Of a stretch of 64,000 bases of DNA, positions 1 to 64,000 are shown piece after piece. The stretch lies in assembly GCF_000739875.1 (NCBI RefSeq), contig NZ_BBJR01000025.1:62001-126000 (forward strand), read 5' to 3'. The translations under genes were made by a program, and so were the position numbers. The notes under the pieces are model-generated. The model did not search any database. It was not told where the DNA came from and saw only the letters and a program-made list of their open reading frames with translations. The DNA comes from Comamonas aquatica NBRC 14918 (GTDB lineage: Bacteria > Pseudomonadota > Gammaproteobacteria > Burkholderiales > Burkholderiaceae_C). The first letter of the stretch is position 1. Each line of letters starts with the position of its first letter.

Positions 1-43
1 TGTGGCCGCATACTCTCGCCCTTGTGTTTTTTCCGTGAATGCC

Positions 44-997
44 ATGCAAGCCCTGCTCGACACCATCGCCCAGCTCGAAGTCCCTACCGATGCCTGCCGC
101 CTGTTCCACGGCCGCGGCGGGCGCCACCCCGGCTGCGAGCACCTGGTGCTGGACGCCTTTCCCCCCGTGCTGGTGCTGACCAGCTTCCAGCCGCTGGACG
201 AGACCGCGCTGCAGGCCCTGGACAGCGCCCTGCTCGCGCGCTGGGCGCAGATCGGCCAGGGCCAGCCGCTGAACTGGGTCTTCCAGATGCGCCAGCCCGG
301 CACCAAGGCCGAGACGCGCCTGGTGCGCGGCAGCGTGCCCGAGCCGCACATCGTCACCGAGGCCGGCCTGCAGTACCGCGCCCATGTGCTGCGCGGCCAG
401 AACCACGGCCTGTTCCTGGACATGGCCGCCGGCCGCCGCTGGGTGCGCGCGCATGTGGCGCAGCACCCCGAACACCGCCACGGACTGAAGGTGCTGAACC
501 TGTTCGCCTACACCTGCGCCTTCTCCGTTGCCGCGCTGGACGCCGGCGCGCGCCAGGTGCTGAACATGGACATGGCCCAGGGCGCCCTGGCCACGGGCCA
601 GCACAACCACCAGCTCAACGGGCTGACGGGCGCCAGCTTTCTGGCGCACGACATCTTCAGCAGCTGGGGCAAGATCACGCGCAGCGGCCCCTACCACCTG
701 ATCGTCATCGACCCGCCCAGCTACCAGAAGGGCAGCTTTGTGGCCACCAAGGACTACGCCAAGCTGATGCGCCGCCTGCCCGACCTGCTGCGCCCTGGCG
801 GCCATGTGCTGCTGTGCCTGAACGCGCCCGAACTGGGCACGGCCTTCCTCCAGGACCAGATGGCCGAGATCGCGCCCACGCTGCAGTTCGTGGAACGCAT
901 CGCCAACCCCGCCGCCTTTGCCGATGTGGACGAGGAACGCAGCCTGAAGGTGTTGCTGTACCGCGCTCCGGCAGCCGAAGGGTTGGCAGCGGTTTGA
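44..997 (+). CDS. class I SAM-dependent methyltransferase (RlmI-like)
   Basis: This 317-residue protein looks like an S-adenosylmethionine-dependent methyltransferase of the RlmI/COG1092 type, a family that includes 23S rRNA cytosine methyltransferases. A glycine-poor SAM-binding motif I, VLNLFAYTCAFSVAA, is near residue 150, and the catalytic-type IDPPSY motif is near residue 225. A GTG at base 2 is in the same frame, but the ATG at 44 is chosen because the protein resembles the family from MQALLD onward. The start has no clear Shine-Dalgarno, and the region upstream is cut by the window edge. No PUA domain is recognisable, so it may act on another RNA or protein. The substrate is unknown. 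Confidence 0.75.
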   Translation: MQALLDTIAQLEVPTDACRLFHGRGGRHPGCEHLVLDAFPPVLVLTSFQPLDETALQALDSALLARWAQIGQGQPLNWVFQMRQPGTKAETRLVRGSVPEPHIVTEAGLQYRAHVLRGQNHGLFLDMAAGRRWVRAHVAQHPEHRHGLKVLNLFAYTCAFSVAALDAGARQVLNMDMAQGALATGQHNHQLNGLTGASFLAHDIFSSWGKITRSGPYHLIVIDPPSYQKGSFVATKDYAKLMRRLPDLLRPGGHVLLCLNAPELGTAFLQDQMAEIAPTLQFVERIANPAAFADVDEERSLKVLLYRAPAAEGLAAV

Positions 998-1025
998 CAC
1001 ACCAAAAAGGCATTTCACCCAGTCA

Positions 1026-1052
1026 CAGCAAGCGCTGACAGCTATGGATTTT
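1026..1052 (+). repeat. dispersed AGCGCT-type palindromic repeat, half copy
   Basis: AGCAAGCGCTGACAGCTATG followed by GATTTTC matches the right half of the repeat family also seen at 3003, 8340, 14796, 29614, 34840 and 48669. It ends two bases before the ATG of the esterase gene, which has no other visible ribosome site. It is therefore likely part of that gene's 5' untranslated region. Confidence 0.6.
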
Positions 1053-1053
1053 C

Positions 1054-2028
1054 ATGATGCACACCCCTGACCCCACCCCCATCGATCCCGCCCTGGCACA
1101 CACCCAGCACCGCTTTGCCCAGCTGGAGGCGCAAACGCCCACGCCCCAGCTGGACTATGTGCAGCGCCGCCGCCTGCTCAGCGAGCTGCAGGCGCGCCAG
1201 TTGCGCACCCAGCCGCTGCCGGGCATTGCCATCCAGCAGCACTTTGTCAGCGCCCCCGGGCGCGAGATTGCCGTGCGCAGCTACACCCCGGCGGCCCGCG
1301 CCAGCGGCCAGACCCTGGTCTGGCTGCATGGCGGCGGCTGGATGGTGGGCAGCCTGGACACGCACGACGACCTGTGCGAACACCTGGCCCACTTCAGCGG
1401 CCACACCGTGCTCAGCGTGCACTACCGCCGCACGCCCGAAAGCCCCTTCCCCGCTGCCGTGGAGGATGCCCAGGCCGTGCTGCAGTGGCTGCACCAGATG
1501 CAGGGCGTGCTGCCCTTCGCCCAGCCCCAGGTGCTGCTGGGCGGTGACAGCGCGGGCGGCCACCTGGCCCTGTGCAGCGCGGTGCATGCCATCCAGCAAC
1601 CCGCTGCCAACCGCGCGCAGATCCAGGCCCTGCTGCTGTTCTACCCCTGCCTGCAGCCCGGCCTGTCCACGCCCAGCATGGCCGAGTTCGCCGAGGGCTA
1701 CGGCCTGACCGGTGGCGCCATGGACGCTTACTGGCAGCAGCTGGGCGGCGCCGACCTGGCCTGGCGCAGCCCGGGCCTGTGCCACGCGGCCCTGCCGCAG
1801 CTGCCGCCCACGGCCATCGTCACGGCCAGCCACGACATCTTGCGCGACGAAGCCGAGGACTTTGCGCGCCAGCTCCAGGCCCTGCCCCAAGGCCCGGCCG
1901 TGCAGTGGACGCGCGCCGAAGGCATGGTGCACGGCTTTGCCCGCATGCTGGTCGACAGCCCCGCGGCGCGCCAGGCGGTGGAAGCCGCCTGCCAGATGCT
2001 GGAACAGGTGCGCCGCCAGGCACGCTGA
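1054..2028 (+). CDS. alpha/beta hydrolase, HSL-family esterase/lipase
   Basis: A 324-residue hydrolase of the hormone-sensitive-lipase family, which cleaves short acyl esters. The oxyanion-hole motif HGGGW is near residue 92, and the nucleophile elbow GGDSAGGH, with the catalytic serine, is near residue 165. The downstream acid (HDILRDEAEDF) and the catalytic histidine in MVHGF complete the triad. Length is normal for the family. Two ATG codons in a row open the gene, directly after a dispersed repeat and without a good Shine-Dalgarno. It is a single gene between the methyltransferase and bioY. The physiological ester is unknown, and no signal peptide is seen, so it should be cytoplasmic. Confidence 0.85.
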   Translation: MMHTPDPTPIDPALAHTQHRFAQLEAQTPTPQLDYVQRRRLLSELQARQLRTQPLPGIAIQQHFVSAPGREIAVRSYTPAARASGQTLVWLHGGGWMVGSLDTHDDLCEHLAHFSGHTVLSVHYRRTPESPFPAAVEDAQAVLQWLHQMQGVLPFAQPQVLLGGDSAGGHLALCSAVHAIQQPAANRAQIQALLLFYPCLQPGLSTPSMAEFAEGYGLTGGAMDAYWQQLGGADLAWRSPGLCHAALPQLPPTAIVTASHDILRDEAEDFARQLQALPQGPAVQWTRAEGMVHGFARMLVDSPAARQAVEAACQMLEQVRRQAR

Positions 2029-2379
2029 GCACGGCGCACACCGGCCTCGGCAGGCGATCCCCGGTGCGCGGCCTGCGGCAGTTGGCCACGTCGCGACAGC
2101 CGGCGCGGGGCTGCGCGCCCCTGTCGCGCCAAGTTCTACAGACTTTGACACCCGTTGAACGCGGTTGCCGACAGCTTGCGCGCGGATAAACAGCGCTTGC
2201 ACCATCCTGCCGGCAATTGCCGCGAAATGCGGTGTTTCGCACCCCATCGCCGCTCGCAGATCGACGCAGTTAGGCACCGTCAAAAAGGCAAATTTAAATG
2301 CAGATGCATTCATGTTCCGCATGCGTTTCTGCAATTTGGCGTGCATAAAATACCGCCACCACTGCGAGGAACTCCTGCC
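2029..2379. other. intergenic region upstream of bioY with hairpin and palindrome
   Basis: No gene is seen in these 351 bases. Bases 2092-2128 form a strong hairpin (CGCGACAG paired with CTGTCGCG, with an inner GGCGCG/CGCGCC stem) that lacks a T-run. A short perfect palindrome, AATGCA-GA-TGCATT, lies at 2297-2310, about 70 bases before bioY, and could be an operator. The sequence around 2280-2350 is AT-rich and probably holds the bioY promoter. Confidence 0.5.
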
Positions 2380-2964
2380 ATGACCACCGCCCTGACCCGC
2401 CGCCACTCCGAATCCATCGCCCTGGTGGCCCTGTTTGCCGCCCTGCTGGGCGTGATGGGCCTGATTCCCAAGATTGACCTGCCGCTGGGCGTGCACATCT
2501 CCATCCAGACCCTGGGCGTGATGCTGGCCGGCTGCCTGCTGGGCCCCTGGCGCGGCCTGCAGGCCATGCTGGTGTTCCTGGTGGCCGTGGCCGCCGGCCT
2601 GCCCCTGCTGTCGGGCGGCCGTGGCGGCCTGGGCGTGTTCATGGCACCGACCACGGGCTACCTGGTGGGCTGGACGGCTGCGGCCTTCGTCACCGGCTGG
2701 CTGATGGCGCTGCTGCCCAAGTCCACGCCCCTGCGCGCCGCGGGCAGCGCCTTCGTCGCCTCGGCCGTGGGCTGCATTGCCGTGCTGTATGCCTTTGGCA
2801 TCGCCGGCCTGGTGTGGATTGCCAAGCTGCCGCTGACCCAGGCCATCTGGGTGAATGTGGCCTTCATCCCCGGTGACCTGATCAAGTGCGCCCTGACGGC
2901 CCTGGTGGTGCACAGCATTGCCCGCGCCATGCCGGACTGGCAGTTCGGCGGCGTGCGCCGTTGA
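2380..2964 (+). CDS. bioY: biotin transporter BioY (ECF S component)
   Basis: A 194-residue, multi-spanning membrane protein of the BioY family, the substrate-binding subunit of biotin ECF transporters. It has about six hydrophobic segments. The family pattern shows as IDLPLGVHISIQTLGVMLAG near residue 35, and as GLPLLSGGRGGLGVF with GPTTGY-like APTTGYLVGW near residues 75-100. GAGGA at 2366-2370 lies nine bases before the ATG and decides this start over in-frame upstream codons. There are no bioM (ATPase) or bioN (permease) genes nearby. Solitary BioY is known in many proteobacteria, where it may work alone or borrow a shared energising module. Confidence 0.92.
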   Translation: MTTALTRRHSESIALVALFAALLGVMGLIPKIDLPLGVHISIQTLGVMLAGCLLGPWRGLQAMLVFLVAVAAGLPLLSGGRGGLGVFMAPTTGYLVGWTAAAFVTGWLMALLPKSTPLRAAGSAFVASAVGCIAVLYAFGIAGLVWIAKLPLTQAIWVNVAFIPGDLIKCALTALVVHSIARAMPDWQFGGVRR

Positions 2965-3002
2965 CGCGACGGGCGCTGTCGAATCGATAACGTCCGCGCC
3001 CC

Positions 3003-3057
3003 AAACGCTGGCAGCGCTGATGCAGTCAGCGCAAACAGCTATCAAAAAAGTGAAATT
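3003..3057 (+). repeat. dispersed AGCGCT-type palindromic repeat
   Basis: This copy reads ACGCTGGCAGCGCTGATG, then CAGTCAGCGCAAACAGCTAT, then CAAAAAAG. It combines both half motifs of the family with a short central loop, and lies between bioY and the MFS gene. Confidence 0.55.
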
Positions 3058-3150
3058 TCCCTGCAGGGGTGACAGCCACCCCTGCCGCCATGGCCTACCA
3101 TGCGCGCCGCGCGATACCTACATCCATACCACGCGCCAGGGAGATTCACC

Positions 3151-4422
3151 ATGCACACACCCCCCTCCTCCACGCCCCCCGGCGGCTGGTACTTCGGCTG
3201 GAACATCGTGGCGGCCGCCACGCTGCTGACCTTGCTGACCGTCGGCATGCGCCTGGGCATCGGCCCGCTGTTCCTGCCCATGGCCAACGATCTGGGCTTC
3301 AGCCGCAGCCTGTTGGCCGGCATCATCGCCATCGGCATGCTGTGCTATGGCCTGGCCATGCCCGTGGCGGGCTGGCTGGTGGCCCGCGTGGGCACGCGCC
3401 ACGTGCTGCTGCTGGGCACGGCCATCCTGGTGCTGTCCACACTATGGGCGGTCAACACCCGCTCGGCCCAGGGCATTTTCTGGAGCTTCGGCGTCTGCAT
3501 GTCGGTGGGTGCGGGCTTCACCAGCCCCGTGGCCCTGACGCCGGTGATCAGCCGCTGGTTCCAGCGCCGCCGCGGCATGGCACTGTTCTTCCTGTCCACC
3601 GGCTCCATGGCCGGCATTGCCGTCATGACCCCGGCCCTGGGCTGGGCCCTGCAGCACTTCAGCTGGCAGCACACGCTGCTGGGCTTTGCGGCCGTGTTCA
3701 CGCTGATCACCGTGCCCGCGGCGCTGTGGGTGGTGCGCGACGCCGCCCCCGAAGACGGTGACGCCCCCCTGGGCACGGCCACCGGCAGCGCCGCCGCACG
3801 CCCCGCCCCGGGGGCCGAGCTGAGCGTGCTGCAAGCCATGCGCACGGCCCCGTTCCTGAAGGTGACGCTGGGCCTGTTTGCCTGCGGCTTCAGCATGAAC
3901 CTGATGGGCACGCACTGCATGCCCATGCTGCTGGACCATGGCTTTGACGCCACCACCAGCGCCCTGGGCATCGGGCTGATCGGCCTGGTCGCCATTCCCA
4001 GCACCATGGTGCTGGGCCGCCTGTCCGACCGGGTGGAGCGGCGCAAGATGCTGAGCGTGATCTACGGCGTGCGCGGCCTGGGCTTTCTGGGGCTGATGCT
4101 GGTGGGCAGCGCCTGGCAGCTGTACGGGGTGGCGGCAGTGGGCGGCGTGGTCTGGGCCGGCAGCATTGCGCTGTCGTCCGCCATCCTGGCCGATGTGTAT
4201 GGCGTCAAGAAGGTGGGCATGCTGTATGGCTGGGCCTACCTGGGCCACCAGGTGGGCGCCATGATCAGCGCCTGGCTGGGTGGCTGGGGGTTCGAGCAGC
4301 ACGGCACGCACTGGCTGGCCTTTGGCGCCGCCGCGGCCCTGCTGGTGCTGGCTGCGGGCGTGGCCCTGCGCCTGCCCGGGCGCGATCGCCCTGCTGTCTT
4401 CGGCCCGGCGCAGGCCGCCTGA
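3151..4422 (+). CDS. MFS transporter, monocarboxylate/OFA-like
   Basis: A 423-residue major facilitator with twelve predicted hydrophobic segments in two halves. The first half opens with GWYFGWNIVAAATLLTLLTV. The A-like motif between helices 2 and 3 is GWLVARVGTRHVL, and its counterpart in the second half is GRLSDRVERRKML near residue 290. A hydrophilic, Ala/Pro-rich linker lies near residues 200-225. This layout fits the monocarboxylate/oxalate-formate branch, but the substrate cannot be read from sequence. AGGGAG at 3138-3143 supports this ATG. The gene ends 13 bases from a convergent second MFS gene with no terminator hairpin between them, so read-through is possible. Confidence 0.8.
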   Translation: MHTPPSSTPPGGWYFGWNIVAAATLLTLLTVGMRLGIGPLFLPMANDLGFSRSLLAGIIAIGMLCYGLAMPVAGWLVARVGTRHVLLLGTAILVLSTLWAVNTRSAQGIFWSFGVCMSVGAGFTSPVALTPVISRWFQRRRGMALFFLSTGSMAGIAVMTPALGWALQHFSWQHTLLGFAAVFTLITVPAALWVVRDAAPEDGDAPLGTATGSAAARPAPGAELSVLQAMRTAPFLKVTLGLFACGFSMNLMGTHCMPMLLDHGFDATTSALGIGLIGLVAIPSTMVLGRLSDRVERRKMLSVIYGVRGLGFLGLMLVGSAWQLYGVAAVGGVVWAGSIALSSAILADVYGVKKVGMLYGWAYLGHQVGAMISAWLGGWGFEQHGTHWLAFGAAAALLVLAAGVALRLPGRDRPAVFGPAQAA

Positions 4423-4435
4423 GCCAGGGGCGGCC

Positions 4436-5641
4436 TTACTGCACGCTGCTGCGCATGCGCGGGTGGCGGTGGAACAGCCCCCCCACCACCAGCCCCAGCA
4501 CGATGACCATGGCGCAGAAGCTGCACACCGCCACCGTCATGCCCCAGTGGTCGGCCAGCCAGCCCATGCCCAGCATGGGCAGCATGCTGCCGATGTAGCC
4601 GATCACCAGATAGGTCGACAGCAGGCCGGAGCGGTTGGACGGGGTGGCAATGCGGTTGACCATGCTCATGCCCGACAGCATGCTCATGCCATGGCCCATG
4701 GCCGTGCACGCCACGCCCAGCACGAACAGCCAGGCCGAGCCCACCCACAGGTTCACCATCAGCAGCGCATTGCTGAGGGCCAGGCTCAGCAGACCGCCCA
4801 GGCCGCACCACTGCGTGGGCAGGTTGCCCACCAGCACCTGTACGCAGGCCGAGGCCAGCAGGATCACGGCGATCGCCGTGCCACTGACCACGGGGCCATG
4901 CCAGGGCACCAGCCGGTCCAGGAACAGCGGCGACATCGAGGCATACAGGCCAAACACGCCAAATGCCAGAAAGGGCAGCATGCAGGTCAGCACAAAGGCC
5001 GTGGAGGCACTGGGCTCCGGCCAGGTCAGCTTGGGCAGCACGTCCTGCAGCCGCAGCCGGCCCGCCTGGCGCGGCAGCGCGGCGGGCGGCAGCTCCAGCC
5101 GCGCCAGCACGTACAGGCCCAGCCCGCCCAGCACCAGGGTCGGGATGTAGGTGGTGACCAGCGGATAGGGGGCCCACTGCCCCATGATGCCGCCGACCAG
5201 GGGGCCCAGACCAAAGCCCAGCGCCATCAGAAAGCCGGTGACCATGGCCACGCGCTGCACATGACCGGGGCGCGACAGCACGGCCAGGCCCTGCGTGGCG
5301 CTGGTGGTCATCAGGCTGGAGGCCACGCCGACGATGAAGCGCCCAACGATCAGGCTGGTCATGTTCCAGGCGACCAGGCTGAGGAAGGTGCCCAGCAAGG
5401 TCAGCACCAGACCGGCCTGCATCACGGCCTTGAAGCCGGCGCGGTCCGGCAGCCGCCCCAGAAACAGCAGGCTGCACAGCGCCCCGCTCATGTAGACCAC
5501 GTAGATCAGCGAGATGTCGCTGGCCTGCAGTTGCCATGCCTCTTTGTAGAGCGCGTACAGCGGGCTGATGAGGGCCGTGCCCATCACGCCGACGATCATG
5601 GCAAAACTCACCCACGCAAAGGGCGAACCTCTCAACTTCAT
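4436..5641 (-). CDS. MFS transporter, drug/sugar exporter type
   Basis: A 401-residue major facilitator protein, probably an inner-membrane H+-coupled exporter. It has twelve hydrophobic segments. A motif-A-like loop, GRLPDRAGFKAVMQ, follows helix 2, and the sixth segment region holds GLGPLVGGIMGQW, like motif C of drug antiporters (G...GP..GG). It lies tail to tail with the preceding MFS gene, and the two are not close paralogues. Its 5' leader contains a 12-bp GC-rich hairpin at 5696-5725. The substrate is unknown. Confidence 0.78.
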   Translation of the reverse strand: MKLRGSPFAWVSFAMIVGVMGTALISPLYALYKEAWQLQASDISLIYVVYMSGALCSLLFLGRLPDRAGFKAVMQAGLVLTLLGTFLSLVAWNMTSLIVGRFIVGVASSLMTTSATQGLAVLSRPGHVQRVAMVTGFLMALGFGLGPLVGGIMGQWAPYPLVTTYIPTLVLGGLGLYVLARLELPPAALPRQAGRLRLQDVLPKLTWPEPSASTAFVLTCMLPFLAFGVFGLYASMSPLFLDRLVPWHGPVVSGTAIAVILLASACVQVLVGNLPTQWCGLGGLLSLALSNALLMVNLWVGSAWLFVLGVACTAMGHGMSMLSGMSMVNRIATPSNRSGLLSTYLVIGYIGSMLPMLGMGWLADHWGMTVAVCSFCAMVIVLGLVVGGLFHRHPRMRSSVQ

Positions 5642-5695
5642 TCTTCAAGCAGTGTGTAAGGCCACAGGAACGCGCAGCGTGGCGCTCCAAAGCAA

Positions 5696-5725
5696 GACCG
5701 CGCCCGGAATGACCCGGGCGCGGTC
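5696..5725. other. perfect 12-bp GC-rich inverted repeat
   Basis: GACCGCGCCCGG at 5696-5707 pairs exactly with CCGGGCGCGGTC at 5714-5725 around a six-base loop. No T-run follows on either strand, so it is not a simple intrinsic terminator. It lies 55 bases upstream of the minus-strand MFS start and could be a leader hairpin or protein-binding site. Confidence 0.6.
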
Positions 5726-6095
5726 CAGCGGTGGCATGGGAAAAAAGATTCAGTCCATTGTGCGCCGGCACGGCGCGGCGGCGCAATCCCCGGTTGGACA
5801 GCCGACAAGCAAGCAGGGTTGCCACGCCCTGCCATGAAGCGGTCACACAAGCGGCCGATCAAATGTTGCAAGGTATTGCAAATGCATCAAGTCTTATAAA
5901 AGACTGCAAAAAATTAATGCCGCCAGGGGATTTACACGACCTGCGGATTCGTGCGCCGATGGCATATCGGCTGCATTTTCTATTGGATATTCCAGATGAA
6001 TGCGGCGCACCCTGCAACAAACCTGCAGCTTATTCAATTTCAGAATTCCCTGTAGGCAGGGAATTTCGCATGGCGAGATGCGCGCACACTTATTT
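5726..6095. other. AT-richer intergenic region without a convincing gene
   Basis: This stretch is clearly less GC-rich than the flanking genes. Open frames across it have codon use unlike the surrounding genes and no ribosome sites. It includes TTTGCAATAC-like and TTGCATTTGC-like AT-rich sequence that could hold promoters, but no gene is supported. Confidence 0.4.
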
Positions 6096-6202
6096 TTGCA
6101 GCGCCCTGCGGCCGTCCCCCTAGAATCCGCCTGTCTTGCTGTTGTGACCCACAGACAGACGCTTGTATTTTGCGCCTCCTTCCCAGGAGGCGATTTTTTT
6201 GG
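6096..6202 (+). ncRNA. candidate small RNA with its own promoter and terminator
   Basis: A sigma70-like promoter is visible: TTGCAG at 6096-6101 and TAGAAT at 6121-6126, with a slightly long 19-base spacer. A transcript starting near 6133 would be about 70 nt. It would hold a hairpin closed by CTGTCT (6131-6136) and AGACAG (6153-6158). A textbook intrinsic terminator follows: CGCCTCCT and AGGAGGCG around a TCCC loop at 6173-6192, then a T-run. No open frame with a ribosome site fits inside. The CCUCCUUCCC stretch resembles an anti-Shine-Dalgarno sequence. The family is unknown. Confidence 0.5.
6173..6202 (+). terminator. intrinsic terminator
   Basis: A perfect 8-bp stem (CGCCTCCT / AGGAGGCG) with a TCCC loop is followed by seven or more T. 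It terminates plus-strand transcription from 6.1 kb and belongs to no annotated CDS. Confidence 0.8.
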
Positions 6203-6493
6203 GGCATGCCCGAAGCCACTCCACGCCATGCACGGCGGCATGTCCGGATTCGCGGGGTTGGAGATATTCGGGGCCTTCCAAAGTGGCCCACGCGATGGCG
6301 GTGCCGGCCTTGGTATTCATTTGGGCTGCGGGACCCAAGACAGGGCCAGCCCACAGGCCGGGGCACCCCGCAGATCCTGCGGCGCGACCTCTCGGCGCGC
6401 AGCGCAGGACCTTCCCCTGGAACTTGCCGGGCACTCCCCCAACCCCGGCCAGCCTGCACCGGCCCGCCAGGAAGGGTGCAGGCCCGCCGGCCG

Positions 6494-8329
6494 TCAGAAG
6501 GCCTCGGCCGGCAGTTGGGCGCAGGTCAAATCGCGCGCCCTCACCACCTGCAGCCAGGCGGTGATCTTGGGCAGCTCATAGTGGTAGAAATAGCGTACTG
6601 CGCCCATTCTGCCTGCGTTGGCAGCTATCGATAGCGCAGCATCGCGCTGCAACACGGTCAGTGCCACGTCCAGCCACACCCAGGCCAGCACCATGTGGCC
6701 AAAGGCCTGCATATAGGGCACGGCGTTCGCCAGCGCTTCCTGCGGGTTGCCGGTGGCCCAGGCTTTTTTGGTGGCGCTGCCCACCTCCTGCAGTGCCTGG
6801 GCCAGCTGGTTGGCATAAGCGGCCAGGGCCGGCTGCTGCAGGGCGCGCTCGATGGTGGCGTGGATGGTGGTGGCCAGCAGTTGCAGGCCCGCGCCGCCCT
6901 GCATCAGCACCTTGCGGCCCAGCAAATCAGCCGCCTGGATGCCATGCGTGCCCTCGTGGATCATGTTCAGGCGGTTGTCACGCCAGTACTGCTCCACCGG
7001 GAAGTCGCGCGTATAGCCATAGCCGCCGTGGATCTGGATGGCCAGGGAGTTGGCTTCCAGGCAGTTCTCGCTGGGCCAGCTCTTGGCGATGGGGGTCAGC
7101 ACCTCCAGCAGCAGCTTGGCGCGTGCGGCCTCCTCCGGCGTTCCTGTGCGGCCTTCGTCCACCAGTTGGGCGCAGTACAGGTTCAGCGCCAGCGCACCTT
7201 CGCAGTACGCCTTTTGCGCCAGCAGCATGCGCTTGACGTCGGCGTGTTCAATGATGGCCACCTGCGGGCTGCTGGCGTCCTTGCCGCCTTCGGTCATGGG
7301 GCGACCCTGCGGGCGGTTCTTGGCGTAGTCCAGGCTGGCGTAGTAGCCGGCCAGGCCCAGCATGGTGGCCGCCATGCCGATGCCGATGCGCGCCTCGTTC
7401 ATCATGTGGAACATGCACTTGAGGCCCTCGTGCGGCCGGCCCACCAGGTAGCCGATGGCGCCTGCGCCGCCGCGCACGGGGTATTTGCCCTCGCCAAAGT
7501 TCAGCAACGTGTTGGTGGTGCCGCGCCAGCCCAGCTTGTGGTTCAGGCCGGCCAGGGCCACATCGTTGCGCTCGCCGGTCAACTGGCCGGTAGTGTCCAC
7601 CAACTTCTTGGGCACGATGAACAGCGAGATGCCCTTCACGCCCGGAATCAGCTTGCCATCCGGCCCGGGAATCTTGGCCAGCACCAGGTGCACGATGTTC
7701 TCGGTCAGCTCGTGGTCGCCGGAGCTGATCCACATCTTGTTGCCCTTGAGACGGTAACGCGCGCCCAGCGGGTCGGCCTCAAAGTCGGCGCCATCGGGCT
7801 CGGCACGCGTGGCGATGTCGCTCAGGCTGGAGCCGGCCTGCGGCTCTGACAGCGCCATGGTGCCGGCCCAGCGGCCGTTGAATGCGTTGTCGGCAAACAC
7901 CTGCTGCTGCATGGGCGTGCCGTGCACGCGCAGCAGGTTGGCGTTGCCCACGGTCAGCAGGTTGGAGCCGATGCTGATGCTGGCGCAGGCAAAAAAGCTG
8001 TTGGCCGCGGCCTCCACCACGTACGGCAGCTGCATGCCGCCTTGCTCGTAGGGCTGGGCCGCGCTGAGCATGCCGCTGTCCGCATAGGCCTTGCGCGCCT
8101 CGCCGGTGCAGGCGGGCTGGATGACCTTTTCGCCGTCGAAGCTGGGCTCCTGCGTGTCCACCGTGCGGTTGAAGGGCGCGTACTTCTCGCGGGCGATGCG
8201 CTCGCAGGTGTCCCACACCGCGTCAAAGGTTTCGCGGCTGTGGTCGGCATAGCGGGTGCGGGCGGTCAGGCTTTCGGCGTGCAGCCAGTCATAGACCAGA
8301 AATTCCAGGGTGGAGCGCAGCTGGGACAT
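6494..8329 (-). CDS. acyl-CoA dehydrogenase, large (DmdC/FadE-type with C-terminal domain)
   Basis: A 611-residue flavoprotein that oxidises acyl-CoA to trans-2-enoyl-CoA. The flavin-contact motif MALSEPQAGSSLSDI lies near residue 157, substrate-binding MFHMMNEARIGIG near 305, and the C-terminal IHGGYGYTRDFPVEQYWRD with catalytic-type HEGTHGIQ near 435-460. The extra 150 or so C-terminal residues fit the acyl-CoA dehydrogenase C-terminal domain, so this is the long class that includes DmdC, the methylmercaptopropionyl-CoA dehydrogenase. It follows the beta-oxidation operon on the same strand. A dispersed repeat lies 11 bases before the start, and no strong Shine-Dalgarno is seen. Confidence 0.88.
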   Translation of the reverse strand: MSQLRSTLEFLVYDWLHAESLTARTRYADHSRETFDAVWDTCERIAREKYAPFNRTVDTQEPSFDGEKVIQPACTGEARKAYADSGMLSAAQPYEQGGMQLPYVVEAAANSFFACASISIGSNLLTVGNANLLRVHGTPMQQQVFADNAFNGRWAGTMALSEPQAGSSLSDIATRAEPDGADFEADPLGARYRLKGNKMWISSGDHELTENIVHLVLAKIPGPDGKLIPGVKGISLFIVPKKLVDTTGQLTGERNDVALAGLNHKLGWRGTTNTLLNFGEGKYPVRGGAGAIGYLVGRPHEGLKCMFHMMNEARIGIGMAATMLGLAGYYASLDYAKNRPQGRPMTEGGKDASSPQVAIIEHADVKRMLLAQKAYCEGALALNLYCAQLVDEGRTGTPEEAARAKLLLEVLTPIAKSWPSENCLEANSLAIQIHGGYGYTRDFPVEQYWRDNRLNMIHEGTHGIQAADLLGRKVLMQGGAGLQLLATTIHATIERALQQPALAAYANQLAQALQEVGSATKKAWATGNPQEALANAVPYMQAFGHMVLAWVWLDVALTVLQRDAALSIAANAGRMGAVRYFYHYELPKITAWLQVVRARDLTCAQLPAEAF

Positions 8330-8339
8330 GGTTTTGAAG

Positions 8340-8394
8340 CGAAATCAGCCTCCAGCGCTTGCTGGGCAAGCGCCGACAGCTATGGTTGTTGAAA
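8340..8394 (-). repeat. dispersed AGCGCT-type palindromic repeat, full copy
   Basis: AAATCAGCCTCCAGCGCTT, then GCTGGGC, then AAGCGCCGACAGCTATGG. The AGCGCTT and AAGCGC cores pair around a short loop. The copy lies between the acyl-CoA dehydrogenase start and the thioesterase stop. Confidence 0.7.
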
Positions 8395-8443
8395 CTGACA
8401 CACCGGGATGCGGTGCGAGGCAAAGCCCCGCACCGGCACGGCT

Positions 8444-8908
8444 TCAGGCCTTGGGGGCGGGCAGGACGTTGATCGTGCCCTGCGCCGTGGCGCACAGTTT
8501 TTCCACGCCGTCCTGCACGGCAAACACGTCACAGCGCGTGACGGCTTGCGAGCGGCCGGCATGGATGCAGCTGGAGCGCGCGATCAAGCCTTCGCCCACA
8601 GCGGGGCGCAGGTAGTTGATCTTGAACTCGCTGGTGATCACCGGCACCCGCAGGGCCACGGCCCCGGCATAGGTCAGGGCGTTGTCGGCCATGTAGCTGA
8701 CCACGCCGCCGTGGGCGAAGCCGTACTGCTGGGTCAGCGCCGGGCGCAGGGGCAGACGCAGCTCGCACGCGCCCTCGGCGGTCAGCTGCGTCAGCTCGGC
8801 GCCCAGCAACTGGCTGAACGGCTGGCTGGCCAGAATCTGCCGGCCAAAGGCCAGCACGGCCTCGGGCGTGGCAGCCGCGGGCGCAGCGTCGCGCGCGCCC
8901 ACGCTCAC
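8444..8908 (-). CDS. PaaI-family hotdog thioesterase
   Basis: A 154-residue hotdog-fold thioesterase that hydrolyses acyl- or aryl-CoA. The family signature [18 protein letters not shown] lies near residues 66-83, where HGG precedes the central helix and the Asp is the catalytic type. The chosen GTG overlaps the thiolase stop as GTGA, a four-base overlap that implies translational coupling. The longer frame upstream of it reads only thiolase sequence out of frame. It is the last gene of the operon 3-hydroxyacyl-CoA dehydrogenase, thiolase, thioesterase, where it could release CoA from stalled intermediates. Confidence 0.88.
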
Positions 8909-10080
8909 AGCACCTCGAAGATGCCGGCCGCGCCCATGCCGCCGCCGATGCACATGGTCACGCAGACGCGCTTGGCGCCGCGGCGCTTGCCTTCGATCAG
9001 CGCATGGCCCGTCAGGCGCTGGCCCGAGACGCCATACGGGTGGCCCAGGGCAATCGCACCGCCGTTGACGTTCAGGCGCTCGTTCGGGATGCCCAGCTTG
9101 TCGCGGCAGTAGATCACCTGCACGGCAAAGGCCTCGTTCAGCTCCCACAGGTCGATGTCCTCGACCTTCAGGCCCAGCTTCTTGAGCACCTTGGGGATGG
9201 CGAACACCGGGCCAATGCCCATCTCGTCCGGCTCGCAACCGGCCACGGCAAAGCCCAGGAAGCGCCCCAGCGGCTGCAGGCCGTGCTTGCTGGCGTAGTC
9301 CTCGTGCACCACCACGCAGGCACCGGCACCGTCGGAGAACTGGCTGGCGTTGCCCGCCGTCACCAACCCGCCGGGCAGCGCGCTGCGCAGGCCGGCAATG
9401 CCTTCCACGGTCGTGCCCTCGCGCGTGCCCTCGTCCTTGCTGACGGTGACCTGCTTGGTGGTCAGGCCCATGACCTTGTCGGCCACGCCCATGGTCACGG
9501 TGATGGGGGCGATTTCGGCGTCGAACAAGCCCGTCGCCTGCGCCGCGCAGGCCTTTTGCTGGCTGGCAGCGCCGTACTCGTCCATGGCTTCGCGGCTGAT
9601 CTGGTAGCGCTTGGCCACCTGCTCGGCGGTCTGCAGCATGGACCAGTAGATCTCGGGCTTCATCTTGGTCAGCTCCGGGTCATGGGCCATGTGCTGGTTC
9701 ACCTCCAGCTGCACGCAGGAGATGGACTCCAGGCCGCCGGCCACCAGCACCTCGTTCTCGCCAGCGATGATGCGCTGCGACGCCAGGGCGATGGCCTGCA
9801 GGCCCGAGGAGCAGAAGCGGTTGATGGTCATGCCCGCCGTGGTCACGGGCAGGCCGGCGCGCGTGGCGATCAGGCGCGCCACGTTGCCGCCGGTCGTGCC
9901 TTCGGGCAGCGACAGGCCCATGATCACGTCCTCCACCTCGGCGCCGTCGATGCCGGCACGCTGCACCGCGTGCGCGACCGCGTGGGCGCCCAGCGTGGGG
10001 CCATAGGTCATGTTGAACGATCCCTTCCAGCTCTTGGCCAGCGGGGTGCGCGCGGTGGAAACAATCACTGCGGATGTCAT
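8905..10080 (-). CDS. acetyl-CoA acyltransferase (thiolase)
   Basis: A 391-residue thiolase that cleaves 3-ketoacyl-CoA with CoA to give acetyl-CoA and a shortened acyl-CoA. The acyl-accepting cysteine lies in [14 protein letters not shown] near residue 90, the GHP histidine in [20 protein letters not shown] near residue 350, and the second active cysteine in [14 protein letters not shown] near residue 378. AGGA precedes the ATG. It lies 45 bases downstream of the bifunctional dehydrogenase and overlaps the thioesterase gene, so the three form one beta-oxidation operon. FadA and FadI are both plausible equivalents, so no symbol is given. Confidence 0.93.
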
Positions 10081-10125
10081 AGGGTCAATCCTTCAATCTC
10101 TGGGTGTTCAAGCGGCGCACACCGC

Positions 10126-12240
10126 TCAGGAAAAACGCTGGCCTTCGGCCGCCAGGCGCGCCAGCAGCGGCGCGGGCTGCCAGAAGCTGGCATCGTCATG
10201 GGGGTTCTGGGCAAAGCGCTGCATGGCCTGCACCACGTTGATCAGGCCCAGCTCGCTGGCGTAGTGCATGGGGCCGCCGCGGTAGATAGGGAAGCCATAG
10301 CCGGTCAGGTAGACCATGTCGATGTCGCCGGCCTTGCTGGCGATGCCGTCCTCCAGGATCTGCGCCCCCTCATTGACCAGGGCGAACACCAGGCGCTGCA
10401 CGATTTCCTCGTCGGAGATCTTGCGGGGCGTGATGCCCTGGCTCTGGCGGTAGGTGCTGATCATGTCCAGCACTTCCTGGCTGGGGATGGCGTCGCGCTT
10501 GCCGACCTGGTAGTCGTACCAGCCCTTGCCGGTCTTTTGGCCATAGCGCCCCATCTCGCACAGCAGGTCGGCGGTCTTGCTGTACTTCATGTGCGGTTTT
10601 TCCACATAGCGGCGCTTGCGGATGGCCCAGCCGATGTCGTTGCCGGCCAGATCGCCCATGCGGAAGGGCCCCATGGCGAAGCCGAACTTCTCGACGGCCT
10701 TGTCCACCTGCTGCGGGGTGGCGCCCTCCTCGATCAGGAAGCCGGCCTGGCGGCTGTACTGCTCGATCATGCGGTTGCCGATGAAGCCGTCGCACACGCC
10801 CGAGACCACGGCCGTCTTCTTGATCTTCTTGGCGATCTGCATCACGGTGGCCAGCACATCGTGGGCCGTGGCCTTGCCGCGCACCACCTCCAGCAGCTTC
10901 ATCACGTTGGCGGGGCTGAAGAAGTGCATGCCCACCACGTCCTGCGGGCGGCGCGTAAAGGCGGCGATCTTGTCCACGTCCAGCGTGGAGGTGTTGGAAG
11001 CCAGGATGGCGCCGGGCTTGGCCACGGCGTCCAGCTGCTTGAACACGGCCTCCTTGACGCCCAGCTCCTCGAACACCGCCTCGATGATCAGGTCGCAGTC
11101 CTTCAGGTCGTCATAAGCCAGCGTGGTGGACAGCAGGGCCATGCGCTGGGCGTACTTGTCTTCCTTGAGCTTGCCCTTCTTGACCTGGGCCTCGTAGTTC
11201 TTGCGGATGGTGGCCACGCCACGGTCCAGCGCCTCCTGCTTGGTCTCCAGGATGGTCACGGGGATGCCGGCATTCAGGAAGTTCATGCTGATGCCGCCGC
11301 CCATGGTGCCGGCGCCGATCACGCCCACCTTCTGGATGGCGCGCACCGGGGTGTCGGCGGGCACGTCGGCGATCTTGGAGGCCGCGCGCTCGGCCATGAA
11401 CAGGTGGCGCAGCGCACGCGACTCGGGCGTCCACATCAGGTTGACGAACAGCTCGCGCTCGAAGTCCAGGCCCTCCTGGAACTTGCGCTTGGTGGCCGCT
11501 TCAACGGCATCTACGCACTTCAGGGGCGCGGGGTAGTTCTTGGACATGCCCTTGACCATGTTGCGCACAAAGCCGAAGTAGGCATCGCCCTGGGGGTGCT
11601 TGCATTTCAGGTCGCGCACCAGGGGCAGGGCCTCGTTGCCGTCGGCATGGCGCTCGCCCACGGTCTGGGCCAGGGCCAGGGCCTCGGCGGCCAGCGCTTC
11701 GGGGCTGGAGGCCAGCTTGTCGAACAGCTTTTGCCCGGGGATCTGCGCCAGCAGCTCGCTTTTCACGGCCTCGCCGCTGACGATCATGTTCAGTGCCGGC
11801 TCAACGCCGATGGCGCGCGGCAGGCGCTGCGTGCCCCCGGCGCCGGGCAGCAGGCCCAGCTTGACTTCCGGCAGGGCCACGGTGGTGCCGGGCGCCGCAA
11901 TGCGGTAGTGGCAGCCCAGGGCCAGCTCCAGCCCGCCGCCCATGCACACGCTGTGGATGGCGGCCACCACAGGCTTGCCGGACTGCTCCACCTGCGCGAT
12001 CACGGTGTGCAGGTTCGGCTCCTGCAGGGCCGCCTCCTTGCCGAATTCCTTGATGTCCGCACCGCCCGAGAAGGCCTTGCCGGCACCGGTGATCACGATG
12101 GCTTGCACGCTGCTGTCGGTGTTGGCCTGGTTCAGGCCTTCGATGACCGCACGGCGGGTGGACAGCCCCAGGCCATTGACCGGAGGATTGTTGAGCGTGA
12201 TCACGGCCACGGCGCCGTGGACCTTGTATTCAGCCGTCAT
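10126..12240 (-). CDS. bifunctional enoyl-CoA hydratase / 3-hydroxyacyl-CoA dehydrogenase
   Basis: A 704-residue FadB/FadJ-like enzyme for the second and third steps of beta-oxidation. The N-terminal crotonase domain shows [18 protein letters not shown] near residue 50 and the oxyanion-type [17 protein letters not shown] near residue 100. The NAD-binding domain begins near residue 300 with [30 protein letters not shown] and [20 protein letters not shown] follow, then two C-terminal dimerisation domains. GGAG lies eight bases before the ATG. It is the first gene of the operon with thiolase and thioesterase. The palindrome AGAACG-GG-CGTTCT at 12269-12282 in its leader is a candidate operator. 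Confidence 0.93.
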
Positions 12241-12627
12241 GGCTTGTCTCCTTCAGTTCTATGAAAAAAGAACGGGCGTTCTGCAATTCATTCTAGGAAG
12301 GGTGCCGGCACAACGCCATCGCGTTTTGCCCTGTGTTTGTCTCAACTGGGACATCTGGGCCAAGGCAGGTTCTGCAGGTCGGAACACCGCCCAGCGCGCC
12401 GCCGGTGCGCCGGGGTGGCATGGCCACGATCCGACCAACGGTCAGGACCGTGCCTGTGGCGTGGCGCAGTTCTTGCGATACGGTCTGCGCAAGCGCAGCG
12501 CCGGAGGGGCTGTGGCTGCAATAAAACGCTGGGGAAAGCCATAGCCATGCCGGTCAGGGCTGCCCCAACAATGTGCACAGCGCGTGCCCTAGCGCGTGCA
12601 TTCAACCCCTATCGGAAGGCTCACTCT
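12241..12627. other. divergent intergenic region between beta-oxidation operon and binding-protein gene
   Basis: These 387 bases lie between divergently read genes and must hold both promoters. The only clear signal is the palindrome at 12269-12282. Open frames here read through without ribosome sites, and their codon use does not look coding. No RNA gene is recognised. Confidence 0.5.
12269..12282. promoter_or_regulatory. palindrome, candidate TetR-type operator
   Basis: AGAACG-GG-CGTTCT is a perfect 6+2+6 palindrome located 29 bases upstream of the beta-oxidation operon start codon. Short palindromes of this shape are typical of TetR-family regulators, which often control fatty-acid degradation. 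No tetR gene is in the window, so the regulator is unknown. Confidence 0.4.
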
Positions 12628-13755
12628 ATGCAACGCAAAACATTCATTCGCCTGAGTACCTCCTGGGCCGCCGCCGCCCTGCTGGGCACGGCATCCCTGG
12701 GCGCCCATGCGGCGGACCCCATCCTGATCGGTGTGCCCATTCCCATGACCGGGCCCAACACCCAGTATGGTGACGAGGTGCAGGCGGGTTTGTTGACCGC
12801 CGTGGAGGCGCTGAACGCCGCCGGCGGCATGAATGGCCGCATGTACAAGCCCGTGCTGATCGACGATGCTTGCGAACCCAAGCAGGCCGTGCCAGCCGCC
12901 AACCGCGTGCTCAATTCGGGCGCCAAGTTCGCCATCACCCACGTCTGCTCGGGCGTGACCATTCCCGCCTCCAAGATCTATGAGGAAGAAGGCATCGTCG
13001 CCATCACCCCCGGCGCCACCGCGCCCCAGGTGACCGACGGCCTCAAGGGCCACTACTTCTTCCGCACCATCGGCCGCGATGACCAGCAGGGCCCGTTCGC
13101 CGCCAAGTTCATCGCCAACAAGATCAAACCCAAGGCCGTGGCCGTGCTGCACGACAAGCAGACCTATGGCGCCGGCGTGGCCCAGCACGTGAAGAACACG
13201 CTGGACAGCCTGAAGGTGCCCGTGGTGATGTACGACGGCCTGAATGCCGGCGACAGCGACTATTCCGCCGTCATCACCAAGCTCAAGAGCGCCAAGGTCG
13301 ATGCCGTGTTCTTCGGCGGCTACCACCCTGAAATGGGCCTGCTGCTGCGCCAGGCCAAGGAGCAAGGGCTGCAAACCCGCTGGATCGGCCCCGAAGGCGT
13401 GTTCAATCAGGGCCTGATCGAAATCGCCGGCCCCGCCGTCGAAGGCATGATGTTCACCTTCCCCGCCGACTTCAGCGAACGCCCCGAAAACCAGGGCATC
13501 GTCGAAGCCTTCAAGAAGGCCAAGCGCTCGGCCAACGGAGCCTACCAAATGCCCACCTACGCTGCGTTGCAGGTGCTGCACACGTCCCTGCAGGCTGTGG
13601 GGCCTGATCCCAAGAAGGTGGCCGACTACATGCACGCCAACACCTTCGACACCGCCATCGGCAAGGTGGCCTTCGACGCCAAGGGCGATCTGAAGGACTT
13701 CGAGTTCGTGGTGTTCGAGCTGCAAAAAGACGGCTCGCGCAAAGCGATCAAGTAA
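12628..13755 (+). CDS. Liv-type ABC transporter substrate-binding protein (orphan)
   Basis: A 375-residue periplasmic binding protein of the branched-chain amino acid (peripla_BP_6) family. Residues 1-28 form a signal peptide ending in GAHA-ADP. The mature start, ILIGVPIPMTGPNTQYGDEV, is characteristic, and ITHVCSGVTIPASKIYEEE with FFRTIGRDDQQGPFAAKFI are typical of the N-lobe. AAGG precedes the ATG. No permease or ATPase gene follows: a terminator lies at 13803 and the next Liv operon is on the other strand. It may feed one of the two Liv systems in the window or another locus. The ligand is unknown. Confidence 0.9.
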   Translation: MQRKTFIRLSTSWAAAALLGTASLGAHAADPILIGVPIPMTGPNTQYGDEVQAGLLTAVEALNAAGGMNGRMYKPVLIDDACEPKQAVPAANRVLNSGAKFAITHVCSGVTIPASKIYEEEGIVAITPGATAPQVTDGLKGHYFFRTIGRDDQQGPFAAKFIANKIKPKAVAVLHDKQTYGAGVAQHVKNTLDSLKVPVVMYDGLNAGDSDYSAVITKLKSAKVDAVFFGGYHPEMGLLLRQAKEQGLQTRWIGPEGVFNQGLIEIAGPAVEGMMFTFPADFSERPENQGIVEAFKKAKRSANGAYQMPTYAALQVLHTSLQAVGPDPKKVADYMHANTFDTAIGKVAFDAKGDLKDFEFVVFELQKDGSRKAIK

Positions 13756-13802
13756 GTTCTCCGAGCGGGCTGCAACAGCCCGCCCGCCTCACACCACCTG
13801 CG

Positions 13803-13834
13803 GCAGCCGCGCAAATCGCGTGGCTGCTTTTTTT
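13803..13834 (+). terminator. intrinsic terminator after orphan binding-protein gene
   Basis: GCAGCC and GGCTGC close a hairpin whose inner GCG/CGC pairs extend the stem. It is followed by TTTTTTT and lies 48 bases after the stop codon at 13755. Confidence 0.75.
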
Positions 13835-13878
13835 AGCCTCCATCGCCCACTCCGATTGCCCTGAGAGCGGCAACATGA

Positions 13879-14109
13879 CCCAGCAAATCAAAGATTTGCT
13901 TCTGTGCCGCCTGCGGCACGCACGTGGCCTACGTGCATGACGGCGAGCCCGGCTACGTGGAGGCAGTCACCTGCAGCCTGGACGCCCGATGCCTCCCCCC
14001 CCACGCACCATTCCTGGCTGGGCCACGACCTCCCTGGGTGGCCTTTGGCGACGGGCTGCCCACGTTCACGGGGTCGCGCTACGACCCCGGCGCGCCGTCT
14101 TCTTCATAA
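13879..14109 (+). pseudogene. GFA-family (glutathione-dependent formaldehyde-activating) gene remnant
   Basis: The sequence encodes the C-terminal half of a GFA/CENP-V zinc protein in two frames. Frame one gives ICFCAACGTHVAYVHDGEP and then VEAVTCSLD. From about 13985 the homology moves to another frame (PDASPPTHHSWLGHDLP). From about 14030 it returns to frame one as PWVAFGDGLPTFTGSRYD, with a stop at 14109. A stop at 13876-13878 and a missing N-terminal half, which would carry the first zinc cysteines, show that the gene is not intact. The two compensating shifts could be decay or base-calling errors in the C-rich tract. It is probably non-functional. Confidence 0.65.
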
Positions 14110-14145
14110 TTTCCATCTTTGAAACCACAACACACGCACCCCACA

Positions 14146-14790
14146 ATGGCCGATTACCCCAAAGACATCTACACCGAACCCGAGCCCAACCCCCACACCC
14201 TCGCCAACCTGGGGCCTCTGACTGGCATGGCTGGCATCTGGAGCGGCAGCCGGGGCCTGGACGTGAACCCCAAGGCCGACGGCCCTGAGCGGCAGGCGTT
14301 CATTGAGCACGTCGAGCTGCAGCCCATCGATGCGCAGACCAACGGCCCGCAGCTTTTCTACGGCCTGCGCTACCACACGCGCATCGTCAAGCCCGATGAC
14401 GTGGAGACTTTCCACAGCCAGGTCGGCTACTGGCTGTGGGAGCCTGCCACGGGCACGGTGATCCAGACCCTGTCCATCCCGCGCGGGCAGGCCGCCCTGG
14501 CCATCGGCCATGCGGCGGCGGATGCCACCAGCTTCCAGCTCGAAGCCGTGCGCGGCAGCACCGTCAACGGCATCGTCTCGAACCCGTTCCTGGAACACGC
14601 CTTCAAGACCGAGCGCTTCACCATCACCGTGACGAAGCATGCCGACGGCACCTGGTCTTACGAGCAGACGACGACGCTCATCATCCCCGGCCAGGCCGAG
14701 CCCTTCCTGCACACCGACCGCAACACGCTGCACAAGGTCGGCGAGCCCACGCCCAACCCCACGGCGCAGGCGGCACTGCAGGGTGAATAG
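14146..14790 (+). CDS. nitrobindin-like heme-binding beta-barrel protein
   Basis: A 214-residue protein that resembles the FABP-like, THAP4/nitrobindin heme-binding beta-barrel family. The opening of the barrel is LGPLTGMAGIWSGSRGLDV near residue 25. A central HSQVGYWLWEPATGTVIQTL block and the later GRNTLHKV-like DRNTLHKVGEP near the C-terminus follow. Members bind ferric heme and can handle nitric oxide or peroxynitrite, though the role in bacteria is poorly known. There is no signal peptide. The in-frame TTG at 14119 is rejected in favour of the ATG, because homology begins at MADYPKD. The gene stands alone between the GFA remnant and a dispersed repeat. Confidence 0.75.
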   Translation: MADYPKDIYTEPEPNPHTLANLGPLTGMAGIWSGSRGLDVNPKADGPERQAFIEHVELQPIDAQTNGPQLFYGLRYHTRIVKPDDVETFHSQVGYWLWEPATGTVIQTLSIPRGQAALAIGHAAADATSFQLEAVRGSTVNGIVSNPFLEHAFKTERFTITVTKHADGTWSYEQTTTLIIPGQAEPFLHTDRNTLHKVGEPTPNPTAQAALQGE

Positions 14791-14795
14791 GCTTT

Positions 14796-14860
14796 CAAGC
14801 CAAATCAGCCTTTGGCGCTTATACAGCAATCATCATAAGCTATATTATTTATAGCAAACC
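14796..14860 (+). repeat. dispersed AGCGCT-type repeat, degenerate copy
   Basis: TCAAGCCAAATCAGCCTTTG and GCGCTTATACAGCAATCAT are followed by AAGCTATATTATTTATAGC. The left half is well preserved and the right half has decayed. It lies between the convergent nitrobindin-like and livF genes. Confidence 0.5.
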
Positions 14861-14925
14861 AAGGAAAGCCTCCGCCATACCCTGGCCCACCTGGGCCGCG
14901 CCATCGCGCTAGGGCGGGGAGGATG

Positions 14926-15621
14926 TCAAACCTCCAGCCATTCCTTGCGAATGTGCTGGTCGGCCTTCAAACTCTGCGGCGTGCCGTCAAACACAATAGC
15001 GCCGTGGCCCATGACCAGCGCCCGATCCGAGATACGCATGGCGATGGTCAGCTTCTGCTCAATCAGCAGCACGGACACGCCGCGCCCTTTGATCTTTTGC
15101 AGGTACTCGCCCACCAGTTCGACAATTTTTGGTGCCAAGCCTTCGGTGGGTTCGTCAATGATGATGAGGTCCGGGTCGCCCATCAGCGTGCGGCACAGGG
15201 TCAGCATCTGCTGCTCGCCGCCGGACATGACGCCGGCCTCGGTGTGCTGGCGCTCCTTGAGGCGCGGGAACATGGCGTACATGTCGTCAAAGCCCCAGCG
15301 GCTGCCCTTGCCGCGGCCCTTCTGGCCCAGCAGCAGGTTCTGGTGCACGGTCAGGTTGGGGAACACGTCGCGGCTTTCGGGCACATAGCCCAGGCCCAGG
15401 TGCGCGATCTCGTAGGTCTTGTGGCCGTGCAGGGCGCGGTCCTTCCAGGTGATCTCGCCCTCCCAGTCCACCAGCCCCATGATGGCCTTGGCGGTGGTGG
15501 AGCGGCCCGAGCCATTGCGCCCCAGCAGGGCCACGATCTCGCCGGGCTGCACGGCAAAGTCCACGCCGTGCAGCACATGGCTCTTGCCGTAATAGGCGTG
15601 CAGGTTATTGATCTTCAACAT
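14926..15621 (-). CDS. livF: Liv ABC transporter ATP-binding protein (LivF) with Arg in Walker A
   Basis: A 231-residue ATPase of the LivF type, one of two cytoplasmic ATPases that energise amino-acid uptake. Walker A reads GRNGSGRSTTAKA near residues 36-48: the usual lysine is arginine (codon CGC). The signature VMSGGEQQMLTLCRTLM is near residue 140, Walker B is LIIIDEPTEGLAP, and the H-loop region IEQKLTIA is unusual in having Gln-Lys where most LivF have GlnNAR or His. It is the last gene of the minus-strand operon (binding protein, livH, livM, livG, livF). Whether it hydrolyses ATP normally is unclear; LivG could carry the main site. Confidence 0.9.
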   Translation of the reverse strand: MLKINNLHAYYGKSHVLHGVDFAVQPGEIVALLGRNGSGRSTTAKAIMGLVDWEGEITWKDRALHGHKTYEIAHLGLGYVPESRDVFPNLTVHQNLLLGQKGRGKGSRWGFDDMYAMFPRLKERQHTEAGVMSGGEQQMLTLCRTLMGDPDLIIIDEPTEGLAPKIVELVGEYLQKIKGRGVSVLLIEQKLTIAMRISDRALVMGHGAIVFDGTPQSLKADQHIRKEWLEV

Positions 15622-15636
15622 GGTGTCTCCCCCTCC

Positions 15637-16419
15637 TCAATGCAGGGCCGCCTGCTCTTCGGCAATAACCGAACCCAGGTAGGCCTCCTGCACCCGTGGA
15701 TTGGCGCGCACCGCCTCGGGCGTGTCGAAGGCGATCACCTCGCCGTAGACAACCACGGCAATCTTGTCGGCCAGGCCGAACACCACGCCCATGTCGTGCT
15801 CCACGGTCAGCAAGGTCTTGCCCACGGTCACCTCGCGGATCAGGTTGATGAAGCGCGCGGTCTCGCTGTTGCTCATGCCGGCCGTGGGTTCGTCCAGCAG
15901 GATCACGTCGGCCCCGCCGGCGATGGTGATGCCGATCTCCAGCGCGCGCTGCTCGGCATAGGTCAGGTTCACGGCCAGCTCGTCGCGCTTCTTGTGCAGG
16001 CCGATCTGCTCCATCAGCTGCTTGGCGCGCTCGTTGACCGCATCCATGCGCGACAGGAAGCGCAAGAAGGTGTAGCGGTAGCCCATGCTCCACAGCACGC
16101 CGCAGCGCAGGTTTTCGAACACGCTGAGCTTGGGGAAGATGTTGGTGATCTGGAAGCTGCGCGACAGGCCCAGGCGGTTGATCTCGTACGGCTGGCGGCC
16201 GTCGATGCGCTGGCCGTGCAGCAGCACTTCGCCACTGGTGGGGGCGAAGCGCCCGCTGATCAGGTTGAACAGCGTGCTCTTGCCCGCGCCGTTGGGGCCG
16301 ATGATGGCCACGCGCTCGCCGGCCTGCACGGCCAGGTCGGCGCCGCGGATGATCTCGGTCTTGCCAAAGCTCTTGCGCAGGTCGCGCAGCTCCAGCGCAT
16401 AGGTGGATGTGTGCGTCAT
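15637..16419 (-). CDS. livG: Liv ABC transporter ATP-binding protein (LivG)
   Basis: A 260-residue ATPase of the LivG type. It has a canonical Walker A, GPNGAGKSTLFNLISG, near residue 39. The LivG hallmark GLSRSFQITNIFPKLSVFEN is near residue 90, a degenerate signature, LTYAEQRALEIGITIA, near residue 155, then Walker B (VILLDEPTAGMS) and the H-loop VEHDMGVVF. Its ATG shares one base with the livM stop (TGATG) and livF follows after 15 bases, so the three are translationally coupled. It pairs with livF, whose Walker A lysine is replaced. Confidence 0.94.
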   Translation of the reverse strand: MTHTSTYALELRDLRKSFGKTEIIRGADLAVQAGERVAIIGPNGAGKSTLFNLISGRFAPTSGEVLLHGQRIDGRQPYEINRLGLSRSFQITNIFPKLSVFENLRCGVLWSMGYRYTFLRFLSRMDAVNERAKQLMEQIGLHKKRDELAVNLTYAEQRALEIGITIAGGADVILLDEPTAGMSNSETARFINLIREVTVGKTLLTVEHDMGVVFGLADKIAVVVYGEVIAFDTPEAVRANPRVQEAYLGSVIAEEQAALH

Positions 16420-17783
16420 CAGTGGCCCTCCGCGCGCTGGATCTCGTGCTCAATCTCTTCCTGGATCTGGCCCCAGTGGCGCAGGTACTCGCGGCGCGTC
16501 AGCTCGAACAGGCCCAGCCCGGTCGCAAAGACCAGCACCGCCCCCAGCCAGCTGTCCACGCTGCGCACGTTCAGCTGCATGCCCATGAAGCGCAGCGTGT
16601 CGCCCAGCGCGCTGTTGAGCTGCAGGTGGTAGAGCATCTCCACCACCGCCGCCAGCCCCACCAGCATGGCCAGCGCCGTGCCGGCCAGCGCCAGGTAGGC
16701 ACCGAAGATGCGGCCCAGCTTGCCGTACTTGGCCAGGCGCAGGTTCATCATGATCAGGCTGGCGATGCCGCCGGGCGCATACATCACCATGAACAGGAAG
16801 ATCAGGCCCAGGTACAGCATCCAGGCCTTGGTCAGCTCGGACAGGAACACCGTGGCAATCACCATCAGCACCCCGCCGATGATGGGGCCGAAGAAGAAGG
16901 TAGCCCCCCCCAGGAAGGTGAACAGCAGGAAGGTGCCGGAGCGGATGATGCTGACGCTGTCCATGGCGGTGACGATCTCGAAGTTGATCGCCGCCAGCCC
17001 ACCACCGATGCCGGCGAAAAAGCCCGCGATGATGAAGCCCATGTAGCGCACGCGCTGGGTGTTGTAGCCGACGAAGGCCACGCGCTCGGGGTTGTCGCGC
17101 ACGGCGTTGAGCATGCGGCCCAGCGGCGTGGCGGTGAAGGCAAACATCAGCGCCGTGCAGACGAAGCAATAGAAGGCGATGAGGTAGTACACCTGGATGC
17201 CCGGGCCGAAGTCCAGCCCCAGCAAAGGCTGGCCATAGACACGGTTGGTGGTGATGCCGCCCTCGCCGCCGAAGAAGCCCGGCAGCATCAGCGCCATGGC
17301 CGCCACCAGCTCACCCACGCCCAGCGTGATCATGGCGAAGGTGGTGCCGGACTTCTTGGTCGTCACCCAGCCCAGCACGGCGGCGAAGAACATGCCGGCC
17401 AGGCCGCCCACCACGGGGATCAGCACCAGCGGAATCGGCAGGCTGCCGTCGGCGGCGCGGTTCATGGCGTGGATGGCGACGAACGAGCCCAGGCCGGTGT
17501 ACACCGCGTGGCCGAAGCTGAGCATGCCGCCCTGCCCCAGCAGGATGTTGTAGGACAGGCAGATGATGATGGCGTAACCCATCTGGCTGAGCATGGTCAG
17601 CGCCAGCGAACTGGTGAACACATGGGGCGCGGCGATCAGCAGCAGCGCGAACACGCCCCAGACCACCATGCGCCCGATGTTCCAGGGCTTGAAGCGGTAA
17701 TAGGCCGGTGCGGTGCGCGCGGCGCCCCCGCCCGGAACGGGCACGACTTCGTTGGGCATGTGCGGAATCAGGATGGCGGACAT
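16419..17783 (-). CDS. livM: Liv ABC transporter permease (LivM), long form
   Basis: A 454-residue inner-membrane permease of the LivM type. The conserved core holds SYNILLGQGGMLSFGHAVYTG near residue 60, MLNAVRDNPERVAFVGYNTQ near residue 225 and IAGFFAGIGGGLAAINFE near residue 255. About 90 additional C-terminal residues beyond the usual LivM end (LVGLAAVVEMLYHLQL then GLGLFELTRREYLRHW) add one or two membrane segments and a charged cytoplasmic tail. Most LivM proteins are 320-420 residues, so this is a long version. It sits five bases after livH and overlaps livG by one base. Confidence 0.92.
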   Translation of the reverse strand: MSAILIPHMPNEVVPVPGGGAARTAPAYYRFKPWNIGRMVVWGVFALLLIAAPHVFTSSLALTMLSQMGYAIIICLSYNILLGQGGMLSFGHAVYTGLGSFVAIHAMNRAADGSLPIPLVLIPVVGGLAGMFFAAVLGWVTTKKSGTTFAMITLGVGELVAAMALMLPGFFGGEGGITTNRVYGQPLLGLDFGPGIQVYYLIAFYCFVCTALMFAFTATPLGRMLNAVRDNPERVAFVGYNTQRVRYMGFIIAGFFAGIGGGLAAINFEIVTAMDSVSIIRSGTFLLFTFLGGATFFFGPIIGGVLMVIATVFLSELTKAWMLYLGLIFLFMVMYAPGGIASLIMMNLRLAKYGKLGRIFGAYLALAGTALAMLVGLAAVVEMLYHLQLNSALGDTLRFMGMQLNVRSVDSWLGAVLVFATGLGLFELTRREYLRHWGQIQEEIEHEIQRAEGH

Positions 17784-17787
17784 GGGA

Positions 17788-18741
17788 TCAATCCTCCCGG
17801 GTGCCCATCAGCCCCTTGGGGCGGAAGATGAGCATGAGGACCAGGAACAGGTACGGCAGGATGGGCGCCATCTGCGAGATCGTCAGGCTGAGCAGCGACC
17901 AGCCGAAGCTCTCGGGCGTCAGGTGCAGGCCCAGGGCCTGCAGCGCGCTGGCGCCGGAGTAATCCAGCGCCACGGCAAAGGTCTGCACCACGCCGATCAG
18001 CAGCGAGGCCAGGAAGGCCCCGGCCAGCGAACCCAGGCCACCGACTACCACCACCACGAAGATGATGGAGCCGACCGACATGGCCATGGCCGGCTCGGTC
18101 ACATAGGTGTTGCCGCCGATCACGCCGGCCAGCCCGGCCAGGGCGCAGCCGCCGCCGAACACCAGCATGAACACGCGTGGCACGTTGTGGCCCAGGGCCT
18201 CCACCATCTCGGGCTTTTTCAGCGCCGCCTGGATCACCAGACCGATGCGCGTGCGCGTCAGCAGCAGCCACACGGCCAGCAGCATCAGCAGCGCCATCAG
18301 CATGATGAAGGAGCGCGACTTGGGAAACTGCGTGCCGTACAACGTGAACAGCGGCCCCTGCAGCGACGGCGGCAGGCTGTAGGGCACGGCGCTGCGCCCC
18401 CAGACCAGCTGCACCACCTCCAGCACCAGGTAGGACAGGCCGAAGGTGACCAGCAGCTCCGGCACATGGCCGTACTTGTGCACCTTGCGCAGGCTGTAGC
18501 GCTCGAACACCGCGCCCAGCGCGCCCACCAGCAGCGGTGCCAGCAGCAGCGCCGGCCAAAAGCCGATGACGCCCGAGAGCATGTAACCGAAGTAGGCACC
18601 CAGCATGTAGAAGCTGGTGTGCGCGAAATTGAGCACGCCCATCATGCTGAAGATGAGCGTCAGGCCCGAACTCAGCATGAACAGCAGCAGCCCGTAGCTG
18701 ATCCCGTTGAGCATGGAGATGGTAAAAAATTCAAGATTCAT
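17788..18741 (-). CDS. livH: Liv ABC transporter permease (LivH)
   Basis: A 317-residue permease of the LivH family with about eight membrane segments. Family marks are NGISYGLLLFMLSSGLTLIF at the start, MGVLNFAHTSFYMLGAYFGY near residue 35, and the coupling EAA-like region ending GGLGSLAGAFLASLLIGVVQ near residue 240. It is the second gene of the operon. A hairpin in the 100-base gap before it (18769-18791) probably lowers permease output relative to the binding protein. Confidence 0.94.
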   Translation of the reverse strand: MNLEFFTISMLNGISYGLLLFMLSSGLTLIFSMMGVLNFAHTSFYMLGAYFGYMLSGVIGFWPALLLAPLLVGALGAVFERYSLRKVHKYGHVPELLVTFGLSYLVLEVVQLVWGRSAVPYSLPPSLQGPLFTLYGTQFPKSRSFIMLMALLMLLAVWLLLTRTRIGLVIQAALKKPEMVEALGHNVPRVFMLVFGGGCALAGLAGVIGGNTYVTEPAMAMSVGSIIFVVVVVGGLGSLAGAFLASLLIGVVQTFAVALDYSGASALQALGLHLTPESFGWSLLSLTISQMAPILPYLFLVLMLIFRPKGLMGTRED

Positions 18742-18768
18742 CAGACCCTACCCGCGCTGAAGCCACCG

Positions 18769-18791
18769 CGGCCCGCCGCGTGCGCGGGCCG
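18769..18791 (-). promoter_or_regulatory. intercistronic GC-rich hairpin
   Basis: CGGCCCGC at 18769-18776 pairs with GCGGGCCG at 18784-18791 around a seven-base loop. It sits in the 100-base gap between the binding-protein gene and livH on the minus strand. There is no T-run. Such stems commonly protect the upstream message and keep binding protein more abundant than permease; that role here is inferred. Confidence 0.6.
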
Positions 18792-18841
18792 TACCCACCC
18801 GCAGCGCAGGGGCGCGCTGCGGGGCCATGCACCCCAGCCGG

Positions 18842-20077
18842 TCAGCTGGGGCGCTTCATCTGGCAGGACGTGGGGGTGCTGGCCACGTAGGGCTCGAAGA
18901 ACTTCACCTGCTTGAAGGTGTGGCCGGTGTTTTCCATGTCCATCGGGTTCTGCGCATCGGTCTTGTCCCAGCGGCTGATGTACAGGCCCTGCTGCAGCTG
19001 ATGGTCCTGCTTGCGCATCTCCACCTCGCCGTTGAAGCTCTTGAACTTCATCCCCTCCATCACCGCCGCCACCTTCACGGGGTCGGTGCTCTTGGCACGC
19101 TTGAAGGCCTCGCTGAGCATGGCGAAGCCGTGGTAGACGGCGCCGGTGTACATGTCGTCGTTGAACTTGGCCTTGAAGCCCTTGACCAGGTCATTGATCG
19201 GTCCGGGCTGGTTGGTGTACGAGTACGCCACCATGTAGACCTTGCCCGCCGCGCCCGCGCCCATGGCCGTGGGCACGCCGGTGGTGGCGCCGTAGTAGGT
19301 GTAGAACTTGACGTTGTTCAGGCCCGCGTCGTTGGCGGCCTTGATCAGCAGCGACAGGTCCGAGCCCCAGTTGCCGGTGATCACGCTGTCGGCGCCGGAC
19401 TGCTTGATCTTGGCGATGTAGGGCGAGAAGTCGCGCACCTGCGCCAGCGGGGCCATGTCGTCGCCCACGATCTCGATGTCGGGGCGCTTGCGCTGCAGCA
19501 TCTCCTTGGCGTACTTGCTGACCTGGTGGCCGTGCGCGTAGTTCTGGTTCATGAGGTAGACCTTCTTCACCTCGGGCTGGTCCTTCATGTAGGTGGTCAA
19601 CGCCTCCATCTTCATCGAGGTGTCGGCATCCAGGCGGAAGTGCCAGTAGCTGCACTTGCTGTTGGTCAGGTCGGGGTCCACGGCGGCGTAGTTCAGGTAC
19701 AGCACTTCCTTACCCTTGTTGCGGGCGTTGTGCTTTTCCAGCGCGTCCATGATGGCCAGCGCCGGACCCGAGCCATTGCCCTGCACCACGTAGCGCACGC
19801 CCTGGTCCATGGCCGAGCGCAGGGCGCTGGTGGTCTCCTGCGGGCTGAGCTTGTTGTCGATGGGGATGATTTCGAACTTCACCCCGGCAGGATTGTTCTT
19901 GCTGAACTCCTCGGCCAGGTACTGCCAGCTCTTCATCTGGTTGGTCCCCAGCGCGGCCATCAGGCCCGACAGGGGGTCCAGCCACGCAATCTTGACGGTC
20001 TCGCCCTGCTGCGCCACGGCAGCGCCGGCACAGCTAAGCAACACGGAAGCGGCCACGGTCTTCAACACAAACTGCAT
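18842..20077 (-). CDS. Liv-type ABC transporter substrate-binding protein
   Basis: A 411-residue periplasmic binding protein and first gene of the minus-strand Liv operon. Residues 1-22 form a signal peptide ending AVAQQG. The mature protein opens with VKIAWLDPLSGLMAALGTNQ, and later has VVQGNGSGPALAIMDALEKH and GNWGSDLSLLIKAANDAGL. The start is the ATG at 20077 because AGGAGA lies eight bases upstream; the in-frame ATG at 20092 has none. The sequence is far from the two other binding proteins in the window, so the ligand probably differs. The acyl-CoA ligase just upstream hints at an organic acid, but that is only a guess. Confidence 0.92.
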   Translation of the reverse strand: MQFVLKTVAASVLLSCAGAAVAQQGETVKIAWLDPLSGLMAALGTNQMKSWQYLAEEFSKNNPAGVKFEIIPIDNKLSPQETTSALRSAMDQGVRYVVQGNGSGPALAIMDALEKHNARNKGKEVLYLNYAAVDPDLTNSKCSYWHFRLDADTSMKMEALTTYMKDQPEVKKVYLMNQNYAHGHQVSKYAKEMLQRKRPDIEIVGDDMAPLAQVRDFSPYIAKIKQSGADSVITGNWGSDLSLLIKAANDAGLNNVKFYTYYGATTGVPTAMGAGAAGKVYMVAYSYTNQPGPINDLVKGFKAKFNDDMYTGAVYHGFAMLSEAFKRAKSTDPVKVAAVMEGMKFKSFNGEVEMRKQDHQLQQGLYISRWDKTDAQNPMDMENTGHTFKQVKFFEPYVASTPTSCQMKRPS

Positions 20078-20210
20078 GCTTGTCTCCTGCATTGGAATGG
20101 GATGGGTTGGTTGGAACTCACCGAAACACCCGACAAGCGTAGTCAGCCTTCCGTCAAAAACGCATGGTGGTTTCACTCTTGGGACTATCCCCCTCCGTAG
20201 GAATACCCAT

Positions 20211-20296
20211 AAAAAAAAGAGCGCCTGGCGCTCATCCACACTGGGTTTCAGATACTTTTCATATCCAAACCAAGGGTGGACAAGCGCCAGGCGCTC
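20211..20296 (-). terminator. terminator with long near-perfect inverted repeat
   Basis: On the minus strand the 3' region of the acyl-CoA ligase gene ends in GAGCGCCAGGCGCTC followed by eight T, an intrinsic terminator. The same 21-base arm occurs again, inverted, at 20276-20296 and matches 20219-20239 at 19 of 21 positions. The transcript can therefore fold as one long stem with a 36-base loop or as two separate small hairpins, each arm being itself nearly palindromic. Confidence 0.75.
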
Positions 20297-20333
20297 ATGA
20301 TTTATCAGCCCGCCGCGCGACGGGCGCCGGCGC

Positions 20334-21971
20334 TCAGGCCGTGGGCAGCTTGTAGTCCTTGAGCAGCTCGCGCAGCTTGGTCTTGAGCATCTTGCCGGTC
20401 GCCCCCAGGGGGATGGCGTCGACGAACACCACGTCGTCCGGGATCTGCCACTTGGCGGTCTTGCCCTCGAAGAAGGCCAGCAGTTCCTCGCGCGAGACCT
20501 CGGCGCCCGGCTTCTTGGCCACGGCCACGATGGGGCGCTCGTCCCACTTGGGGTGCGGCATGCCGATGCAGGCCGCCATGGCCACGGCCGGGTGGCCCAT
20601 GGCGATGTTCTCCACGTCGATGGAGCTGATCCATTCGCCGCCGGACTTGATCACGTCCTTGGTGCGGTCCGTGATCTGCATGAAGCCATCGGCATCGATG
20701 GTCGCCACGTCCCCGGTGGGGAACCAGCCCAGGCCCTGCTCATCGGTGATCAGCGGGCTGTCGCCCTTGTAGTAGCGGTCGATGATCCAGGGGCCGCGCA
20801 CCAGCAGGTCGCCATAGGTCTTGCCGTCCCAGGGCTGGTCCTTGCCGTCGTGGCCAACGATGCGCATGTCCACGCCGAAGATGCAGCGGCCCTGCTTTTG
20901 CAGCAAGCGGCGCTGCTCGGCCTTGGGCAGGTCCAGGTGCTTGTTCTTGAGCGTGCCCAGGGTGCCCAGCGGGCTCATCTCGGTCATGCCCCAGGCGTGC
21001 AGCACGCGCACGTTGTAGGTGTCCTCGAACATGTCAATCATGGCCGGCGGGCAGGCCGAGCCACCGATCACCGTGCGGTTCAGGGTGTGGAACTTCAGGC
21101 CGTTCTGCTGCACATGGCCCAGCAGCATCTGCCAGACCGTGGGCACGCCAGCGGCAAAAGTCACGCCCTCGGCCTCGATCAGCTCGTACAGCGACTTGCC
21201 GTCCAATGCCGGGCCGGGGAACACCACCTTGGCCCCGGTCAAGGGGGCCGAGTAAGGAATGCCCCAGGCGTTGACGTGGAACATGGGCACCACAGGCAGC
21301 ACGGCATCGCGCGAGGACAGCCCCATCACATCGGGCAGCGCCGCGCCATAGGCGTGCAGCACCGAAGAACGGTGGCTGTACAGCGCCGCCTTGGGGTTGC
21401 CCGTGGTGCCGCTGGTGTAGCACATGCTGGACGCCGTGTTCTCATCGAGCTGCGGCCAGCGGTAGTGTTTGGACTGGTCACCAATCCAGGTCTCGTAGCT
21501 GATCAGCCCAGGGATACCGCTGTCCGCTGGCAGCTTGTCGGCATCGCACAGCGCCACCCACAACCGCACCGTGGGGCACTTGGCGTGCACGGCCTGGATG
21601 ATGGGCAGGAAGGTCATGTCGAAGCACAGCACCTGGTCTTCGGCGTGGTTGACGATCCAGGCCACCTGGTCCGGGTGCAGTCGCGGGTTGATGGTGTGCA
21701 GCACGCGGCCCGAGCCGCTGACGCCGTAGTACATCTCCATGTGACGGTAACCGTTCCAGGCCAGGCTGGCGACGCGGTCGCCATGCGCCAGCTTCATCGC
21801 ATCCAGCGTGTTGGCCAGCTGCTTGGCGCGCCCACACAGGTCCTGGTAGGTGTAGCGGTGGATGTCGCCCTCGACCCGGCGCGACACGATCTGCGCATCA
21901 CTGTGGTGGCGCGCGGCAAATTCAATCAAATTCGAGATCAGCAGCTGCTGGTTCTGCATCAAGCCTTGCAT
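20334..21971 (-). CDS. fatty acyl-CoA synthetase (AMP-forming ligase)
   Basis: A 545-residue ANL-superfamily ligase that activates a carboxylic acid with ATP and CoA. The P-loop [19 protein letters not shown] lies near residue 175, the A5 motif [12 protein letters not shown] near residue 325, the hinge region [15 protein letters not shown] near residue 430, and the C-terminal catalytic lysine in [14 protein letters not shown] near 525. It resembles the AlkK/medium-chain group. GGAG precedes the ATG at 21971; an in-frame upstream codon has no ribosome site. It lies upstream of and in line with the Liv operon, separated by a terminator. Confidence 0.9.
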
Positions 21972-22201
21972 GGAAATGGTGCTCCTGTGTTTTTTATGGC
22001 GCTGCACGCGCGCGGCCCCGTGCCGCTACGCGCGCATTCACCCCCATCCTAAGCGCATGTCCGGCACGGCAGCTGCGGGCTTTCCTGCATGCATGTGTCG
22101 CTCAGGTGTCACTTGGACGGCAATTCACAACACGCGTCAACGACCCTGCCCCCAATCGCCCAGGGCTTGCAAGGTCAAGCCGCTTGGCCACAATGGTGGG
22201 C

Positions 22202-23704
22202 ATGCATTCCCCTGACGGTTCCCCCACCCCGGACTGGCACACCGGCTTTGCCGCCCTGGGCCCGGCGTTTCTGACCCACCTGCCCCCCACCCCGCTGCCC
22301 GCCCCCGCCTGGGTGGCGCACAGCGAAGAGGTGGCGCAGTTGGTCGGCCTGCCCCCGGGCTTCATGCCGTCCGAGACGGCCTTGCAGGCCTTCAGCGGCA
22401 ACACCGTGCTGCCCGGCAGCCAGCCCTATGCCAGTGTCTACAGCGGCCACCAGTTCGGCGTGTGGGCCGGGCAGCTGGGCGATGGCCGCGCCCTGCACCT
22501 GGGCGAGACCACTGCGGGCTGGGAGCTGCAACTCAAGGGCGCAGGCCGCACCCCGTATTCGCGCGGCGGCGACGGCCGGGCCGTGCTGCGCTCGTCCATC
22601 CGCGAGTTCCTGTGCAGCGAAGCCATGCACGCCCTGGGCATTCCCACCACGCGCGCGCTGTGCCTGACCGCCTCGCCCGCCCCGGTGCACCGCGAGACCC
22701 TGGAAACCGCTGCCGTGGTCACGCGGGCCGCCCCCAGCTTCATCCGCTTTGGCCATTTCGAGCACTTTGCCGCCCGCGACATGCAGACCGAGCTGCGCGC
22801 CCTGGCCGACTATGTGATCGACCGCTACGACCCCGATTGCCGCCAGGGCTGGTCCGGCCAGGATGCCGAGGGCCAGGCCCTGCACGGCAACGCCTATGCG
22901 GCGCTGCTGCATGCGATTGGCCAGCGCACCGCCCGCTTGCTGGCGCACTGGCAGGCCGTGGGCTTTTGCCACGGCGTGATGAACACCGACAACATGAGCG
23001 TGCTGGGCCTGACCATCGACTACGGCCCTTTCCAGTTCCTGGACGGCTTCGACCCCGGCCACATCTGCAACCACAGCGACCACCAGGGGCGCTACGCCTT
23101 CAACAAGCAGCCCCAGATCGCCTACTGGAACCTGTTCTGCCTGGGCCAGGCCCTGCTGCCGCTGATCGAGGACCAGGACGTGACCGTGGCGGCGCTGGAA
23201 GCCTACCGCCCGGCGTTCAGCCAGGCCTTCCGCACCCTGGTGTGCCGCAAGCTGGGCCTGCCCGGTGCCGAACTGCAGCACGAAGAGGCCGCCACCGCCA
23301 CCATCGGCCAGCTGCTGGAATTGCTGGCGGCCCAGCGCGTGGACCACAGCATCTTCTGGCGGCGCCTGTCGCTGTCGGCCCAGGACGGTGACCCCGAGCG
23401 CACGCGCGAGCTGTTCCTGGACACCGAGGCCTTCGACCGCTGGTTGCTCACCTATCAAGAGCTGTCCACGCAGATGGGACAAGCGCCTGACGCCGATTTG
23501 ATGCTGCACACCAACCCCGCCTTCGTGCTGCGCAACCATGTGGGCGAGCTGGCCATTCGCGCCGCGCAGCAAGGCGACTTCAGCGTGGTGCAATCCTTGC
23601 ACCAGGTGCTGCGCGCCCCGTTTGACGATCACCCGGCGCACCGCGCCTGGGCCGACTTTCCGCCCGACTGGGCATCCTCCATTGCCATCAGCTGCTCCTC
23701 ATGA
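22202..23704 (+). CDS. selO: protein adenylyltransferase SelO (YdiU)
   Basis: A 500-residue pseudokinase-fold protein of the SelO/YdiU family. Family members transfer AMP to Ser, Thr or Tyr of target proteins in redox homeostasis. Visible marks are [18 protein letters not shown] near residue 80, [19 protein letters not shown] near residue 112, and the metal-binding [17 protein letters not shown] near residue 262. The last residues are Cys-Ser-Ser, matching the Sec-Ser-Ser end of eukaryotic selenoprotein O. An ATG three codons upstream (22193) is a possible alternative start. Its stop overlaps the msrB start as ATGA, coupling it to a methionine-sulfoxide repair enzyme, which suits a redox role. 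Confidence 0.92.
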
Positions 23705-24114
23705 CCTACCCCATCCAGAAAACCGACGCCGAATGGCTGGACACCCTGCGTGCCAAGGGGGCCGAGCCCGTGGCCTACCAGGTCACACGCCACGCCGCCA
23801 CGGAGCGCCCCTTCACCGGCCGCTACGAACAGCACTGGGCCGACGGCAGCTACCACTGCATCTGCTGCGGCGCCAAGCTGTTCGATGCGGACACCAAGTT
23901 CGACGCCGGCTGCGGCTGGCCGAGCTTCCACCAGACCATCCCCGGCGCCATCACCGAGATCGTGGACCACAGCCACCACATGGTGCGCACCGAAACCGTG
24001 TGCAGCCAGTGCGGCGCCCACCTGGGCCATGTGTTTGAGGATGGTCCCCAGCCGACCGGTCTGCGCTACTGCATGAACTCGGCCTCGCTGCAGTTCCAGG
24101 AACCCGAGGCCTGA
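23701..24114 (+). CDS. msrB: peptide-methionine (R)-S-oxide reductase
   Basis: A 137-residue methionine-R-sulfoxide reductase that repairs oxidised methionine in proteins using thioredoxin. The two zinc-binding pairs are CICCGAKLF near residue 60 and [12 protein letters not shown] near residue 101. The catalytic cysteine is in [11 protein letters not shown] near residue 122, followed by the end of the domain. There is no signal peptide, so it is cytoplasmic. It overlaps selO by four bases, and the two are probably translated together. Confidence 0.95.
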
Positions 24115-24298
24115 AGGCGTGCGCCCCTGCGGAGCCAGCCAGCCCCGGGCGCCTTCGGTCTTGCCCGGCGACCGGCGCGCGCTCGGCGCGTGAAACCCTT
24201 GGACTTGCCGGATTTGTGTGCCTGCCAGCCCCCGGGGCTATGGCATGCTTGGCATCTTTTCGCATGACCCCGGGCCCTGCGGCGCCCGAATGCTTTTC

Positions 24299-24862
24299 AT
24301 GAAACTGCTGATCGACTTTTTCCCCATCATTTTGTTTTTCGCGGCCTTCAAGGTCTGGGGCATCTACGCCGCCACGGCAGTGGCCATCGTGGCCACCATC
24401 GCGCAGATCGCCTACCTGCGCATCAAGACGGGCAAGGTCGAGACCATGCAATGGCTGAGCCTGGGGGTCATCGTGCTGTTCGGCGGCGCCACCCTGATCG
24501 CCCACGATGAGAATTTCATCAAGTGGAAGCCCACCGTGCTGTACTGGCTGATGGGCGGTGCCCTGCTGGTGGGTCTGGTGCTGTTCAAGAAGAACTTCCT
24601 CAAGAGCCTGATGGGCGCGCAGCTGCAACTGCCCGAGCCAGTCTGGACCACGCTGAACTGGGCCTGGACCGGCTTCTTCGCCGTCATGGGCGTGCTCAAC
24701 CTGTGGGTGGCCTACAACTTTGACACCGACACCTGGGTCAATTTCAAGATGTTCGGCGGCATGGGTTTGATGCTGGTGTTCATCGTGGGCCAGGCCTTCT
24801 ACCTGGGCCGCTACCTCAAGGACGGCGAGCAGGCCCCCTCGCAGGAGCGTGGCCATGAGTGA
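24299..24862 (+). CDS. yciB: inner membrane-spanning protein YciB (septation protein A)
   Basis: A 187-residue membrane protein of the YciB/IspZ family, needed for normal cell-envelope integrity and septation in other bacteria. About five hydrophobic segments are seen, starting with [20 protein letters not shown]. The conserved [20 protein letters not shown] near residue 100 and the [15 protein letters not shown]-type block ([16 protein letters not shown]) near 140 identify it. The ATG at 24299 matches the family start; three codons upstream another ATG is possible. The gene overlaps bolA by eight bases, and a parvulin gene follows. The trio yciB-bolA-ppiC-like is a common arrangement in betaproteobacteria. 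Confidence 0.92.
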
Positions 24863-25121
24863 GGCCATTACCGCCGCCGCCATTGAGCAGGTGCTGCGCG
24901 CCCAGTTGGCGCCCACCCAGCTCGAAGTCATCGATGAAAGCGGCGCCCACGCCGGTCACGCCGGCGCCAACGGCACAGGTTTTGGCACCCACTTTCGCGT
25001 ACGCATTGCCTCACCATTTTTTGAAGGCAAGAGCCGCGTGGCACGCCACCGTGTTGTGTATGATTCCTTGCAGCATTTCATCGACCAAGGCCTTCATGCT
25101 TTAGCCATCGAAGTGCTTTGA
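24855..25121 (+). CDS. bolA: BolA-family protein
   Basis: An 88-residue BolA-type protein. Such proteins work with monothiol glutaredoxins in iron-sulfur and iron signalling, and BolA itself affects cell shape. The class marker [18 protein letters not shown] near residue 53 contains the conserved histidine of the helix-turn-helix-like motif. The ATG at 24855 lies inside the yciB end, giving translational coupling; a GTG two codons earlier is less likely. Length is typical of the small BolA/IbaG class, and either name may apply. Confidence 0.85.
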
Positions 25122-25195
25122 CGAACCCCATTGCTAGAAACGCCAACGGTCGTTGGCGGCAATCACCTACTCTTACCTCTTTGTTGGATTTCCGC

Positions 25196-25981
25196 ATGAA
25201 AAAACAGCTTTTGCCCAGCCTCGTGGCTGTCGCCGTGTTGGGCACTGCCGCCCTTTCGGCTTCTGCGCAAAACTTGGCCATCGTCAATGGCAAGCCCGTG
25301 CCTCTGGAGCGCGTGAAGGTGCTCAAGCAGCAGATCGAGCGCTCGGGACGCCAGGTGCCTGCAGAGATGGAGGCCCAGATCAAGGAAGAAGTGATTGCCC
25401 GTGAAATCTTCCTGCAGGAAGCCACCAAGCGCGGCCTGGATGCCACGCCCGAATACAAGCAGCAGATGGACCTGGCCCGCCAGACCATCCTGATCCGCGA
25501 GTTGTTCGTGGACTACCAGAAGAAGAACCCTGTCACCGACGCCGAGATCAAGGCCGAGTACGACAAGTTCGTCGCAGCCAACGCCGGCAAGGAATACCGC
25601 GCCAGCCACATCCTGGTGGAATCCGAAGACCGCGCCAAGGCCATCATTGCCGAAGTCAAGGCCGGCAAGAAGTTCGAAGACATCGCCAAGAAGGAGTCCA
25701 AGGACCCCGGATCGGGCGCCCAAGGCGGCGACCTGGGCTGGGCCAGCCCCGCGAACTATGTGCCCGAGTTCACCGAGGCCATGGTCAAGCTGCAAAAGGG
25801 TGGCCTGACCGATGCACCCGTGAAGAGCCAGTTTGGCTGGCACATCATCCGCGTGGACGACCTGCGCGATGCCCAGATGCCTTCTCTGGACGACGTCAAG
25901 CCCCAGATCGCCGAGCAACTGGAACAGCAAAAGATGATGCAATTCCAGGAATCCCTGCGCGCCAAGGCCAAGGTGCAATAA
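25196..25981 (+). CDS. periplasmic parvulin-type peptidyl-prolyl isomerase
   Basis: A 261-residue exported PpiC-type isomerase and chaperone. A signal peptide covers residues 1-22 (MKKQLLPSLVAVAVLGTAAL then SASA-QN). A helical SurA-like N-domain follows. The parvulin domain at about residues 132-225 shows EYRASHILVESEDRAKAII, KESKDPGSGAQGGDLGW and QFGWHIIRVDD. It is the third gene after yciB and bolA. A 7-bp hairpin, CGCCAAC/GTTGGCG, at 25141-25158 lies in the leader. A bidirectional terminator at 26002-26032 ends it. Confidence 0.92.
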   Translation: MKKQLLPSLVAVAVLGTAALSASAQNLAIVNGKPVPLERVKVLKQQIERSGRQVPAEMEAQIKEEVIAREIFLQEATKRGLDATPEYKQQMDLARQTILIRELFVDYQKKNPVTDAEIKAEYDKFVAANAGKEYRASHILVESEDRAKAIIAEVKAGKKFEDIAKKESKDPGSGAQGGDLGWASPANYVPEFTEAMVKLQKGGLTDAPVKSQFGWHIIRVDDLRDAQMPSLDDVKPQIAEQLEQQKMMQFQESLRAKAKVQ

Positions 25982-26001
25982 GCGCTGCACCAGCGAGCGA
26001 C

Positions 26002-26032
26002 AAAAAAGCGACCCGTCGGGTCGCTTTTTTTT
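26002..26032. terminator. bidirectional intrinsic terminator
   Basis: A 13-bp perfect stem, AAAAAAGCGACCC paired with GGGTCGCTTTTTT around GTC, serves the plus-strand parvulin gene and the convergent minus-strand acyl-CoA dehydrogenase gene. Confidence 0.92.
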
Positions 26033-26078
26033 ATGGGACCGGCAGGGCCTGCGCCCCGCCGGGTGGTGACTGCTGCAC

Positions 26079-27353
26079 TCAGGCGCCGCGCGTGATCGGT
26101 ACCTGCGCGTCCCGGCCGTAGGTGCCCCACTTGCCCAGCTCCCACTTGGCAATCGCGTTGCGGTGCACTTCGTCCGGGCCGTCGGCAAAGCGCAGCGTGC
26201 GCGCCGAAGCGTAGGCGTGGGCCAGGGGGAAGTCCTGGCTCATGCCCCCCCCGCCATGGACCTGCATCGCCCAGTCGATCACATCGCAGGCCAGCTTGGG
26301 CGCCACCACCTTGATCATGGCGATTTCGGTGCGCGCCACCTTGTTGCCCACGGTGTCCATCATCCACGCGGCCTTGAGCGTCAGCAGGCGTGCCATGTCG
26401 ATGCGGCAGCGCGCTTCGGCGATGCGCTCCTGGGTCACGGTCTGCTGGGCAATCGTCTTGCCGAAGGCCACGCGGCTGGAGGCGCGCTGGCACATCAGCT
26501 CCAGCGCACGCTCGGCCTGGCCGATGAGGCGCATGCAGTGGTGGATGCGGCCAGGGCCCAGTCGGCCCTGGGCGATCTCGAAGCCACGGCCTTCGCCCAG
26601 CAGGATGTTGCTGACCGGCACGCGCACGTTCTCGAAATACATTTCCATGTGGCCGTGTGGTGCATCGTCGTAGCCCAACACGCTCAACGGACGCACCACG
26701 CGCACGCCGGGGGCATCGGCCGGCACCAGCACCATGCTCTGCTGCGAGTGCTTGGGCGCATCGGGGTCGGTCTTGCCCATGGTGATGTAGATGGCGCAGC
26801 GCGGGTCGCCCGCCCCGGAGATCCACCACTTGTGGCCGTTGATGACGTACTCGTCGCCCTGGCGTTCGATGCGGGTGCAGATGTTGGTGGCATCGCTGGA
26901 GGCCACCTCGGGTTCGGTCATCGCGAAGGCGGAGCGGATTTCACCGCGCAGCAAGGGCAGCAACCACTGGTCGCGGTGCTCCTGCGTGCCGTAGCGGGCA
27001 ATGGTTTCCATGTTGCCGGTGTCGGGCGCCGAGCAGTTGAAGACTTCTGATGCCCAGCCCACACGGCCCATGATTTCGGCCAGGGGCGCGTACTCCTGGT
27101 TGGTCAGGCCGGCACCGTGCACGCCGGCGATCTCGGCGCTGTCCTGGGGCAGGAACAGGTTCCACAGATCCTGGGCCTTGGCCTTGTCCTTGAGGTCTTC
27201 GATGACCTTCAGCGGGGTCCAGCGCTTGCCCGCCTGGGTGTTGGCCTCCAGCTCGTGGTGGACGGCCGCTTCGGCGGGATAGATGTGCTCGTCCATGAAG
27301 CGCAGCAACCGCGCCTGCAGTTCCTTGGTCTTGGGGGAGTAGTCGAAATCCAT
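26079..27353 (-). CDS. acyl-CoA dehydrogenase, ACAD10/11-like
   Basis: A 424-residue acyl-CoA dehydrogenase. The flavin motif [17 protein letters not shown] lies near residue 145, [10 protein letters not shown] near residue 175, and substrate-pocket [20 protein letters not shown] near 260. The C-terminal [19 protein letters not shown] lies near 375. RIHHCMR is typical of the group related to the dehydrogenase half of human ACAD10/11 and to LvaC of levulinate catabolism. GGAG precedes the ATG. It is the third gene after a Crp/Fnr regulator and an APH-fold gene, the same pair of domains that is fused in ACAD10/11. Confidence 0.9.
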
Positions 27354-27463
27354 GGAGTGCTCCTTTTCGTTAACAGGCAAACATGGGCGTGCACTGCCCC
27401 CGGCAGCTGCAGCCGTCTAACACACGAGGGGAAAACTGGGGTGCGGCCCCTGCGCCGCCGGGC

Positions 27464-28555
27464 TCAGGCGCCGTGCTTTTGCGCGTAGGACCAGGCCAGC
27501 TGCGCCATGGGCCGCGCGGTATCGCCCGCGGCCTTGGCCTGCGCGCTGGAGGCGGTCCCCGCCTCGACCCGCTTGGCAATGCCCTGCAAGATGGCCGCGA
27601 TGCGGAACATGTTGTAGGCCAGGTAGAAATTCCAGTCGGCCTGCAGCTGCTGCGGCGTGGCCAGCCCGGTGCGCTCGCAGTAGCGGCGCATGTATTCGGC
27701 TTCGCTGGGAATGCCCAGGGCTGCAATGTCCAGGCCGCCAATGCCGCGCCCCAGGCTGGCCGGGATGTGCCAGGCCATGCAGTGGTAGCTGAAGTCGGCC
27801 AGGGGGTGGCCCAGCGTGGACAGCTCCCAGTCCAGCACGGCCACCACCTGCGGGGCATCGGCGGCGAACATGAGGTTGTCCATGCGGTAGTCGCCATGGA
27901 CGATGGAGACCTTGCTGTCGTCCTTGGCGCTGACCGGCATGTTCATCGGCAGCCAGGCCATCAGCTTGTCCATCTCGTCGATCGGCTGGGTGACCGAGGC
28001 CACGTACTGCTTGCTCCAGCGGCCGATCTGGCGCTCGAAATAGTTGCCCGGCTTGCCATAGTCGGCCAGGCCCTGGCGTGTCACATCGACCGTGTGCAGC
28101 GCGGCCATCACGCGGTTCATCTCGTCATAGATCGCACCGCGCTGCTGCGGCGTCATGCCGGGCAGGGACTGGTCCCACAGCACGCGGCCGGCCTTGAACT
28201 CCATGATGTAGAAGGCGCGGCCGATGATGGACTCGTCCTCGCACAGGGCATACATGTGCGGCACGGGCACATCGGTCCCGGCCAGCCCCTGCATGACCTT
28301 GAATTCACGCTCGATCGCATGCGCCGAGGGCAGGAGCTTGGCGACCGGACCGGGCTTGGAGCGCATCACGTAGCTGCGCCCCGGCGTGACCAGTTTGTAG
28401 GTGGGGTTGGATTGTCCGCCCTTGAACATCTCCACCGTGATCGGGCCTGCGAAGCCCGCCACCTGGGTGCTCATCCAGACCTCCAGAGCCGACACATCGA
28501 ACGCATGGGTGTCGGAAACTGGCTTGGTACCTACAAAATGGTCAAAGTTACTCAT
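27464..28555 (-). CDS. APH-fold phosphotransferase (LvaA/ACAD10-11 N-domain-like)
   Basis: A 363-residue phosphotransferase of the aminoglycoside-phosphotransferase fold. The nucleotide loop region reads FKGGQSNPTYKLVT near residue 45. The catalytic loop is IVHGDYRMDNLMFA near residue 220, and the metal-binding VAVLDWELSTLGHPLADFSY follows near residue 240. Antibiotic kinases are one branch of this fold, but this sequence matches the branch paired with acyl-CoA dehydrogenases, which phosphorylates 4-hydroxyacyl-CoA in levulinate and related pathways. The gene starts six bases after the Crp/Fnr stop, without its own strong ribosome site, suggesting coupling. Confidence 0.88.
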   Translation of the reverse strand: MSNFDHFVGTKPVSDTHAFDVSALEVWMSTQVAGFAGPITVEMFKGGQSNPTYKLVTPGRSYVMRSKPGPVAKLLPSAHAIEREFKVMQGLAGTDVPVPHMYALCEDESIIGRAFYIMEFKAGRVLWDQSLPGMTPQQRGAIYDEMNRVMAALHTVDVTRQGLADYGKPGNYFERQIGRWSKQYVASVTQPIDEMDKLMAWLPMNMPVSAKDDSKVSIVHGDYRMDNLMFAADAPQVVAVLDWELSTLGHPLADFSYHCMAWHIPASLGRGIGGLDIAALGIPSEAEYMRRYCERTGLATPQQLQADWNFYLAYNMFRIAAILQGIAKRVEAGTASSAQAKAAGDTARPMAQLAWSYAQKHGA

Positions 28556-28561
28556 GGTTGT

Positions 28562-29281
28562 TTAAAGGTCAGTTTCCACAATGCGCAGCAGCGCATCGCG
28601 GTCGCGCACAACCAGACCCCCCGGTTCGATCCGGATGATGTCCTCGCGCTCCATGCCCTTGAGCTCCTGGTTCACGCGCTGGCGTGAAGCCCCGAGCAAC
28701 TGGGCCAACTCTTCCTGCGCCAGCTGCAGGCCGATGCGCACTTCCTCGGCATGCGCCAGGCTGGGAATGCCATAGCTGCGCATCAGGTGCAGCAGCTGCT
28801 TGGCCAGCCGCGCGCGCAGCGGCAGCGTGTTCAGGTCCTCGACCAGGCCGTACAGCTGACGGATGCGGCGCGCCGCCAGCCACAGCATGGCCTCGTAGAA
28901 CTCGGTGTGCGTTGCCAGGATGCGCTTGAAGTCCGCCTTGGCCACGCACAGCAGCGTGGTCGCCCCGTGGGCATACGCGTCGTGCGTGCGGCGATCCCCG
29001 TCGAAGATCGAGGTATCGCCAAACCACAGCCCAGGCTCCACATAGGTCAGCGTGATCTGCTTGCCCGTGATGGACGTCGAGCTCACCCGCACGGCCCCCT
29101 TGGCACACGCAAACCATTCCTCCGGCACTTCGCCGCGGGCGCAGATCAAAGCACCATCCTTGAATCGTTTGACGTAAGCGCATCGGAGTATGTCGTGCCG
29201 CAGCGAAGGTGAGAGGGATGAAAACCAGCGACCTGCATTGATCGCTTCACGTTCTTCGATAGTAAGAATCGGGTCGTCCAT
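28562..29281 (-). CDS. Crp/Fnr-family transcriptional regulator
   Basis: A 239-residue regulator. The N-terminal cyclic-nucleotide-binding-type beta-barrel spans about residues 15-130, with GLWFGDTSIFDGDRRTHDA as its phosphate-cassette region. A dimerisation helix and a C-terminal winged helix, LAQEELAQLLGASRQRVNQE near residue 180, follow. The usual phosphate-binding GE..RSA is altered to GD.S.....RRTH, so cAMP binding is doubtful. No Fnr-type N-terminal cysteine cluster is seen. It heads the operon with the APH-fold and dehydrogenase genes and may regulate them. The ribosome site is weak. Confidence 0.87.
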   Translation of the reverse strand: MDDPILTIEEREAINAGRWFSSLSPSLRHDILRCAYVKRFKDGALICARGEVPEEWFACAKGAVRVSSTSITGKQITLTYVEPGLWFGDTSIFDGDRRTHDAYAHGATTLLCVAKADFKRILATHTEFYEAMLWLAARRIRQLYGLVEDLNTLPLRARLAKQLLHLMRSYGIPSLAHAEEVRIGLQLAQEELAQLLGASRQRVNQELKGMEREDIIRIEPGGLVVRDRDALLRIVETDL

Positions 29282-29678
29282 ATCCTGTCGTTTCTGTGAC
29301 TGAAAACCGGACCATTGTCGCGTCAGAGACCAGCCGCTTGGGGTCTGAAAGCGCCTCCTGGGTATGAACTTGTCCAGAAAGTGACAGTCTGGATCGCAGC
29401 CAACCCCAAAACAAAGGGTAAACCCTTAACCCTTTGATGCTGCACGCGTTTTCCAGCCCCAGACTGTGCACCACACCACGGTCCATCGCAGTTTTTTTCA
29501 ACTCGGGCATTCCGCCCAGCAGAACCCTGCCAGCGTCCACCCAGACCGGTCTCGGTCACCATGCGGCCGTAGCCCTGCACAGCGCCCACCGGGTGGGCCG
29601 CCACCATGCCGCTTTGCTCATCCATCCATAGCTGTCCGCGCAGGATTTACCGGCCTTCAACGCCGATTTGATGCAATT
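29282..29678. other. intergenic region upstream of Crp/Fnr gene
   Basis: No gene is supported here. An 8-bp inverted repeat, CAAAGGGT/ACCCTTTG, lies at 29412-29436 around a nine-base loop and might be an operator for the Crp/Fnr operon. A degenerate dispersed-repeat copy occupies 29614-29665. Overlapping short frames on the minus strand lack codon bias and ribosome sites, though some could be debris of a lost gene. Confidence 0.45.
29614..29665 (-). repeat. dispersed AGCGCT-type repeat, degenerate copy
   Basis: On the minus strand the right half GCGCGGACAGCTATGGAT matches the family motif. The left half, AAATCGGCGTTGAAGGCC, is weakly conserved. It lies just after the stop of the 90-residue hypothetical gene. 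Confidence 0.45.
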
Positions 29679-29951
29679 TCAAGACGTGGACACCGCACCT
29701 GCCAAGACCACCGGCTCGCCGCTGGCCAGAACCATGCAGCTGGTGGACCCCACCTGCAGCTTGGCGCCATGAAACACGTCCTCCCAGCCGTCGGCCTGCT
29801 TGAAGTTCGTGGTGCCGTGGGTCAGTTGGCGCTCGGCGTTCAAGGCCTGCAGGTCGGCGGCGGTCAGCTCGATGCACGAAGGGAAGGCGCTGCCGTGCGC
29901 CTTCCAGTGCGCACGCCAGGCCTCAACCGGCGCGTCGCAGAGATTGGGCAT
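29679..29951 (-). CDS. small hypothetical protein
   Basis: A 90-residue frame on the minus strand, starting MPNLCDAPVEAWRAHWKAHG and ending GAVSTS. I do not recognise a family. It looks coding because almost every third codon position is G or C, as in neighbouring genes, and composition is protein-like with several Trp and Cys residues. There is no good Shine-Dalgarno and no membrane segment or signal peptide. It is isolated between the Crp/Fnr leader and a divergent TPP riboswitch. It may be a complete small protein or the tail of a truncated gene. Confidence 0.45.
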   Translation of the reverse strand: MPNLCDAPVEAWRAHWKAHGSAFPSCIELTAADLQALNAERQLTHGTTNFKQADGWEDVFHGAKLQVGSTSCMVLASGEPVVLAGAVSTS

Positions 29952-30077
29952 GGCTGAATTTCAGGGCATGTTCCGGCGCTCCTGGCCCCGCTGCGGTACG
30001 GCCCATGGGCGGGTCTGCGACCAGGGAAACCGCGGTTTCATGGGACAATCGCGCCCGCTGCATCGCACGGTGTGGCG

Positions 30078-30160
30078 CTCGCTGGGGGTGCCCTGCCGCA
30101 AGGCCGGGCTGAGAGAGTCCCTTTGAACCTGATTGAGATCATCCTCGCGCAGGGAAGCTG
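30078..30160 (+). promoter_or_regulatory. TPP riboswitch (THI element) upstream of cytX
   Basis: The conserved THI-box elements are present in order: GGGGTGCC at about 30085, GGCTGAGAGAGTCCC across 30107-30121, AACCTGATTGAGATCATCC near 30126 with the CTGAT-type core, and CGCGCAGGGAAGC at the end. It lies 90 bases before the transporter start. Binding of thiamine pyrophosphate should repress expression of the downstream pyrimidine-precursor transporter. Confidence 0.95.
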
Positions 30161-30248
30161 TTCATGCTGGTTGCTCGTCCGCAGGCTGTTGGCCCTTGCG
30201 GGCCGCGAGCCTGTCACGGCCCCTGCTTCGTAGGCTTACGGAGCATGT

Positions 30249-31550
30249 ATGCATTCCTCGTCTTCCGCGCCCGCCAACCAGGCGCTGTCTCCCACCACAC
30301 CGTCTGAACGGGTGTTCGCCCTGCACGACCACGCTGCGCTGTGGTTCAGCCTGGGCGTGGGCCTGCTGGTGATGCAGGTGGGCGCCTACCTGCTGCCCGC
30401 CCTGTCCACCCAGCAGGCCGTACTGGCGATCGTCTGCGGGTCGCTGCTGGGCGCCGGCCTGCTGGGCTGGATGGCCAAGATTGCCTGCGACACCGGGCTG
30501 TCCAGCGCCGCGCTGATGACCCACGTCTACGGCCGCCAGTTCGCCAAGCTGCCCATCCTGCTGAACCTGGTGCAACTGATCGGCTGGGGCACCTTCGAGC
30601 TGGTGGTGATGCGCGACGCCAGCGTGGCCATTGCCCGCCAGGCCGGCGGCATGGCGGCCAGCCACTGGCCGGTGGTCATGACCCTGGTGTGGGGTGCCGT
30701 GATCGGGCTACTGATCAGTGGCTCCATGCTCAAGCTGGTGCGCCAGCTGATTGCCCGCATTGCGCTGCCGCTGGTGGTGCTGTCGCTGCTGTGGCTGACC
30801 TGGCATTTTGTCGGCCTGGCCCTGGAACAGGGCTGGGAAGGCATCTGGCAACGCCCCGGCACCGGTGGCATGGGCTGGTTGCCCGCCATGGACCTGGTGG
30901 TGGCCATGCCCATCTCCTGGCTGCCGCTGGTGGCGGACTATGCCCGCCATGGCCGCGATGGTCGCAGCGCCCTGCGCGGCACCTGGCTTGGCTTTGGACT
31001 GGCCAACGTGTGGTGCTACGGCCTGGGCGTGCTGATCACGCTGACCCTGCCCAGCGAGAACCTGGTCACCGCCCTGCTGCTGGCCCAGGGGGGCCTGATC
31101 GCCCTGACGCTGATCCTGATCGACGAAGTGGACAACGCTTATGGCGACACCTACTCCGGCGCCATGGCCGCCCACAGCATGGCGCCACGCTGGAGCCTGC
31201 GCCGCTGGGGCCTGGGGCTGACCGTGGTCTGCGTGCTGCTGGCCCTGGTGCTGCCCATGCACAGCATCGAACCCTTCCTGCTGATGCTCAGCTCGGTCTT
31301 CGTGCCCCTGTTTGGCGTGATCCTGGGGCGCCTGGCCTGGCAAGCAACCGACCAGCGCCTGGCCCAGGCCCCGCAATGGCTGGCGCAGGCGCGCGGCGCG
31401 CACTGGCCGGCCGTGCTGCTGTGGCTGGCGGGTGTGGGCTTCTACCACGGCGTGCCCCTGCTGGCCCCTGCCGCAGGCAGCGCGCTGCCAACGCTGCTGG
31501 TGTGCTTTGTGCTGGTGCGACTGCTGCCGCGCGCGGCCCCGGCGCAGTGA
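30249..31550 (+). CDS. cytX: NCS1-family hydroxymethylpyrimidine transporter CytX
   Basis: A 433-residue permease of the nucleobase:cation symporter-1 family with about twelve membrane segments. The hydrophobic core begins ALWFSLGVGLLVMQVGAYLL near residue 30, and helix 6 region WLPAMDLVVAMPISWLPLVA lies near residue 215. Family members bring in cytosine or, when placed behind a THI element, hydroxymethylpyrimidine for thiamine synthesis. The TPP riboswitch directly upstream decides for the latter. It stands alone; thiD lies about 0.8 kb downstream on the other strand. Confidence 0.9.
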   Translation: MHSSSSAPANQALSPTTPSERVFALHDHAALWFSLGVGLLVMQVGAYLLPALSTQQAVLAIVCGSLLGAGLLGWMAKIACDTGLSSAALMTHVYGRQFAKLPILLNLVQLIGWGTFELVVMRDASVAIARQAGGMAASHWPVVMTLVWGAVIGLLISGSMLKLVRQLIARIALPLVVLSLLWLTWHFVGLALEQGWEGIWQRPGTGGMGWLPAMDLVVAMPISWLPLVADYARHGRDGRSALRGTWLGFGLANVWCYGLGVLITLTLPSENLVTALLLAQGGLIALTLILIDEVDNAYGDTYSGAMAAHSMAPRWSLRRWGLGLTVVCVLLALVLPMHSIEPFLLMLSSVFVPLFGVILGRLAWQATDQRLAQAPQWLAQARGAHWPAVLLWLAGVGFYHGVPLLAPAAGSALPTLLVCFVLVRLLPRAAPAQ

Positions 31551-31757
31551 CCCCAGGCCAGCCGCAATTTGGTCGGTTTGTCCAGACGGTTCATCGCCAA
31601 GCATGACCAGAAACACGACAGCGGTCACATTTCACGCATTTTTTTGTGAGTGGAATGCAAATTTCAGTGAAACTGCGCGGGCATGATGCAAATTCTTACA
31701 GGTACGGGGCACACGGCCCGCACCTGGGCCCCCTTGATTCACAGGAGTTATTGCCGC

Positions 31758-32243
31758 GTGTTGTCACCACTTGCCCCCCACCTCTCCCGCCGCCTGCGCA
31801 GCAGCGGCCTTGCTGCCCTGCTGTTGACCGGTGTGCTTGCCGCCGCCCCTGCCTTGGCCCAAGCACAAGAGTTTTTGAGCATCAAGGGCAATACCGTCAA
31901 CATCCGCGCCAAACCCACGACCAAGTCCGAGATTGCCTGGGAACTGATCAAAGGCTATCCCGTGCAGGTGATGGAGCGCCGGGACGACTGGATCAAGGTC
32001 AAGGACTTTGAAGGCCCGCTGGGCTGGGTGCACCAGCCCCTGACCGACAGCGTGCCTCATTACCTGATCAAGGCCGATACCGTCAACCTGCGCGCAGGCC
32101 CGGGCACCAAACACGGCGTAGTGACCAAGCTGAGCAAGTACGACATCGTCAAGACCTTGGAAAAGCGCGACGACTGGGCCAAAGTCCAGACGCCCGAAGG
32201 CCAGTCCGGCTGGATGCTGGAAAAGCTGGGATGGGGTTGGTAG
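31758..32243 (+). CDS. exported SH3b-domain protein
   Basis: A 161-residue secreted protein with two bacterial SH3 domains. A signal peptide covers about residues 1-36, with a basic start and ALLLTGVLAAAPALAQA. Domain one has KGNTVNIRAKPTTKSEIAW then GYPVQVMERRDDWIKV. Domain two repeats it as ADTVNLRAGPGTKHGVVT then DIVKTLEKRDDWAKV. Such domains bind cell-wall or unknown ligands. The GTG at 31758 is chosen because AGGAG at 31743-31747 is ten bases upstream; an ATG at 31683 is in frame but would add residues unlike a leader peptide. A bidirectional terminator follows. Confidence 0.82.
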   Translation: MLSPLAPHLSRRLRSSGLAALLLTGVLAAAPALAQAQEFLSIKGNTVNIRAKPTTKSEIAWELIKGYPVQVMERRDDWIKVKDFEGPLGWVHQPLTDSVPHYLIKADTVNLRAGPGTKHGVVTKLSKYDIVKTLEKRDDWAKVQTPEGQSGWMLEKLGWGW

Positions 32244-32265
32244 CCCCTCTCCTAGCAGACAGAAT

Positions 32266-32310
32266 CTCCATAAAAAAAACGGCGCCCAGGGCGCCGTTTT
32301 TTTTATGGAG
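32266..32310. terminator. bidirectional terminator, perfect 21-bp inverted repeat
   Basis: CTCCATAAAAAAAACGGCGCC at 32266-32286 is exactly repeated in inverse at 32290-32310 around a three-base loop. It terminates the SH3b gene on plus and thiD on minus. Its arms are unusually long and perfect for a terminator. Confidence 0.92.
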
Positions 32311-32338
32311 AATCCGCGGCCCTGCCGAGCCACCACCC

Positions 32339-33205
32339 TCAGCCCGTGAACACCAGCTGGGCCTGGGGCGCAAACCCATGGTTCAAAGGGCCATGGCCCC
32401 GCCCGGTGTACACCTCAGCCCCGGCGGCGATGGCCCCCAGGATGTAGCTGCGGGCGCTTTCCACCGCCGCTGGCAGCGGCAGGCCGCGCGCCAGGTAGGC
32501 TGCAATCGCCGAGGACAGGGTGCAACCCGTGCCATGGCCGTTGTGCGTGGGAATGCGCTGCGAACCCAGCTCCTGGCGCGAGCCGTCGCGACCGGCCAGC
32601 AAGTCCACCACCCAGTCACCAGGCAGGTGCCCGCCTTTGAGCAGCACCTGCTGCGCACCCATGTCCAGCAAGGCCTGGGCGGCGGAATCCATGTCCGTCA
32701 CATCGGCGATCTTGCGGCCAATCAGCCAGCCGGCCTCATCCAGGTTGGGCGTGATCACGCTGGCCAGCGGGAACAGCTCACGCACCAGCACGGCCACGGT
32801 TTCATCGTGGATCAGCTTGTCGCCGCTGGTGGCCACCATCACCGGGTCCAGCACCACGTTCGCAATCCCGTAGCGGCGGATGGCATCGGCCACCACCTGC
32901 ACGATCTCGGGCGCATGCAGCATGCCGATCTTGACGGCATCCACCCCGATGTCCTGCACCACGGCGTCGATCTGCGCCTGCAGCATCTCGGGCGGGATGC
33001 CATGGATGCAGCGCACGCCCAGCGTGTTCTGGGCGGTGATGGCGGTGATGGCCGTCATGCCGTAGCAGCCCAAGGCGCTGAAGGTCTTCAGGTCGGCCTG
33101 GATGCCGGCGCCACCGCCACTGTCCGAGCCGGCGATGGAAAGCACGCGCGCATAGCGCGGAAAACGGGGGGATGCACTGCCGTGTGGCAGGGGTTGCGTA
33201 GTCAT
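32339..33205 (-). CDS. thiD: hydroxymethylpyrimidine/phosphomethylpyrimidine kinase
   Basis: A 288-residue kinase of the ribokinase fold that phosphorylates hydroxymethylpyrimidine and then its monophosphate, giving the pyrimidine half of thiamine. The substrate motif IAGSDSGGGAGIQADLKTF is near residue 23, DPVMVATSGDKLI near residue 120, and the C-terminal catalytic GHGTGCTLSSAIAAYLARG near residue 225. The ATG at 33205 fits the family start. No Shine-Dalgarno is visible and, unlike the neighbouring thi genes, no THI element precedes it. Its promoter lies within the region that also holds the thiO riboswitch on the opposite strand. Confidence 0.94.
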   Translation of the reverse strand: MTTQPLPHGSASPRFPRYARVLSIAGSDSGGGAGIQADLKTFSALGCYGMTAITAITAQNTLGVRCIHGIPPEMLQAQIDAVVQDIGVDAVKIGMLHAPEIVQVVADAIRRYGIANVVLDPVMVATSGDKLIHDETVAVLVRELFPLASVITPNLDEAGWLIGRKIADVTDMDSAAQALLDMGAQQVLLKGGHLPGDWVVDLLAGRDGSRQELGSQRIPTHNGHGTGCTLSSAIAAYLARGLPLPAAVESARSYILGAIAAGAEVYTGRGHGPLNHGFAPQAQLVFTG

Positions 33206-33290
33206 GGCAAAAATTATGACCCAAGCCAAGGCTTGTTCACGCACTGGCGCCGCTGTTCCTGCCCTTGTGCTGTAATTGCCGCTTGCGGAC

Positions 33291-33405
33291 GAAACAGGGG
33301 TGTCCCGCTGCCACCGGCACCGTGCCGGCGCAGTGCGCGACTGAGAAACACCCTGGGGCCCTGCGCCCCGTTACCCGATCCAGGTCATGCTGGCGTGGGG
33401 AGTTT
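33291..33405 (+). promoter_or_regulatory. TPP riboswitch upstream of thiOSGE
   Basis: THI-box elements are visible: CAGGGGTGTCCC at 33295, GCGACTGAGAAACACCC at about 33338, TTACCCGATCCAGGTCATGC near 33371 and GCGTGGGGAGT at the end. A GC-rich variable hairpin (CACCGGCACCGTGCCGG region) is inserted between the first two. It lies about 75 bases before thiO and should repress the operon when thiamine pyrophosphate is plentiful. Confidence 0.93.
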
Positions 33406-33479
33406 CCACAGAGCAGCAGCCGCACGGCTGCGATGCCCGTTTTGTCCTTGGCGACACTTACCAACGGGAATTCTTCACC

Positions 33480-34583
33480 ATGCTCGCTTTGACCACACCT
33501 TCGCACATTGCCATCCTGGGCGCCGGCCTGATGGGCCGTCTTCTGGCACTGGAGCTGGCGCGCGAGGGGCATCGCGTCGAGGTGTTCGAAGCCAAGGGCC
33601 CCGAGGCCGATGGCGCTGCCGCGCGCGTGGCCGCCGCCATGCTGGCCCCGCTGGCCGAATCGGCCATCACCGAACCCGGCGTGGTGCGCATGGGCCAGTA
33701 CGGGCTGACCCGCTGGCCCCAGCTGATCGCCCAGTTGGACGCCCCCGTGTATTTCCAGCAGAACGGCACGCTGGTGGTCTGGCACCGCCAGGATGCCGCC
33801 GATGCCCAGCGCCTGTGCAGCCTGTTCGAGAAGAACCGCCGCCTCAACCCCAGCCTGCCCGCGCTGGAGAACCTGGATGCCCAGCGCCTGCCCCAGGTCG
33901 AGCCCGCCCTGCAAGGCCGCTTCAACCAGGGCGTCTACCTGCCCGGCGAAGGCCAGCTGGACAACCGCCAGCTGCTGGCCGCGCTGGAGCAGACACTGAC
34001 CCGCCTGGGCGTGGCGCTGCACTGGCACACCCCGCGCGAGACCACCGACTTCCAACCCGGCACCAGCGGCCAGCCCGATCTGGTGCTGGACTGCCGCGGC
34101 CTGGGCGCACGCACGCAGTGGAGCGCGCTGCGCGGCATCCGCGGCGAGGTGGTGCGCGTGCACGCCCCCGAGGTGACGCTGCAGCGCCCCACGCGCCTGG
34201 TGCACCCGCGCTACCCGCTGTACATCGCACCCAAGCAGGACCACATCTTCGTCATCGGCGCGACCGAGATCGAATCCGACGACATGGGCCCGGCCAGCCT
34301 GCGCTCGGTGATGGAGCTGCTCAGCGCGCTCTACACCGTGCACTCCGGCTTTGCCGAAGCGCGCATCCTGGAAATTGCCACCCAGTGCCGCCCCACCCTG
34401 CCGGACAACCTGCCCGCCCTGCGCTGGCTGGACGAGCGCGTGCTGCAGGTCAACGGCCTGTACCGCCACGGCTACATGATCTCCCCCGCCATGCTGGACG
34501 CCACGCTGCAGCTGCTGCGCACGGGCAGCGCGGCGCTGGCCGAGGACTTCGACGTGGTCGTGCACGCCCCCATGCTCGCCTGA
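33480..34583 (+). CDS. thiO: FAD-dependent glycine oxidase-type enzyme ThiO
   Basis: A 367-residue flavoprotein of the DAO family. ThiO oxidises glycine to dehydroglycine for thiazole formation. The FAD-binding GxGxxG is HIAILGAGLMGRLLALELA at residues 9-27, followed by VEVFEAKG. Later, GVYLPGEGQLDNRQLLAAL near residue 148 and the C-terminal VNGLYRHGYMISPAM near residue 330 are family features. It is first in the thiO-thiS-thiG-thiE operon, under the THI element. This aerobic route contrasts with ThiH, which is absent from the window. Confidence 0.92.
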   Translation: MLALTTPSHIAILGAGLMGRLLALELAREGHRVEVFEAKGPEADGAAARVAAAMLAPLAESAITEPGVVRMGQYGLTRWPQLIAQLDAPVYFQQNGTLVVWHRQDAADAQRLCSLFEKNRRLNPSLPALENLDAQRLPQVEPALQGRFNQGVYLPGEGQLDNRQLLAALEQTLTRLGVALHWHTPRETTDFQPGTSGQPDLVLDCRGLGARTQWSALRGIRGEVVRVHAPEVTLQRPTRLVHPRYPLYIAPKQDHIFVIGATEIESDDMGPASLRSVMELLSALYTVHSGFAEARILEIATQCRPTLPDNLPALRWLDERVLQVNGLYRHGYMISPAMLDATLQLLRTGSAALAEDFDVVVHAPMLA

Positions 34584-34619
34584 GCACCGCGCTTCGCCGA
34601 CAATACGGGCTTTTTGCTT

Positions 34620-34817
34620 ATGAACATCACCATCAACCAGCAGGCAGTGCAACTGCCCGACCCGGCCAATGTGGCCGACGCCGTGGCCCACTGGCAGGCC
34701 CAGCCACCGTTTGCGGTGGCGGTGAATGCCGAGTTCGTGCCCAAATCGCTGTACGCCACGCGCCAACTGGCCGAGGGCGACCGCCTGGACATCATCGCCC
34801 CCGTGACGGGCGGTTGA
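34620..34817 (+). CDS. thiS: sulfur carrier protein ThiS
   Basis: A 65-residue ubiquitin-like sulfur carrier. It ends in the required Gly-Gly (IIAPVTGG), which is adenylated and converted to a thiocarboxylate that donates sulfur to thiazole. The ATG at 34620 follows thiO by 36 bases; a TTG two codons upstream is rejected. The matching thiF-like activating enzyme is not in the window. Confidence 0.94.
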
Positions 34818-34839
34818 GGGTTCGGGGCACCGATTCTTC

Positions 34840-34893
34840 ATAAAATCAGCCGCTAGCGCTTTCCTATCAAGCGCTGGCAGCTATCAAAATTTC
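34840..34893 (+). repeat. dispersed AGCGCT-type palindromic repeat inside the thi operon
   Basis: ATAAAATCAGCCGCTAGCGC then TTTCCTATC then AAGCGCTGGCAGCTATC. The halves can pair through GCTAGCGCTT/AAGCGCTGGC. It ends three bases before the thiG ATG and provides no Shine-Dalgarno, so it may shape thiG translation. Confidence 0.7.
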
Positions 34894-34896
34894 GCC

Positions 34897-35703
34897 ATGA
34901 GCACACCTACCCCCGCCGCAGACAGCCTGGTGCTGTACGGCCAGACCTTCCAAAGTCGATTGCTGCTGGGCACATCGCGCTACCCCTCGCCCGCCGTGCT
35001 GGAAGCGGCCGTGGCCCGTGCCAAACCCGCCATGGTCACCGCCTCGCTGCGCCGCCAGGGCAGCAACGCCGCCGAAACCGGCGCCAGCTTCTGGGAGCTG
35101 CTGCGCCAGCTGAACGTGCCCGTGCTGCCCAACACCGCCGGCTGCATGACCATCCAGGAAGCCGTGACCACGGCCCAGATGGCGCGCGAGGTGTTCGACA
35201 CCCCCTGGATCAAGCTGGAGCTGATCGGTGACGACTACACCCTGCAGCCCGACACGCTGAACCTGGTGGAGGCCGCGTCCCTCCTGATCAAGGACGGCTT
35301 CCAGGTGCTGCCCTACTGCACCGAGGACCTGGTGCTGTGCCAGCGCCTGGTCGACGTGGGCTGCCAGGCTGTCATGCCCTGGGCCGCCCCCATCGGCACC
35401 GGCCGCGGCCCTGCCAACCCCTACGCCATGCAGGTGCTGCGCGAGCGCCTGGACGTGCCCCTGATCGTTGATGCCGGTCTGGGCCGACCCAGCCACGCCT
35501 GCCAGGTCATGGAGTGGGGGTTTGACGGCGTGCTGCTGAACACCGCCGTGGCCCTGTCCGAAGACCCGGTGCGCATGGCCGGCGCCTTTGCCGACGCCAC
35601 CCAGGCCGGCCGCGACGGCTACCTGGCTGGCGCCATGGCCGAACAGACCGCCGCCCAGCCCAGCACCCCCGTCCTGGGCACACCCTTCTGGCACCATGAC
35701 TGA
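34897..35703 (+). CDS. thiG: thiazole synthase ThiG
   Basis: A 268-residue (beta/alpha)8 enzyme that joins deoxyxylulose phosphate, dehydroglycine and ThiS sulfur into the thiazole ring. The opening is [20 protein letters not shown], the Schiff-base lysine is in the [18 protein letters not shown]-type block near residue 108, and the phosphate-binding [14 protein letters not shown] lies near residue 166 with [11 protein letters not shown] near residue 190. There is a repeat in place of a normal ribosome site, 80 bases after thiS. It overlaps thiE by eight bases. Confidence 0.96.
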
Positions 35704-36616
35704 GTTGCACATCCCCGCCATGGCCCAGGCCATCGTGGACGCCCACAGCGCCACCTTCGCCCCCGACGAACAGCGCCTGCCGGCACAGCCCACGCCAGCG
35801 GCCACCCGCCAGGACCCCATCTATCTGGCGGCGCTGCAGGCCTGCAGCGCCCTAGGCTTCATCGCCATCGACGCCGAATGCCTGGCCCAGGCCTGGCAGC
35901 AGCAGAGCGTGCGCACCGGCAGCTTTGACGCCCGCTGCTGGCCCAGCGCCCCGCAGGACTTCGGCCTGGCCGGGGCCGATCCGCAACGTGCCTTCCCGCC
36001 CTGCCCGCGCGCGCTGGGGCTGTATGGCGTGCTGCCCACGGCCGAGTGGGTGGGCCGCATGGCCCGCGCCGGCGTGCCCACGGTGCAATTGCGCTTCAAG
36101 AGCGATGACCAGGCCGCCATCCGCCGCGAAGTACAGGCCGCCGTGCAGGCCGTGCAAGGCACCGGCGCGCGCCTGTTCATCAACGACCACTGGCAGGCCG
36201 CCATCGATGCCGACGCCTACGGCATCCACGTCGGCCAGGAAGACCTGGACGCCCTGGAAGGCGCACAGCTGGACGCCATCCGCGCCAGCGGCCTGCGCCT
36301 GGGCGTCAGCACCCACGGCTATGCGGAGATGGTGCGCGCCCATGCCGTGCAACCCAGCTACATCGCCCTGGGTGCCGTGTTTCCCACCACGCTCAAGAAA
36401 ATGGCCACGGCCCCGCAAGGCGTGGCCCGCCTGCAGGCCTATGTGCGCCTGATGCAGCAGTACCCGCTGGTGGCCATCGGCGGCATCGCGGCCGAGCAGT
36501 TCCCGGCCATCCTGGCCACCGGCGTGGGTTCCATCGCCGTGGTGCGCGCCCTGGTGAATGCCCCCGACCCTGATGCGGCCGCGCAACAGTTGCTGGCTTT
36601 CATCCCCGCGTCATAA
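35696..36616 (+). CDS. thiE: thiamine phosphate synthase ThiE with N-terminal extension
   Basis: A 306-residue enzyme that couples the pyrimidine pyrophosphate and thiazole phosphate into thiamine phosphate. The ThiE domain occupies roughly residues 105-306. Key marks are [20 protein letters not shown] then [35 protein letters not shown] and [14 protein letters not shown]. About 105 N-terminal residues precede it ([20 protein letters not shown] onward), whereas most ThiE proteins are about 210 residues. I do not recognise that extension. The ATG overlaps thiG by eight bases, which supports this start, and no later start with a ribosome site is evident. Confidence 0.9.
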
Positions 36617-36679
36617 GCCGTTCATCCAGCGCCGCCGCAGCGCCCCGCCCCACGTCCCGCACACTGGCACAGCTTGTGC

Positions 36680-36691
36680 TTTGTATACAAA
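36680..36691 (+). promoter_or_regulatory. TTTGTATACAAA palindrome upstream of porin
   Basis: A perfect 12-bp palindrome lies about 85 bases before the porin start. Its TTGTATACAA core fits the TNGTNNNACNA pattern of GntR-family (FadR/FCD) operators. No gntR gene is in the window, so the regulator is unknown. Confidence 0.4.
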
Positions 36692-36775
36692 AGCAGCACT
36701 TGGGTGCCGCCCGTGCACCTGAAGTGGGCAATCGGCTGACCGCTTTTTAATTCGACCTTTTGAGGGAGTTCCTCC

Positions 36776-37825
36776 GTGAAAAAATCTCTGATCGCTTTTG
36801 GTGCCGCTCTGGCCTGCATGGGTGCTGCCCAGGCACAAAGCAATGTGCAACTGTCCGGCCTGGTGGACATGTACGCCGGCTCCATGAAAACCGCAGGTTC
36901 TGATCGCACCAGCCAAGTTGGCTCGGGCGGCATGACCACCTCTTGGTGGGGCATGAACGGCACGGAAGACCTGGGCAACGGCCTGAAGGTGGGCTTTGCA
37001 CTGGGCGCCTTCTTCCGCGCGGACACCGGCACCCCTGGCCGCACCGACGTCGACAACTTCTTCGCCCGTGACGCCAACGTGTCGCTGTCCGGCGGCTTCG
37101 GTTCGGTGAAGCTGGGCCGCTCCATGGCCCCCAACTTCCTGCCCACCATCCTGTTCAACCCCTTCGGCGACTCCTTCACGATCTCGCCTCTGGTGCTGCA
37201 CGCCAACATGAGCTTTGTCCCTTCCGCCAATTCCACAGCTGTGGATACCGGCTGGAGCAATCAGATCACTTATTCGACCCCCTCCGTGGCTGGTTTCCAA
37301 GCCAACGTGCACTACCAGTTTGGTGAACAAGCTGGCAAGTCGGGCGCTAACAATGTCGGCGCCAACCTGACCTACCGCAGCGGCCCTCTCGCATTGACCG
37401 CGTTCTACGAGCAAGCCGACATCCTGGGAACTCCATCCACTCCCACTTATACAGCTGGCAATAAGAATGAAAACTGGATGCTGGGCGGCACTTACGATTT
37501 TGGCGCTGCCAAGTTGTACGCCACATACGGTCAATCCGAGAAGGAAGTGGCCTCTATCCAGACCCTGGACCAAAAAACCTACAGCCTGGGCTTGGATGTT
37601 CCGGTTACCAAGGCCGGTACGCTGAAGCTGGCCGCCGCTTACTCTGACCGCGATTACAGCGCCCAGACTGACAACAAGCGCACCACCGTGACGCTGGGTT
37701 ACGACCACTTCCTGTCCAAGCGCACCGATGTCTACACTGCCGTGATGTATGACAAGCTGAGCTTTGATGGTGCCAAGAACGAAACAGGCACCAGCGCTGT
37801 CATTGGTATTCGCCACCGCTTCTAA
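36776..37825 (+). CDS. outer-membrane porin (Gram-negative, OmpC/Omp32-like)
   Basis: A 349-residue trimeric-type diffusion porin. Residues 1-20 form a signal peptide (KKSLIAFGAALACMGAAQAQ). The mature start SNVQLSGLVDMYAGSM is typical of betaproteobacterial porins, as are SWWGMNGTEDLGNGLKVGFA near residue 57 and SVSLSGGFGSVKLGRS-like VSLSGGFGSVKLGRSM near residue 101. The C-terminus IGIRHRF ends in the aromatic residue recognised by the BAM complex. The start codon is GTG, preceded by GAGGGAG about ten bases upstream. Codon use is less G/C-rich than neighbours, consistent with high expression. A strong terminator follows. Confidence 0.93.
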   Translation: MKKSLIAFGAALACMGAAQAQSNVQLSGLVDMYAGSMKTAGSDRTSQVGSGGMTTSWWGMNGTEDLGNGLKVGFALGAFFRADTGTPGRTDVDNFFARDANVSLSGGFGSVKLGRSMAPNFLPTILFNPFGDSFTISPLVLHANMSFVPSANSTAVDTGWSNQITYSTPSVAGFQANVHYQFGEQAGKSGANNVGANLTYRSGPLALTAFYEQADILGTPSTPTYTAGNKNENWMLGGTYDFGAAKLYATYGQSEKEVASIQTLDQKTYSLGLDVPVTKAGTLKLAAAYSDRDYSAQTDNKRTTVTLGYDHFLSKRTDVYTAVMYDKLSFDGAKNETGTSAVIGIRHRF

Positions 37826-37842
37826 GCGCAGCAAGCCCCCCC

Positions 37843-37873
37843 AAAAAAAGCGCCCACTCGGGCGCTTTTTTTT
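37843..37873. terminator. intrinsic terminator after porin
   Basis: GCGCCC/GGGCGC around ACTC, flanked by seven A and eight T, works in both directions. It ends the porin message and also faces the minus-strand lipoprotein gene. Confidence 0.9.
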
Positions 37874-38100
37874 CATGGTGATTATTCTGAAAAGTGAGCG
37901 CATACCGCTCGACTTGAAAGGCTTTCAGAACCCAACACCATCAAGAAGCTTGCTCGGCGCGCGCGAGCCGCTCACTTCTTTGAAAACCCCAAGCACCGAT
38001 TGCAGCCCAGCGGTGGCAAGCGAGCCGACCACCACAACCCTGCCGCCAATGCCCTCAGACCCGCACACGCGGTGCCTGTGCTCCAACCGTCGCTCCACGC

Positions 38101-38781
38101 TCAGCGTCCGTCTTCCTGCAACACCTGCAGCCGCAACTGCAAGGCCTGCACCTGGGCGGCATCGCCGGCCTGCTCGGCCAGCCGCTGCTGCACCAGCAGC
38201 CACGCCAGGGCGGCCTTGCGCCAGCCCTGGGCAGAAGCCAACGCGGCCACCTGCGGCACAGCAGCGGGCGCCAGCCGCCCGGCGCGCAAGGCCACGCCGG
38301 CCGCAGTCAATGCGGACAAAGGGTCCTGGGTTGCGGGCAGCTGCACCACCGGTGCGCTGGCCAGCAAGGCCTGGGCCGTGGCCTGCTGGGCGGCAGGCAG
38401 CAGGCCCACATCGTCCGGCGTGTGCCGGGCCTGCAGGTAGCGGGCATAGGCCTGCTCCGCCGGCGCCGCACCGGCCGCATACCGCTCGTAGCGCGGACAG
38501 TCGGCCGGCGCCACTACCGCTGCCTGGACGGCACACTGCAGCAGCGCCACCCGGGCCATGGCCGCCGGCTCCCCGGTGGTCGCCACTTCGGCAAAGGCCT
38601 TGCGCCACTCCACCTCGGCCACGCGGCGCTGGCCCTGCAGATCGGCCTGCACGGCGCGTTGTGCGGCCGACTGCGCCTCCAGCGCCCAGCTGGGCGTCGG
38701 CGGTTGGCTGCTGCACCCTAGCAACCCTCCCAGACCCAGCATGCCGGCCCACACCCACCATCCTGCACGTTCCGCGTTCAT
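38101..38781 (-). CDS. hypothetical lipoprotein downstream of MCE gene
   Basis: A 226-residue putative lipoprotein. The signal peptide ends in a lipobox, LGLGGLLGC-SS, with the lipid-bearing Cys near residue 23. The rest is Ala/Gln-rich and helical, with a paired-helix repeat feel, and I do not recognise a domain. GGAG lies eight bases before the ATG, and the start overlaps the MCE gene stop as ATGA, so it is translationally coupled to it. It may be an accessory of the lipid-transport system, as PqiC-type lipoproteins are, but it does not visibly resemble PqiC. Confidence 0.75.
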   Translation of the reverse strand: MNAERAGWWVWAGMLGLGGLLGCSSQPPTPSWALEAQSAAQRAVQADLQGQRRVAEVEWRKAFAEVATTGEPAAMARVALLQCAVQAAVVAPADCPRYERYAAGAAPAEQAYARYLQARHTPDDVGLLPAAQQATAQALLASAPVVQLPATQDPLSALTAAGVALRAGRLAPAAVPQVAALASAQGWRKAALAWLLVQQRLAEQAGDAAQVQALQLRLQVLQEDGR

Positions 38782-39770
38782 GGCAGCTCCACCTTTCCAT
38801 CCTTGGCAAACGGCCACTTGCGCTGCAGCTCCGTCAGCAGGTCTTCCACTTTGCGCAAATTGCTCTCCACTTCGTTGCGCAGTTGGCCAATGTCAGTGCT
38901 CGCCTCCTGCACATTCGCACTGATGCCCTCGGCATTCGCCAGCACCGCATCCAGCTTGCGCAGGCTGGTGCGGGTGTCGGCCAGCACCAGGTTCAGGGTC
39001 TGCACCGTGGTGCGCAGCTGCGGCATCAGGCCGTCCGCATCGAACACCTGCTGATCAGTGCGCTGCACCACCCGGTCCATGCGCGCCAGCAACTGGTTGG
39101 CGCGGTCCAGCATTTCCACCGTCTTGCGCGCATTCTCGGGCGTGCCCAGCAGCACCTCCATGGCGCCGCTGTCACCGTTGAGCTTCTGCCCGAGCAGGCG
39201 CACCTGCTCCAGCGACTGCCCCAGTGGCGAGTCGCGGGCCGTCATCAGGCTGAGGTTGTTGAGCAGCTCCTTGGCCATGGCCACCATCTGGGGGATTTCC
39301 GCCGTGGCATCGCCACGCAGCACGGGGCGCTCCGCCCCGTCGTGCAGCGGCGGATCCTGCAGCATGCCGCTGTAGGCCTTGATGGTGGTGCCGCCCACCA
39401 GGCCCTTGACCAGGGTGAAGACGCTGGATTCACGCAGCCAGTGCGCATCCTTGCGGGGCACGGCCACCAGAATACGCACGTTGCCGTCCGGGGCCAGCTC
39501 CAGCTTGCTGACCCGCCCGATCGGGAAGCCAGAAAACGTCATGTCCATGCCGACCGTCACACCCTCCGAATCGTCCGAGGTCAGCACCAGGCTCTGGGTC
39601 GGTTCGAACGCACCGCGCGCATACAGCAGGTACAGCGCCGCCCCGACGATCAGAGCCAGCGTCAGCAGCAGCAAAGCAGCGGCCTTGCGCTCCAGGTGGC
39701 TGACGGCGCGCAAGGCGGCGGTGTCCGCCGCCCCGGGACGTTCGGAAGTAGGCATGCGTGGCTCAGACAA
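38778..39770 (-). CDS. MCE/MlaD-domain lipid transport protein
   Basis: A 330-residue protein with one N-terminal membrane anchor (AAALLLLTLALIVGAALYLL near residue 32) and an MCE domain at about residues 60-140. TFSGFPIGRVSKLELAPDG is the recognisable part. A long helical, coiled-coil-like region follows to the end. Hexameric MCE proteins form tunnels for phospholipids across the periplasm. It follows the MlaE-like permease after 16 bases and overlaps the lipoprotein gene. No MlaF ATPase or MlaB gene is adjacent in this window. Confidence 0.88.
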   Translation of the reverse strand: MSEPRMPTSERPGAADTAALRAVSHLERKAAALLLLTLALIVGAALYLLYARGAFEPTQSLVLTSDDSEGVTVGMDMTFSGFPIGRVSKLELAPDGNVRILVAVPRKDAHWLRESSVFTLVKGLVGGTTIKAYSGMLQDPPLHDGAERPVLRGDATAEIPQMVAMAKELLNNLSLMTARDSPLGQSLEQVRLLGQKLNGDSGAMEVLLGTPENARKTVEMLDRANQLLARMDRVVQRTDQQVFDADGLMPQLRTTVQTLNLVLADTRTSLRKLDAVLANAEGISANVQEASTDIGQLRNEVESNLRKVEDLLTELQRKWPFAKDGKVELP

Positions 39771-39786
39771 AATGGTCCCTTCGGAT

Positions 39787-40596
39787 TCAGTAGTAATTGC
39801 CCATGAGCGAAGTCAGCTCGATCAGCAGCAGCACGGCAAACATGCGCGCCAGGCCCGAAAGCTCGCCCCCGGGGCGGATGTCGTGGTGTGTGGGCCGGGC
39901 ATACAGTCCCGTCGATACCGGGATGATGGCCACGGCCAGGCCAAACAGCCAGGTCTTCAGCACAAACAGCAGGGTCACCGAAGGGTTGAACACCTGGCCA
40001 AACATGCGCGTGTAGCCCGGCAGGCCGGCCCAGGTGAAACCGTACACACCCAGGTAGGCCGTGACCAGGGCCACCACGCAGGACAGCGCAGCCAGGGTCA
40101 CGCTGGCGTACAGGCCCGCAACCACGCGCGGCAGCACTTCCGCCCGGATGAGGGCCTCGCCGCGCTGCTCGCGCGCCGCCCACTCGCCCGATTGGCGCAT
40201 CAACGCCAGCTCCGTGGCATTCGGAATGGTGCAGCGCATCGCCACGAACAAGGCCGCCGTCAGCGGAATCAACTCCAGCACCAGCACGCGGATCACCATC
40301 TCCAGCGCATAGCGCGACAGGCCGTAGCTCAGCGCCGTGACCACCACGATGCGGGTGATCACCAGGCAGATCAGCGCGGCCAGCAGCGTGAAACCCAGCA
40401 AGATCGGTGCGGTATCCCGGTACATGCGCCGCAAGATCGGGCGAAGGGCATGCCCGCGGTAGGTCGACGGTGACAGCAGCAGCACCCCCACCACGGCGCC
40501 CAGATAGCCAATGCGGCCCCAGGCCACCACCATGTCGCGCGCGGCCCGCCAGATGCGCAAGGAAAAGGACGAAGACTGGGAACCCATGCCCTGCAT
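39787..40596 (-). CDS. MlaE-type ABC transporter permease
   Basis: A 269-residue inner-membrane permease of the MlaE/YrbE family. It has five or six hydrophobic segments, including IGYLGAVVGVLLLSPSTYRG near residue 28 and YALEMVIRVLVLELIPLTAA near residue 95, the latter matching the LVLELIPVL-type signature. The exact start is uncertain: ATG at 40596 is chosen, ATG at 40587 is equally possible, and neither has a strong ribosome site. It is the first gene of a permease-MCE-lipoprotein operon. The partner ATPase must be encoded elsewhere. Confidence 0.85.
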   Translation of the reverse strand: MQGMGSQSSSFSLRIWRAARDMVVAWGRIGYLGAVVGVLLLSPSTYRGHALRPILRRMYRDTAPILLGFTLLAALICLVITRIVVVTALSYGLSRYALEMVIRVLVLELIPLTAALFVAMRCTIPNATELALMRQSGEWAAREQRGEALIRAEVLPRVVAGLYASVTLAALSCVVALVTAYLGVYGFTWAGLPGYTRMFGQVFNPSVTLLFVLKTWLFGLAVAIIPVSTGLYARPTHHDIRPGGELSGLARMFAVLLLIELTSLMGNYY

Positions 40597-40682
40597 GATA
40601 GGCAAAGCCCGCCCATTCACCAATCCAGGCCATGGTCTGCCAAGGCGCCGGATGACTTGACCCCACCGCATGCACAGGCAAC

Positions 40683-40715
40683 AAAAAAGCCTGCATCTTG
40701 CGATGCAGGCTTTTT
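40683..40715 (-). terminator. terminator after tRNA-His pair
   Basis: GCCTGCATC and GATGCAGGC form a 9-bp stem around TTGC with A/T runs on both sides, just 3' of the second tRNA-His gene on the minus strand. Confidence 0.85.
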
Positions 40716-40718
40716 ATT

Positions 40719-40795
40719 TGGGGTGGCTGATGGGGCTCGAACCCACGACAACAGGAATCACAATCCTGGACTCTACCAACTGAGCTACAGCCACC
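40719..40795 (-). tRNA. tRNA-His (GTG), copy 2
   Basis: A cloverleaf reads from the minus strand, starting GGTGGCTGTAGCTCAGTTGG. Anticodon loop TTGTGAT gives GTG (His). The extra G at position -1 opposite discriminator C73, specific to tRNA-His, is present, and CCA is encoded. It is identical over the tRNA body to the copy at 40850. Confidence 0.97.
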
Positions 40796-40806
40796 GTAGA
40801 GGGATG

Positions 40807-40836
40807 AAAAAACCCGCCTCTCGCAAAGCGGGTTTT
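40807..40836 (-). terminator. terminator between tRNA-His copies
   Basis: On the minus strand AACCCGC/GCGGGTT form a stem followed by six T. It lies directly after the upstream tRNA-His copy. Confidence 0.75.
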
Positions 40837-40849
40837 CACTGTCAAATTT

Positions 40850-40926
40850 TGGGGTGGCTGATGGGGCTCGAACCCACGACAACAGGAATCACAATCCTGG
40901 ACTCTACCAACTGAGCTACAGCCACC
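40850..40926 (-). tRNA. tRNA-His (GTG), copy 1
   Basis: This is the same sequence as the copy at 40719, with anticodon GTG, G-1:C73 and encoded CCA. It lies 54 bases upstream of the second copy on the minus strand, after ppiD. Confidence 0.97.
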
Positions 40927-40990
40927 GGAAGAGATTTGTATTGTAGCTTGTTTCCAAGCCCTCAAAAGGAAAGCAAGATGTTTTTCTTAC

Positions 40991-42892
40991 TCAGGGCCGT
41001 GCAACCTTGATTTGCACATCGAACTTCTTCTTCAGCAGTTCGTAATACGCCGCGCCTTCTGCAGTACCAAACAATTGTACATACTGCATGGAGGCCTGCT
41101 GATTAAAGTCGGCAGTTCTTTCTGCCTGACCCACGATCCGGTTCACCTTGACGATGGCGTAGCCGGCATCGCCCAGGCTGACACCTTCCCAAGCCGGCAA
41201 GCTGTCGGTCTTGGCCTGCAGCGCCGCATCCAGCACCTGGCGGGGCATGCCGACCGGGTTGTCGCGCGACACCACCACCGCGGGCAGCAAGCCCTGCGCC
41301 TGGGACGCATCGGCCTTCCACGCCTGAAGCTTGGCCTCACCCGCTTCGCGGGCCAGCACGGCAGATTGCTGCTGCACGTACAGGGTCTTGACGCGATCGG
41401 TCACGTCCTCCAACGCCAATTGCTTGGCAGGCTGGTAGTTCACCACCCGGCCGGACACCATCTGGTTCGAGCCCAGATCGATGGCATCGGTATTGCGCTT
41501 GTGGTCGATGCTGTCCGCCGCAAACAGGGCTTGCAGGAAGACGGGATTGGCCAGCGGACCTTCGACACCTGAACGGGGTTCGCGTGTCACGCCATCGGCC
41601 ATTTGCAGCTTCAGACCCAGCTTGTCGACCACGGGCTGCAGGCTGTCCGACTGCTCGTACACCGTATTGGCAAATAACTCGGCCACTTCCGCGTACTTGC
41701 GCTGCGCCTGCTGGTCCTTGAGGTCGTTGACGATTTTCTCGCGCACTGCGGCAAAGCTGGGCACGGCCGGCAATTTGACATCCGTCACCTGGATCACGTG
41801 AAAGCCGAACTCGGACTCCACCACATCGCTGATCGCACCCTTGGCCATGCTGAACGCGGCTTGCTCAAACTCGGGCACCATGGCACCGCGCCCAAAGAAG
41901 CCCAGGTCGCCACCTTGGGGGGCTGAGCCTGTGTCCTGCGACTCGGCCTTGGCCACGGCGGCGAAGCTGGAAGGATTGGCCTTGACCTTGTCGGCAATCG
42001 CCTGCGCCTTGGCCTTGGCGGCATCGCGCTCGGCAGCCGACATGGTCTTGGGCGCATTCACCAGAATGTGGCTGGCACGTCGCTCTTCCTGACCACCTGC
42101 CAGACGGGCCGCATTTTCCTTGTAATAGGTCTGCAGATCCGCCTCGTTGAGCTCGATGCTGTCACGGACCGACTTCAGATCCAGCACCACATACTCCACA
42201 CGGGCCTGCTCGGACTGCTGGAACTTGGCGGTATGCGCGGCATAGAACGACTTCAGTGCCTCATCGCTCACCTGCACCTTCGCCACATAGTCTTGGGGCT
42301 TGAATTGCGCCACCTGGATTTCGCGGCGCTGCAGGAATGCATCCATCGCGGCATTCGCCACCACCGGTGTGGCCAGTGCCGTATTCATGACATTGCCCAC
42401 CACCTGCCCCACCGACATGTCGCGGCGCAGCGAGGCCTCATAGGCCTCGGGGGTCATCCCTTGCGCTGCCAGCAAGGCCCGGTAGCCTTCGGCATCCAGG
42501 CTGCCGTCCGGCTTGCGCAGATTGGCGATCGCGGGAATGCCCTGCAGGGTGCGCGCCAATGCGGCATCGCTGGTCACCAGGTGCATTTTTTGTGCAGCGG
42601 CCTGGAACACACGGTCACGCACCATGCGCTCGAGGGTGGCGTAACGCGCCTCGGGCGAGTCCAGCAACTTGGCATCGATGCCGGGATTTTCTGCCCGCAG
42701 ACGATCACTCTCAACGCGGTGCGTGTTGTCCCAGTCGTTCTGGGTGATGTCCTGCCCGGCCACCCGTGCCACTGTCGGGCTGGCACCCGAAAAGTAGCTC
42801 TGATCGATACCGACAAAAATGAACGAGGGAATGATCAGCAAGAACAACAAGATCATGACGAACTTGGAATGCTTGCGGATTGATTCGAGCAT
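40991..42892 (-). CDS. ppiD: SurA/PpiD-type peptidyl-prolyl isomerase
   Basis: A 633-residue membrane-anchored periplasmic chaperone of the PpiD type, near the Sec translocon. A single N-terminal anchor, FVMILLFLLIIPSFIFVGID, lies at residues 11-30. A SurA-like helical domain follows, then a parvulin domain at about residues 270-365 with RRASHILVNAPKTMSAAERD, GSAPQGGDLGFFGRGAMVPE and ESEFGFHVIQVTD. The ATG at 42892 matches the family start (MLESIRKHSK). It lies downstream of the HU and tRNA-Val genes, as is common in proteobacteria. Confidence 0.93.
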   Translation of the reverse strand: MLESIRKHSKFVMILLFLLIIPSFIFVGIDQSYFSGASPTVARVAGQDITQNDWDNTHRVESDRLRAENPGIDAKLLDSPEARYATLERMVRDRVFQAAAQKMHLVTSDAALARTLQGIPAIANLRKPDGSLDAEGYRALLAAQGMTPEAYEASLRRDMSVGQVVGNVMNTALATPVVANAAMDAFLQRREIQVAQFKPQDYVAKVQVSDEALKSFYAAHTAKFQQSEQARVEYVVLDLKSVRDSIELNEADLQTYYKENAARLAGGQEERRASHILVNAPKTMSAAERDAAKAKAQAIADKVKANPSSFAAVAKAESQDTGSAPQGGDLGFFGRGAMVPEFEQAAFSMAKGAISDVVESEFGFHVIQVTDVKLPAVPSFAAVREKIVNDLKDQQAQRKYAEVAELFANTVYEQSDSLQPVVDKLGLKLQMADGVTREPRSGVEGPLANPVFLQALFAADSIDHKRNTDAIDLGSNQMVSGRVVNYQPAKQLALEDVTDRVKTLYVQQQSAVLAREAGEAKLQAWKADASQAQGLLPAVVVSRDNPVGMPRQVLDAALQAKTDSLPAWEGVSLGDAGYAIVKVNRIVGQAERTADFNQQASMQYVQLFGTAEGAAYYELLKKKFDVQIKVARP

Positions 42893-42915
42893 AGTCAATC
42901 TTTCTGAGGATGCAT

Positions 42916-42943
42916 AAAAAAGGCGAACTTGCGCTCGCCTTTT
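42916..42943. terminator. intrinsic terminator upstream of ppiD
   Basis: AAAAGGCGA and TCGCCTTTT pair in a 9-bp stem with an eight-base loop. It lies between the tRNA-Val/HU transcript and ppiD on the minus strand. Confidence 0.7.
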
Positions 42944-43163
42944 ACGAATGATGCGTGCCCCGCTCCAAGCACTGGACGGGCATCCTGTGAGGACGCATTG
43001 ATTCACTGCTGCACACACCACTCGCCATAAGGAAACCCGAAGATTCTACCCTTTGATTGACACGCGCCTTCCGCGATTGCACCGTATCGGTCACGGACAA
43101 TCGCGCCACAGATTCCCGTGGCGCTGCACTGCATTGATCCGCGCCAACCCCAGAGCCACCAAC

Positions 43164-43197
43164 AAAAAAAGCACCGGGATTGCTCCTGGTGCTTTTT
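43164..43197 (-). terminator. terminator after second tRNA-Val
   Basis: AAAAAGCACC and GGTGCTTTTT form a 10-bp outer stem with an inner GGGA/TCCT pairing, 3' of the downstream tRNA-Val on the minus strand. Confidence 0.8.
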
Positions 43198-43209
43198 GCC
43201 ACGATGAAG

Positions 43210-43285
43210 TGGTGGGTGCTAACGGGGTCGAACCGCTGACCTACGCCTTGTAAGGGCGCCGCTCTACCAACTGAGCTAAGCACCC
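43210..43285 (-). tRNA. tRNA-Val (TAC), copy 2
   Basis: A minus-strand cloverleaf starting GGGTGCTTAGCTCAGTTGG. Anticodon loop CTTACAA gives TAC (Val). A73 and encoded CCA are present. It matches the copy at 43345. Confidence 0.97.
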
Positions 43286-43300
43286 CACTGATCTTGAAAT

Positions 43301-43334
43301 AAAAAAGCATTTAGAAAAATCTAAATGCTTTTTT
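43301..43334 (-). terminator. terminator between tRNA-Val copies
   Basis: AAAAAAGCATTTAGA and TCTAAATGCTTTTTT form a perfect 15-bp stem around AAAA, separating the two tRNA-Val genes. Confidence 0.85.
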
Positions 43335-43344
43335 ATACAGTGGG

Positions 43345-43420
43345 TGGTGGGTGCTAACGGGGTCGAACCGCTGACCTACGCCTTGTAAGGGCGCCGCTCT
43401 ACCAACTGAGCTAAGCACCC
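43345..43420 (-). tRNA. tRNA-Val (TAC), copy 1
   Basis: Same cloverleaf and TAC anticodon as the copy at 43210, with encoded CCA. It lies 18 bases downstream of the HU gene on the same strand, so the message and the tRNAs may be cotranscribed. Confidence 0.97.
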
Positions 43421-43438
43421 CACTGCCGAAAACCTGGA

Positions 43439-43711
43439 TTAGTTCAAAGCGTCCTTGAGGGCCTTGCCGGGACGGAACTTAGGCACCTTGGCGGCCTTGA
43501 TCTTGATGGTATCGCCCGTACGGGGATTGCGACCTGTACGTGCAGCACGCGTGCCAACGGCGAAAGTACCAAAACCCACCAAGGAAACTGTGCCACCCTT
43601 CTTCAGGGTTTTCTTCACTGCGTCGATTGTGGATTCCAGGGCGCGGGCAGCCGCAGCCTTGGAAATATCGGCGTTGTTAGCAATGTGCTCAATCAGTTCA
43701 GTCTTATTCAC
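43439..43711 (-). CDS. hupB: HU-family DNA-binding protein
   Basis: A 90-residue histone-like nucleoid protein. It starts [20 protein letters not shown] with a GTG codon, preceded seven bases away by GAGG. The beta-arm signature [20 protein letters not shown] near residue 46 carries the conserved RNP, followed by [16 protein letters not shown] bends and compacts DNA as a dimer. Longer in-frame starts upstream have no ribosome site. Position ahead of tRNA-Val and ppiD matches the usual lon-hupB-ppiD neighbourhood without lon here. Confidence 0.96.
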
Positions 43712-44008
43712 AAGATGCCTCTCGAGAAATGGTTGTTGGAGCGCCTTTGCGACCAAGCCTTTCCAAAAAAAGGCTCGGCACCCATAGGGGTGCCTGTCAG
43801 CGTTAGGCGAGATTCTAGACAGGTTTGCCTAGCATTTTGGCGAAACAAACGTTTTTTTTCATGCACGCAGGCGGGGTGACTTTCCGCATTGACAAGCACT
43901 GCCATGTAACGAAGCAAACAGCCACTTTTGTACACCGCCGCAGGGGCCGGGGCAAGCCACCAAGCGCCGAGGTGTGCCTTCGGCGCTTCAGTGGATGTAT
44001 GCCTGCAT

Positions 44009-44578
44009 TCAGTGCTTGACCCGGCGGCGGATTTCCGGAATGGCTTTCTGCAGGTAGTACACCATGGACCAGACAGTCAGCACTGCCGCACCCCAGATCA
44101 AAATCTGCCCCCACAAGCGCGTATCCAGCACGCCCAGCAAGCGGCCGTCAAACAGCAGAAACGGAATGGCCACCATCTGCACCGTGGTCTTGACCTTGCC
44201 GATCATGTGCACAGCGACGCTCTTGCTGGCACCGATCTGCGCCATCCATTCGCGCAAGGCCGAAATGGCGATCTCCCGGCCGATGATGATCAGCGCCACG
44301 AACACATCGGCCCGCTGCAGGTGAACCAGCACCAGCAGGGAGGCGCAGACCAGGAACTTGTCGGCCACCGGGTCCAGAAAGGCGCCGAACGAGGACGTCT
44401 GGTTCAGCTTGCGCGCCAGGAAACCATCGAGCCAGTCGGTGGCGGCAAACACGATGAACATCAGCGCCGCAACCAGGTTGCGGGTCTCTGGCGCCAACGG
44501 CGCATAGAACACCCCGACGATCAGCGGGATCGCGACGATGCGCGTCCAGGTCATCAGGGTGGGAATGGTGAAGAACAT
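44009..44578 (-). CDS. pgsA: CDP-diacylglycerol-glycerol-3-phosphate phosphatidyltransferase
   Basis: A 189-residue integral membrane enzyme that makes phosphatidylglycerol phosphate, the first step to phosphatidylglycerol. The CDP-alcohol phosphotransferase motif (D..DG..AR...G..LD...D) is complete: DWLDGFLARKLNQTSSFGAF then LDPVADK near residues 47-72. About five hydrophobic segments are seen. The start at MFFTIPTLMTWTRI matches the family. It follows uvrC on the same strand, an arrangement common in proteobacteria. Confidence 0.95.
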   Translation of the reverse strand: MFFTIPTLMTWTRIVAIPLIVGVFYAPLAPETRNLVAALMFIVFAATDWLDGFLARKLNQTSSFGAFLDPVADKFLVCASLLVLVHLQRADVFVALIIIGREIAISALREWMAQIGASKSVAVHMIGKVKTTVQMVAIPFLLFDGRLLGVLDTRLWGQILIWGAAVLTVWSMVYYLQKAIPEIRRRVKH

Positions 44579-44643
44579 GGCCGCGATTGTGTCACGGCTG
44601 GCATGGCTTGCATGCAAGCCATGTGCGGCGGCAGCCGCCGCGT

Positions 44644-46593
44644 CTAGCGCAGCGCACGGTAAATGTCTTCGGCCAGGCTGGCGGAAATCCCCTCCACCGT
44701 CATCAGGTCCTCGACGCTGGCATTGGCCACGCCGCGCACGCCGCCAAAGCGCTGCAGCAGGCGGGCACGCCGCTTGGGGCCGATCCCAGGAATGTCCTCC
44801 AGCTTGCTCTGCCCCACGCGCACCTTGGCACGCTGCGCGCGCATGCCGGTGATGGCAAAGCGATGGGCCTCGTCGCGGATCTGCGCCACCAGCATCAGCG
44901 CAGCGGAGTCGTGCCCCAGGTAGACCTTGGCCCGGCCATCGGCAAACACCAGTTCCTCCAACCCCACCTTGCGGCCCTCGCCCTTTTCCACGCCAACGAT
45001 GCGCGACACATCCAGCCCCAGCTCGGCAAACACTTCGCGCGCCATGCTGACCTGCCCCTTGCCGCCATCGACCAACACCAGATCGGGCAGGCGCGGTGCG
45101 TCGGGCTCGGGCTCGGGCTCGGCCCCGCCCGCGGCCTGCAGGGCCTGGGCCACCGGCGCATAGCGGCGGTGCAGCACCTGGCGCATGGCGGCATAGTCGT
45201 CGCCCGGCGTGATGCCCTGGATATTGAAACGGCGGTACTCGCTGTTTTGCATCTTGTGGTGGTGGAACACCACGCACGAGGCCTGCGTGCTCTCGCCCGC
45301 CGTGTGCGAGATGTCGAAGCATTCGATGGACAGGGCCTCCAGGTTGTCCTGCGGCAAATCCAGCGCCTCGGCCAGCGCCCGGGTGCGCGCGTGCTGCGAG
45401 CCTTCCTCGGCCAGCAGACGCGCCAGCTGGATGGCGGCATTCTGCTCGGCCATCTCCAGCCAGATGCGGCGCCGCTCGCGCGGCTGCTGCACGGCCGTGA
45501 CCTTGTGGCCGGCCTGCACCGACAAGGCCTGCAGCAACTGCACGTCCACCGCCTCGCTGACCACCAGCACCGGCGGCGTAGGCACGTCGATGTAGTGCTG
45601 CGCCAGGAAGGCCTCCAGCACCCGCGCCTCCACCGTGCGCGGCTGCACCTCGTCCTCCGAGGCATAGACGCCCATGGCTTCGTCCAGCTGCGAAGGGAAG
45701 TACGCGCGGTCCCCCAGGTGCCGCCCGCCACGCACCATGGCCAGGTTCACGCAGGCACGCCCCCCCTGCACCTTGACCGCCAGGATGTCCACATCCTTGT
45801 CGTCCGTGGTCTCGATGGCCTGCTGGTGCAGCACCGTGGACAGGGCGCTCATCTGGTTGCGGATCTCGGCGGCCTTTTCATATTCCAGCCGGTCGGCGTG
45901 GGCCATCATGCGCGCCTCCAGCTGCTGCAGCAGTTCCTGGGTTTCACCGCGCAGCATGGCCTCGGCGTTGCGCACGTCGGCCGCGTAGTCCTCGGGGCTG
46001 ATGTGGCCCACGCAAGGGGCGGTGCAGCGCTTGATCTGGAACAGCAGGCAGGGCCGAGAGCGGTTGGCGAACACCGTGTCCTCGCAGGTGCGCAACCGGA
46101 AGACTTTCTGCAGCAGCTGGATGCTTTCCTTCACCGCCCAGGCGCTGGGGTAGGGCCCGAAGTAGCGGTGCTTCTTGTCGGTGCTGCCGCGGTAGTAGGC
46201 GATGCGCGGAAAGCACTGACCCGCATAGCGGCTGGTGTCGCCGTCGTGCGCCGCCACACCGGTGAGCTTGAGGTAGGGGTAGCTCTTGTCGTCCCGAAAC
46301 AGGATGTTGTACTTCGGGTGCTGGGTCTTGATGAGGTTGTTTTCCAGCAGCAGCGCCTCGGCCTCGGAGCGCACCACCGTGGTCTCCAGCCTGGCGATCT
46401 TGCTGACCATGTGGCCGATGCGCGTGCCGCCATGGTCCTTCTGGAAATAGCTGCTCACCCGGCGCTTGAGGTTGCGCGCCTTGCCCACATACAGCAGTTG
46501 GTCCGCCGCATCGAAATAGCGGTACACGCCCGGCAGGGCCGGCAAGGCTGCCACCTGGGCCAGGATTTCGGGAGAGTGCTCGACACTAGACAT
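44644..46593 (-). CDS. uvrC: excinuclease ABC subunit C
   Basis: A 649-residue nuclease subunit that makes both incisions in nucleotide-excision repair. In order: the GIY-YIG domain, [20 protein letters not shown], at about residues 20-42; the Cys cluster [18 protein letters not shown] near 170; the UVR motif [16 protein letters not shown] near 223; the RNase-H-like domain with [10 protein letters not shown] near 405 and [11 protein letters not shown] near 485; and the terminal helix-hairpin-helix pair around [18 protein letters not shown]. The ATG at 46593 fits the family start. It lies 65 bases before pgsA. Confidence 0.96.
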
Positions 46594-46780
46594 GGCGTGA
46601 TTGTGGCGCCTGCCGCGCACCGGCACAGCGCACTTGCAAATAAATAGCTGTGAGCGCGCACTGCACAAGGGCCGGATGCCAATTTCACTGCAAACTTGCC
46701 ACACACTCTGCACGCACTGCGGGCAAGGGCCCGCTGGCTGGGCTAGCATCGCCCCTCTTTGCCGCGCCTTGTCCTTGCCT

Positions 46781-47881
46781 ATGCCTGTCCCCCCCTCTTC
46801 CGCCGCCCCACAGCCCCTGCACTGGGACATCTTCTGCCGGGTCATCGACAACTATGGCGACATCGGCGTGTGCTGGCGCCTGGCGGCCGAGCTGGGCGCG
46901 CGCGGCGTGCCGGTGCGCCTGCGCATCGACGATGCCTCGGCCCTGGCGTGGATGGCACCGCAGGGTGCCCCGGGCGTGCAGGTGCTGGCGTATGACGCCG
47001 CTTATGCGGAGCACCCCGCGGTGGTGATCGAGGCCTTTGGCTGCGAAGCCCCCGCGCCCTACCTGGCCGCGCTGTCGCGGCGCCATGCGCACTGCCACAG
47101 CCACCACCAGCCGCGCCCCGTGCTGGTGAACCTGGAGTACCTGTCGGCCGAAGACTATGTGGAACGCTGCCACCGCCTGCCCTCGCTGATCATGTCGGGC
47201 GAAGGCCGGGGGCTGACGCGCTGGTTCTTCTACCCCGGCTTCACCACACGCACCGGTGGGCTGCTGCGTGAAGCCGACCTGCTGCTGCGCCAGGCGCAGT
47301 TCGACCGCCCAGCCTGGCGCCAGGCCCACGGCCTGGGCGATGGCGACTGCGCCATCTCGCTGTTCTGCTATGAGCCACCGGCGTTGCCGCAACTGCTGGG
47401 CCAACTCGCCCACCCGGTCGCAGGCTGGCAGCCGCGCCTGCTGGTCACCCCCGGCCGCGCCACGCAGGCGGTGCAGGCACAGGCGGGCGCACAGGCCTTG
47501 CAGCCGCGCTACCTTCCGCCGCGCACACAGGCCGAGTTCGATGCCATGCTGTGGGCCTGCGATCTGAACCTGGTGCGCGGCGAAGACTCCCTGGTGCGGG
47601 CGCTGTGGGCGGGCCAGCCCTTCGTCTGGCACATCTACCCGCAGGACGACCAGGCCCACCACGCCAAGCTCGATGCCTTCTTGGACTGGCTGCAGGCCCC
47701 TGCCAGTCTGCGGGCTTTTCACCACGCATGGAACGGCATGCGCGACGCGGCCAGCCTGCCCACCCTGACCCCGGATTTGCTGCGGGAATGGCGGCACTGC
47801 GCCCAGCAGGCACGCGCAAATTTGCTGCAACAAGCCGATCTGATCACACAGCTGCAACCGTTTGCAGCGGAAAAAAGCTAA
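46781..47881 (+). CDS. earP: EF-P arginine rhamnosyltransferase EarP
   Basis: A 366-residue GT-B glycosyltransferase (GT104) that transfers rhamnose from dTDP-rhamnose to Arg32 of EF-P. The catalytic N-terminal aspartates lie in [20 protein letters not shown] near residues 17-36. The sugar-nucleotide binding block [20 protein letters not shown] then [12 protein letters not shown] is near residues 265-297. The start at 46781 fits the family. It lies 162 bases upstream of efp, whose product carries the target arginine. Confidence 0.95.
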
Positions 47882-48043
47882 AATCTCGCCTTTGCCTCCT
47901 CAGAGCGGTTGTGCAGCCTTGCGCAACCCCGACCTTTTGGACGGCTCCCGCCGCGGAACATGCGGCAGGCCTTATCGCTTTTTTCAGAAGCGCCTTGCTT
48001 GCCTGCCGTGTTGAGCGGCTCCACCCAACCAGCTAAGCAAGCT

Positions 48044-48598
48044 ATGAAAATCGCTCAAGAAATCCGCGCCGGCAATGTGATCATGTTCGGTAAGGATCCC
48101 ATGATCGTTCTGAAGACCGAATACGCCCGTGGTGGCCGTGGTGCAGCCACCGTGCGCATGAAGCTGAAGTCGCTGATCGGCAACTTCGGCACCGAAAACG
48201 TGTTCAAGGCCGACGACAAGATCGACAACGTCATCCTGGACAAGAAGGAGTGCACCTACTCCTACTTCGCCGACCCCATGTACGTGTGGATGGACGATGA
48301 ATTCAACCAGTACGAAGTCGAAGCCGAAAACATGGGCGACGCACTGAACTACCTGGAAGACGGCATGGTGGCTGAAGTCGTGTTCTACGACGGCAAGGCC
48401 ATCTCCTGCGAACTGCCCACCACCATCGTGCGCGAAATCACCTGGACCGAACCCGCCGTGAAGGGCGACACATCGGGCAAGGTGCTCAAGCCCGCCAAGA
48501 TCGCCACCGGCTTCGAAGTGGCTGTTCCCCTGTTCGTGTCGCAAGAAGACAAGATCGAAATCGACACCCGCACCGGCGAATACCGCAAGCGCGTGTAA
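48044..48598 (+). CDS. efp: elongation factor P (Arg32 type)
   Basis: A 184-residue translation factor that relieves ribosome stalling at polyproline stretches. The modification loop is [15 protein letters not shown], and residue 32 is arginine rather than the lysine used in EpmA-type species. That matches the earP gene just upstream. The conserved C-terminal [13 protein letters not shown]-like [14 protein letters not shown] ends domain III. The ATG at 48044 gives [14 protein letters not shown], the family start. A terminator lies 35 bases after the stop. Confidence 0.97.
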
Positions 48599-48632
48599 GG
48601 CTGGCGCCGCCCCACGGCGGCCCACCCTGCCC

Positions 48633-48660
48633 AAAAGGCTTCCTGCGGGAAGCCTTTTTT
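48633..48660 (+). terminator. intrinsic terminator after efp
   Basis: AAAAGGCTTCC and GGAAGCCTTTT pair in an 11-bp stem around a TGCG loop, followed by T residues. Confidence 0.92.
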
Positions 48661-48668
48661 ATGGATGA

Positions 48669-48769
48669 ACTATCAAAAACAAGAGCTGCTAGCGCTTGTA
48701 AATCAAGCACTTCAGCCATAAAACCATCTAAAAACCTTCAATCATCAACGCTAGCAGCTCCTCTTTTTA
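48669..48769 (+). repeat. paired dispersed-repeat copies forming a 12-bp inverted repeat
   Basis: Two half copies of the AGCGCT family lie here head to head. GAGCTGCTAGCG at 48683-48694 is the exact inverse of CGCTAGCAGCTC at 48749-48760. The first also carries CTTGTAAATCAAGCACTTCAG as a normal repeat loop. The segment separates efp from the putA control region. Confidence 0.7.
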
Positions 48770-48832
48770 AAAGGCCTCCTGTACCAGTACCACCTGGCAC
48801 GCTTCCTGCAGTTAACCCTCTCAAGTGATTCG

Positions 48833-48893
48833 GTTGCACCAAAACAGAGACAGGTAAACCCCAATATCTGACTTGGTTGCACCTTTCTAGAAT
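48833..48893 (+). promoter_or_regulatory. putA control region with GTTGCA boxes
   Basis: Two GGTTGCACC boxes (GTTGCA at 48833-48838 and 48876-48881, 43 bases apart) precede putA. A likely -10 element, TAGAAT, lies at 48888-48893, so the second box is placed to cover the promoter. A third GTTGCA lies inside the gene at 49022-49027. GTTGCA is the known binding motif of the ribbon-helix-helix domain of E. coli PutA, and this PutA carries such a domain. Autorepression in the absence of proline is therefore inferred. Confidence 0.65.
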
Positions 48894-48945
48894 CGCGCCA
48901 CTTCACAAACAACGTGCACAGGTTCTTCCAGGGAGCAACACGGAT

Positions 48946-51900
48946 ATGGCCACCACCACCATCGGCATCAAAGTTGACGAATTGATGCGAGAACGGCTCA
49001 AAGCGGCAGCCCAGCAATTGGGTTGCACCCCACATTGGCTGCACAAGCAGGCGCTGCACAGCTACCTGGAGGCCATCGAGCTGGGCAAGCCCCTGCCGGA
49101 GTTGCAATACCTGGGTAGCACCCAGCCCGGCGGCGAGTTGCTGGAGCCCGAGGCCCTGGCCGATGCCAGCCAGCCCTATGCGCCGTTCTATGCCCTGGCC
49201 CAGGACGTCCAACCCCAAAGCGTGCTGCGCGCGGCCATCACCGCCGCCTACCGCCGCCCCGAGACAGAGTGCATCCCCCTGCTGCTGGCCCCCGCCACCA
49301 GCACCAACCCCACGGGCGTGGCCCAGCTGGCCACCCGCCTGGTGCAGGTCCTGCGCGACAAGCGCCTGAAGAAGACCAGCGGCGTCGAGGCCCTGGTGCA
49401 GGAATACTCGCTGTCCAGCCAGGAAGGCGTGGCACTGATGTGCCTGGCCGAGGCCTTGCTGCGCATCCCCGACCGCGCCACGCGCGATGCCCTGATCCGC
49501 GACAAGGTCAGCAAGGGCGACTGGAAGTCGCACACCGACTCGCCCTCCGTGTTCGTCAATGCCGCCACCTGGGGGCTGATGATCACCGGCAAGCTGGTGG
49601 CCGTGCACAGCGAGCAAAAGCTCAGCTCGGCCCTGACCCGCCTGATCGCACGCGGTGGCGAGCCGCTGATCCGCCAGGGCGTGAACACTGCCATGCGCAT
49701 GATGGGCGAGCAGTTCGTCACCGGCCAGACCATCGCCGCCGCGCTGGCCAACAGCCGCAAGCTGGAGGACAAGGGCTTCCGCTACTCCTACGACATGCTG
49801 GGCGAAGCGGCCACCACCGAGGAAGACGCGCTGCGCTACCTGCAGTCGTACGAGCAGGCCATCCACGCCATCGGCCAGGCCTCGCAAGGGCGCGGCATCT
49901 ACGAAGGCCCGGGCATCTCCATCAAGCTGTCGGCCCTGCACCCCCGCTACAGCCGCGCCCAGCGCGAGCGCGTGATGCAGGAGCTGTACCCGCGCCTGCT
50001 GAAGCTGGCCGAACTGGCCCGCCAGTACGACATCGGCCTGAACATCGACGCCGAGGAAGCCGACCGCCTGGAAATCTCGCTGGATCTACTGGAGCAGCTG
50101 TGCTTCGCGCCCTCGCTGGCCGGCTGGAACGGCATCGGTTTCGTGGTCCAGGCCTACCAGCGCCGCGCCTTCTTCGTGCTGGACTGGATCATTGACCTGG
50201 CCCGCCGCAGCAAGCACCGTCTGATGGTGCGCCTGGTCAAGGGCGCCTACTGGGACAGCGAAATCAAGCGCGCCCAGGTGGACGGACTGGAAGACTACCC
50301 CGTCTACACCCGCAAGCTGCACACCGATGTGTCCTACCTGGCCTGCGCGCGCAAGCTGCTGGGCGCCCCCGAAGCCATCTTTCCGCAGTTCGCCACGCAC
50401 AACGCCCAAACCCTGGCCAGCATCTACCACATGGCGGGCAACAACTACTACCGCGGCCAGTATGAATTCCAGTGCCTGCACGGCATGGGCGAAGGGCTGT
50501 ACGAGGAAGTGGTTGGCGACATCGCCCAGGGCAAGCTGGCCCGCCCCTGCCGCATCTACGCCCCCGTGGGCACGCACGAGACACTGCTGGCCTACCTGGT
50601 GCGCCGCCTGCTGGAAAACGGCGCCAACAGCTCCTTCGTGCATCAGATCGGGGATGAGACGGTGGACATCGCCCAACTGGTGACCGACCCCGTGGCAGCC
50701 GCCCAGGCCCTGTCGCCCCTGGGCCGCCCGCACGACCGCATTCCCGCCCCGGCCCAGCTGTATGCAGCCCAGGGCCGCAGCAACTCCGCCGGCCTGGACC
50801 TGAGCAACGAACAGCGCCTGGCCTCCCTGTCGGCCGCCCTGCTCAGCAGCAGTGCGCCCTGGCGGGCGGAACCCGCCCATGCGGCCCATCTACCGGCGCA
50901 GCCCGTCAGCAACCCGGCCCACGCCGGCGATGTCCTGGGCGAAGTGCGCATGGCGGGCGCTGCGGAAGTGGCCCACACCATGGCCCAGGCCCAGCATGCG
51001 GCCCCCATCTGGCAGGCCACCCCGGTGCAGGCCCGCGCCGAGGCCCTGCTGCGTGCGGCGGACCTGATGCAGTCCCAGCTGCAGCCGCTGATGGGCCTGC
51101 TGTGCCGCGAAGCCGGCAAGACCTTGCCCAACGCCATCTCCGAGGTGCGCGAAGCCATCGACTTCCTGCGCTACTACGCCCAGCAGGCCACGCAGCACCT
51201 GAACAATGGCAGCCACCGCCCCCTGGGCGTGGTGGTCTGCATCAGTCCCTGGAATTTCCCGCTGGCCATCTTTGCCGGGCAGATTGCCGCGGCCCTGGCC
51301 GCCGGCAACGTGGTGATCGCCAAGCCGGCCGAGCAGACCAACCTGATCGCCGCCCAGGCAGTGGCCCTGCTGCACCAGGCCGGCATTCCCGAGCATGCAC
51401 TGCAGTTGCTGCCCGGTGACGGCGAAACCGTGGGCGAAGCTCTGGTCGCCCACCCGTGCACCGATGCCGTGGTGTTCACCGGCTCGCACCCTGTGGCGCA
51501 ACACATCCACCGCCGCCTGTCGCAGCGCCTGGGCAGCCACGGCAAGCCCGTGCCGCTGATCGCGGAAACAGGGGGCATCAACGCCATGGTGGTGGATTCC
51601 TCGGCCCTGTCCGAGCAGGTGGTGGGCGATGTGCTGATGTCGGCCTACGACTCGGCCGGCCAGCGCTGCTCCGCCCTGCGCCTGCTGTGCCTGCAGGAAG
51701 ACAGCGCCGACCACGTGCTGCGCATGCTGCGCGGCGCCATGCAGGAATTGCGCGTGGGCAACCCCGACCAGCTGGCCACCGACGTCGGCCCGGTGATCGA
51801 TGCCCAGGCCCGGGCGGACATCGAGGCCTACATCGAACAGATGCGCGGCCAGGGCCACACCGTCACGCGCCTGGAGCTGCCTGCCGAGTGCCGCCACGGC

Positions 51901-52776
51901 CACTTCGTGGCGCCCACGCTGATCGAAGTCAGCCGCGTACAGGACCTGAGCCGCGAAGTATTCGGCCCGGTGCTGCACGTGCTGCGCTATGCCCGCAAGG
52001 ACATGGATGCCCTGCTGCAGGACATCAACAGCCTGGGCTTTGGCCTGACCTTTGGCGTGCACACGCGCCTGGATGAAACCGTAGCCCATGTGTCCGAGCG
52101 CATCCATGCCGGCAACATCTACGTCAACCGCAACATCGTGGGCGCCGTCGTGGGCGTGCAGCCCTTCGGCGGCGAGGGCCTGTCGGGCACCGGCCCCAAG
52201 GCGGGCGGCCCGCTCTACCTGTTCCGCCTGCTGGCCCAGGCCCCTGCGCTGGAACAGCTGCCAGTGCTGACCGCACGCGGCCCCCAAACCCTGAACGTGG
52301 CGGCCGGCCAGCAGGTACTGCTGGATGGCCCCACGGGCGAGACCGACCAGTACCTGCTGCAAGCACGTGGCGCCATCTGGTGCCTGCCGCAGACCGTCGA
52401 TGGGCTGCAGGCCCAATGGCAGGCCTGCCAGGCCACGGGCAACACCCTGCTGCTGCAGGACACACCCGCCCTGCGCGCCCTGGTCGCCCAATGGCAGCAG
52501 GCCCAGCCGGCGGCACAAGCCGCGGCCCTGCACTGGGCGGATGCAGCACAGATTGCACAATCGCCCCTGCAGGCGGCGCTGGCCGAAAGCGACACCGATG
52601 CGCTGCAGCAGCAACTCAGCGCCCGCAGCGGTCCGCTGCTGCTGGTGCAGGGCCTGACCACCGAAGAGATCCGCAGCGGTGAACGCTACCGCCAGGAACG
52701 CTTATTGCGTGAGATCAGCATCAGCACCAACACCACAGCCGCTGGCGGCAACGCCAGTTTGATGATGGTGGGTTAA
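48946..52776 (+). CDS. putA: trifunctional proline dehydrogenase / P5C dehydrogenase / repressor PutA
   Basis: A 1276-residue enzyme that oxidises proline to glutamate. Residues 1-45 resemble the ribbon-helix-helix DNA-binding domain (TTTIGIKVDELMRERLKAAA). The FAD-dependent proline dehydrogenase barrel spans about 170-560, with GPGISIKLSALHPRYSRAQ, VRLVKGAYWDSEIKRAQ and FPQFATHNAQTLA. The aldehyde dehydrogenase domain runs from about 620 to 1110, with SPWNFPLAIFAGQ, the general-base glutamate in AETGGINAMVV, the catalytic Cys in GQRCSALRL, and GGEGLSGTGPKAGG. A C-terminal ALDH-like tail follows. It is full length for trifunctional PutA. The Liv operon starts 68 bases downstream. Confidence 0.96.
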   Translation: MATTTIGIKVDELMRERLKAAAQQLGCTPHWLHKQALHSYLEAIELGKPLPELQYLGSTQPGGELLEPEALADASQPYAPFYALAQDVQPQSVLRAAITAAYRRPETECIPLLLAPATSTNPTGVAQLATRLVQVLRDKRLKKTSGVEALVQEYSLSSQEGVALMCLAEALLRIPDRATRDALIRDKVSKGDWKSHTDSPSVFVNAATWGLMITGKLVAVHSEQKLSSALTRLIARGGEPLIRQGVNTAMRMMGEQFVTGQTIAAALANSRKLEDKGFRYSYDMLGEAATTEEDALRYLQSYEQAIHAIGQASQGRGIYEGPGISIKLSALHPRYSRAQRERVMQELYPRLLKLAELARQYDIGLNIDAEEADRLEISLDLLEQLCFAPSLAGWNGIGFVVQAYQRRAFFVLDWIIDLARRSKHRLMVRLVKGAYWDSEIKRAQVDGLEDYPVYTRKLHTDVSYLACARKLLGAPEAIFPQFATHNAQTLASIYHMAGNNYYRGQYEFQCLHGMGEGLYEEVVGDIAQGKLARPCRIYAPVGTHETLLAYLVRRLLENGANSSFVHQIGDETVDIAQLVTDPVAAAQALSPLGRPHDRIPAPAQLYAAQGRSNSAGLDLSNEQRLASLSAALLSSSAPWRAEPAHAAHLPAQPVSNPAHAGDVLGEVRMAGAAEVAHTMAQAQHAAPIWQATPVQARAEALLRAADLMQSQLQPLMGLLCREAGKTLPNAISEVREAIDFLRYYAQQATQHLNNGSHRPLGVVVCISPWNFPLAIFAGQIAAALAAGNVVIAKPAEQTNLIAAQAVALLHQAGIPEHALQLLPGDGETVGEALVAHPCTDAVVFTGSHPVAQHIHRRLSQRLGSHGKPVPLIAETGGINAMVVDSSALSEQVVGDVLMSAYDSAGQRCSALRLLCLQEDSADHVLRMLRGAMQELRVGNPDQLATDVGPVIDAQARADIEAYIEQMRGQGHTVTRLELPAECRHGHFVAPTLIEVSRVQDLSREVFGPVLHVLRYARKDMDALLQDINSLGFGLTFGVHTRLDETVAHVSERIHAGNIYVNRNIVGAVVGVQPFGGEGLSGTGPKAGGPLYLFRLLAQAPALEQLPVLTARGPQTLNVAAGQQVLLDGPTGETDQYLLQARGAIWCLPQTVDGLQAQWQACQATGNTLLLQDTPALRALVAQWQQAQPAAQAAALHWADAAQIAQSPLQAALAESDTDALQQQLSARSGPLLLVQGLTTEEIRSGERYRQERLLREISISTNTTAAGGNASLMMVG

Positions 52777-52844
52777 GCCCGCATTCCCCTGGGCCCACAG
52801 CCTTCCTACAGTCCTCTTTTTCACCCACCAAGGAGCAACGCAGC

Positions 52845-54005
52845 ATGACATCTTCTCCATCCTTCAAGACCGTGGCCAGCACCATGGCACTGGCCTGCGC
52901 TTTCGGCGGCTTGATGAGCGCCGCCCACGCAGACACCACCGTGCGACTGGGCTTCGCCGCCCCGCTGACCGGCCCCCAGGCCCATTACGGCGAAGACATG
53001 CGCAACGGCCTGTTGCTGGCGCTGGAAGAAGCCAACGCCAAGGGCATCAAGCTGGACGGCGACAAGGCCAAGTTCGTGCTGGTCTCCAAGGACGACCAGG
53101 CCGACCCGCGCACCGCCGTGCAGGTGGCGCAGCAGATTGCCGACGACAAGGTGCAAGGCATGCTGGGCCACTTCAACTCGGGCACGACCATCCCCGCATC
53201 CCGCGTGTACAACGAGGCTGGCATCCCCCAGATCGCCATGGCCACGTCGCCTGAGTACACCCTGCAGGGCTATGACAACACCTTCCGCATGATGACCAGC
53301 GACACCCAGCAAGGTGCAGCCGTGGGCGTCTTCATGGTGAAGGACCTGAACGCCAAGAAAGTGGCGATCATCGACGACCGTACCGCCTACGGCCAAGGCC
53401 TGGCCGACCAGGTGATCCAGGCCGTCAAGCGCGCCGGCGGCACCGTGGTGGCGCGTGAGTACACCACCGACAAGGCCAGCGACTTCACCGCCATCCTGAC
53501 CAGCATCAAGGCCAAGGGCGCCGACGCCATCTTCTTCGGCGGCCAGGACGCACAGTCGGGCCCGATGCGCCGCCAGATGGCAACCCTGGGGCTGAAGCAG
53601 CCCCTGGTGTCTGGCGAAATGACCCGCAGCGACACCTTCCTGAAGCTGGCCGGTGAAGCCGGCAATGGCACCTACGCCTCGCTGGCCGGCGTGCCCCTGA
53701 AGACCATGGCCCAGGGCGAGAAGTTTGCCGCGGCCTACAAGGCCCGCTTCAAGGCCGACCCCGGCGTCTATGCCCCCTATGCGTACGACGGTGCCTGGAA
53801 CATGATCACCGCGATGGAACAGGCTGGCTCCGCCAAGGCAGCCAAGTACCTGCCCAAGCTGGCAAGCCTGAAGCGCAGCGGCGCCACCAGCGCCAACATC
53901 GCCTACGACAAGAATGGCGACCTGAACGAAGTGGCCGTGACCATCTACACCGTCAAGGGCGGTAAGTGGGAAGAAGTGAAGACCATCGTTGATTCGGCCA
54001 AGTAA
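52845..54005 (+). CDS. Liv-type ABC transporter substrate-binding protein (LivK/BraC-like)
   Basis: A 386-residue periplasmic binding protein for amino acids. The signal peptide covers about residues 1-30 (ending MSAAHA-DT). The mature start TVRLGFAAPLTGPQAHYGED is typical of leucine/isoleucine/valine binding proteins. GHFNSGTTIPASRVYNEAGI and DDRTAYGQGLADQVIQAVKR follow in the two lobes. AGGAG lies nine bases before the ATG. Only 68 bases separate it from putA, with no terminator seen, so it may be partly cotranscribed with proline catabolism. An attenuator-like hairpin follows it. Confidence 0.94.
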   Translation: MTSSPSFKTVASTMALACAFGGLMSAAHADTTVRLGFAAPLTGPQAHYGEDMRNGLLLALEEANAKGIKLDGDKAKFVLVSKDDQADPRTAVQVAQQIADDKVQGMLGHFNSGTTIPASRVYNEAGIPQIAMATSPEYTLQGYDNTFRMMTSDTQQGAAVGVFMVKDLNAKKVAIIDDRTAYGQGLADQVIQAVKRAGGTVVAREYTTDKASDFTAILTSIKAKGADAIFFGGQDAQSGPMRRQMATLGLKQPLVSGEMTRSDTFLKLAGEAGNGTYASLAGVPLKTMAQGEKFAAAYKARFKADPGVYAPYAYDGAWNMITAMEQAGSAKAAKYLPKLASLKRSGATSANIAYDKNGDLNEVAVTIYTVKGGKWEEVKTIVDSAK

Positions 54006-54077
54006 GCGCCAAGGGCGCTGCAACCCACTCGGGGTGACAACGCCCTCCCCCCAAGCAGCCCCGCTGCTGACCTCGGT

Positions 54078-54103
54078 CTTGCCCCGCGGCAAGGCCATTT
54101 TTT
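54078..54103 (+). terminator. intercistronic attenuator between binding-protein gene and livH
   Basis: CTTGCC and GGCAAG pair around CCGC, extended outward with one G-U pair (GGTCTTGCC/GGCAAGGCC), and a six-T run follows at 54098-54103. Partial termination here would make more binding protein than membrane components. Confidence 0.7.
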
Positions 54104-54133
54104 CCGACTGACCACGCCCAAGGCGCGCCTGTC

Positions 54134-55063
54134 ATGGATATTTTTCTGCAACAAATCATCAACGGCCTGACGGCGGGCAGCGTGTATGCGCTGGTCGCGT
54201 TGGGCTACACCATGGTCTACGGCATCATCGGCCTGATCAACTTCGCCCATGGCGACGTGGTCATGGTCGGCGCCATGATCGCCACCAGCGTCGTGCTGGC
54301 ACTGGTCGGCCACTATGGTGACGTCTCTGTGTTCGTGGCCGTGGGCGCTGCCCTGGTGGTGTCCATTCCCGTGTGCATGGCCCTGGGCTGGACGGCCGAG
54401 CGCATCGCCTACCGCCCACTGCGCCGCGCACCCCGCCTGGCAGCACTGATCACGGCGATCGGCGTGTCCATCATCATCCAGAACGTGGCCATGATGTTCT
54501 GGGGCCGCAACTATCTGAACTTCCCACACATCATCGAGCCCAGCGTGCTGCAGCTCGGCGATGCGCGACTGAGCATGCTGCAGATCGCCATCATGCTGGG
54601 CTCGGCCCTGATCATGGTGGCCTTGCTGCTGCTGGTGCACAAGACCCGCCTGGGCATGGCCATGCGCGCCACGGCACAGAACCGTGAAGTCGCAGGCCTG
54701 ATGGGCGTGAACATCAACACCGTCATCTCGGCCGCCTTCCTGATCGGCTCGGCCCTGGCCGCCGTCGCCGGCGTGATGATCACCAGCTATTACGGCGTGG
54801 CACAGTACACCATGGGCTTCATGCTGGGCCTCAAGGCCTTCACGGCCGCGGTGCTGGGCGGCATTGGCAACCTGGGCGGCGCCATGCTGGGCGGCCTGCT
54901 GCTGGGCCTGATCGAGGCCCTGGGCTCCGGCTATGTCGGCAGCCTGACCAATGGCGTCTTCGGCAGTCACTACCAGGACGTCTTCAGCTTCATCGTGCTG
55001 GTCGTGGTGCTGATCTTCCGTCCCTCGGGCCTGCTGGGCGAACGTTCGGGAGACCGCGCATGA
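54134..55063 (+). CDS. livH: Liv ABC transporter permease (LivH)
   Basis: A 309-residue permease of the LivH family. It opens MDIFLQQIINGLTAGSVYAL, with the conserved GYTMVYGIIGLINFAHGDV at about residues 30-48. The cytoplasmic coupling motif MRATAQNREVAGLMGVNINT lies near residue 178. It has about eight hydrophobic segments. Its stop overlaps the livM start as ATGA. This set (binding protein, livH, livM, livG, livF) is complete and closer to classical LivKHMGF than the minus-strand operon at 14.9-20 kb. Confidence 0.96.
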   Translation: MDIFLQQIINGLTAGSVYALVALGYTMVYGIIGLINFAHGDVVMVGAMIATSVVLALVGHYGDVSVFVAVGAALVVSIPVCMALGWTAERIAYRPLRRAPRLAALITAIGVSIIIQNVAMMFWGRNYLNFPHIIEPSVLQLGDARLSMLQIAIMLGSALIMVALLLLVHKTRLGMAMRATAQNREVAGLMGVNINTVISAAFLIGSALAAVAGVMITSYYGVAQYTMGFMLGLKAFTAAVLGGIGNLGGAMLGGLLLGLIEALGSGYVGSLTNGVFGSHYQDVFSFIVLVVVLIFRPSGLLGERSGDRA

Positions 55064-56151
55064 ACCACACACTTGCTTCCAAAGACCGCACGCCGGTCAA
55101 AGTCTGGTTGGGGGCCTTCGCCATCGGTGCCGTGCTGCTGATCCTGCCCTTCTTGCTGGGCGCGACCGCCGGCCAGGGCTGGATCCGCATCCTGAACTTT
55201 GCCCTGCTGTATGTGATGCTGGCCCTGGGCCTGAACATCGTGGTGGGTTTTGCCGGCCTGCTCGACCTGGGCTACATCGCCTTCTACGCCGTGGGTGCCT
55301 ATGCCTGGGCCCTGCTGGCCTCCCCCCACTTCGATTTGCACCTGCCCTTCTGGGTGGTCCTGCCGATCGGTGTGGCGCTGGCTGCGATGGCGGGCATCGC
55401 GCTGGGCTTTCCCGTGCTCAAGCTGCGCGGGGATTACCTGGCCATCGTGACGCTGGGGTTCGGTGAAAACATCCGCATCTTCATGAACAACCTGGATGCG
55501 CCGGTCAACATCACCAACGGCCCGCAAGGCATCAACCGCATCGACACCATCAAGGTGGGTGAATGGGCACTGGGCCGCCCGGAGACCATCCTCGGGTTCC
55601 GCATCACCGGCCCCGAGAAGTACTACTACCTGCTGATGGCGCTGGTGATTCTGATCATCTTCGTGTGCATACGCCTGCAGAACTCGCGCGTTGGCCGCGC
55701 CTGGGAAGCCGTGCGCGAAGACGAAATCGCCGCCAAGGCGATGGGCATCAACACCCGCAACATCAAGCTCATGGCGTTTGGCATGGGTGCCAGCTTTGGT
55801 GGTGTGGCCGGCTGCCTGTTTGCCTCGATGCAGGGCTTTGTCAGTCCCGAGAGCTTCGGCCTGAGCGAATCCATCGCCATCCTGTGCATGGTGGTGCTGG
55901 GCGGAATGGGCCATGTGCCTGGCGTGGTCGCCGGCACCCTGCTGCTGTCGATCTTTCCCGAAATCCTGCGCAATGTGGTGGTGCCGATTCAGCAAACCCT
56001 GTTTGGCGATGTGCTCGTGGATCCCGATGCCATCCGCATGCTGCTGTTCGGTATCGCGCTGGTGGCCGTGATGATTTTCCGCCCCGAAGGTCTGTGGCCC
56101 TCGCAGGTGCGCAAACGTGAACTCAACCGTGGCAAGGAGCAGAAAGCATGA
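55060..56151 (+). CDS. livM: Liv ABC transporter permease (LivM)
   Basis: A 363-residue permease of the LivM family, the partner of LivH. Markers are LALGLNIVVGFAGLLDLGYI near residue 47, VLKLRGDYLAIVTLGFGENI near residue 118, and the coupling region VREDEIAAKAMGINTRNIKL near residue 222. It has about nine hydrophobic segments and a normal length. Both ends overlap neighbours by four bases (ATGA), so livH, livM and livG are tightly coupled. Confidence 0.96.
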   Translation: MNHTLASKDRTPVKVWLGAFAIGAVLLILPFLLGATAGQGWIRILNFALLYVMLALGLNIVVGFAGLLDLGYIAFYAVGAYAWALLASPHFDLHLPFWVVLPIGVALAAMAGIALGFPVLKLRGDYLAIVTLGFGENIRIFMNNLDAPVNITNGPQGINRIDTIKVGEWALGRPETILGFRITGPEKYYYLLMALVILIIFVCIRLQNSRVGRAWEAVREDEIAAKAMGINTRNIKLMAFGMGASFGGVAGCLFASMQGFVSPESFGLSESIAILCMVVLGGMGHVPGVVAGTLLLSIFPEILRNVVVPIQQTLFGDVLVDPDAIRMLLFGIALVAVMIFRPEGLWPSQVRKRELNRGKEQKA

Positions 56152-57005
56152 GTGCAGTGCCACCCACTTCCAGCACAACCCCGCGAGAGCCCTTGCTCGT
56201 CGCCAAGGGGCTGAGCAAACGCTTTGGCGGCCTGCAGGCCCTCAAGGACGTGAGCTTCGAGATCCGCAAGGGTGAAATCTTCGGCCTGATCGGCCCGAAC
56301 GGTGCCGGCAAGACCACGCTGTTCAACGTGATGACGGCGCTCTACATCCCGGAGTCGGGCAGTTGCCTGTTCAACGGCGTCGAGCTCACCCGCCTCAAGC
56401 CTTACCAGATTGCCGCGCAAGGCATGGCTCGGACCTTCCAGAACATCCGTCTGTTCGCCTCGCTCACGGCGCTGGAGAACGTGATGATCGGCCAGCACCT
56501 GCGCACCAAGGCCGGCCTGTGGGGCGCGGTCACGCGCAACCAGGCCACCCGCGCCGAAGAGGCACGCACGGAAGCGCGCGCCCTGGAGCTGCTGAACTAC
56601 GTGGGAATTGGCCATGTGGCCAACGAAGTGGCGTCTTCGCTGTCGTACGGCGACCAACGCCGCCTGGAAATTGCCCGCGCACTGGCCACCGGCCCCTCGC
56701 TGCTGGCACTGGACGAGCCTGCCGCCGGCATGAACCCGTCAGAAACCGTGGTGCTGCGCGCGCTGATCGAAAAGATCCGTGATGACGGCATCACCGTGCT
56801 GCTGATCGAGCACGACATGAAGCTGGTCATGAACATGTGCGACCGCGTGCTGGTGCTGGAATACGGCCAGGTCCTGTCCTATGGACAGCCCCACGACGTG
56901 CAGCACGATCCGCGCGTAATCGAAGCCTACCTGGGCAAGGGCGCCGCACAGGATCTGCTGCTGCATCCCCCAGCCACCCCACAGAACCCGTCCACCCATG
57001 ACTGA
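56148..57005 (+). CDS. livG: Liv ABC transporter ATP-binding protein (LivG)
   Basis: A 285-residue ATPase. The canonical Walker A GPNGAGKTTLFNVMT is near residue 50, with GMARTFQNIRLFASLTALEN near residue 98. The signature SLSYGDQRRLEIARALA lies near residue 165, Walker B is LLALDEPAAGMNP, and the H-loop is LLIEHDMKLVMN. An N-terminal tail of about 25 residues precedes the domain. It overlaps livM by four and livF by eight bases. Confidence 0.96.
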   Translation: MSAVPPTSSTTPREPLLVAKGLSKRFGGLQALKDVSFEIRKGEIFGLIGPNGAGKTTLFNVMTALYIPESGSCLFNGVELTRLKPYQIAAQGMARTFQNIRLFASLTALENVMIGQHLRTKAGLWGAVTRNQATRAEEARTEARALELLNYVGIGHVANEVASSLSYGDQRRLEIARALATGPSLLALDEPAAGMNPSETVVLRALIEKIRDDGITVLLIEHDMKLVMNMCDRVLVLEYGQVLSYGQPHDVQHDPRVIEAYLGKGAAQDLLLHPPATPQNPSTHD

Positions 57006-57729
57006 AGCCACATCCTCGACCCCTTTGCTGGATGTGCGCGGCATTGATGTTGCCTACGGCGGCATCCGCGCCGTGCGCCAGCTGAATCTGCATGTCCACC
57101 CTGGCGAGCTGGTGGCCCTGATCGGCGCCAACGGCGCCGGCAAAAGCACCACGCTGCGCGCCATCTGCGGGCTGGTCCCGCTGGCGGCTGGCAGCATCCA
57201 TTACCAGGGCCAAAGCCTGGCGGGCCAGCCCGTGCAAAGCATGGTGCGCCAAGGCCTGGTCATGGTGCCCGAAGGGCGCGGCATCTTCCCGCAGCTGACG
57301 ATCGAAGAAAACCTGTACATGGGGGCCTACACCCGCACGGACAAGGACGGTGTGGCCCAGGACCTGGAAGGCGTCTTCACACGCTTTCCGCGCCTGGCCG
57401 AACGCCGCAAGCAAACTGCGGGCACCCTCTCGGGCGGCGAGCAGCAGATGCTGGCGATGGGCCGGGCCATCCTGTCCCAACCCAAGCTGCTGTTGCTGGA
57501 CGAGCCGACCATGGGCCTGGCACCGATCATGGTAGACAAGATCTTCGAGGTGATTGCCGACATTTCGCAACGCGGCGTGACCATCTTGCTGATTGAGCAG
57601 AACGCCCGCCTGGCGCTGGAAGTGAGCCAGCGCGGCTATGTGCTGGAGTCGGGGGAACTCACCCTGCAGGGCCCGGCGCACGATCTGCTGCACGACCCCA
57701 AGGTGCGCGCCGCCTACCTGGGCGAATAA
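56998..57729 (+). CDS. livF: Liv ABC transporter ATP-binding protein (LivF)
   Basis: A 243-residue ATPase of the LivF type. Walker A is the normal GANGAGKSTTLRAICG, near residue 42, in contrast to the arginine-bearing LivF at 14926. The signature TLSGGEQQMLAMGRAIL is near residue 143, Walker B is LLLLDEPTMGLAP, and the LivF-type IEQNARLAL follows. It is the last gene of the operon and is followed by a terminator after 21 bases. Confidence 0.96.
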   Translation: MTEATSSTPLLDVRGIDVAYGGIRAVRQLNLHVHPGELVALIGANGAGKSTTLRAICGLVPLAAGSIHYQGQSLAGQPVQSMVRQGLVMVPEGRGIFPQLTIEENLYMGAYTRTDKDGVAQDLEGVFTRFPRLAERRKQTAGTLSGGEQQMLAMGRAILSQPKLLLLDEPTMGLAPIMVDKIFEVIADISQRGVTILLIEQNARLALEVSQRGYVLESGELTLQGPAHDLLHDPKVRAAYLGE

Positions 57730-57749
57730 ACGCCCTCCACGGCACGACC

Positions 57750-57777
57750 ACAGGCTTCCCGACGGAAGCCTGTTTTT
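57750..57777 (+). terminator. intrinsic terminator after Liv operon
   Basis: CAGGCTTCC and GGAAGCCTG pair around CGAC, followed by five T, 21 bases after the livF stop. Confidence 0.92.
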
Positions 57778-57836
57778 CATTCACGATCTTGTTGGTGGGG
57801 TCTTGGTCCGTCGCTCCAACCGCCACTGCCCCAGAT

Positions 57837-58319
57837 TCAAAGCCTGGGCGCTTGCGGCGCGGGCGCAGTTGCCGTGTGGCGCAACTGCTGTTCCAGTTGG
57901 CCCACGTAGGCCGCCGTGCTGTTGTCGCTTTCCTGCGCACGGGCCTGCAAGTGGGCCTCCAGCGTGTCCATGCGGTCCATCAAGCGCCGCTCTTCCTCCT
58001 GGTGCAGGCTCTCTATCGCCGCCCGCAGCTCGGTGAACCGTGAGGCTTCCGCCTTGTCGGCCAGCTCACGCTGGGCGTGCATTTCCTTGGCGTGCGCGCG
58101 TGCTTCCAACAGCCATGCCCCCTGCATTGCGATCACATAGGCAATGAAGACGATGGTCATCAGGGCTGTTAATCCCATCAGGATCAAGCCCAGCGGGAGG
58201 TCCACCGTGGTGAAGCCCAGGGATGTGGGCACCGTTTGTGCCAGGTACGGAAAGTTGAAGAAGCCCAGAAAGCCGATGATCAGAATGATCAAGGTCAGCA
58301 GTGCAATGCGAGATTTCAT
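57837..58319 (-). CDS. small membrane protein with cytoplasmic coiled coil (LapA-like)
   Basis: A 160-residue protein. Two hydrophobic segments lie at about residues 5-27 (IALLTLIILIIGFLGFFNFP) and 41-65 (PLGLILMGLTALMTIVFIAY). A charged, helical, coiled-coil-like tail follows, rich in Glu, Arg and Gln. This layout resembles LapA/DUF1049-type proteins, which help assemble lipopolysaccharide, but the match is loose and the function is unknown. It lies alone on the minus strand between the Liv operon terminator and acs. Confidence 0.65.
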   Translation of the reverse strand: MKSRIALLTLIILIIGFLGFFNFPYLAQTVPTSLGFTTVDLPLGLILMGLTALMTIVFIAYVIAMQGAWLLEARAHAKEMHAQRELADKAEASRFTELRAAIESLHQEEERRLMDRMDTLEAHLQARAQESDNSTAAYVGQLEQQLRHTATAPAPQAPRL

Positions 58320-58426
58320 GAGTGTTACCTTTGCGCTGTTTTACCTGTGTTTGTACCGCAACTGGCCGCACCCATTCGCCAGCGTGCGGCACATTCAGGC
58401 TCAGCCCTGCTCCTACACGCCGGCAT

Positions 58427-58450
58427 AAAAAAAGCCACCCGAAGGTGGCT
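58427..58450 (-). terminator. intrinsic terminator after acs
   Basis: On the minus strand AGCCACC/GGTGGCT pair around TTCG, followed by seven T. It lies 43 bases after the acs stop codon. Confidence 0.9.
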
Positions 58451-58492
58451 GGCAGGCGCGCAGCGCCCACCGGGCAACAAGCCCACTCCATC

Positions 58493-60487
58493 TCAGTTGG
58501 TCTTGGCCAACTGCTCCAGGATGGCGGGATTTTCCAGCGTGCTGGTGTCCTGGGTGATCGACTCGCCCTTGGCGATCGAGCGCAACAGTCGGCGCATGAT
58601 CTTGCCGCTGCGGGTCTTGGGCAGGTTCTCGCCAAAGCGGATGTCCTTGGGCTTGGCGATAGGACCGATTTCCTTGGCCACCCAGTTGCGCAGCTCGTTG
58701 GCCAGGGCCTTGGCTTCTTCGCCGGTGGGCACGGGGCGCTTGAGCACCACGAAGGCGCAGATGGCTTCCCCGGTCAAATCATCGGGACGCCCCACCACTG
58801 CGGCTTCGGCCACCAGATCGGTCTTGGCCACCAGAGCAGATTCGATCTCCATGGTCCCCATGCGGTGGCCAGAGACGTTCAACACGTCGTCGATACGGCC
58901 GGTGATGCGGAAGTAGCCTCGGTCTTCGCTGCGTACCGCGCCATCGCCGGCCAGGTAATAGCCCTTGAGTTCTTCAGGGAAGTAGCTCTTCTTGAAGCGC
59001 TCGGGGTCGCCCCAGATGTTGCGGATCATTGACGGCCAAGGCTTCTTCACCACCAGGATACCGCCGGCACCGTTGGGCATGTCGTTGCCAGATTCATCAA
59101 CGATGGCAGCGGTGATGCCGGGCAGCGGCAGCGTGCACGAGCCAGGCACCAGCGGCGTGGCACCGGGCAGTGGCGTGATCATGTGTCCGCCGTTTTCGGT
59201 CTGCCAGAAAGTGTCCACGATCGGGCAGCGCTCGCCGCCGATGTTCTTGTAGTACCACATCCAGGCTTCGGGGTTGATGGGCTCGCCCACGCTACCCAGG
59301 ATGCGCAGCGACGACAGGTTCCAGTTCTTGGGGTGCACCTTCTCGTCGGACTCGGCGGCCTTGATCAGCGAACGGATGGCCGTAGGCGCGGTGTAGAACA
59401 CCGTGCAGCCGTGGCGCTCGATCATCTGCCAGAAGCGGCCGGCGTTCGGGAAGGTGGGCACGCCTTCGAACACGATCTGCGTGGCACCTGCCGCCAGCGG
59501 TCCATAGGCCACATAGGTATGTCCAGTGATCCAGCCGATGTCGGCCGTGCACCAGAACACATCGCTGTCCTTCATGTCGAAGGTCCAGTTCACCGTCTGG
59601 CGTGCCCACAACATGTAGCCACCCGTGGAGTGCTGCACGCCCTTGGGCTTGCCGGTGGAGCCGCTGGTGTAGAGGATGAACAGCGGGTGCTCGGCCCCCA
59701 CGGCCACAGGGGGACACTCGGTGCTTTGGCCATTCAGCAAGGCCGCGAAGGTGATGTCACGGCCCGCCACCATCTTGCAGGCCGTCGCCGTGCGCTCATA
59801 CACCAGCACATGCTTGACGGCTTCGCAGCCGCCCATGGCCAGGGCTTCGTCCACAATCGCCTTGAGCGGCAGCTCCTTGCCACCACGCATCTGGGAGTTG
59901 GAGGTGATCACGGCCGACGCACCGACGTCCACAATCCGTTCCTGGACGGCCTTGGCCGAGAAGCCGCCGAACACCACGCTGTGCGTCGCACCGATGCGGG
60001 CACAGGCCTGCATGGCCACCACGCCCTCAATCGTCATGGGCATGTAGATCAGGACGCGGTCGCCCTTCTGGATGCCCAGGGACTTCAGTCCATTGGCGAA
60101 TTGCGCCACGCGCTGCAGCAGTTCGCGGTAGGTGACCTTGGTGACCTGGCCGTCATCCGCCTCGAAAATGATGGCGGTCTTGTGCTCGACCGCAGTGCCC
60201 ATGTGCTTGTCCAGGCAGTTCGCGCTGGCATTCAGTTCGCCATCGGCAAACCAGCGATAGAACGGTGGGTTGCTTTCGTCGAGCACCTGGGTGAAAGGCT
60301 TGCTCCACACCACGTTCTCGCGCGCCAGGCGGGCCCAGTAGCCCTCGTAATCCTTCTGAGCCTCGGCGCACAAGGCCTCATAGGCCGGCATGCCGGAGAT
60401 ACGGGCATTCTTTTGGACCGCCTCCGAAGGAGGAAACACGCGGTTTTCCACCAATACGGACTCGATCGCAGAGCTGGGTGCATTCAT
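58493..60487 (-). CDS. acs: acetyl-CoA synthetase
   Basis: A 664-residue AMP-forming acetate ligase. ATP, acetate and CoA give acetyl-CoA. The P-loop [14 protein letters not shown] is near residue 270, the acetate-pocket [16 protein letters not shown] near residue 420, and the hinge [20 protein letters not shown] near residue 540. The catalytic lysine, controlled by acetylation in other bacteria, is in [14 protein letters not shown] near residue 630. GGAG lies eight bases before the ATG. Length is typical. It is divergent from the yqhA-like gene. Confidence 0.96.
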
Positions 60488-60684
60488 GGTTTTGTCTCCT
60501 TGCTATCTGGTGATTGTTGGGGCAAATGTCGGTTTCAGCACTTACATACCACTGACGTCCCCCAGTCGATTAGTCAAGCAAAAATAATGGCTTAGCTAGG
60601 GTTTCCCCTTGGAGGCAGCGCATACAATGCCTGCCCGGCGCCTTGGCGCCTTTTTTGCGTCTTTTCCTTCAACCACCCACCATC

Positions 60685-61311
60685 ATGGCCTCCTTAGACC
60701 CTCATTCTGAGTCGCCTGTCTCCACCTCACCCAACTCGCCCATGCGCCCCCTGCCCAGTCTGATTTTTGCCAGCCGCTGGCTGCAATTGCCCCTGTACCT
60801 TGGACTGATCGCAGCCCAAGGCGTGTATGTCTGGCACTTCCTGGTGGAGTTGTGGCACCTGATTGAGGCCGCCTTTGGCAGCCAGACGGCGCTGCAGGCC
60901 CTGATCCACAACATCGGCTACAAGCCCGAGGCCCCCATGACGGGCCTGAACGAAACCATCATCATGCTGGTGGTCCTGGCCCTGATTGATGTGGTCATGA
61001 TCTCCAACCTGCTGATCATGGTGATCGTCGGCGGCTACGAAACCTTTGTGAGCCGGCTGGGCCTGGACAGCCACCCGGACCAGCCGGAATGGCTGGACCA
61101 CGTGAATGCCTCCGTGCTGAAGGTCAAACTGGCCCTGTCCATCATCGGTATCAGCTCCATCCACCTGCTCAAGACCTTCATCAACGCCGGCAACTACGAT
61201 GTCAAGGTGCTGATGTGGCAGACCATCATCCATGCGGTGTTCCTGCTCAGCGCTTTGGCGATTGCCTACACCGACAAGCTGATCCACAGCAACCACCACC
61301 CCAGCCACTGA
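60685..61311 (+). CDS. YqhA/UPF0114-family membrane protein
   Basis: A 208-residue integral membrane protein of the TIGR00645/UPF0114 group, whose function is unknown. Four hydrophobic segments are seen. The family pattern [20 protein letters not shown] lies near residue 27, and [20 protein letters not shown] near residue 103 is followed by [26 protein letters not shown] lies near residue 150. The ATG at 60685 is in the position expected for the family. A histidine-rich end (HSNHHPSH) is notable. It is followed by an intrinsic terminator. Confidence 0.88.
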
Positions 61312-61334
61312 GGCATTTCCGCCTCGATCCCGCC

Positions 61335-61363
61335 AAGCCCGGAGCCTCCACTCCGGGCTTTTT
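61335..61363 (+). terminator. intrinsic terminator after yqhA-like gene
   Basis: AAGCCCGGAG and CTCCGGGCTT form a 10-bp stem with a six-base loop, followed by T residues, 24 bases after the stop. Confidence 0.9.
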
Positions 61364-61455
61364 GCTTTTATCGGCTTTTGACACCGGCTCGCAGCCGCTT
61401 GCCACCAATTGCCAGCGGATATCGCCAAGGCTTTCGCCAAGGCATGTGGAAACTC

Positions 61456-61484
61456 TTGACATCCATATGCCGAATAGTTAGAAT
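61456..61484 (+). promoter_or_regulatory. near-consensus sigma70 promoter for proVW
   Basis: TTGACA (61456-61461) and TAGAAT (61479-61484) are separated by exactly 17 bases. This is the best sigma70-type promoter I saw in the window. It places the transcript start near 61491, about 365 bases before proV. Confidence 0.8.
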
Positions 61485-61490
61485 AAGCAG

Positions 61491-61855
61491 CTTATTAACA
61501 ACCTGCCATGCAGGTAATCCGAATCTTGATGGCTCGGATTAACCCGGCAGTTGCCTGTTTCCGCAACGGTGCAACTGCCACAGCGCCGAACTTTCGGCCC
61601 TGATGCACGGACATGTTTGGATCATGTGGCGCGCCTGTCGGTGCGCGGCCTCTGCCCTCTCTTGCGGCCCTTGCGCACCTTTCAGCGTGCCATTCGGGCC
61701 CAGTCTAAAACCCTTCATGACGGCCAGGTTGCTGCAACCCGGCCCGTGCATCGGTCGGCATGACTTTCGGCTTCGCGTGTAGGCCGTCCAAGCCTCGCTT
61801 GTGACGCGGCTGCACTGTGTGTAACCCCCAAGAACAAATCAAGGGAGGACAACCA
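61491..61855 (+). promoter_or_regulatory. long structured 5' leader of proV, candidate RNA regulator
   Basis: The first 90 bases can form competing helices. ACCTG/CAGGT (61501-61515) excludes the larger stem in which CTGCC (61503-61507) pairs with GGCAG (61546-61550), and that stem also contains the 8-bp TAATCCGA/TCGGATTA hairpin (61515-61541). GGCAG can instead join the perfect 9-bp stem GGCAGTTGC/GCAACTGCC (61546-61554 with 61571-61579). Further hairpins are ACATG/CATGT near 61611 and GGCC.GGTT/AACC.GGCC at 61722-61744. No convincing small open frame with a ribosome site is seen. It resembles no riboswitch class I recognise. Confidence 0.55.
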
Positions 61856-63190
61856 GTGGCCAAACAAATTCGCATCGAAAACGTCTTCAAGGTCTTTGGC
61901 GATCAGCCAAAACAGGCCTTGGACCTGGTGCGCCAAGGGCTTTCCAAGCAACAAATCCTCGAACGTACCGGTCAATCGATCGGCGTGTTCGACGCCGACT
62001 TCACCATCGAAGCCGGGGAGATCTTCGTCGTCATGGGCCTGTCCGGCTCCGGCAAGTCGACCCTGGTGCGCATGCTCAACCGTTTGATTGAGCCCACCAG
62101 CGGCCGCATCGTGGTGGACGGACAGGACATCAATGGGCTGAACGACAAGGACCTGCGCGCGCTGCGCCGCAAGGACATCTCTATGGTGTTCCAGTCCTTC
62201 GCCCTGATGCCGCACATGAGCGTGCTGGACAACACGGCCTTCGGCCTGGAGATGGCCGGCGTCGACAAGGGCACGCGCCAGAAGGCCGCCCAGGAAGCCC
62301 TGGAGCAGGTCGGCCTGGGCGCCTGGGGCACCAGCTACCCGGACGAGCTGTCCGGCGGCATGCAACAGCGCGTGGGCCTGGCCCGCGCCCTGGCCTCCGA
62401 CCCCAGCATCCTGCTGATGGACGAGGCGTTCTCCGCCCTGGACCCCATCATCCGCACCGAGATGCAGTCCGAGCTGCTGCGCCTGCAGGAATCCAAGCGC
62501 CGCACCATCGTCTTCATCTCGCACGATCTGGACGAGGCGATGCGCATCGGTGACCGCATTGCCATCATGAAGGACGGCCAAGTCATCCAGGTCGGCACGC
62601 CCGACGAGATCCTGCGCAGCCCGGCCAACGACTACGTGCGCAGCTTCATCAAGGGCGTGGATGCCGCCGCCGTGTTCAAGGCGTCGGACATTGCGCGCCA
62701 AGCGTTGACCATCGTGTCCGAACACAACGATCGCGGGTGCCGCGCGGCGTTGCGCCTGATTGAGGACTCGGACCGCGACCACGCCTACGTGCTCAACGCG
62801 CGCCGGCGCCTGCTGGGGGTGGTCTCCGCCCAGTCGCTGCGCGACGCCCTGCATGGCCGCGAGGGCATGCTGGGCCTGCAGCACGCCTTCATCGACAACG
62901 TGGTGCCGATCGATGCCGCCACGCCGGTGGCGGACCTGTTCGGCCCCATGGCCTCCGCGCCCTGCCCGCTGCCGGTGCTGGGCGAGGACCGCAAATTCCT
63001 GGGCGTCATCAGCCGCACCACCATGATGCGCTTCCTGGACCGCGACACCCCGCCGGTGCCACCGCCACAACCGGTGCAGCCGCCCGTCACGCTCAACCCC
63101 ATGTTCCCCACGGGAGAGGCGGACACCCCCGCGATGCTGCACGAGCATTCGGACGCGCCCGCCACCGACAAGGAGAACAAGCATGAGTGA
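61856..63190 (+). CDS. proV: glycine betaine/proline ABC transporter ATP-binding protein
   Basis: A 444-residue ATPase of the ProV/OpuA family, energising osmoprotectant uptake. Walker A MGLSGSGKSTLVRMLNRL is near residue 58, the signature DELSGGMQQRVGLARALA near residue 165, Walker B ILLMDEAFSALDPIIR, and H-loop FISHDLDEAMR. A pair of CBS domains, which sense ionic strength in homologues, follows at about residues 280-400 (HAYVLNARRRLLGVVS and GEDRKFLGVISRTTMMRF). A proline-rich tail ends the protein. The GTG start is fixed by GGAGG at 61845. It overlaps proW by eight bases. Confidence 0.95.
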   Translation: MAKQIRIENVFKVFGDQPKQALDLVRQGLSKQQILERTGQSIGVFDADFTIEAGEIFVVMGLSGSGKSTLVRMLNRLIEPTSGRIVVDGQDINGLNDKDLRALRRKDISMVFQSFALMPHMSVLDNTAFGLEMAGVDKGTRQKAAQEALEQVGLGAWGTSYPDELSGGMQQRVGLARALASDPSILLMDEAFSALDPIIRTEMQSELLRLQESKRRTIVFISHDLDEAMRIGDRIAIMKDGQVIQVGTPDEILRSPANDYVRSFIKGVDAAAVFKASDIARQALTIVSEHNDRGCRAALRLIEDSDRDHAYVLNARRRLLGVVSAQSLRDALHGREGMLGLQHAFIDNVVPIDAATPVADLFGPMASAPCPLPVLGEDRKFLGVISRTTMMRFLDRDTPPVPPPQPVQPPVTLNPMFPTGEADTPAMLHEHSDAPATDKENKHE

Positions 63191-64000
63191 AGTGAACCCA
63201 AACACCGCCGCCACCCAGGACCCCTGGAGCACCAGCGCCGCACCCGCCGCCGATCCCTGGTCGGCCGCCAGCACCCCGGCCGCCGCCACCGATCCCTGGG
63301 GCGCCGCAGCCGCTGCGCCCGATGCTGCTGTGCCCGCCACCGACTGGCTGACCAGCCCGGCCAGCGCCACGCCTGATGCACCGCTGTCCCTGTGGGATCA
63401 ACTGCAGACCGATGGGCTGCCGATCGAGGCCTGGATCAACCAGGGCCTGGGCTGGGTGGTGGACAACTTCCGCCCCTTCTTCCAGGCCGTGCGCGCCCCG
63501 ATCGATGCCACCCTGTCGGGGGTGGAACAACTGATGCTGGCCCTGCCCTGGCCGCTGCTGACCCTGTTCGTGGCCCTGGTGGCCTGGCAGTTTGCCGGGC
63601 GCGGCCTGGCGATCGGCACCGCGCTGTCGCTGATTGCGATTGCAGCCCTGGGCATCTGGCCCGAGGCCATGGTCACCCTGTCGCTGGTGCTGACCTCGCT
63701 GGCCTTCTGCATCGTGATTGGCCTGCCGCTGGGCGTGCTGATTGCCGCCAGCGACCGCGCCCAGCGCTGGACGCGCCCGGTGCTGGACGCCATGCAGACC
63801 ACACCCGCCTTCGTCTACCTGGTGCCGGTGGTGATGCTGTTTGGCATCGGCAACGTGCCCGGGGTCATCGTGACCATCATCTTCGCGCTGCCGCCGCTGG
63901 TGCGCCTGACCAACCTGGGCATCCGCCAGGTCCGCCCCGACCTGATCGAGGCCAGTCGCGCCTACGGTGCCTCGCCCTGGCAGTTGCTGTGGAAGGTGCA
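63183..64000 (+). CDS. proW: glycine betaine/proline ABC transporter permease (partial)
   Basis: A permease of the ProW family, cut by the window end after 272 codons. It starts at an ATG inside the proV end, giving coupled translation. Residues 1-70 are an unusual hydrophilic, Ala/Pro-rich stretch with three spaced DPW motifs (QDPWSTS, ADPWSAA, TDPWGAA). The amphipathic block IEAWINQGLGWVVDNFRPFF follows near residue 82, then hydrophobic segments and the BPD-transport region, with PVLDAMQTTPAFVYLVPVVM near residue 200 and PPLVRLTNLGIRQV near residue 238. proX is expected beyond the window. Confidence 0.93.
   Translation, partial: MSEVNPNTAATQDPWSTSAAPAADPWSAASTPAAATDPWGAAAAAPDAAVPATDWLTSPASATPDAPLSLWDQLQTDGLPIEAWINQGLGWVVDNFRPFFQAVRAPIDATLSGVEQLMLALPWPLLTLFVALVAWQFAGRGLAIGTALSLIAIAALGIWPEAMVTLSLVLTSLAFCIVIGLPLGVLIAASDRAQRWTRPVLDAMQTTPAFVYLVPVVMLFGIGNVPGVIVTIIFALPPLVRLTNLGIRQVRPDLIEASRAYGASPWQLLWKV

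Follow-up and report, generated by a model that had tools for sequence, protein, structure and literature searches.

A Conserved Structured Leader RNA Upstream of proV in Comamonadaceae as a Candidate Regulator of Translation

The proU operon imports osmoprotectants, and its first gene, proV, encodes the ATPase of an ABC transporter. In Comamonas aquatica NBRC 14918, proV lies near the end of a 64,000-nucleotide stretch of contig NZ_BBJR01000025.1 (positions 62,001 to 126,000; hereafter the window) and is preceded by several hundred bases without an evident coding function. An earlier note on this DNA proposed that these bases form a switch-like RNA. The locus raises the question of whether this leader is a conserved structured RNA and what it may do for proV. 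Judged by sequence comparison, it is such an RNA, and it is most likely a leader that controls translation. To our knowledge, the sensing of osmotic stress for betaine import is largely open outside the enteric model.

Promoter, transcript, and reading frames of the proV locus

The proV transcript has a sigma-70-type promoter close to consensus (Table 1), as the earlier note had proposed; one promoter of that quality was found in the 1 kb scanned, versus 0.3 expected. The transcript likely starts near 61491, about 7 nt past the -10 box, which agrees with the earlier count of some 365 untranslated bases ahead of the proV GTG at 61856. Among the 54 leaders scanned, 32 have a recognisable promoter (score of at least 9/12), and 31 of these keep a distance of 13-16 nt between the end of the -10 box and the hairpin P1 (16 nt in the window). 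P1 is thereby placed close behind the transcript start. A UPF0114 gene and, after it, a terminator-like site (61335-61360) both lie upstream of the promoter. The list of open reading frames (ORFs) also holds a longer proV reading from GTG 61817; the Shine-Dalgarno (SD) sequence and the aligned start favor GTG 61856. The proW gene is named from its position behind proV, and a further plus-strand ORF downstream (L150) occupies the expected place of proX and is assigned by position.

Table 1. Features of the proV locus in the window (coordinates in window numbering).
Feature	Position	Strand	Basis or remark
Sigma-70-type promoter of the proV transcript, TTGACA-17-TAGAAT	61456-61484	+	11/12 consensus
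P1, hairpin ACCTGC-CAT-GCAGGT near the transcript 5′ end	61501-61515	+	6/6 pairs invariant in 28/28 sequences
P2, hairpin AATCCGA/TCGGATT	61516-61540	+	6 bp counted: 88.7% paired, 5/6 with two-sided changes
P3, hairpin with 9-bp outer stem	61546-61579	+	folds; letters divergent among relatives
P4, hairpin 61585-61589/61594-61598 with 3-bp extension P4a 61581-61583/61600-61602	61581-61602	+	folds
P5, 5′ strand CTGATGCACGG of long-range helix	61600-61610	+	probability 0.78 in whole leader
P7, hairpin with invariant asymmetric internal loop (CTTGC / CATNC)	61666-61700	+	covariation
P5, 3′ strand CCGTGCATCGG	61744-61754	+	motif anchor in 45/56 leaders, 96.1% of cells paired
P9, hairpin with outer helix GTGTAG 61777-61782 / CTGCAC 61810-61815, candidate anti-sequestor	61777-61815	+	comparison, folds
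P10, hairpin enclosing SD and start codon	61808-61861	+	61808-61810/61859-61861, 61813-61817/61854-61858, 61819-61820/61852-61853
SD helix of P10	61825-61829/61843-61848	+	compensatory change
SD sequence of proV, AGGGAGG	61842-61848	+	sequence
proV, ABC transporter ATPase with CBS domain	61856-63190	+	PF00005 E 7.4e-35, PF00571 E 3.1e-07
proW, extending beyond the window end	63183-64000	+	PF00528 E 9.3e-19

The window's 365-base leader contains no SD-preceded ORF of at least six codons. Such ORFs are absent from five of the six leaders scanned, and the single one in the sixth has no counterpart in the others, so a protein-coding reason for the leader was rejected. No intrinsic-terminator-like site was found between the promoter and proV in the window. 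A leader-peptide attenuator would call for both a common SD-preceded ORF and a terminator-like site, and neither was found (in the six leaders and in the window's leader, respectively); the variable lengths of P2 and P3 among leaders were also counted against it.

No Rfam 15 family matches the leader, in keeping with the earlier note, which had recognized no known class and asked for this search. Five matches were found in the window, none of them in the leader, and the leaders of 19 relatives gave no match, nor did those of eight relatives at E<=2. At E<=5, the region 61200-62000 gives one match of 16.2 bits against a gathering score of 55, at the terminator-like site upstream of the promoter (61335-61360). 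Among the titles listed from the open-licence literature, none concerns a leader RNA of proV in Comamonadaceae, and the passages of PMC2864571 that were consulted contain nothing on betaine, proU, or Comamonadaceae.

Other RNAs occur elsewhere in the window. A TPP riboswitch lies at 30074-30172 on the plus strand (RF00059, 58.1 bits, gathering score 54.3), and two pairs of tRNA genes lie on the minus strand (43213-43285/43348-43420 and 40722-40794/40853-40925). The two members of each pair have identical scores and stand about 60 bases apart, and both pairs are possibly tandem duplicates.

Conserved helices and distribution of the leader

The leader folds more stably than its shuffled controls. 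Positions 61491-61600 reach -46 kcal/mol versus -27.0 +/- 3.1 in 200 dinucleotide shuffles (z -6.1), and 61491-61900 gives a z of -4.2 against the same kind of control. Whole-leader consensus folds were computed for two separately aligned groups, seven Comamonas-type leaders (group A, z -12.0) and seven Delftia/testosteroni-type leaders (group B, z -12.3). In each group, none of 60 column-shuffled alignments was as low, where the column shuffle does not keep dinucleotides. Blocks of 130 columns range from z -12.3 to -1.4, and two inner blocks are weak alone (-1.7 in group A and -1.4 in group B). In Domain I, 95.0% of cells are paired, versus 88.3% in shuffles and 17-37% when partners are slid by one to three columns, and 35 cells change on both sides versus 9.6 in shuffles. 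Counting the pairs that change on both sides is less informative there, since 44 of 500 shuffles reach the observed number. The alignment of proV leaders, which the earlier note had set as its own test, gives a conserved fold with compensatory changes in P2, P4, and P7.

The 5′ end carries four hairpins, P1 to P4, which coexist in the predicted ensemble of 61491-61600 with probabilities of 0.93, 0.97, 1.00, and 0.97, respectively. The invariance of P1 leaves no covariation there; compensated variants are seen by eye in the more distant leaders L104, L106, and L124, and 9 of 16 leaders show P1 in the minimum-energy fold of their first 120 nt, again read by eye. The sequence of P2 varies freely with compensation. 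P3 appears in most segments with unrelated letters, as read from folds. P4 is paired in 96.2% of cells and has one pair with two-sided changes; its probability is only 0.18 in the window's whole-leader fold. The extension P4a (CAG/CTG) overlaps P5, both using the same CTG. For the window, P4a is predicted at 0.99 in an RNA that stops at 61613 and at 0.06 in RNAs long enough to form P5.

The earlier note had located its switch among these proximal bases, where GGCAG was to choose between two copies of CTGCC. The sequences that it named do occur (CTGCC at 61503-61507 and 61575-61579, GGCAG at 61546-61550, and ACCTG/CAGGT), as does its perfect 9-bp stem, 61546-61554/61571-61579. The choice itself finds no support, as the pairing 61503-61507/61546-61550 has a probability of 0.00 in all four RNA lengths folded, and its five pairs are complete in 9 of 28 leaders, versus all six pairs of P1 in 28 of 28, the window included. 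On the ensembles and the 28 aligned leaders, this alternation is rejected as a conserved switch. The broader idea of competing proximal helices holds in part: P1 to P4 form together and the competitor of P1 is not the partner once named, but P1 does have one. Bases 61506-61512 can pair with 61604-61610 in the 5′ strand of P5, with a probability of 0.85-0.88 for an RNA ending at 61613. Because of this pairing, P1 falls from 0.93 at end 61600 to 0.08 at 61613; it stands at 0.39 at 61760 and 0.94 in 61491-61900. In RNAs long enough to include the 3′ strand of P5, the competing pairing drops to 0.00. Nine of the 56 leaders contain the sequences required for it, each belonging to the Comamonas type; this early competition may reflect an order of folding. 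What survives of the earlier reading, on the strength of conservation, covariation, and the link to proV, is thus a leader that is long, structured, and probably regulatory and belongs to no known class; what falls is the GGCAG/CTGCC logic.

P5 is an 11-bp helix in the window that spans 155 nt. Its 5′ strand, CCTGATG, directly follows P4, and its partner CATC[AG]GG follows after about 140 nt in the window and after a longer distance in many other leaders. The pairing of P5 in Table 1 compares with a mean of 93.8% and a maximum of 95.3% in 1000 shuffles; the motif anchor itself favors pairing, so the evidence for P5 is modest. That count leaves out L112 (a 58-nt match), L068 (cut by a contig end), and the 11 of 56 leaders without the anchor. 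For an RNA ending at 61760, P5 has a probability of 0.92 in the window. P7 lies within the domain that P5 closes, and its pattern occurs in 50 of 81 upstream regions, 45 of them distinct, of which L060 was dropped as a match inside proV. In the remaining 44 sequences, P7 is 98.1% paired, with 34 two-sided cells versus 8.2 in shuffles. Its single-sequence probability does not exceed 0.05 in three leaders, those of the window (0.05), L059, and L126; it is predicted in seven of the ten leaders with a value, L064, L070, L098, and L101 not being among them.

The distribution of the leader was followed with R1, a model of its first 115 nt built from 28 leaders. The proV loci compared are the best 80 of 418 plus the window, giving 81 sources, of which R1 matches 58 at E <= 0.01, always on the plus strand and in the proV leader. 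New matches number 30 among the 53 sources outside the 28 used for building; an off-target minus-strand match in L075 (E 0.033) was ignored. Because every one of these sources was selected for its proV, the association with that gene is judged from whole-genome scans. In 37 whole genomes, R1 matches 22 of 23 from the same genus and none of 14 from other families. A single match is found in 21 of the 22 genomes; the remaining genome, which is fragmented, has two matches, each on its own contig. R1 also matches 12 of 150 genomes of the family, and it gives five strong and six weak matches in an evenly drawn sample of 399 genomes of the order. The 13 strong matches obtained from the family and order scans all lie directly ahead of proV of Comamonadaceae. 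The six weak matches lie outside the family (E 0.0015-0.086) and are taken as chance, as five of their genomes have no proV at E<=1e-90 and the sixth has proV on another contig. A match in G169 (E 0.001) was set aside, having no proV in its locus. For other families, 19 regions upstream of proV (44-59% identical) were searched with R1 and gave no match at E <= 5; in several of them proV stands directly behind another gene, without a leader.

A second model, R2, represents the Variovorax type and matches six more of the 150 family genomes, all just upstream of proV by coordinates. R1 and R2 together cover 17 of the 23 genomes in the family sample whose proV is at least 68% identical, and six have neither match. 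When searched in 55 of the 81 sources, R2 gives only weak matches in other leaders; seven of the nine between E 0.005 and 1 overlap the leader, and the Variovorax and other leader types are therefore treated as probably related. Within the genomes sampled, the comparison shows the leader to be restricted to one family, Comamonadaceae.

Two side observations concern these relatives. The entry titled Pantoea sp. 18069 (L096, NZ_CACSJA010000026.1) carries a Comamonadaceae-type proV (79% identical) and the leader, and its title or assembly may be wrong. The proV leaders of Variovorax and Polaromonas have a nearly invariant core, CTACTCGCGGATC...ATCCCGTCGCGG, in place of P2/P3 (L107, L113, L117, L119, L120, L125, L127, L128, L131, L132, L133, L135, L137, L138, L108, and L102), which might be a binding site.

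The candidate translation platform and its possible functions

The 3′ end of the leader contains two hairpins, P9 and P10, which share 61810 and 61813-61815, and full formation of one precludes that of the other. For Comamonas-type leaders, the strands of P10 are GGC-TG-CACTG-T-GT...CCCCC with GGGAGG...AC-CAGTG-GCC and hold the SD sequence and the GTG start. Across ten Comamonas-type sequences (aligned without G004), P10 is 98.0% paired, versus 24-52% when slid. Its SD helix has a joint C-G to U-A change in four of the ten, and its outermost pair changes from G-C to C-G in two; the outer helix is nearly invariant, and the two-sided pairs of P10 are reached by 249 of 500 shuffles. By this comparison, the SD sequence and start codon are shown to be base-paired in P10. 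The outer helix of P9 is 98.3% paired and nearly invariant in ten Comamonas-type sequences, and its inner part is 68.2% paired where the alignment is poor. The covariation score of P9, 0.144, is hardly above that of one slid control (0.126).

The predicted balance between the two hairpins depends on how much of the leader is folded. In the isolated 3′ domain of the window, forcing P9 gives -40.5 kcal/mol and forcing P10 gives -40.9, with ensemble probabilities of 0.43 and 0.42. The same domain in seven relatives gives P9 probabilities of 0.93, 0.99, 0.83, 0.66, 0.40, 0.96, and 0.00; near balance is confined to the window and L067, and L093 has neither hairpin. In the whole-leader fold of the window, P9 stands at 0.91 and P10 at 0.12, and P9 is dominant in all seven Comamonas-type whole-leader ensembles (0.82-0.99, with P10 at 0.00-0.21). 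P9 is thus the predicted main state of the whole leader.

A hairpin over the SD sequence and start codon is found in three leader types, and the overlap of P9 and P10 in two of these three. The Variovorax type realizes the overlap in other letters, with one GGGGC-containing strand that pairs either upstream (P9) or with GCCCC just past the SD sequence (P10). Its P9 is 87.5% paired (slid 41-64%) and its P10 82.1% (slid 29-55%); shuffles are only moderately exceeded, nine of ten measures being reached by 13-43 of 500 and the tenth by 179. Among ten Variovorax leaders folded, P10 has a probability of 1.00 in three, 0.15 in one, and at most 0.04 in five, and the tenth is without the motif. In leaders of Delftia and C. 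testosteroni, P9 and P10 lie side by side and are compatible. P10 consists there of ACTGTG/CACAGT with the start codon, has a folding probability of 0.21-0.99 in eight sequences, and an overlapping alternative is 3.5-12.2 kcal/mol worse in the seven of eight where it can be placed. Acidovorax-type leaders show an SD/start hairpin in some short folds only.

By eye, a separate element is seen in nine leaders of other types (L071, L104, L109, L111, L118, L121, L123, L124, and L134) and not in the window's leader. This hairpin, P6, has a variable stem and a conserved loop, TCCTC...AGACCT, that is partly complementary to the SD sequence and is possibly a second way of hiding it.

We give about even credence to the reading of the leader as a large, structured regulatory RNA that acts in cis, is particular to the proU operon of Comamonadaceae, and controls proV translation through a P10 that hides the SD sequence and start codon and overlaps P9. 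In this architecture, P1 to P4 would occupy the extreme 5′ end, P5 would close the domain containing P7, and the 3′ end would form the translation platform. Pairing of the SD sequence and start codon in P10 should block initiation, and P9, the predicted resting state, would take some of the bases of P10 and thereby free the start codon. Either a signal that the upstream domain reads or the sequence in which helices fold as the RNA is transcribed could shift the RNA to P10 and lower translation of proVWX, or act in reverse. We infer that in the cell P9 and P10 alternate, that this alternation controls translation of proV, and that sensing in the proposed switch falls to the upstream domain. The gene context points to osmotic state as the signal, although context can mislead.

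A strict metabolite or ion riboswitch, in which P1 to P7 bind a solute (betaine, proline betaine, proline, c-di-AMP, or an ion) and steer P9/P10, is a serious possibility that we rate below even chances. The leader has the conserved structure with covariation and, in the P10 of ten Comamonas-type leaders, the platform able to hide the SD sequence or start codon that such an RNA requires. Its size, its invariant elements (P1 and the internal loop of P7), and its single gene context are likewise those of a riboswitch. Many riboswitch classes are spread more widely than this leader, which is found in one family and before one operon. Two published candidates precede betaine-type transporter genes, as described in part of PMC8632094 (proX motif) and of PMC11109978 (opuB motif), but the ligand reported for the latter is linked to shikimate and aromatic amino acids, which illustrates how gene context can mislead on the signal (PMC11109978).

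The leader may instead be a scaffold for a protein or small RNA (an RNA chaperone, a CsrA-type protein, or RNase III) that governs proV translation or mRNA stability, with the hairpins as binding or cleavage sites. We consider this unlikely: separate hairpins with invariant sequence, such as P1 in 28 of 28 leaders and the P7 loop, do resemble recognition modules, but the long reach of P5 and the platform formed by P10 point to a global fold. Osmotic control of the E. coli betT mRNA by RNase III offers a published precedent, according to the accessible portion of PMC4067347.

Still less probable is a direct physical osmosensor, in which ionic strength or K+ would act on P9 and P10 with no ligand involved. 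The gap of 0.4 kcal/mol between the two hairpins in the window's isolated 3′ domain would suit such a device, as would the role of proU in importing osmoprotectants. P9 is, however, clearly ahead in seven of seven whole-leader folds, and a simple two-state sensor would not need P1 to P7 to be so conserved. Least probable of all is a non-regulatory role, as an mRNA-stabilizing structure whose P1 could protect the 5′ end just past the start or as a separate small RNA from the same promoter, since conservation and pairing run into the SD sequence and start codon and there is no terminator-like site before proV, for which reason the small RNA is not favored.

Returning to the cis-regulatory leader, its most specific form is held tentatively. 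The leader would represent a new class of about 310-545 nt, so far seen in Comamonadaceae only and before one operon, that senses osmotic state (through a compatible solute, c-di-AMP, or an ion) and gates the proV start through P9/P10, with the P1/P5 competition setting the folding order. It occurs once per genome in most genomes scanned and combines a fold that is conserved with a candidate on/off platform, and its natural variants are numerous. Such a bounded RNA would allow ligand screens and paired mutations to test RNA-based osmosensing directly.

Comparison with known systems

The E. coli proU operon is of the same type and is also under osmotic control at the RNA level. RNase III acts there inside the proV coding region, whereas the RNA described here precedes the gene.

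Three published motifs resemble the proV leader by description. The smtA motif, or "Soda Lake RNA", is likewise a large structured RNA (>350 nt) upstream of a gene, which in that case encodes a methyltransferase (available text of PMC11109978). The opuB motif (SRC-50-1) is an Enterobacteriaceae riboswitch with five base-paired substructures and 205 representatives, whose ligand is reported to be connected with shikimate and the aromatic amino acids (PMC11109978, in the part accessible). It shares with the proV leader its place in the leader of an osmolyte-type ABC importer, and its own P1 stem uses the SD sequence, but it belongs to other taxa and another gene (PMC11109978). The proX motif (SRC-29-1) is a candidate riboswitch of Spiribacter that precedes a glycine/proline betaine transporter gene; an RBS-occluding stem has been proposed for it, and its signal is given as unknown in the accessible portion of PMC8632094. 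Like the proV leader, it is a structured leader before a betaine transporter gene with a platform over the translation start. It differs in having 17 representatives, mainly from Spiribacter and saltwater DNA, and in standing before proX rather than proV (PMC8632094). Compared by description and not by sequence, the proX motif is the nearest published relative in kind of the Comamonadaceae proV leader.
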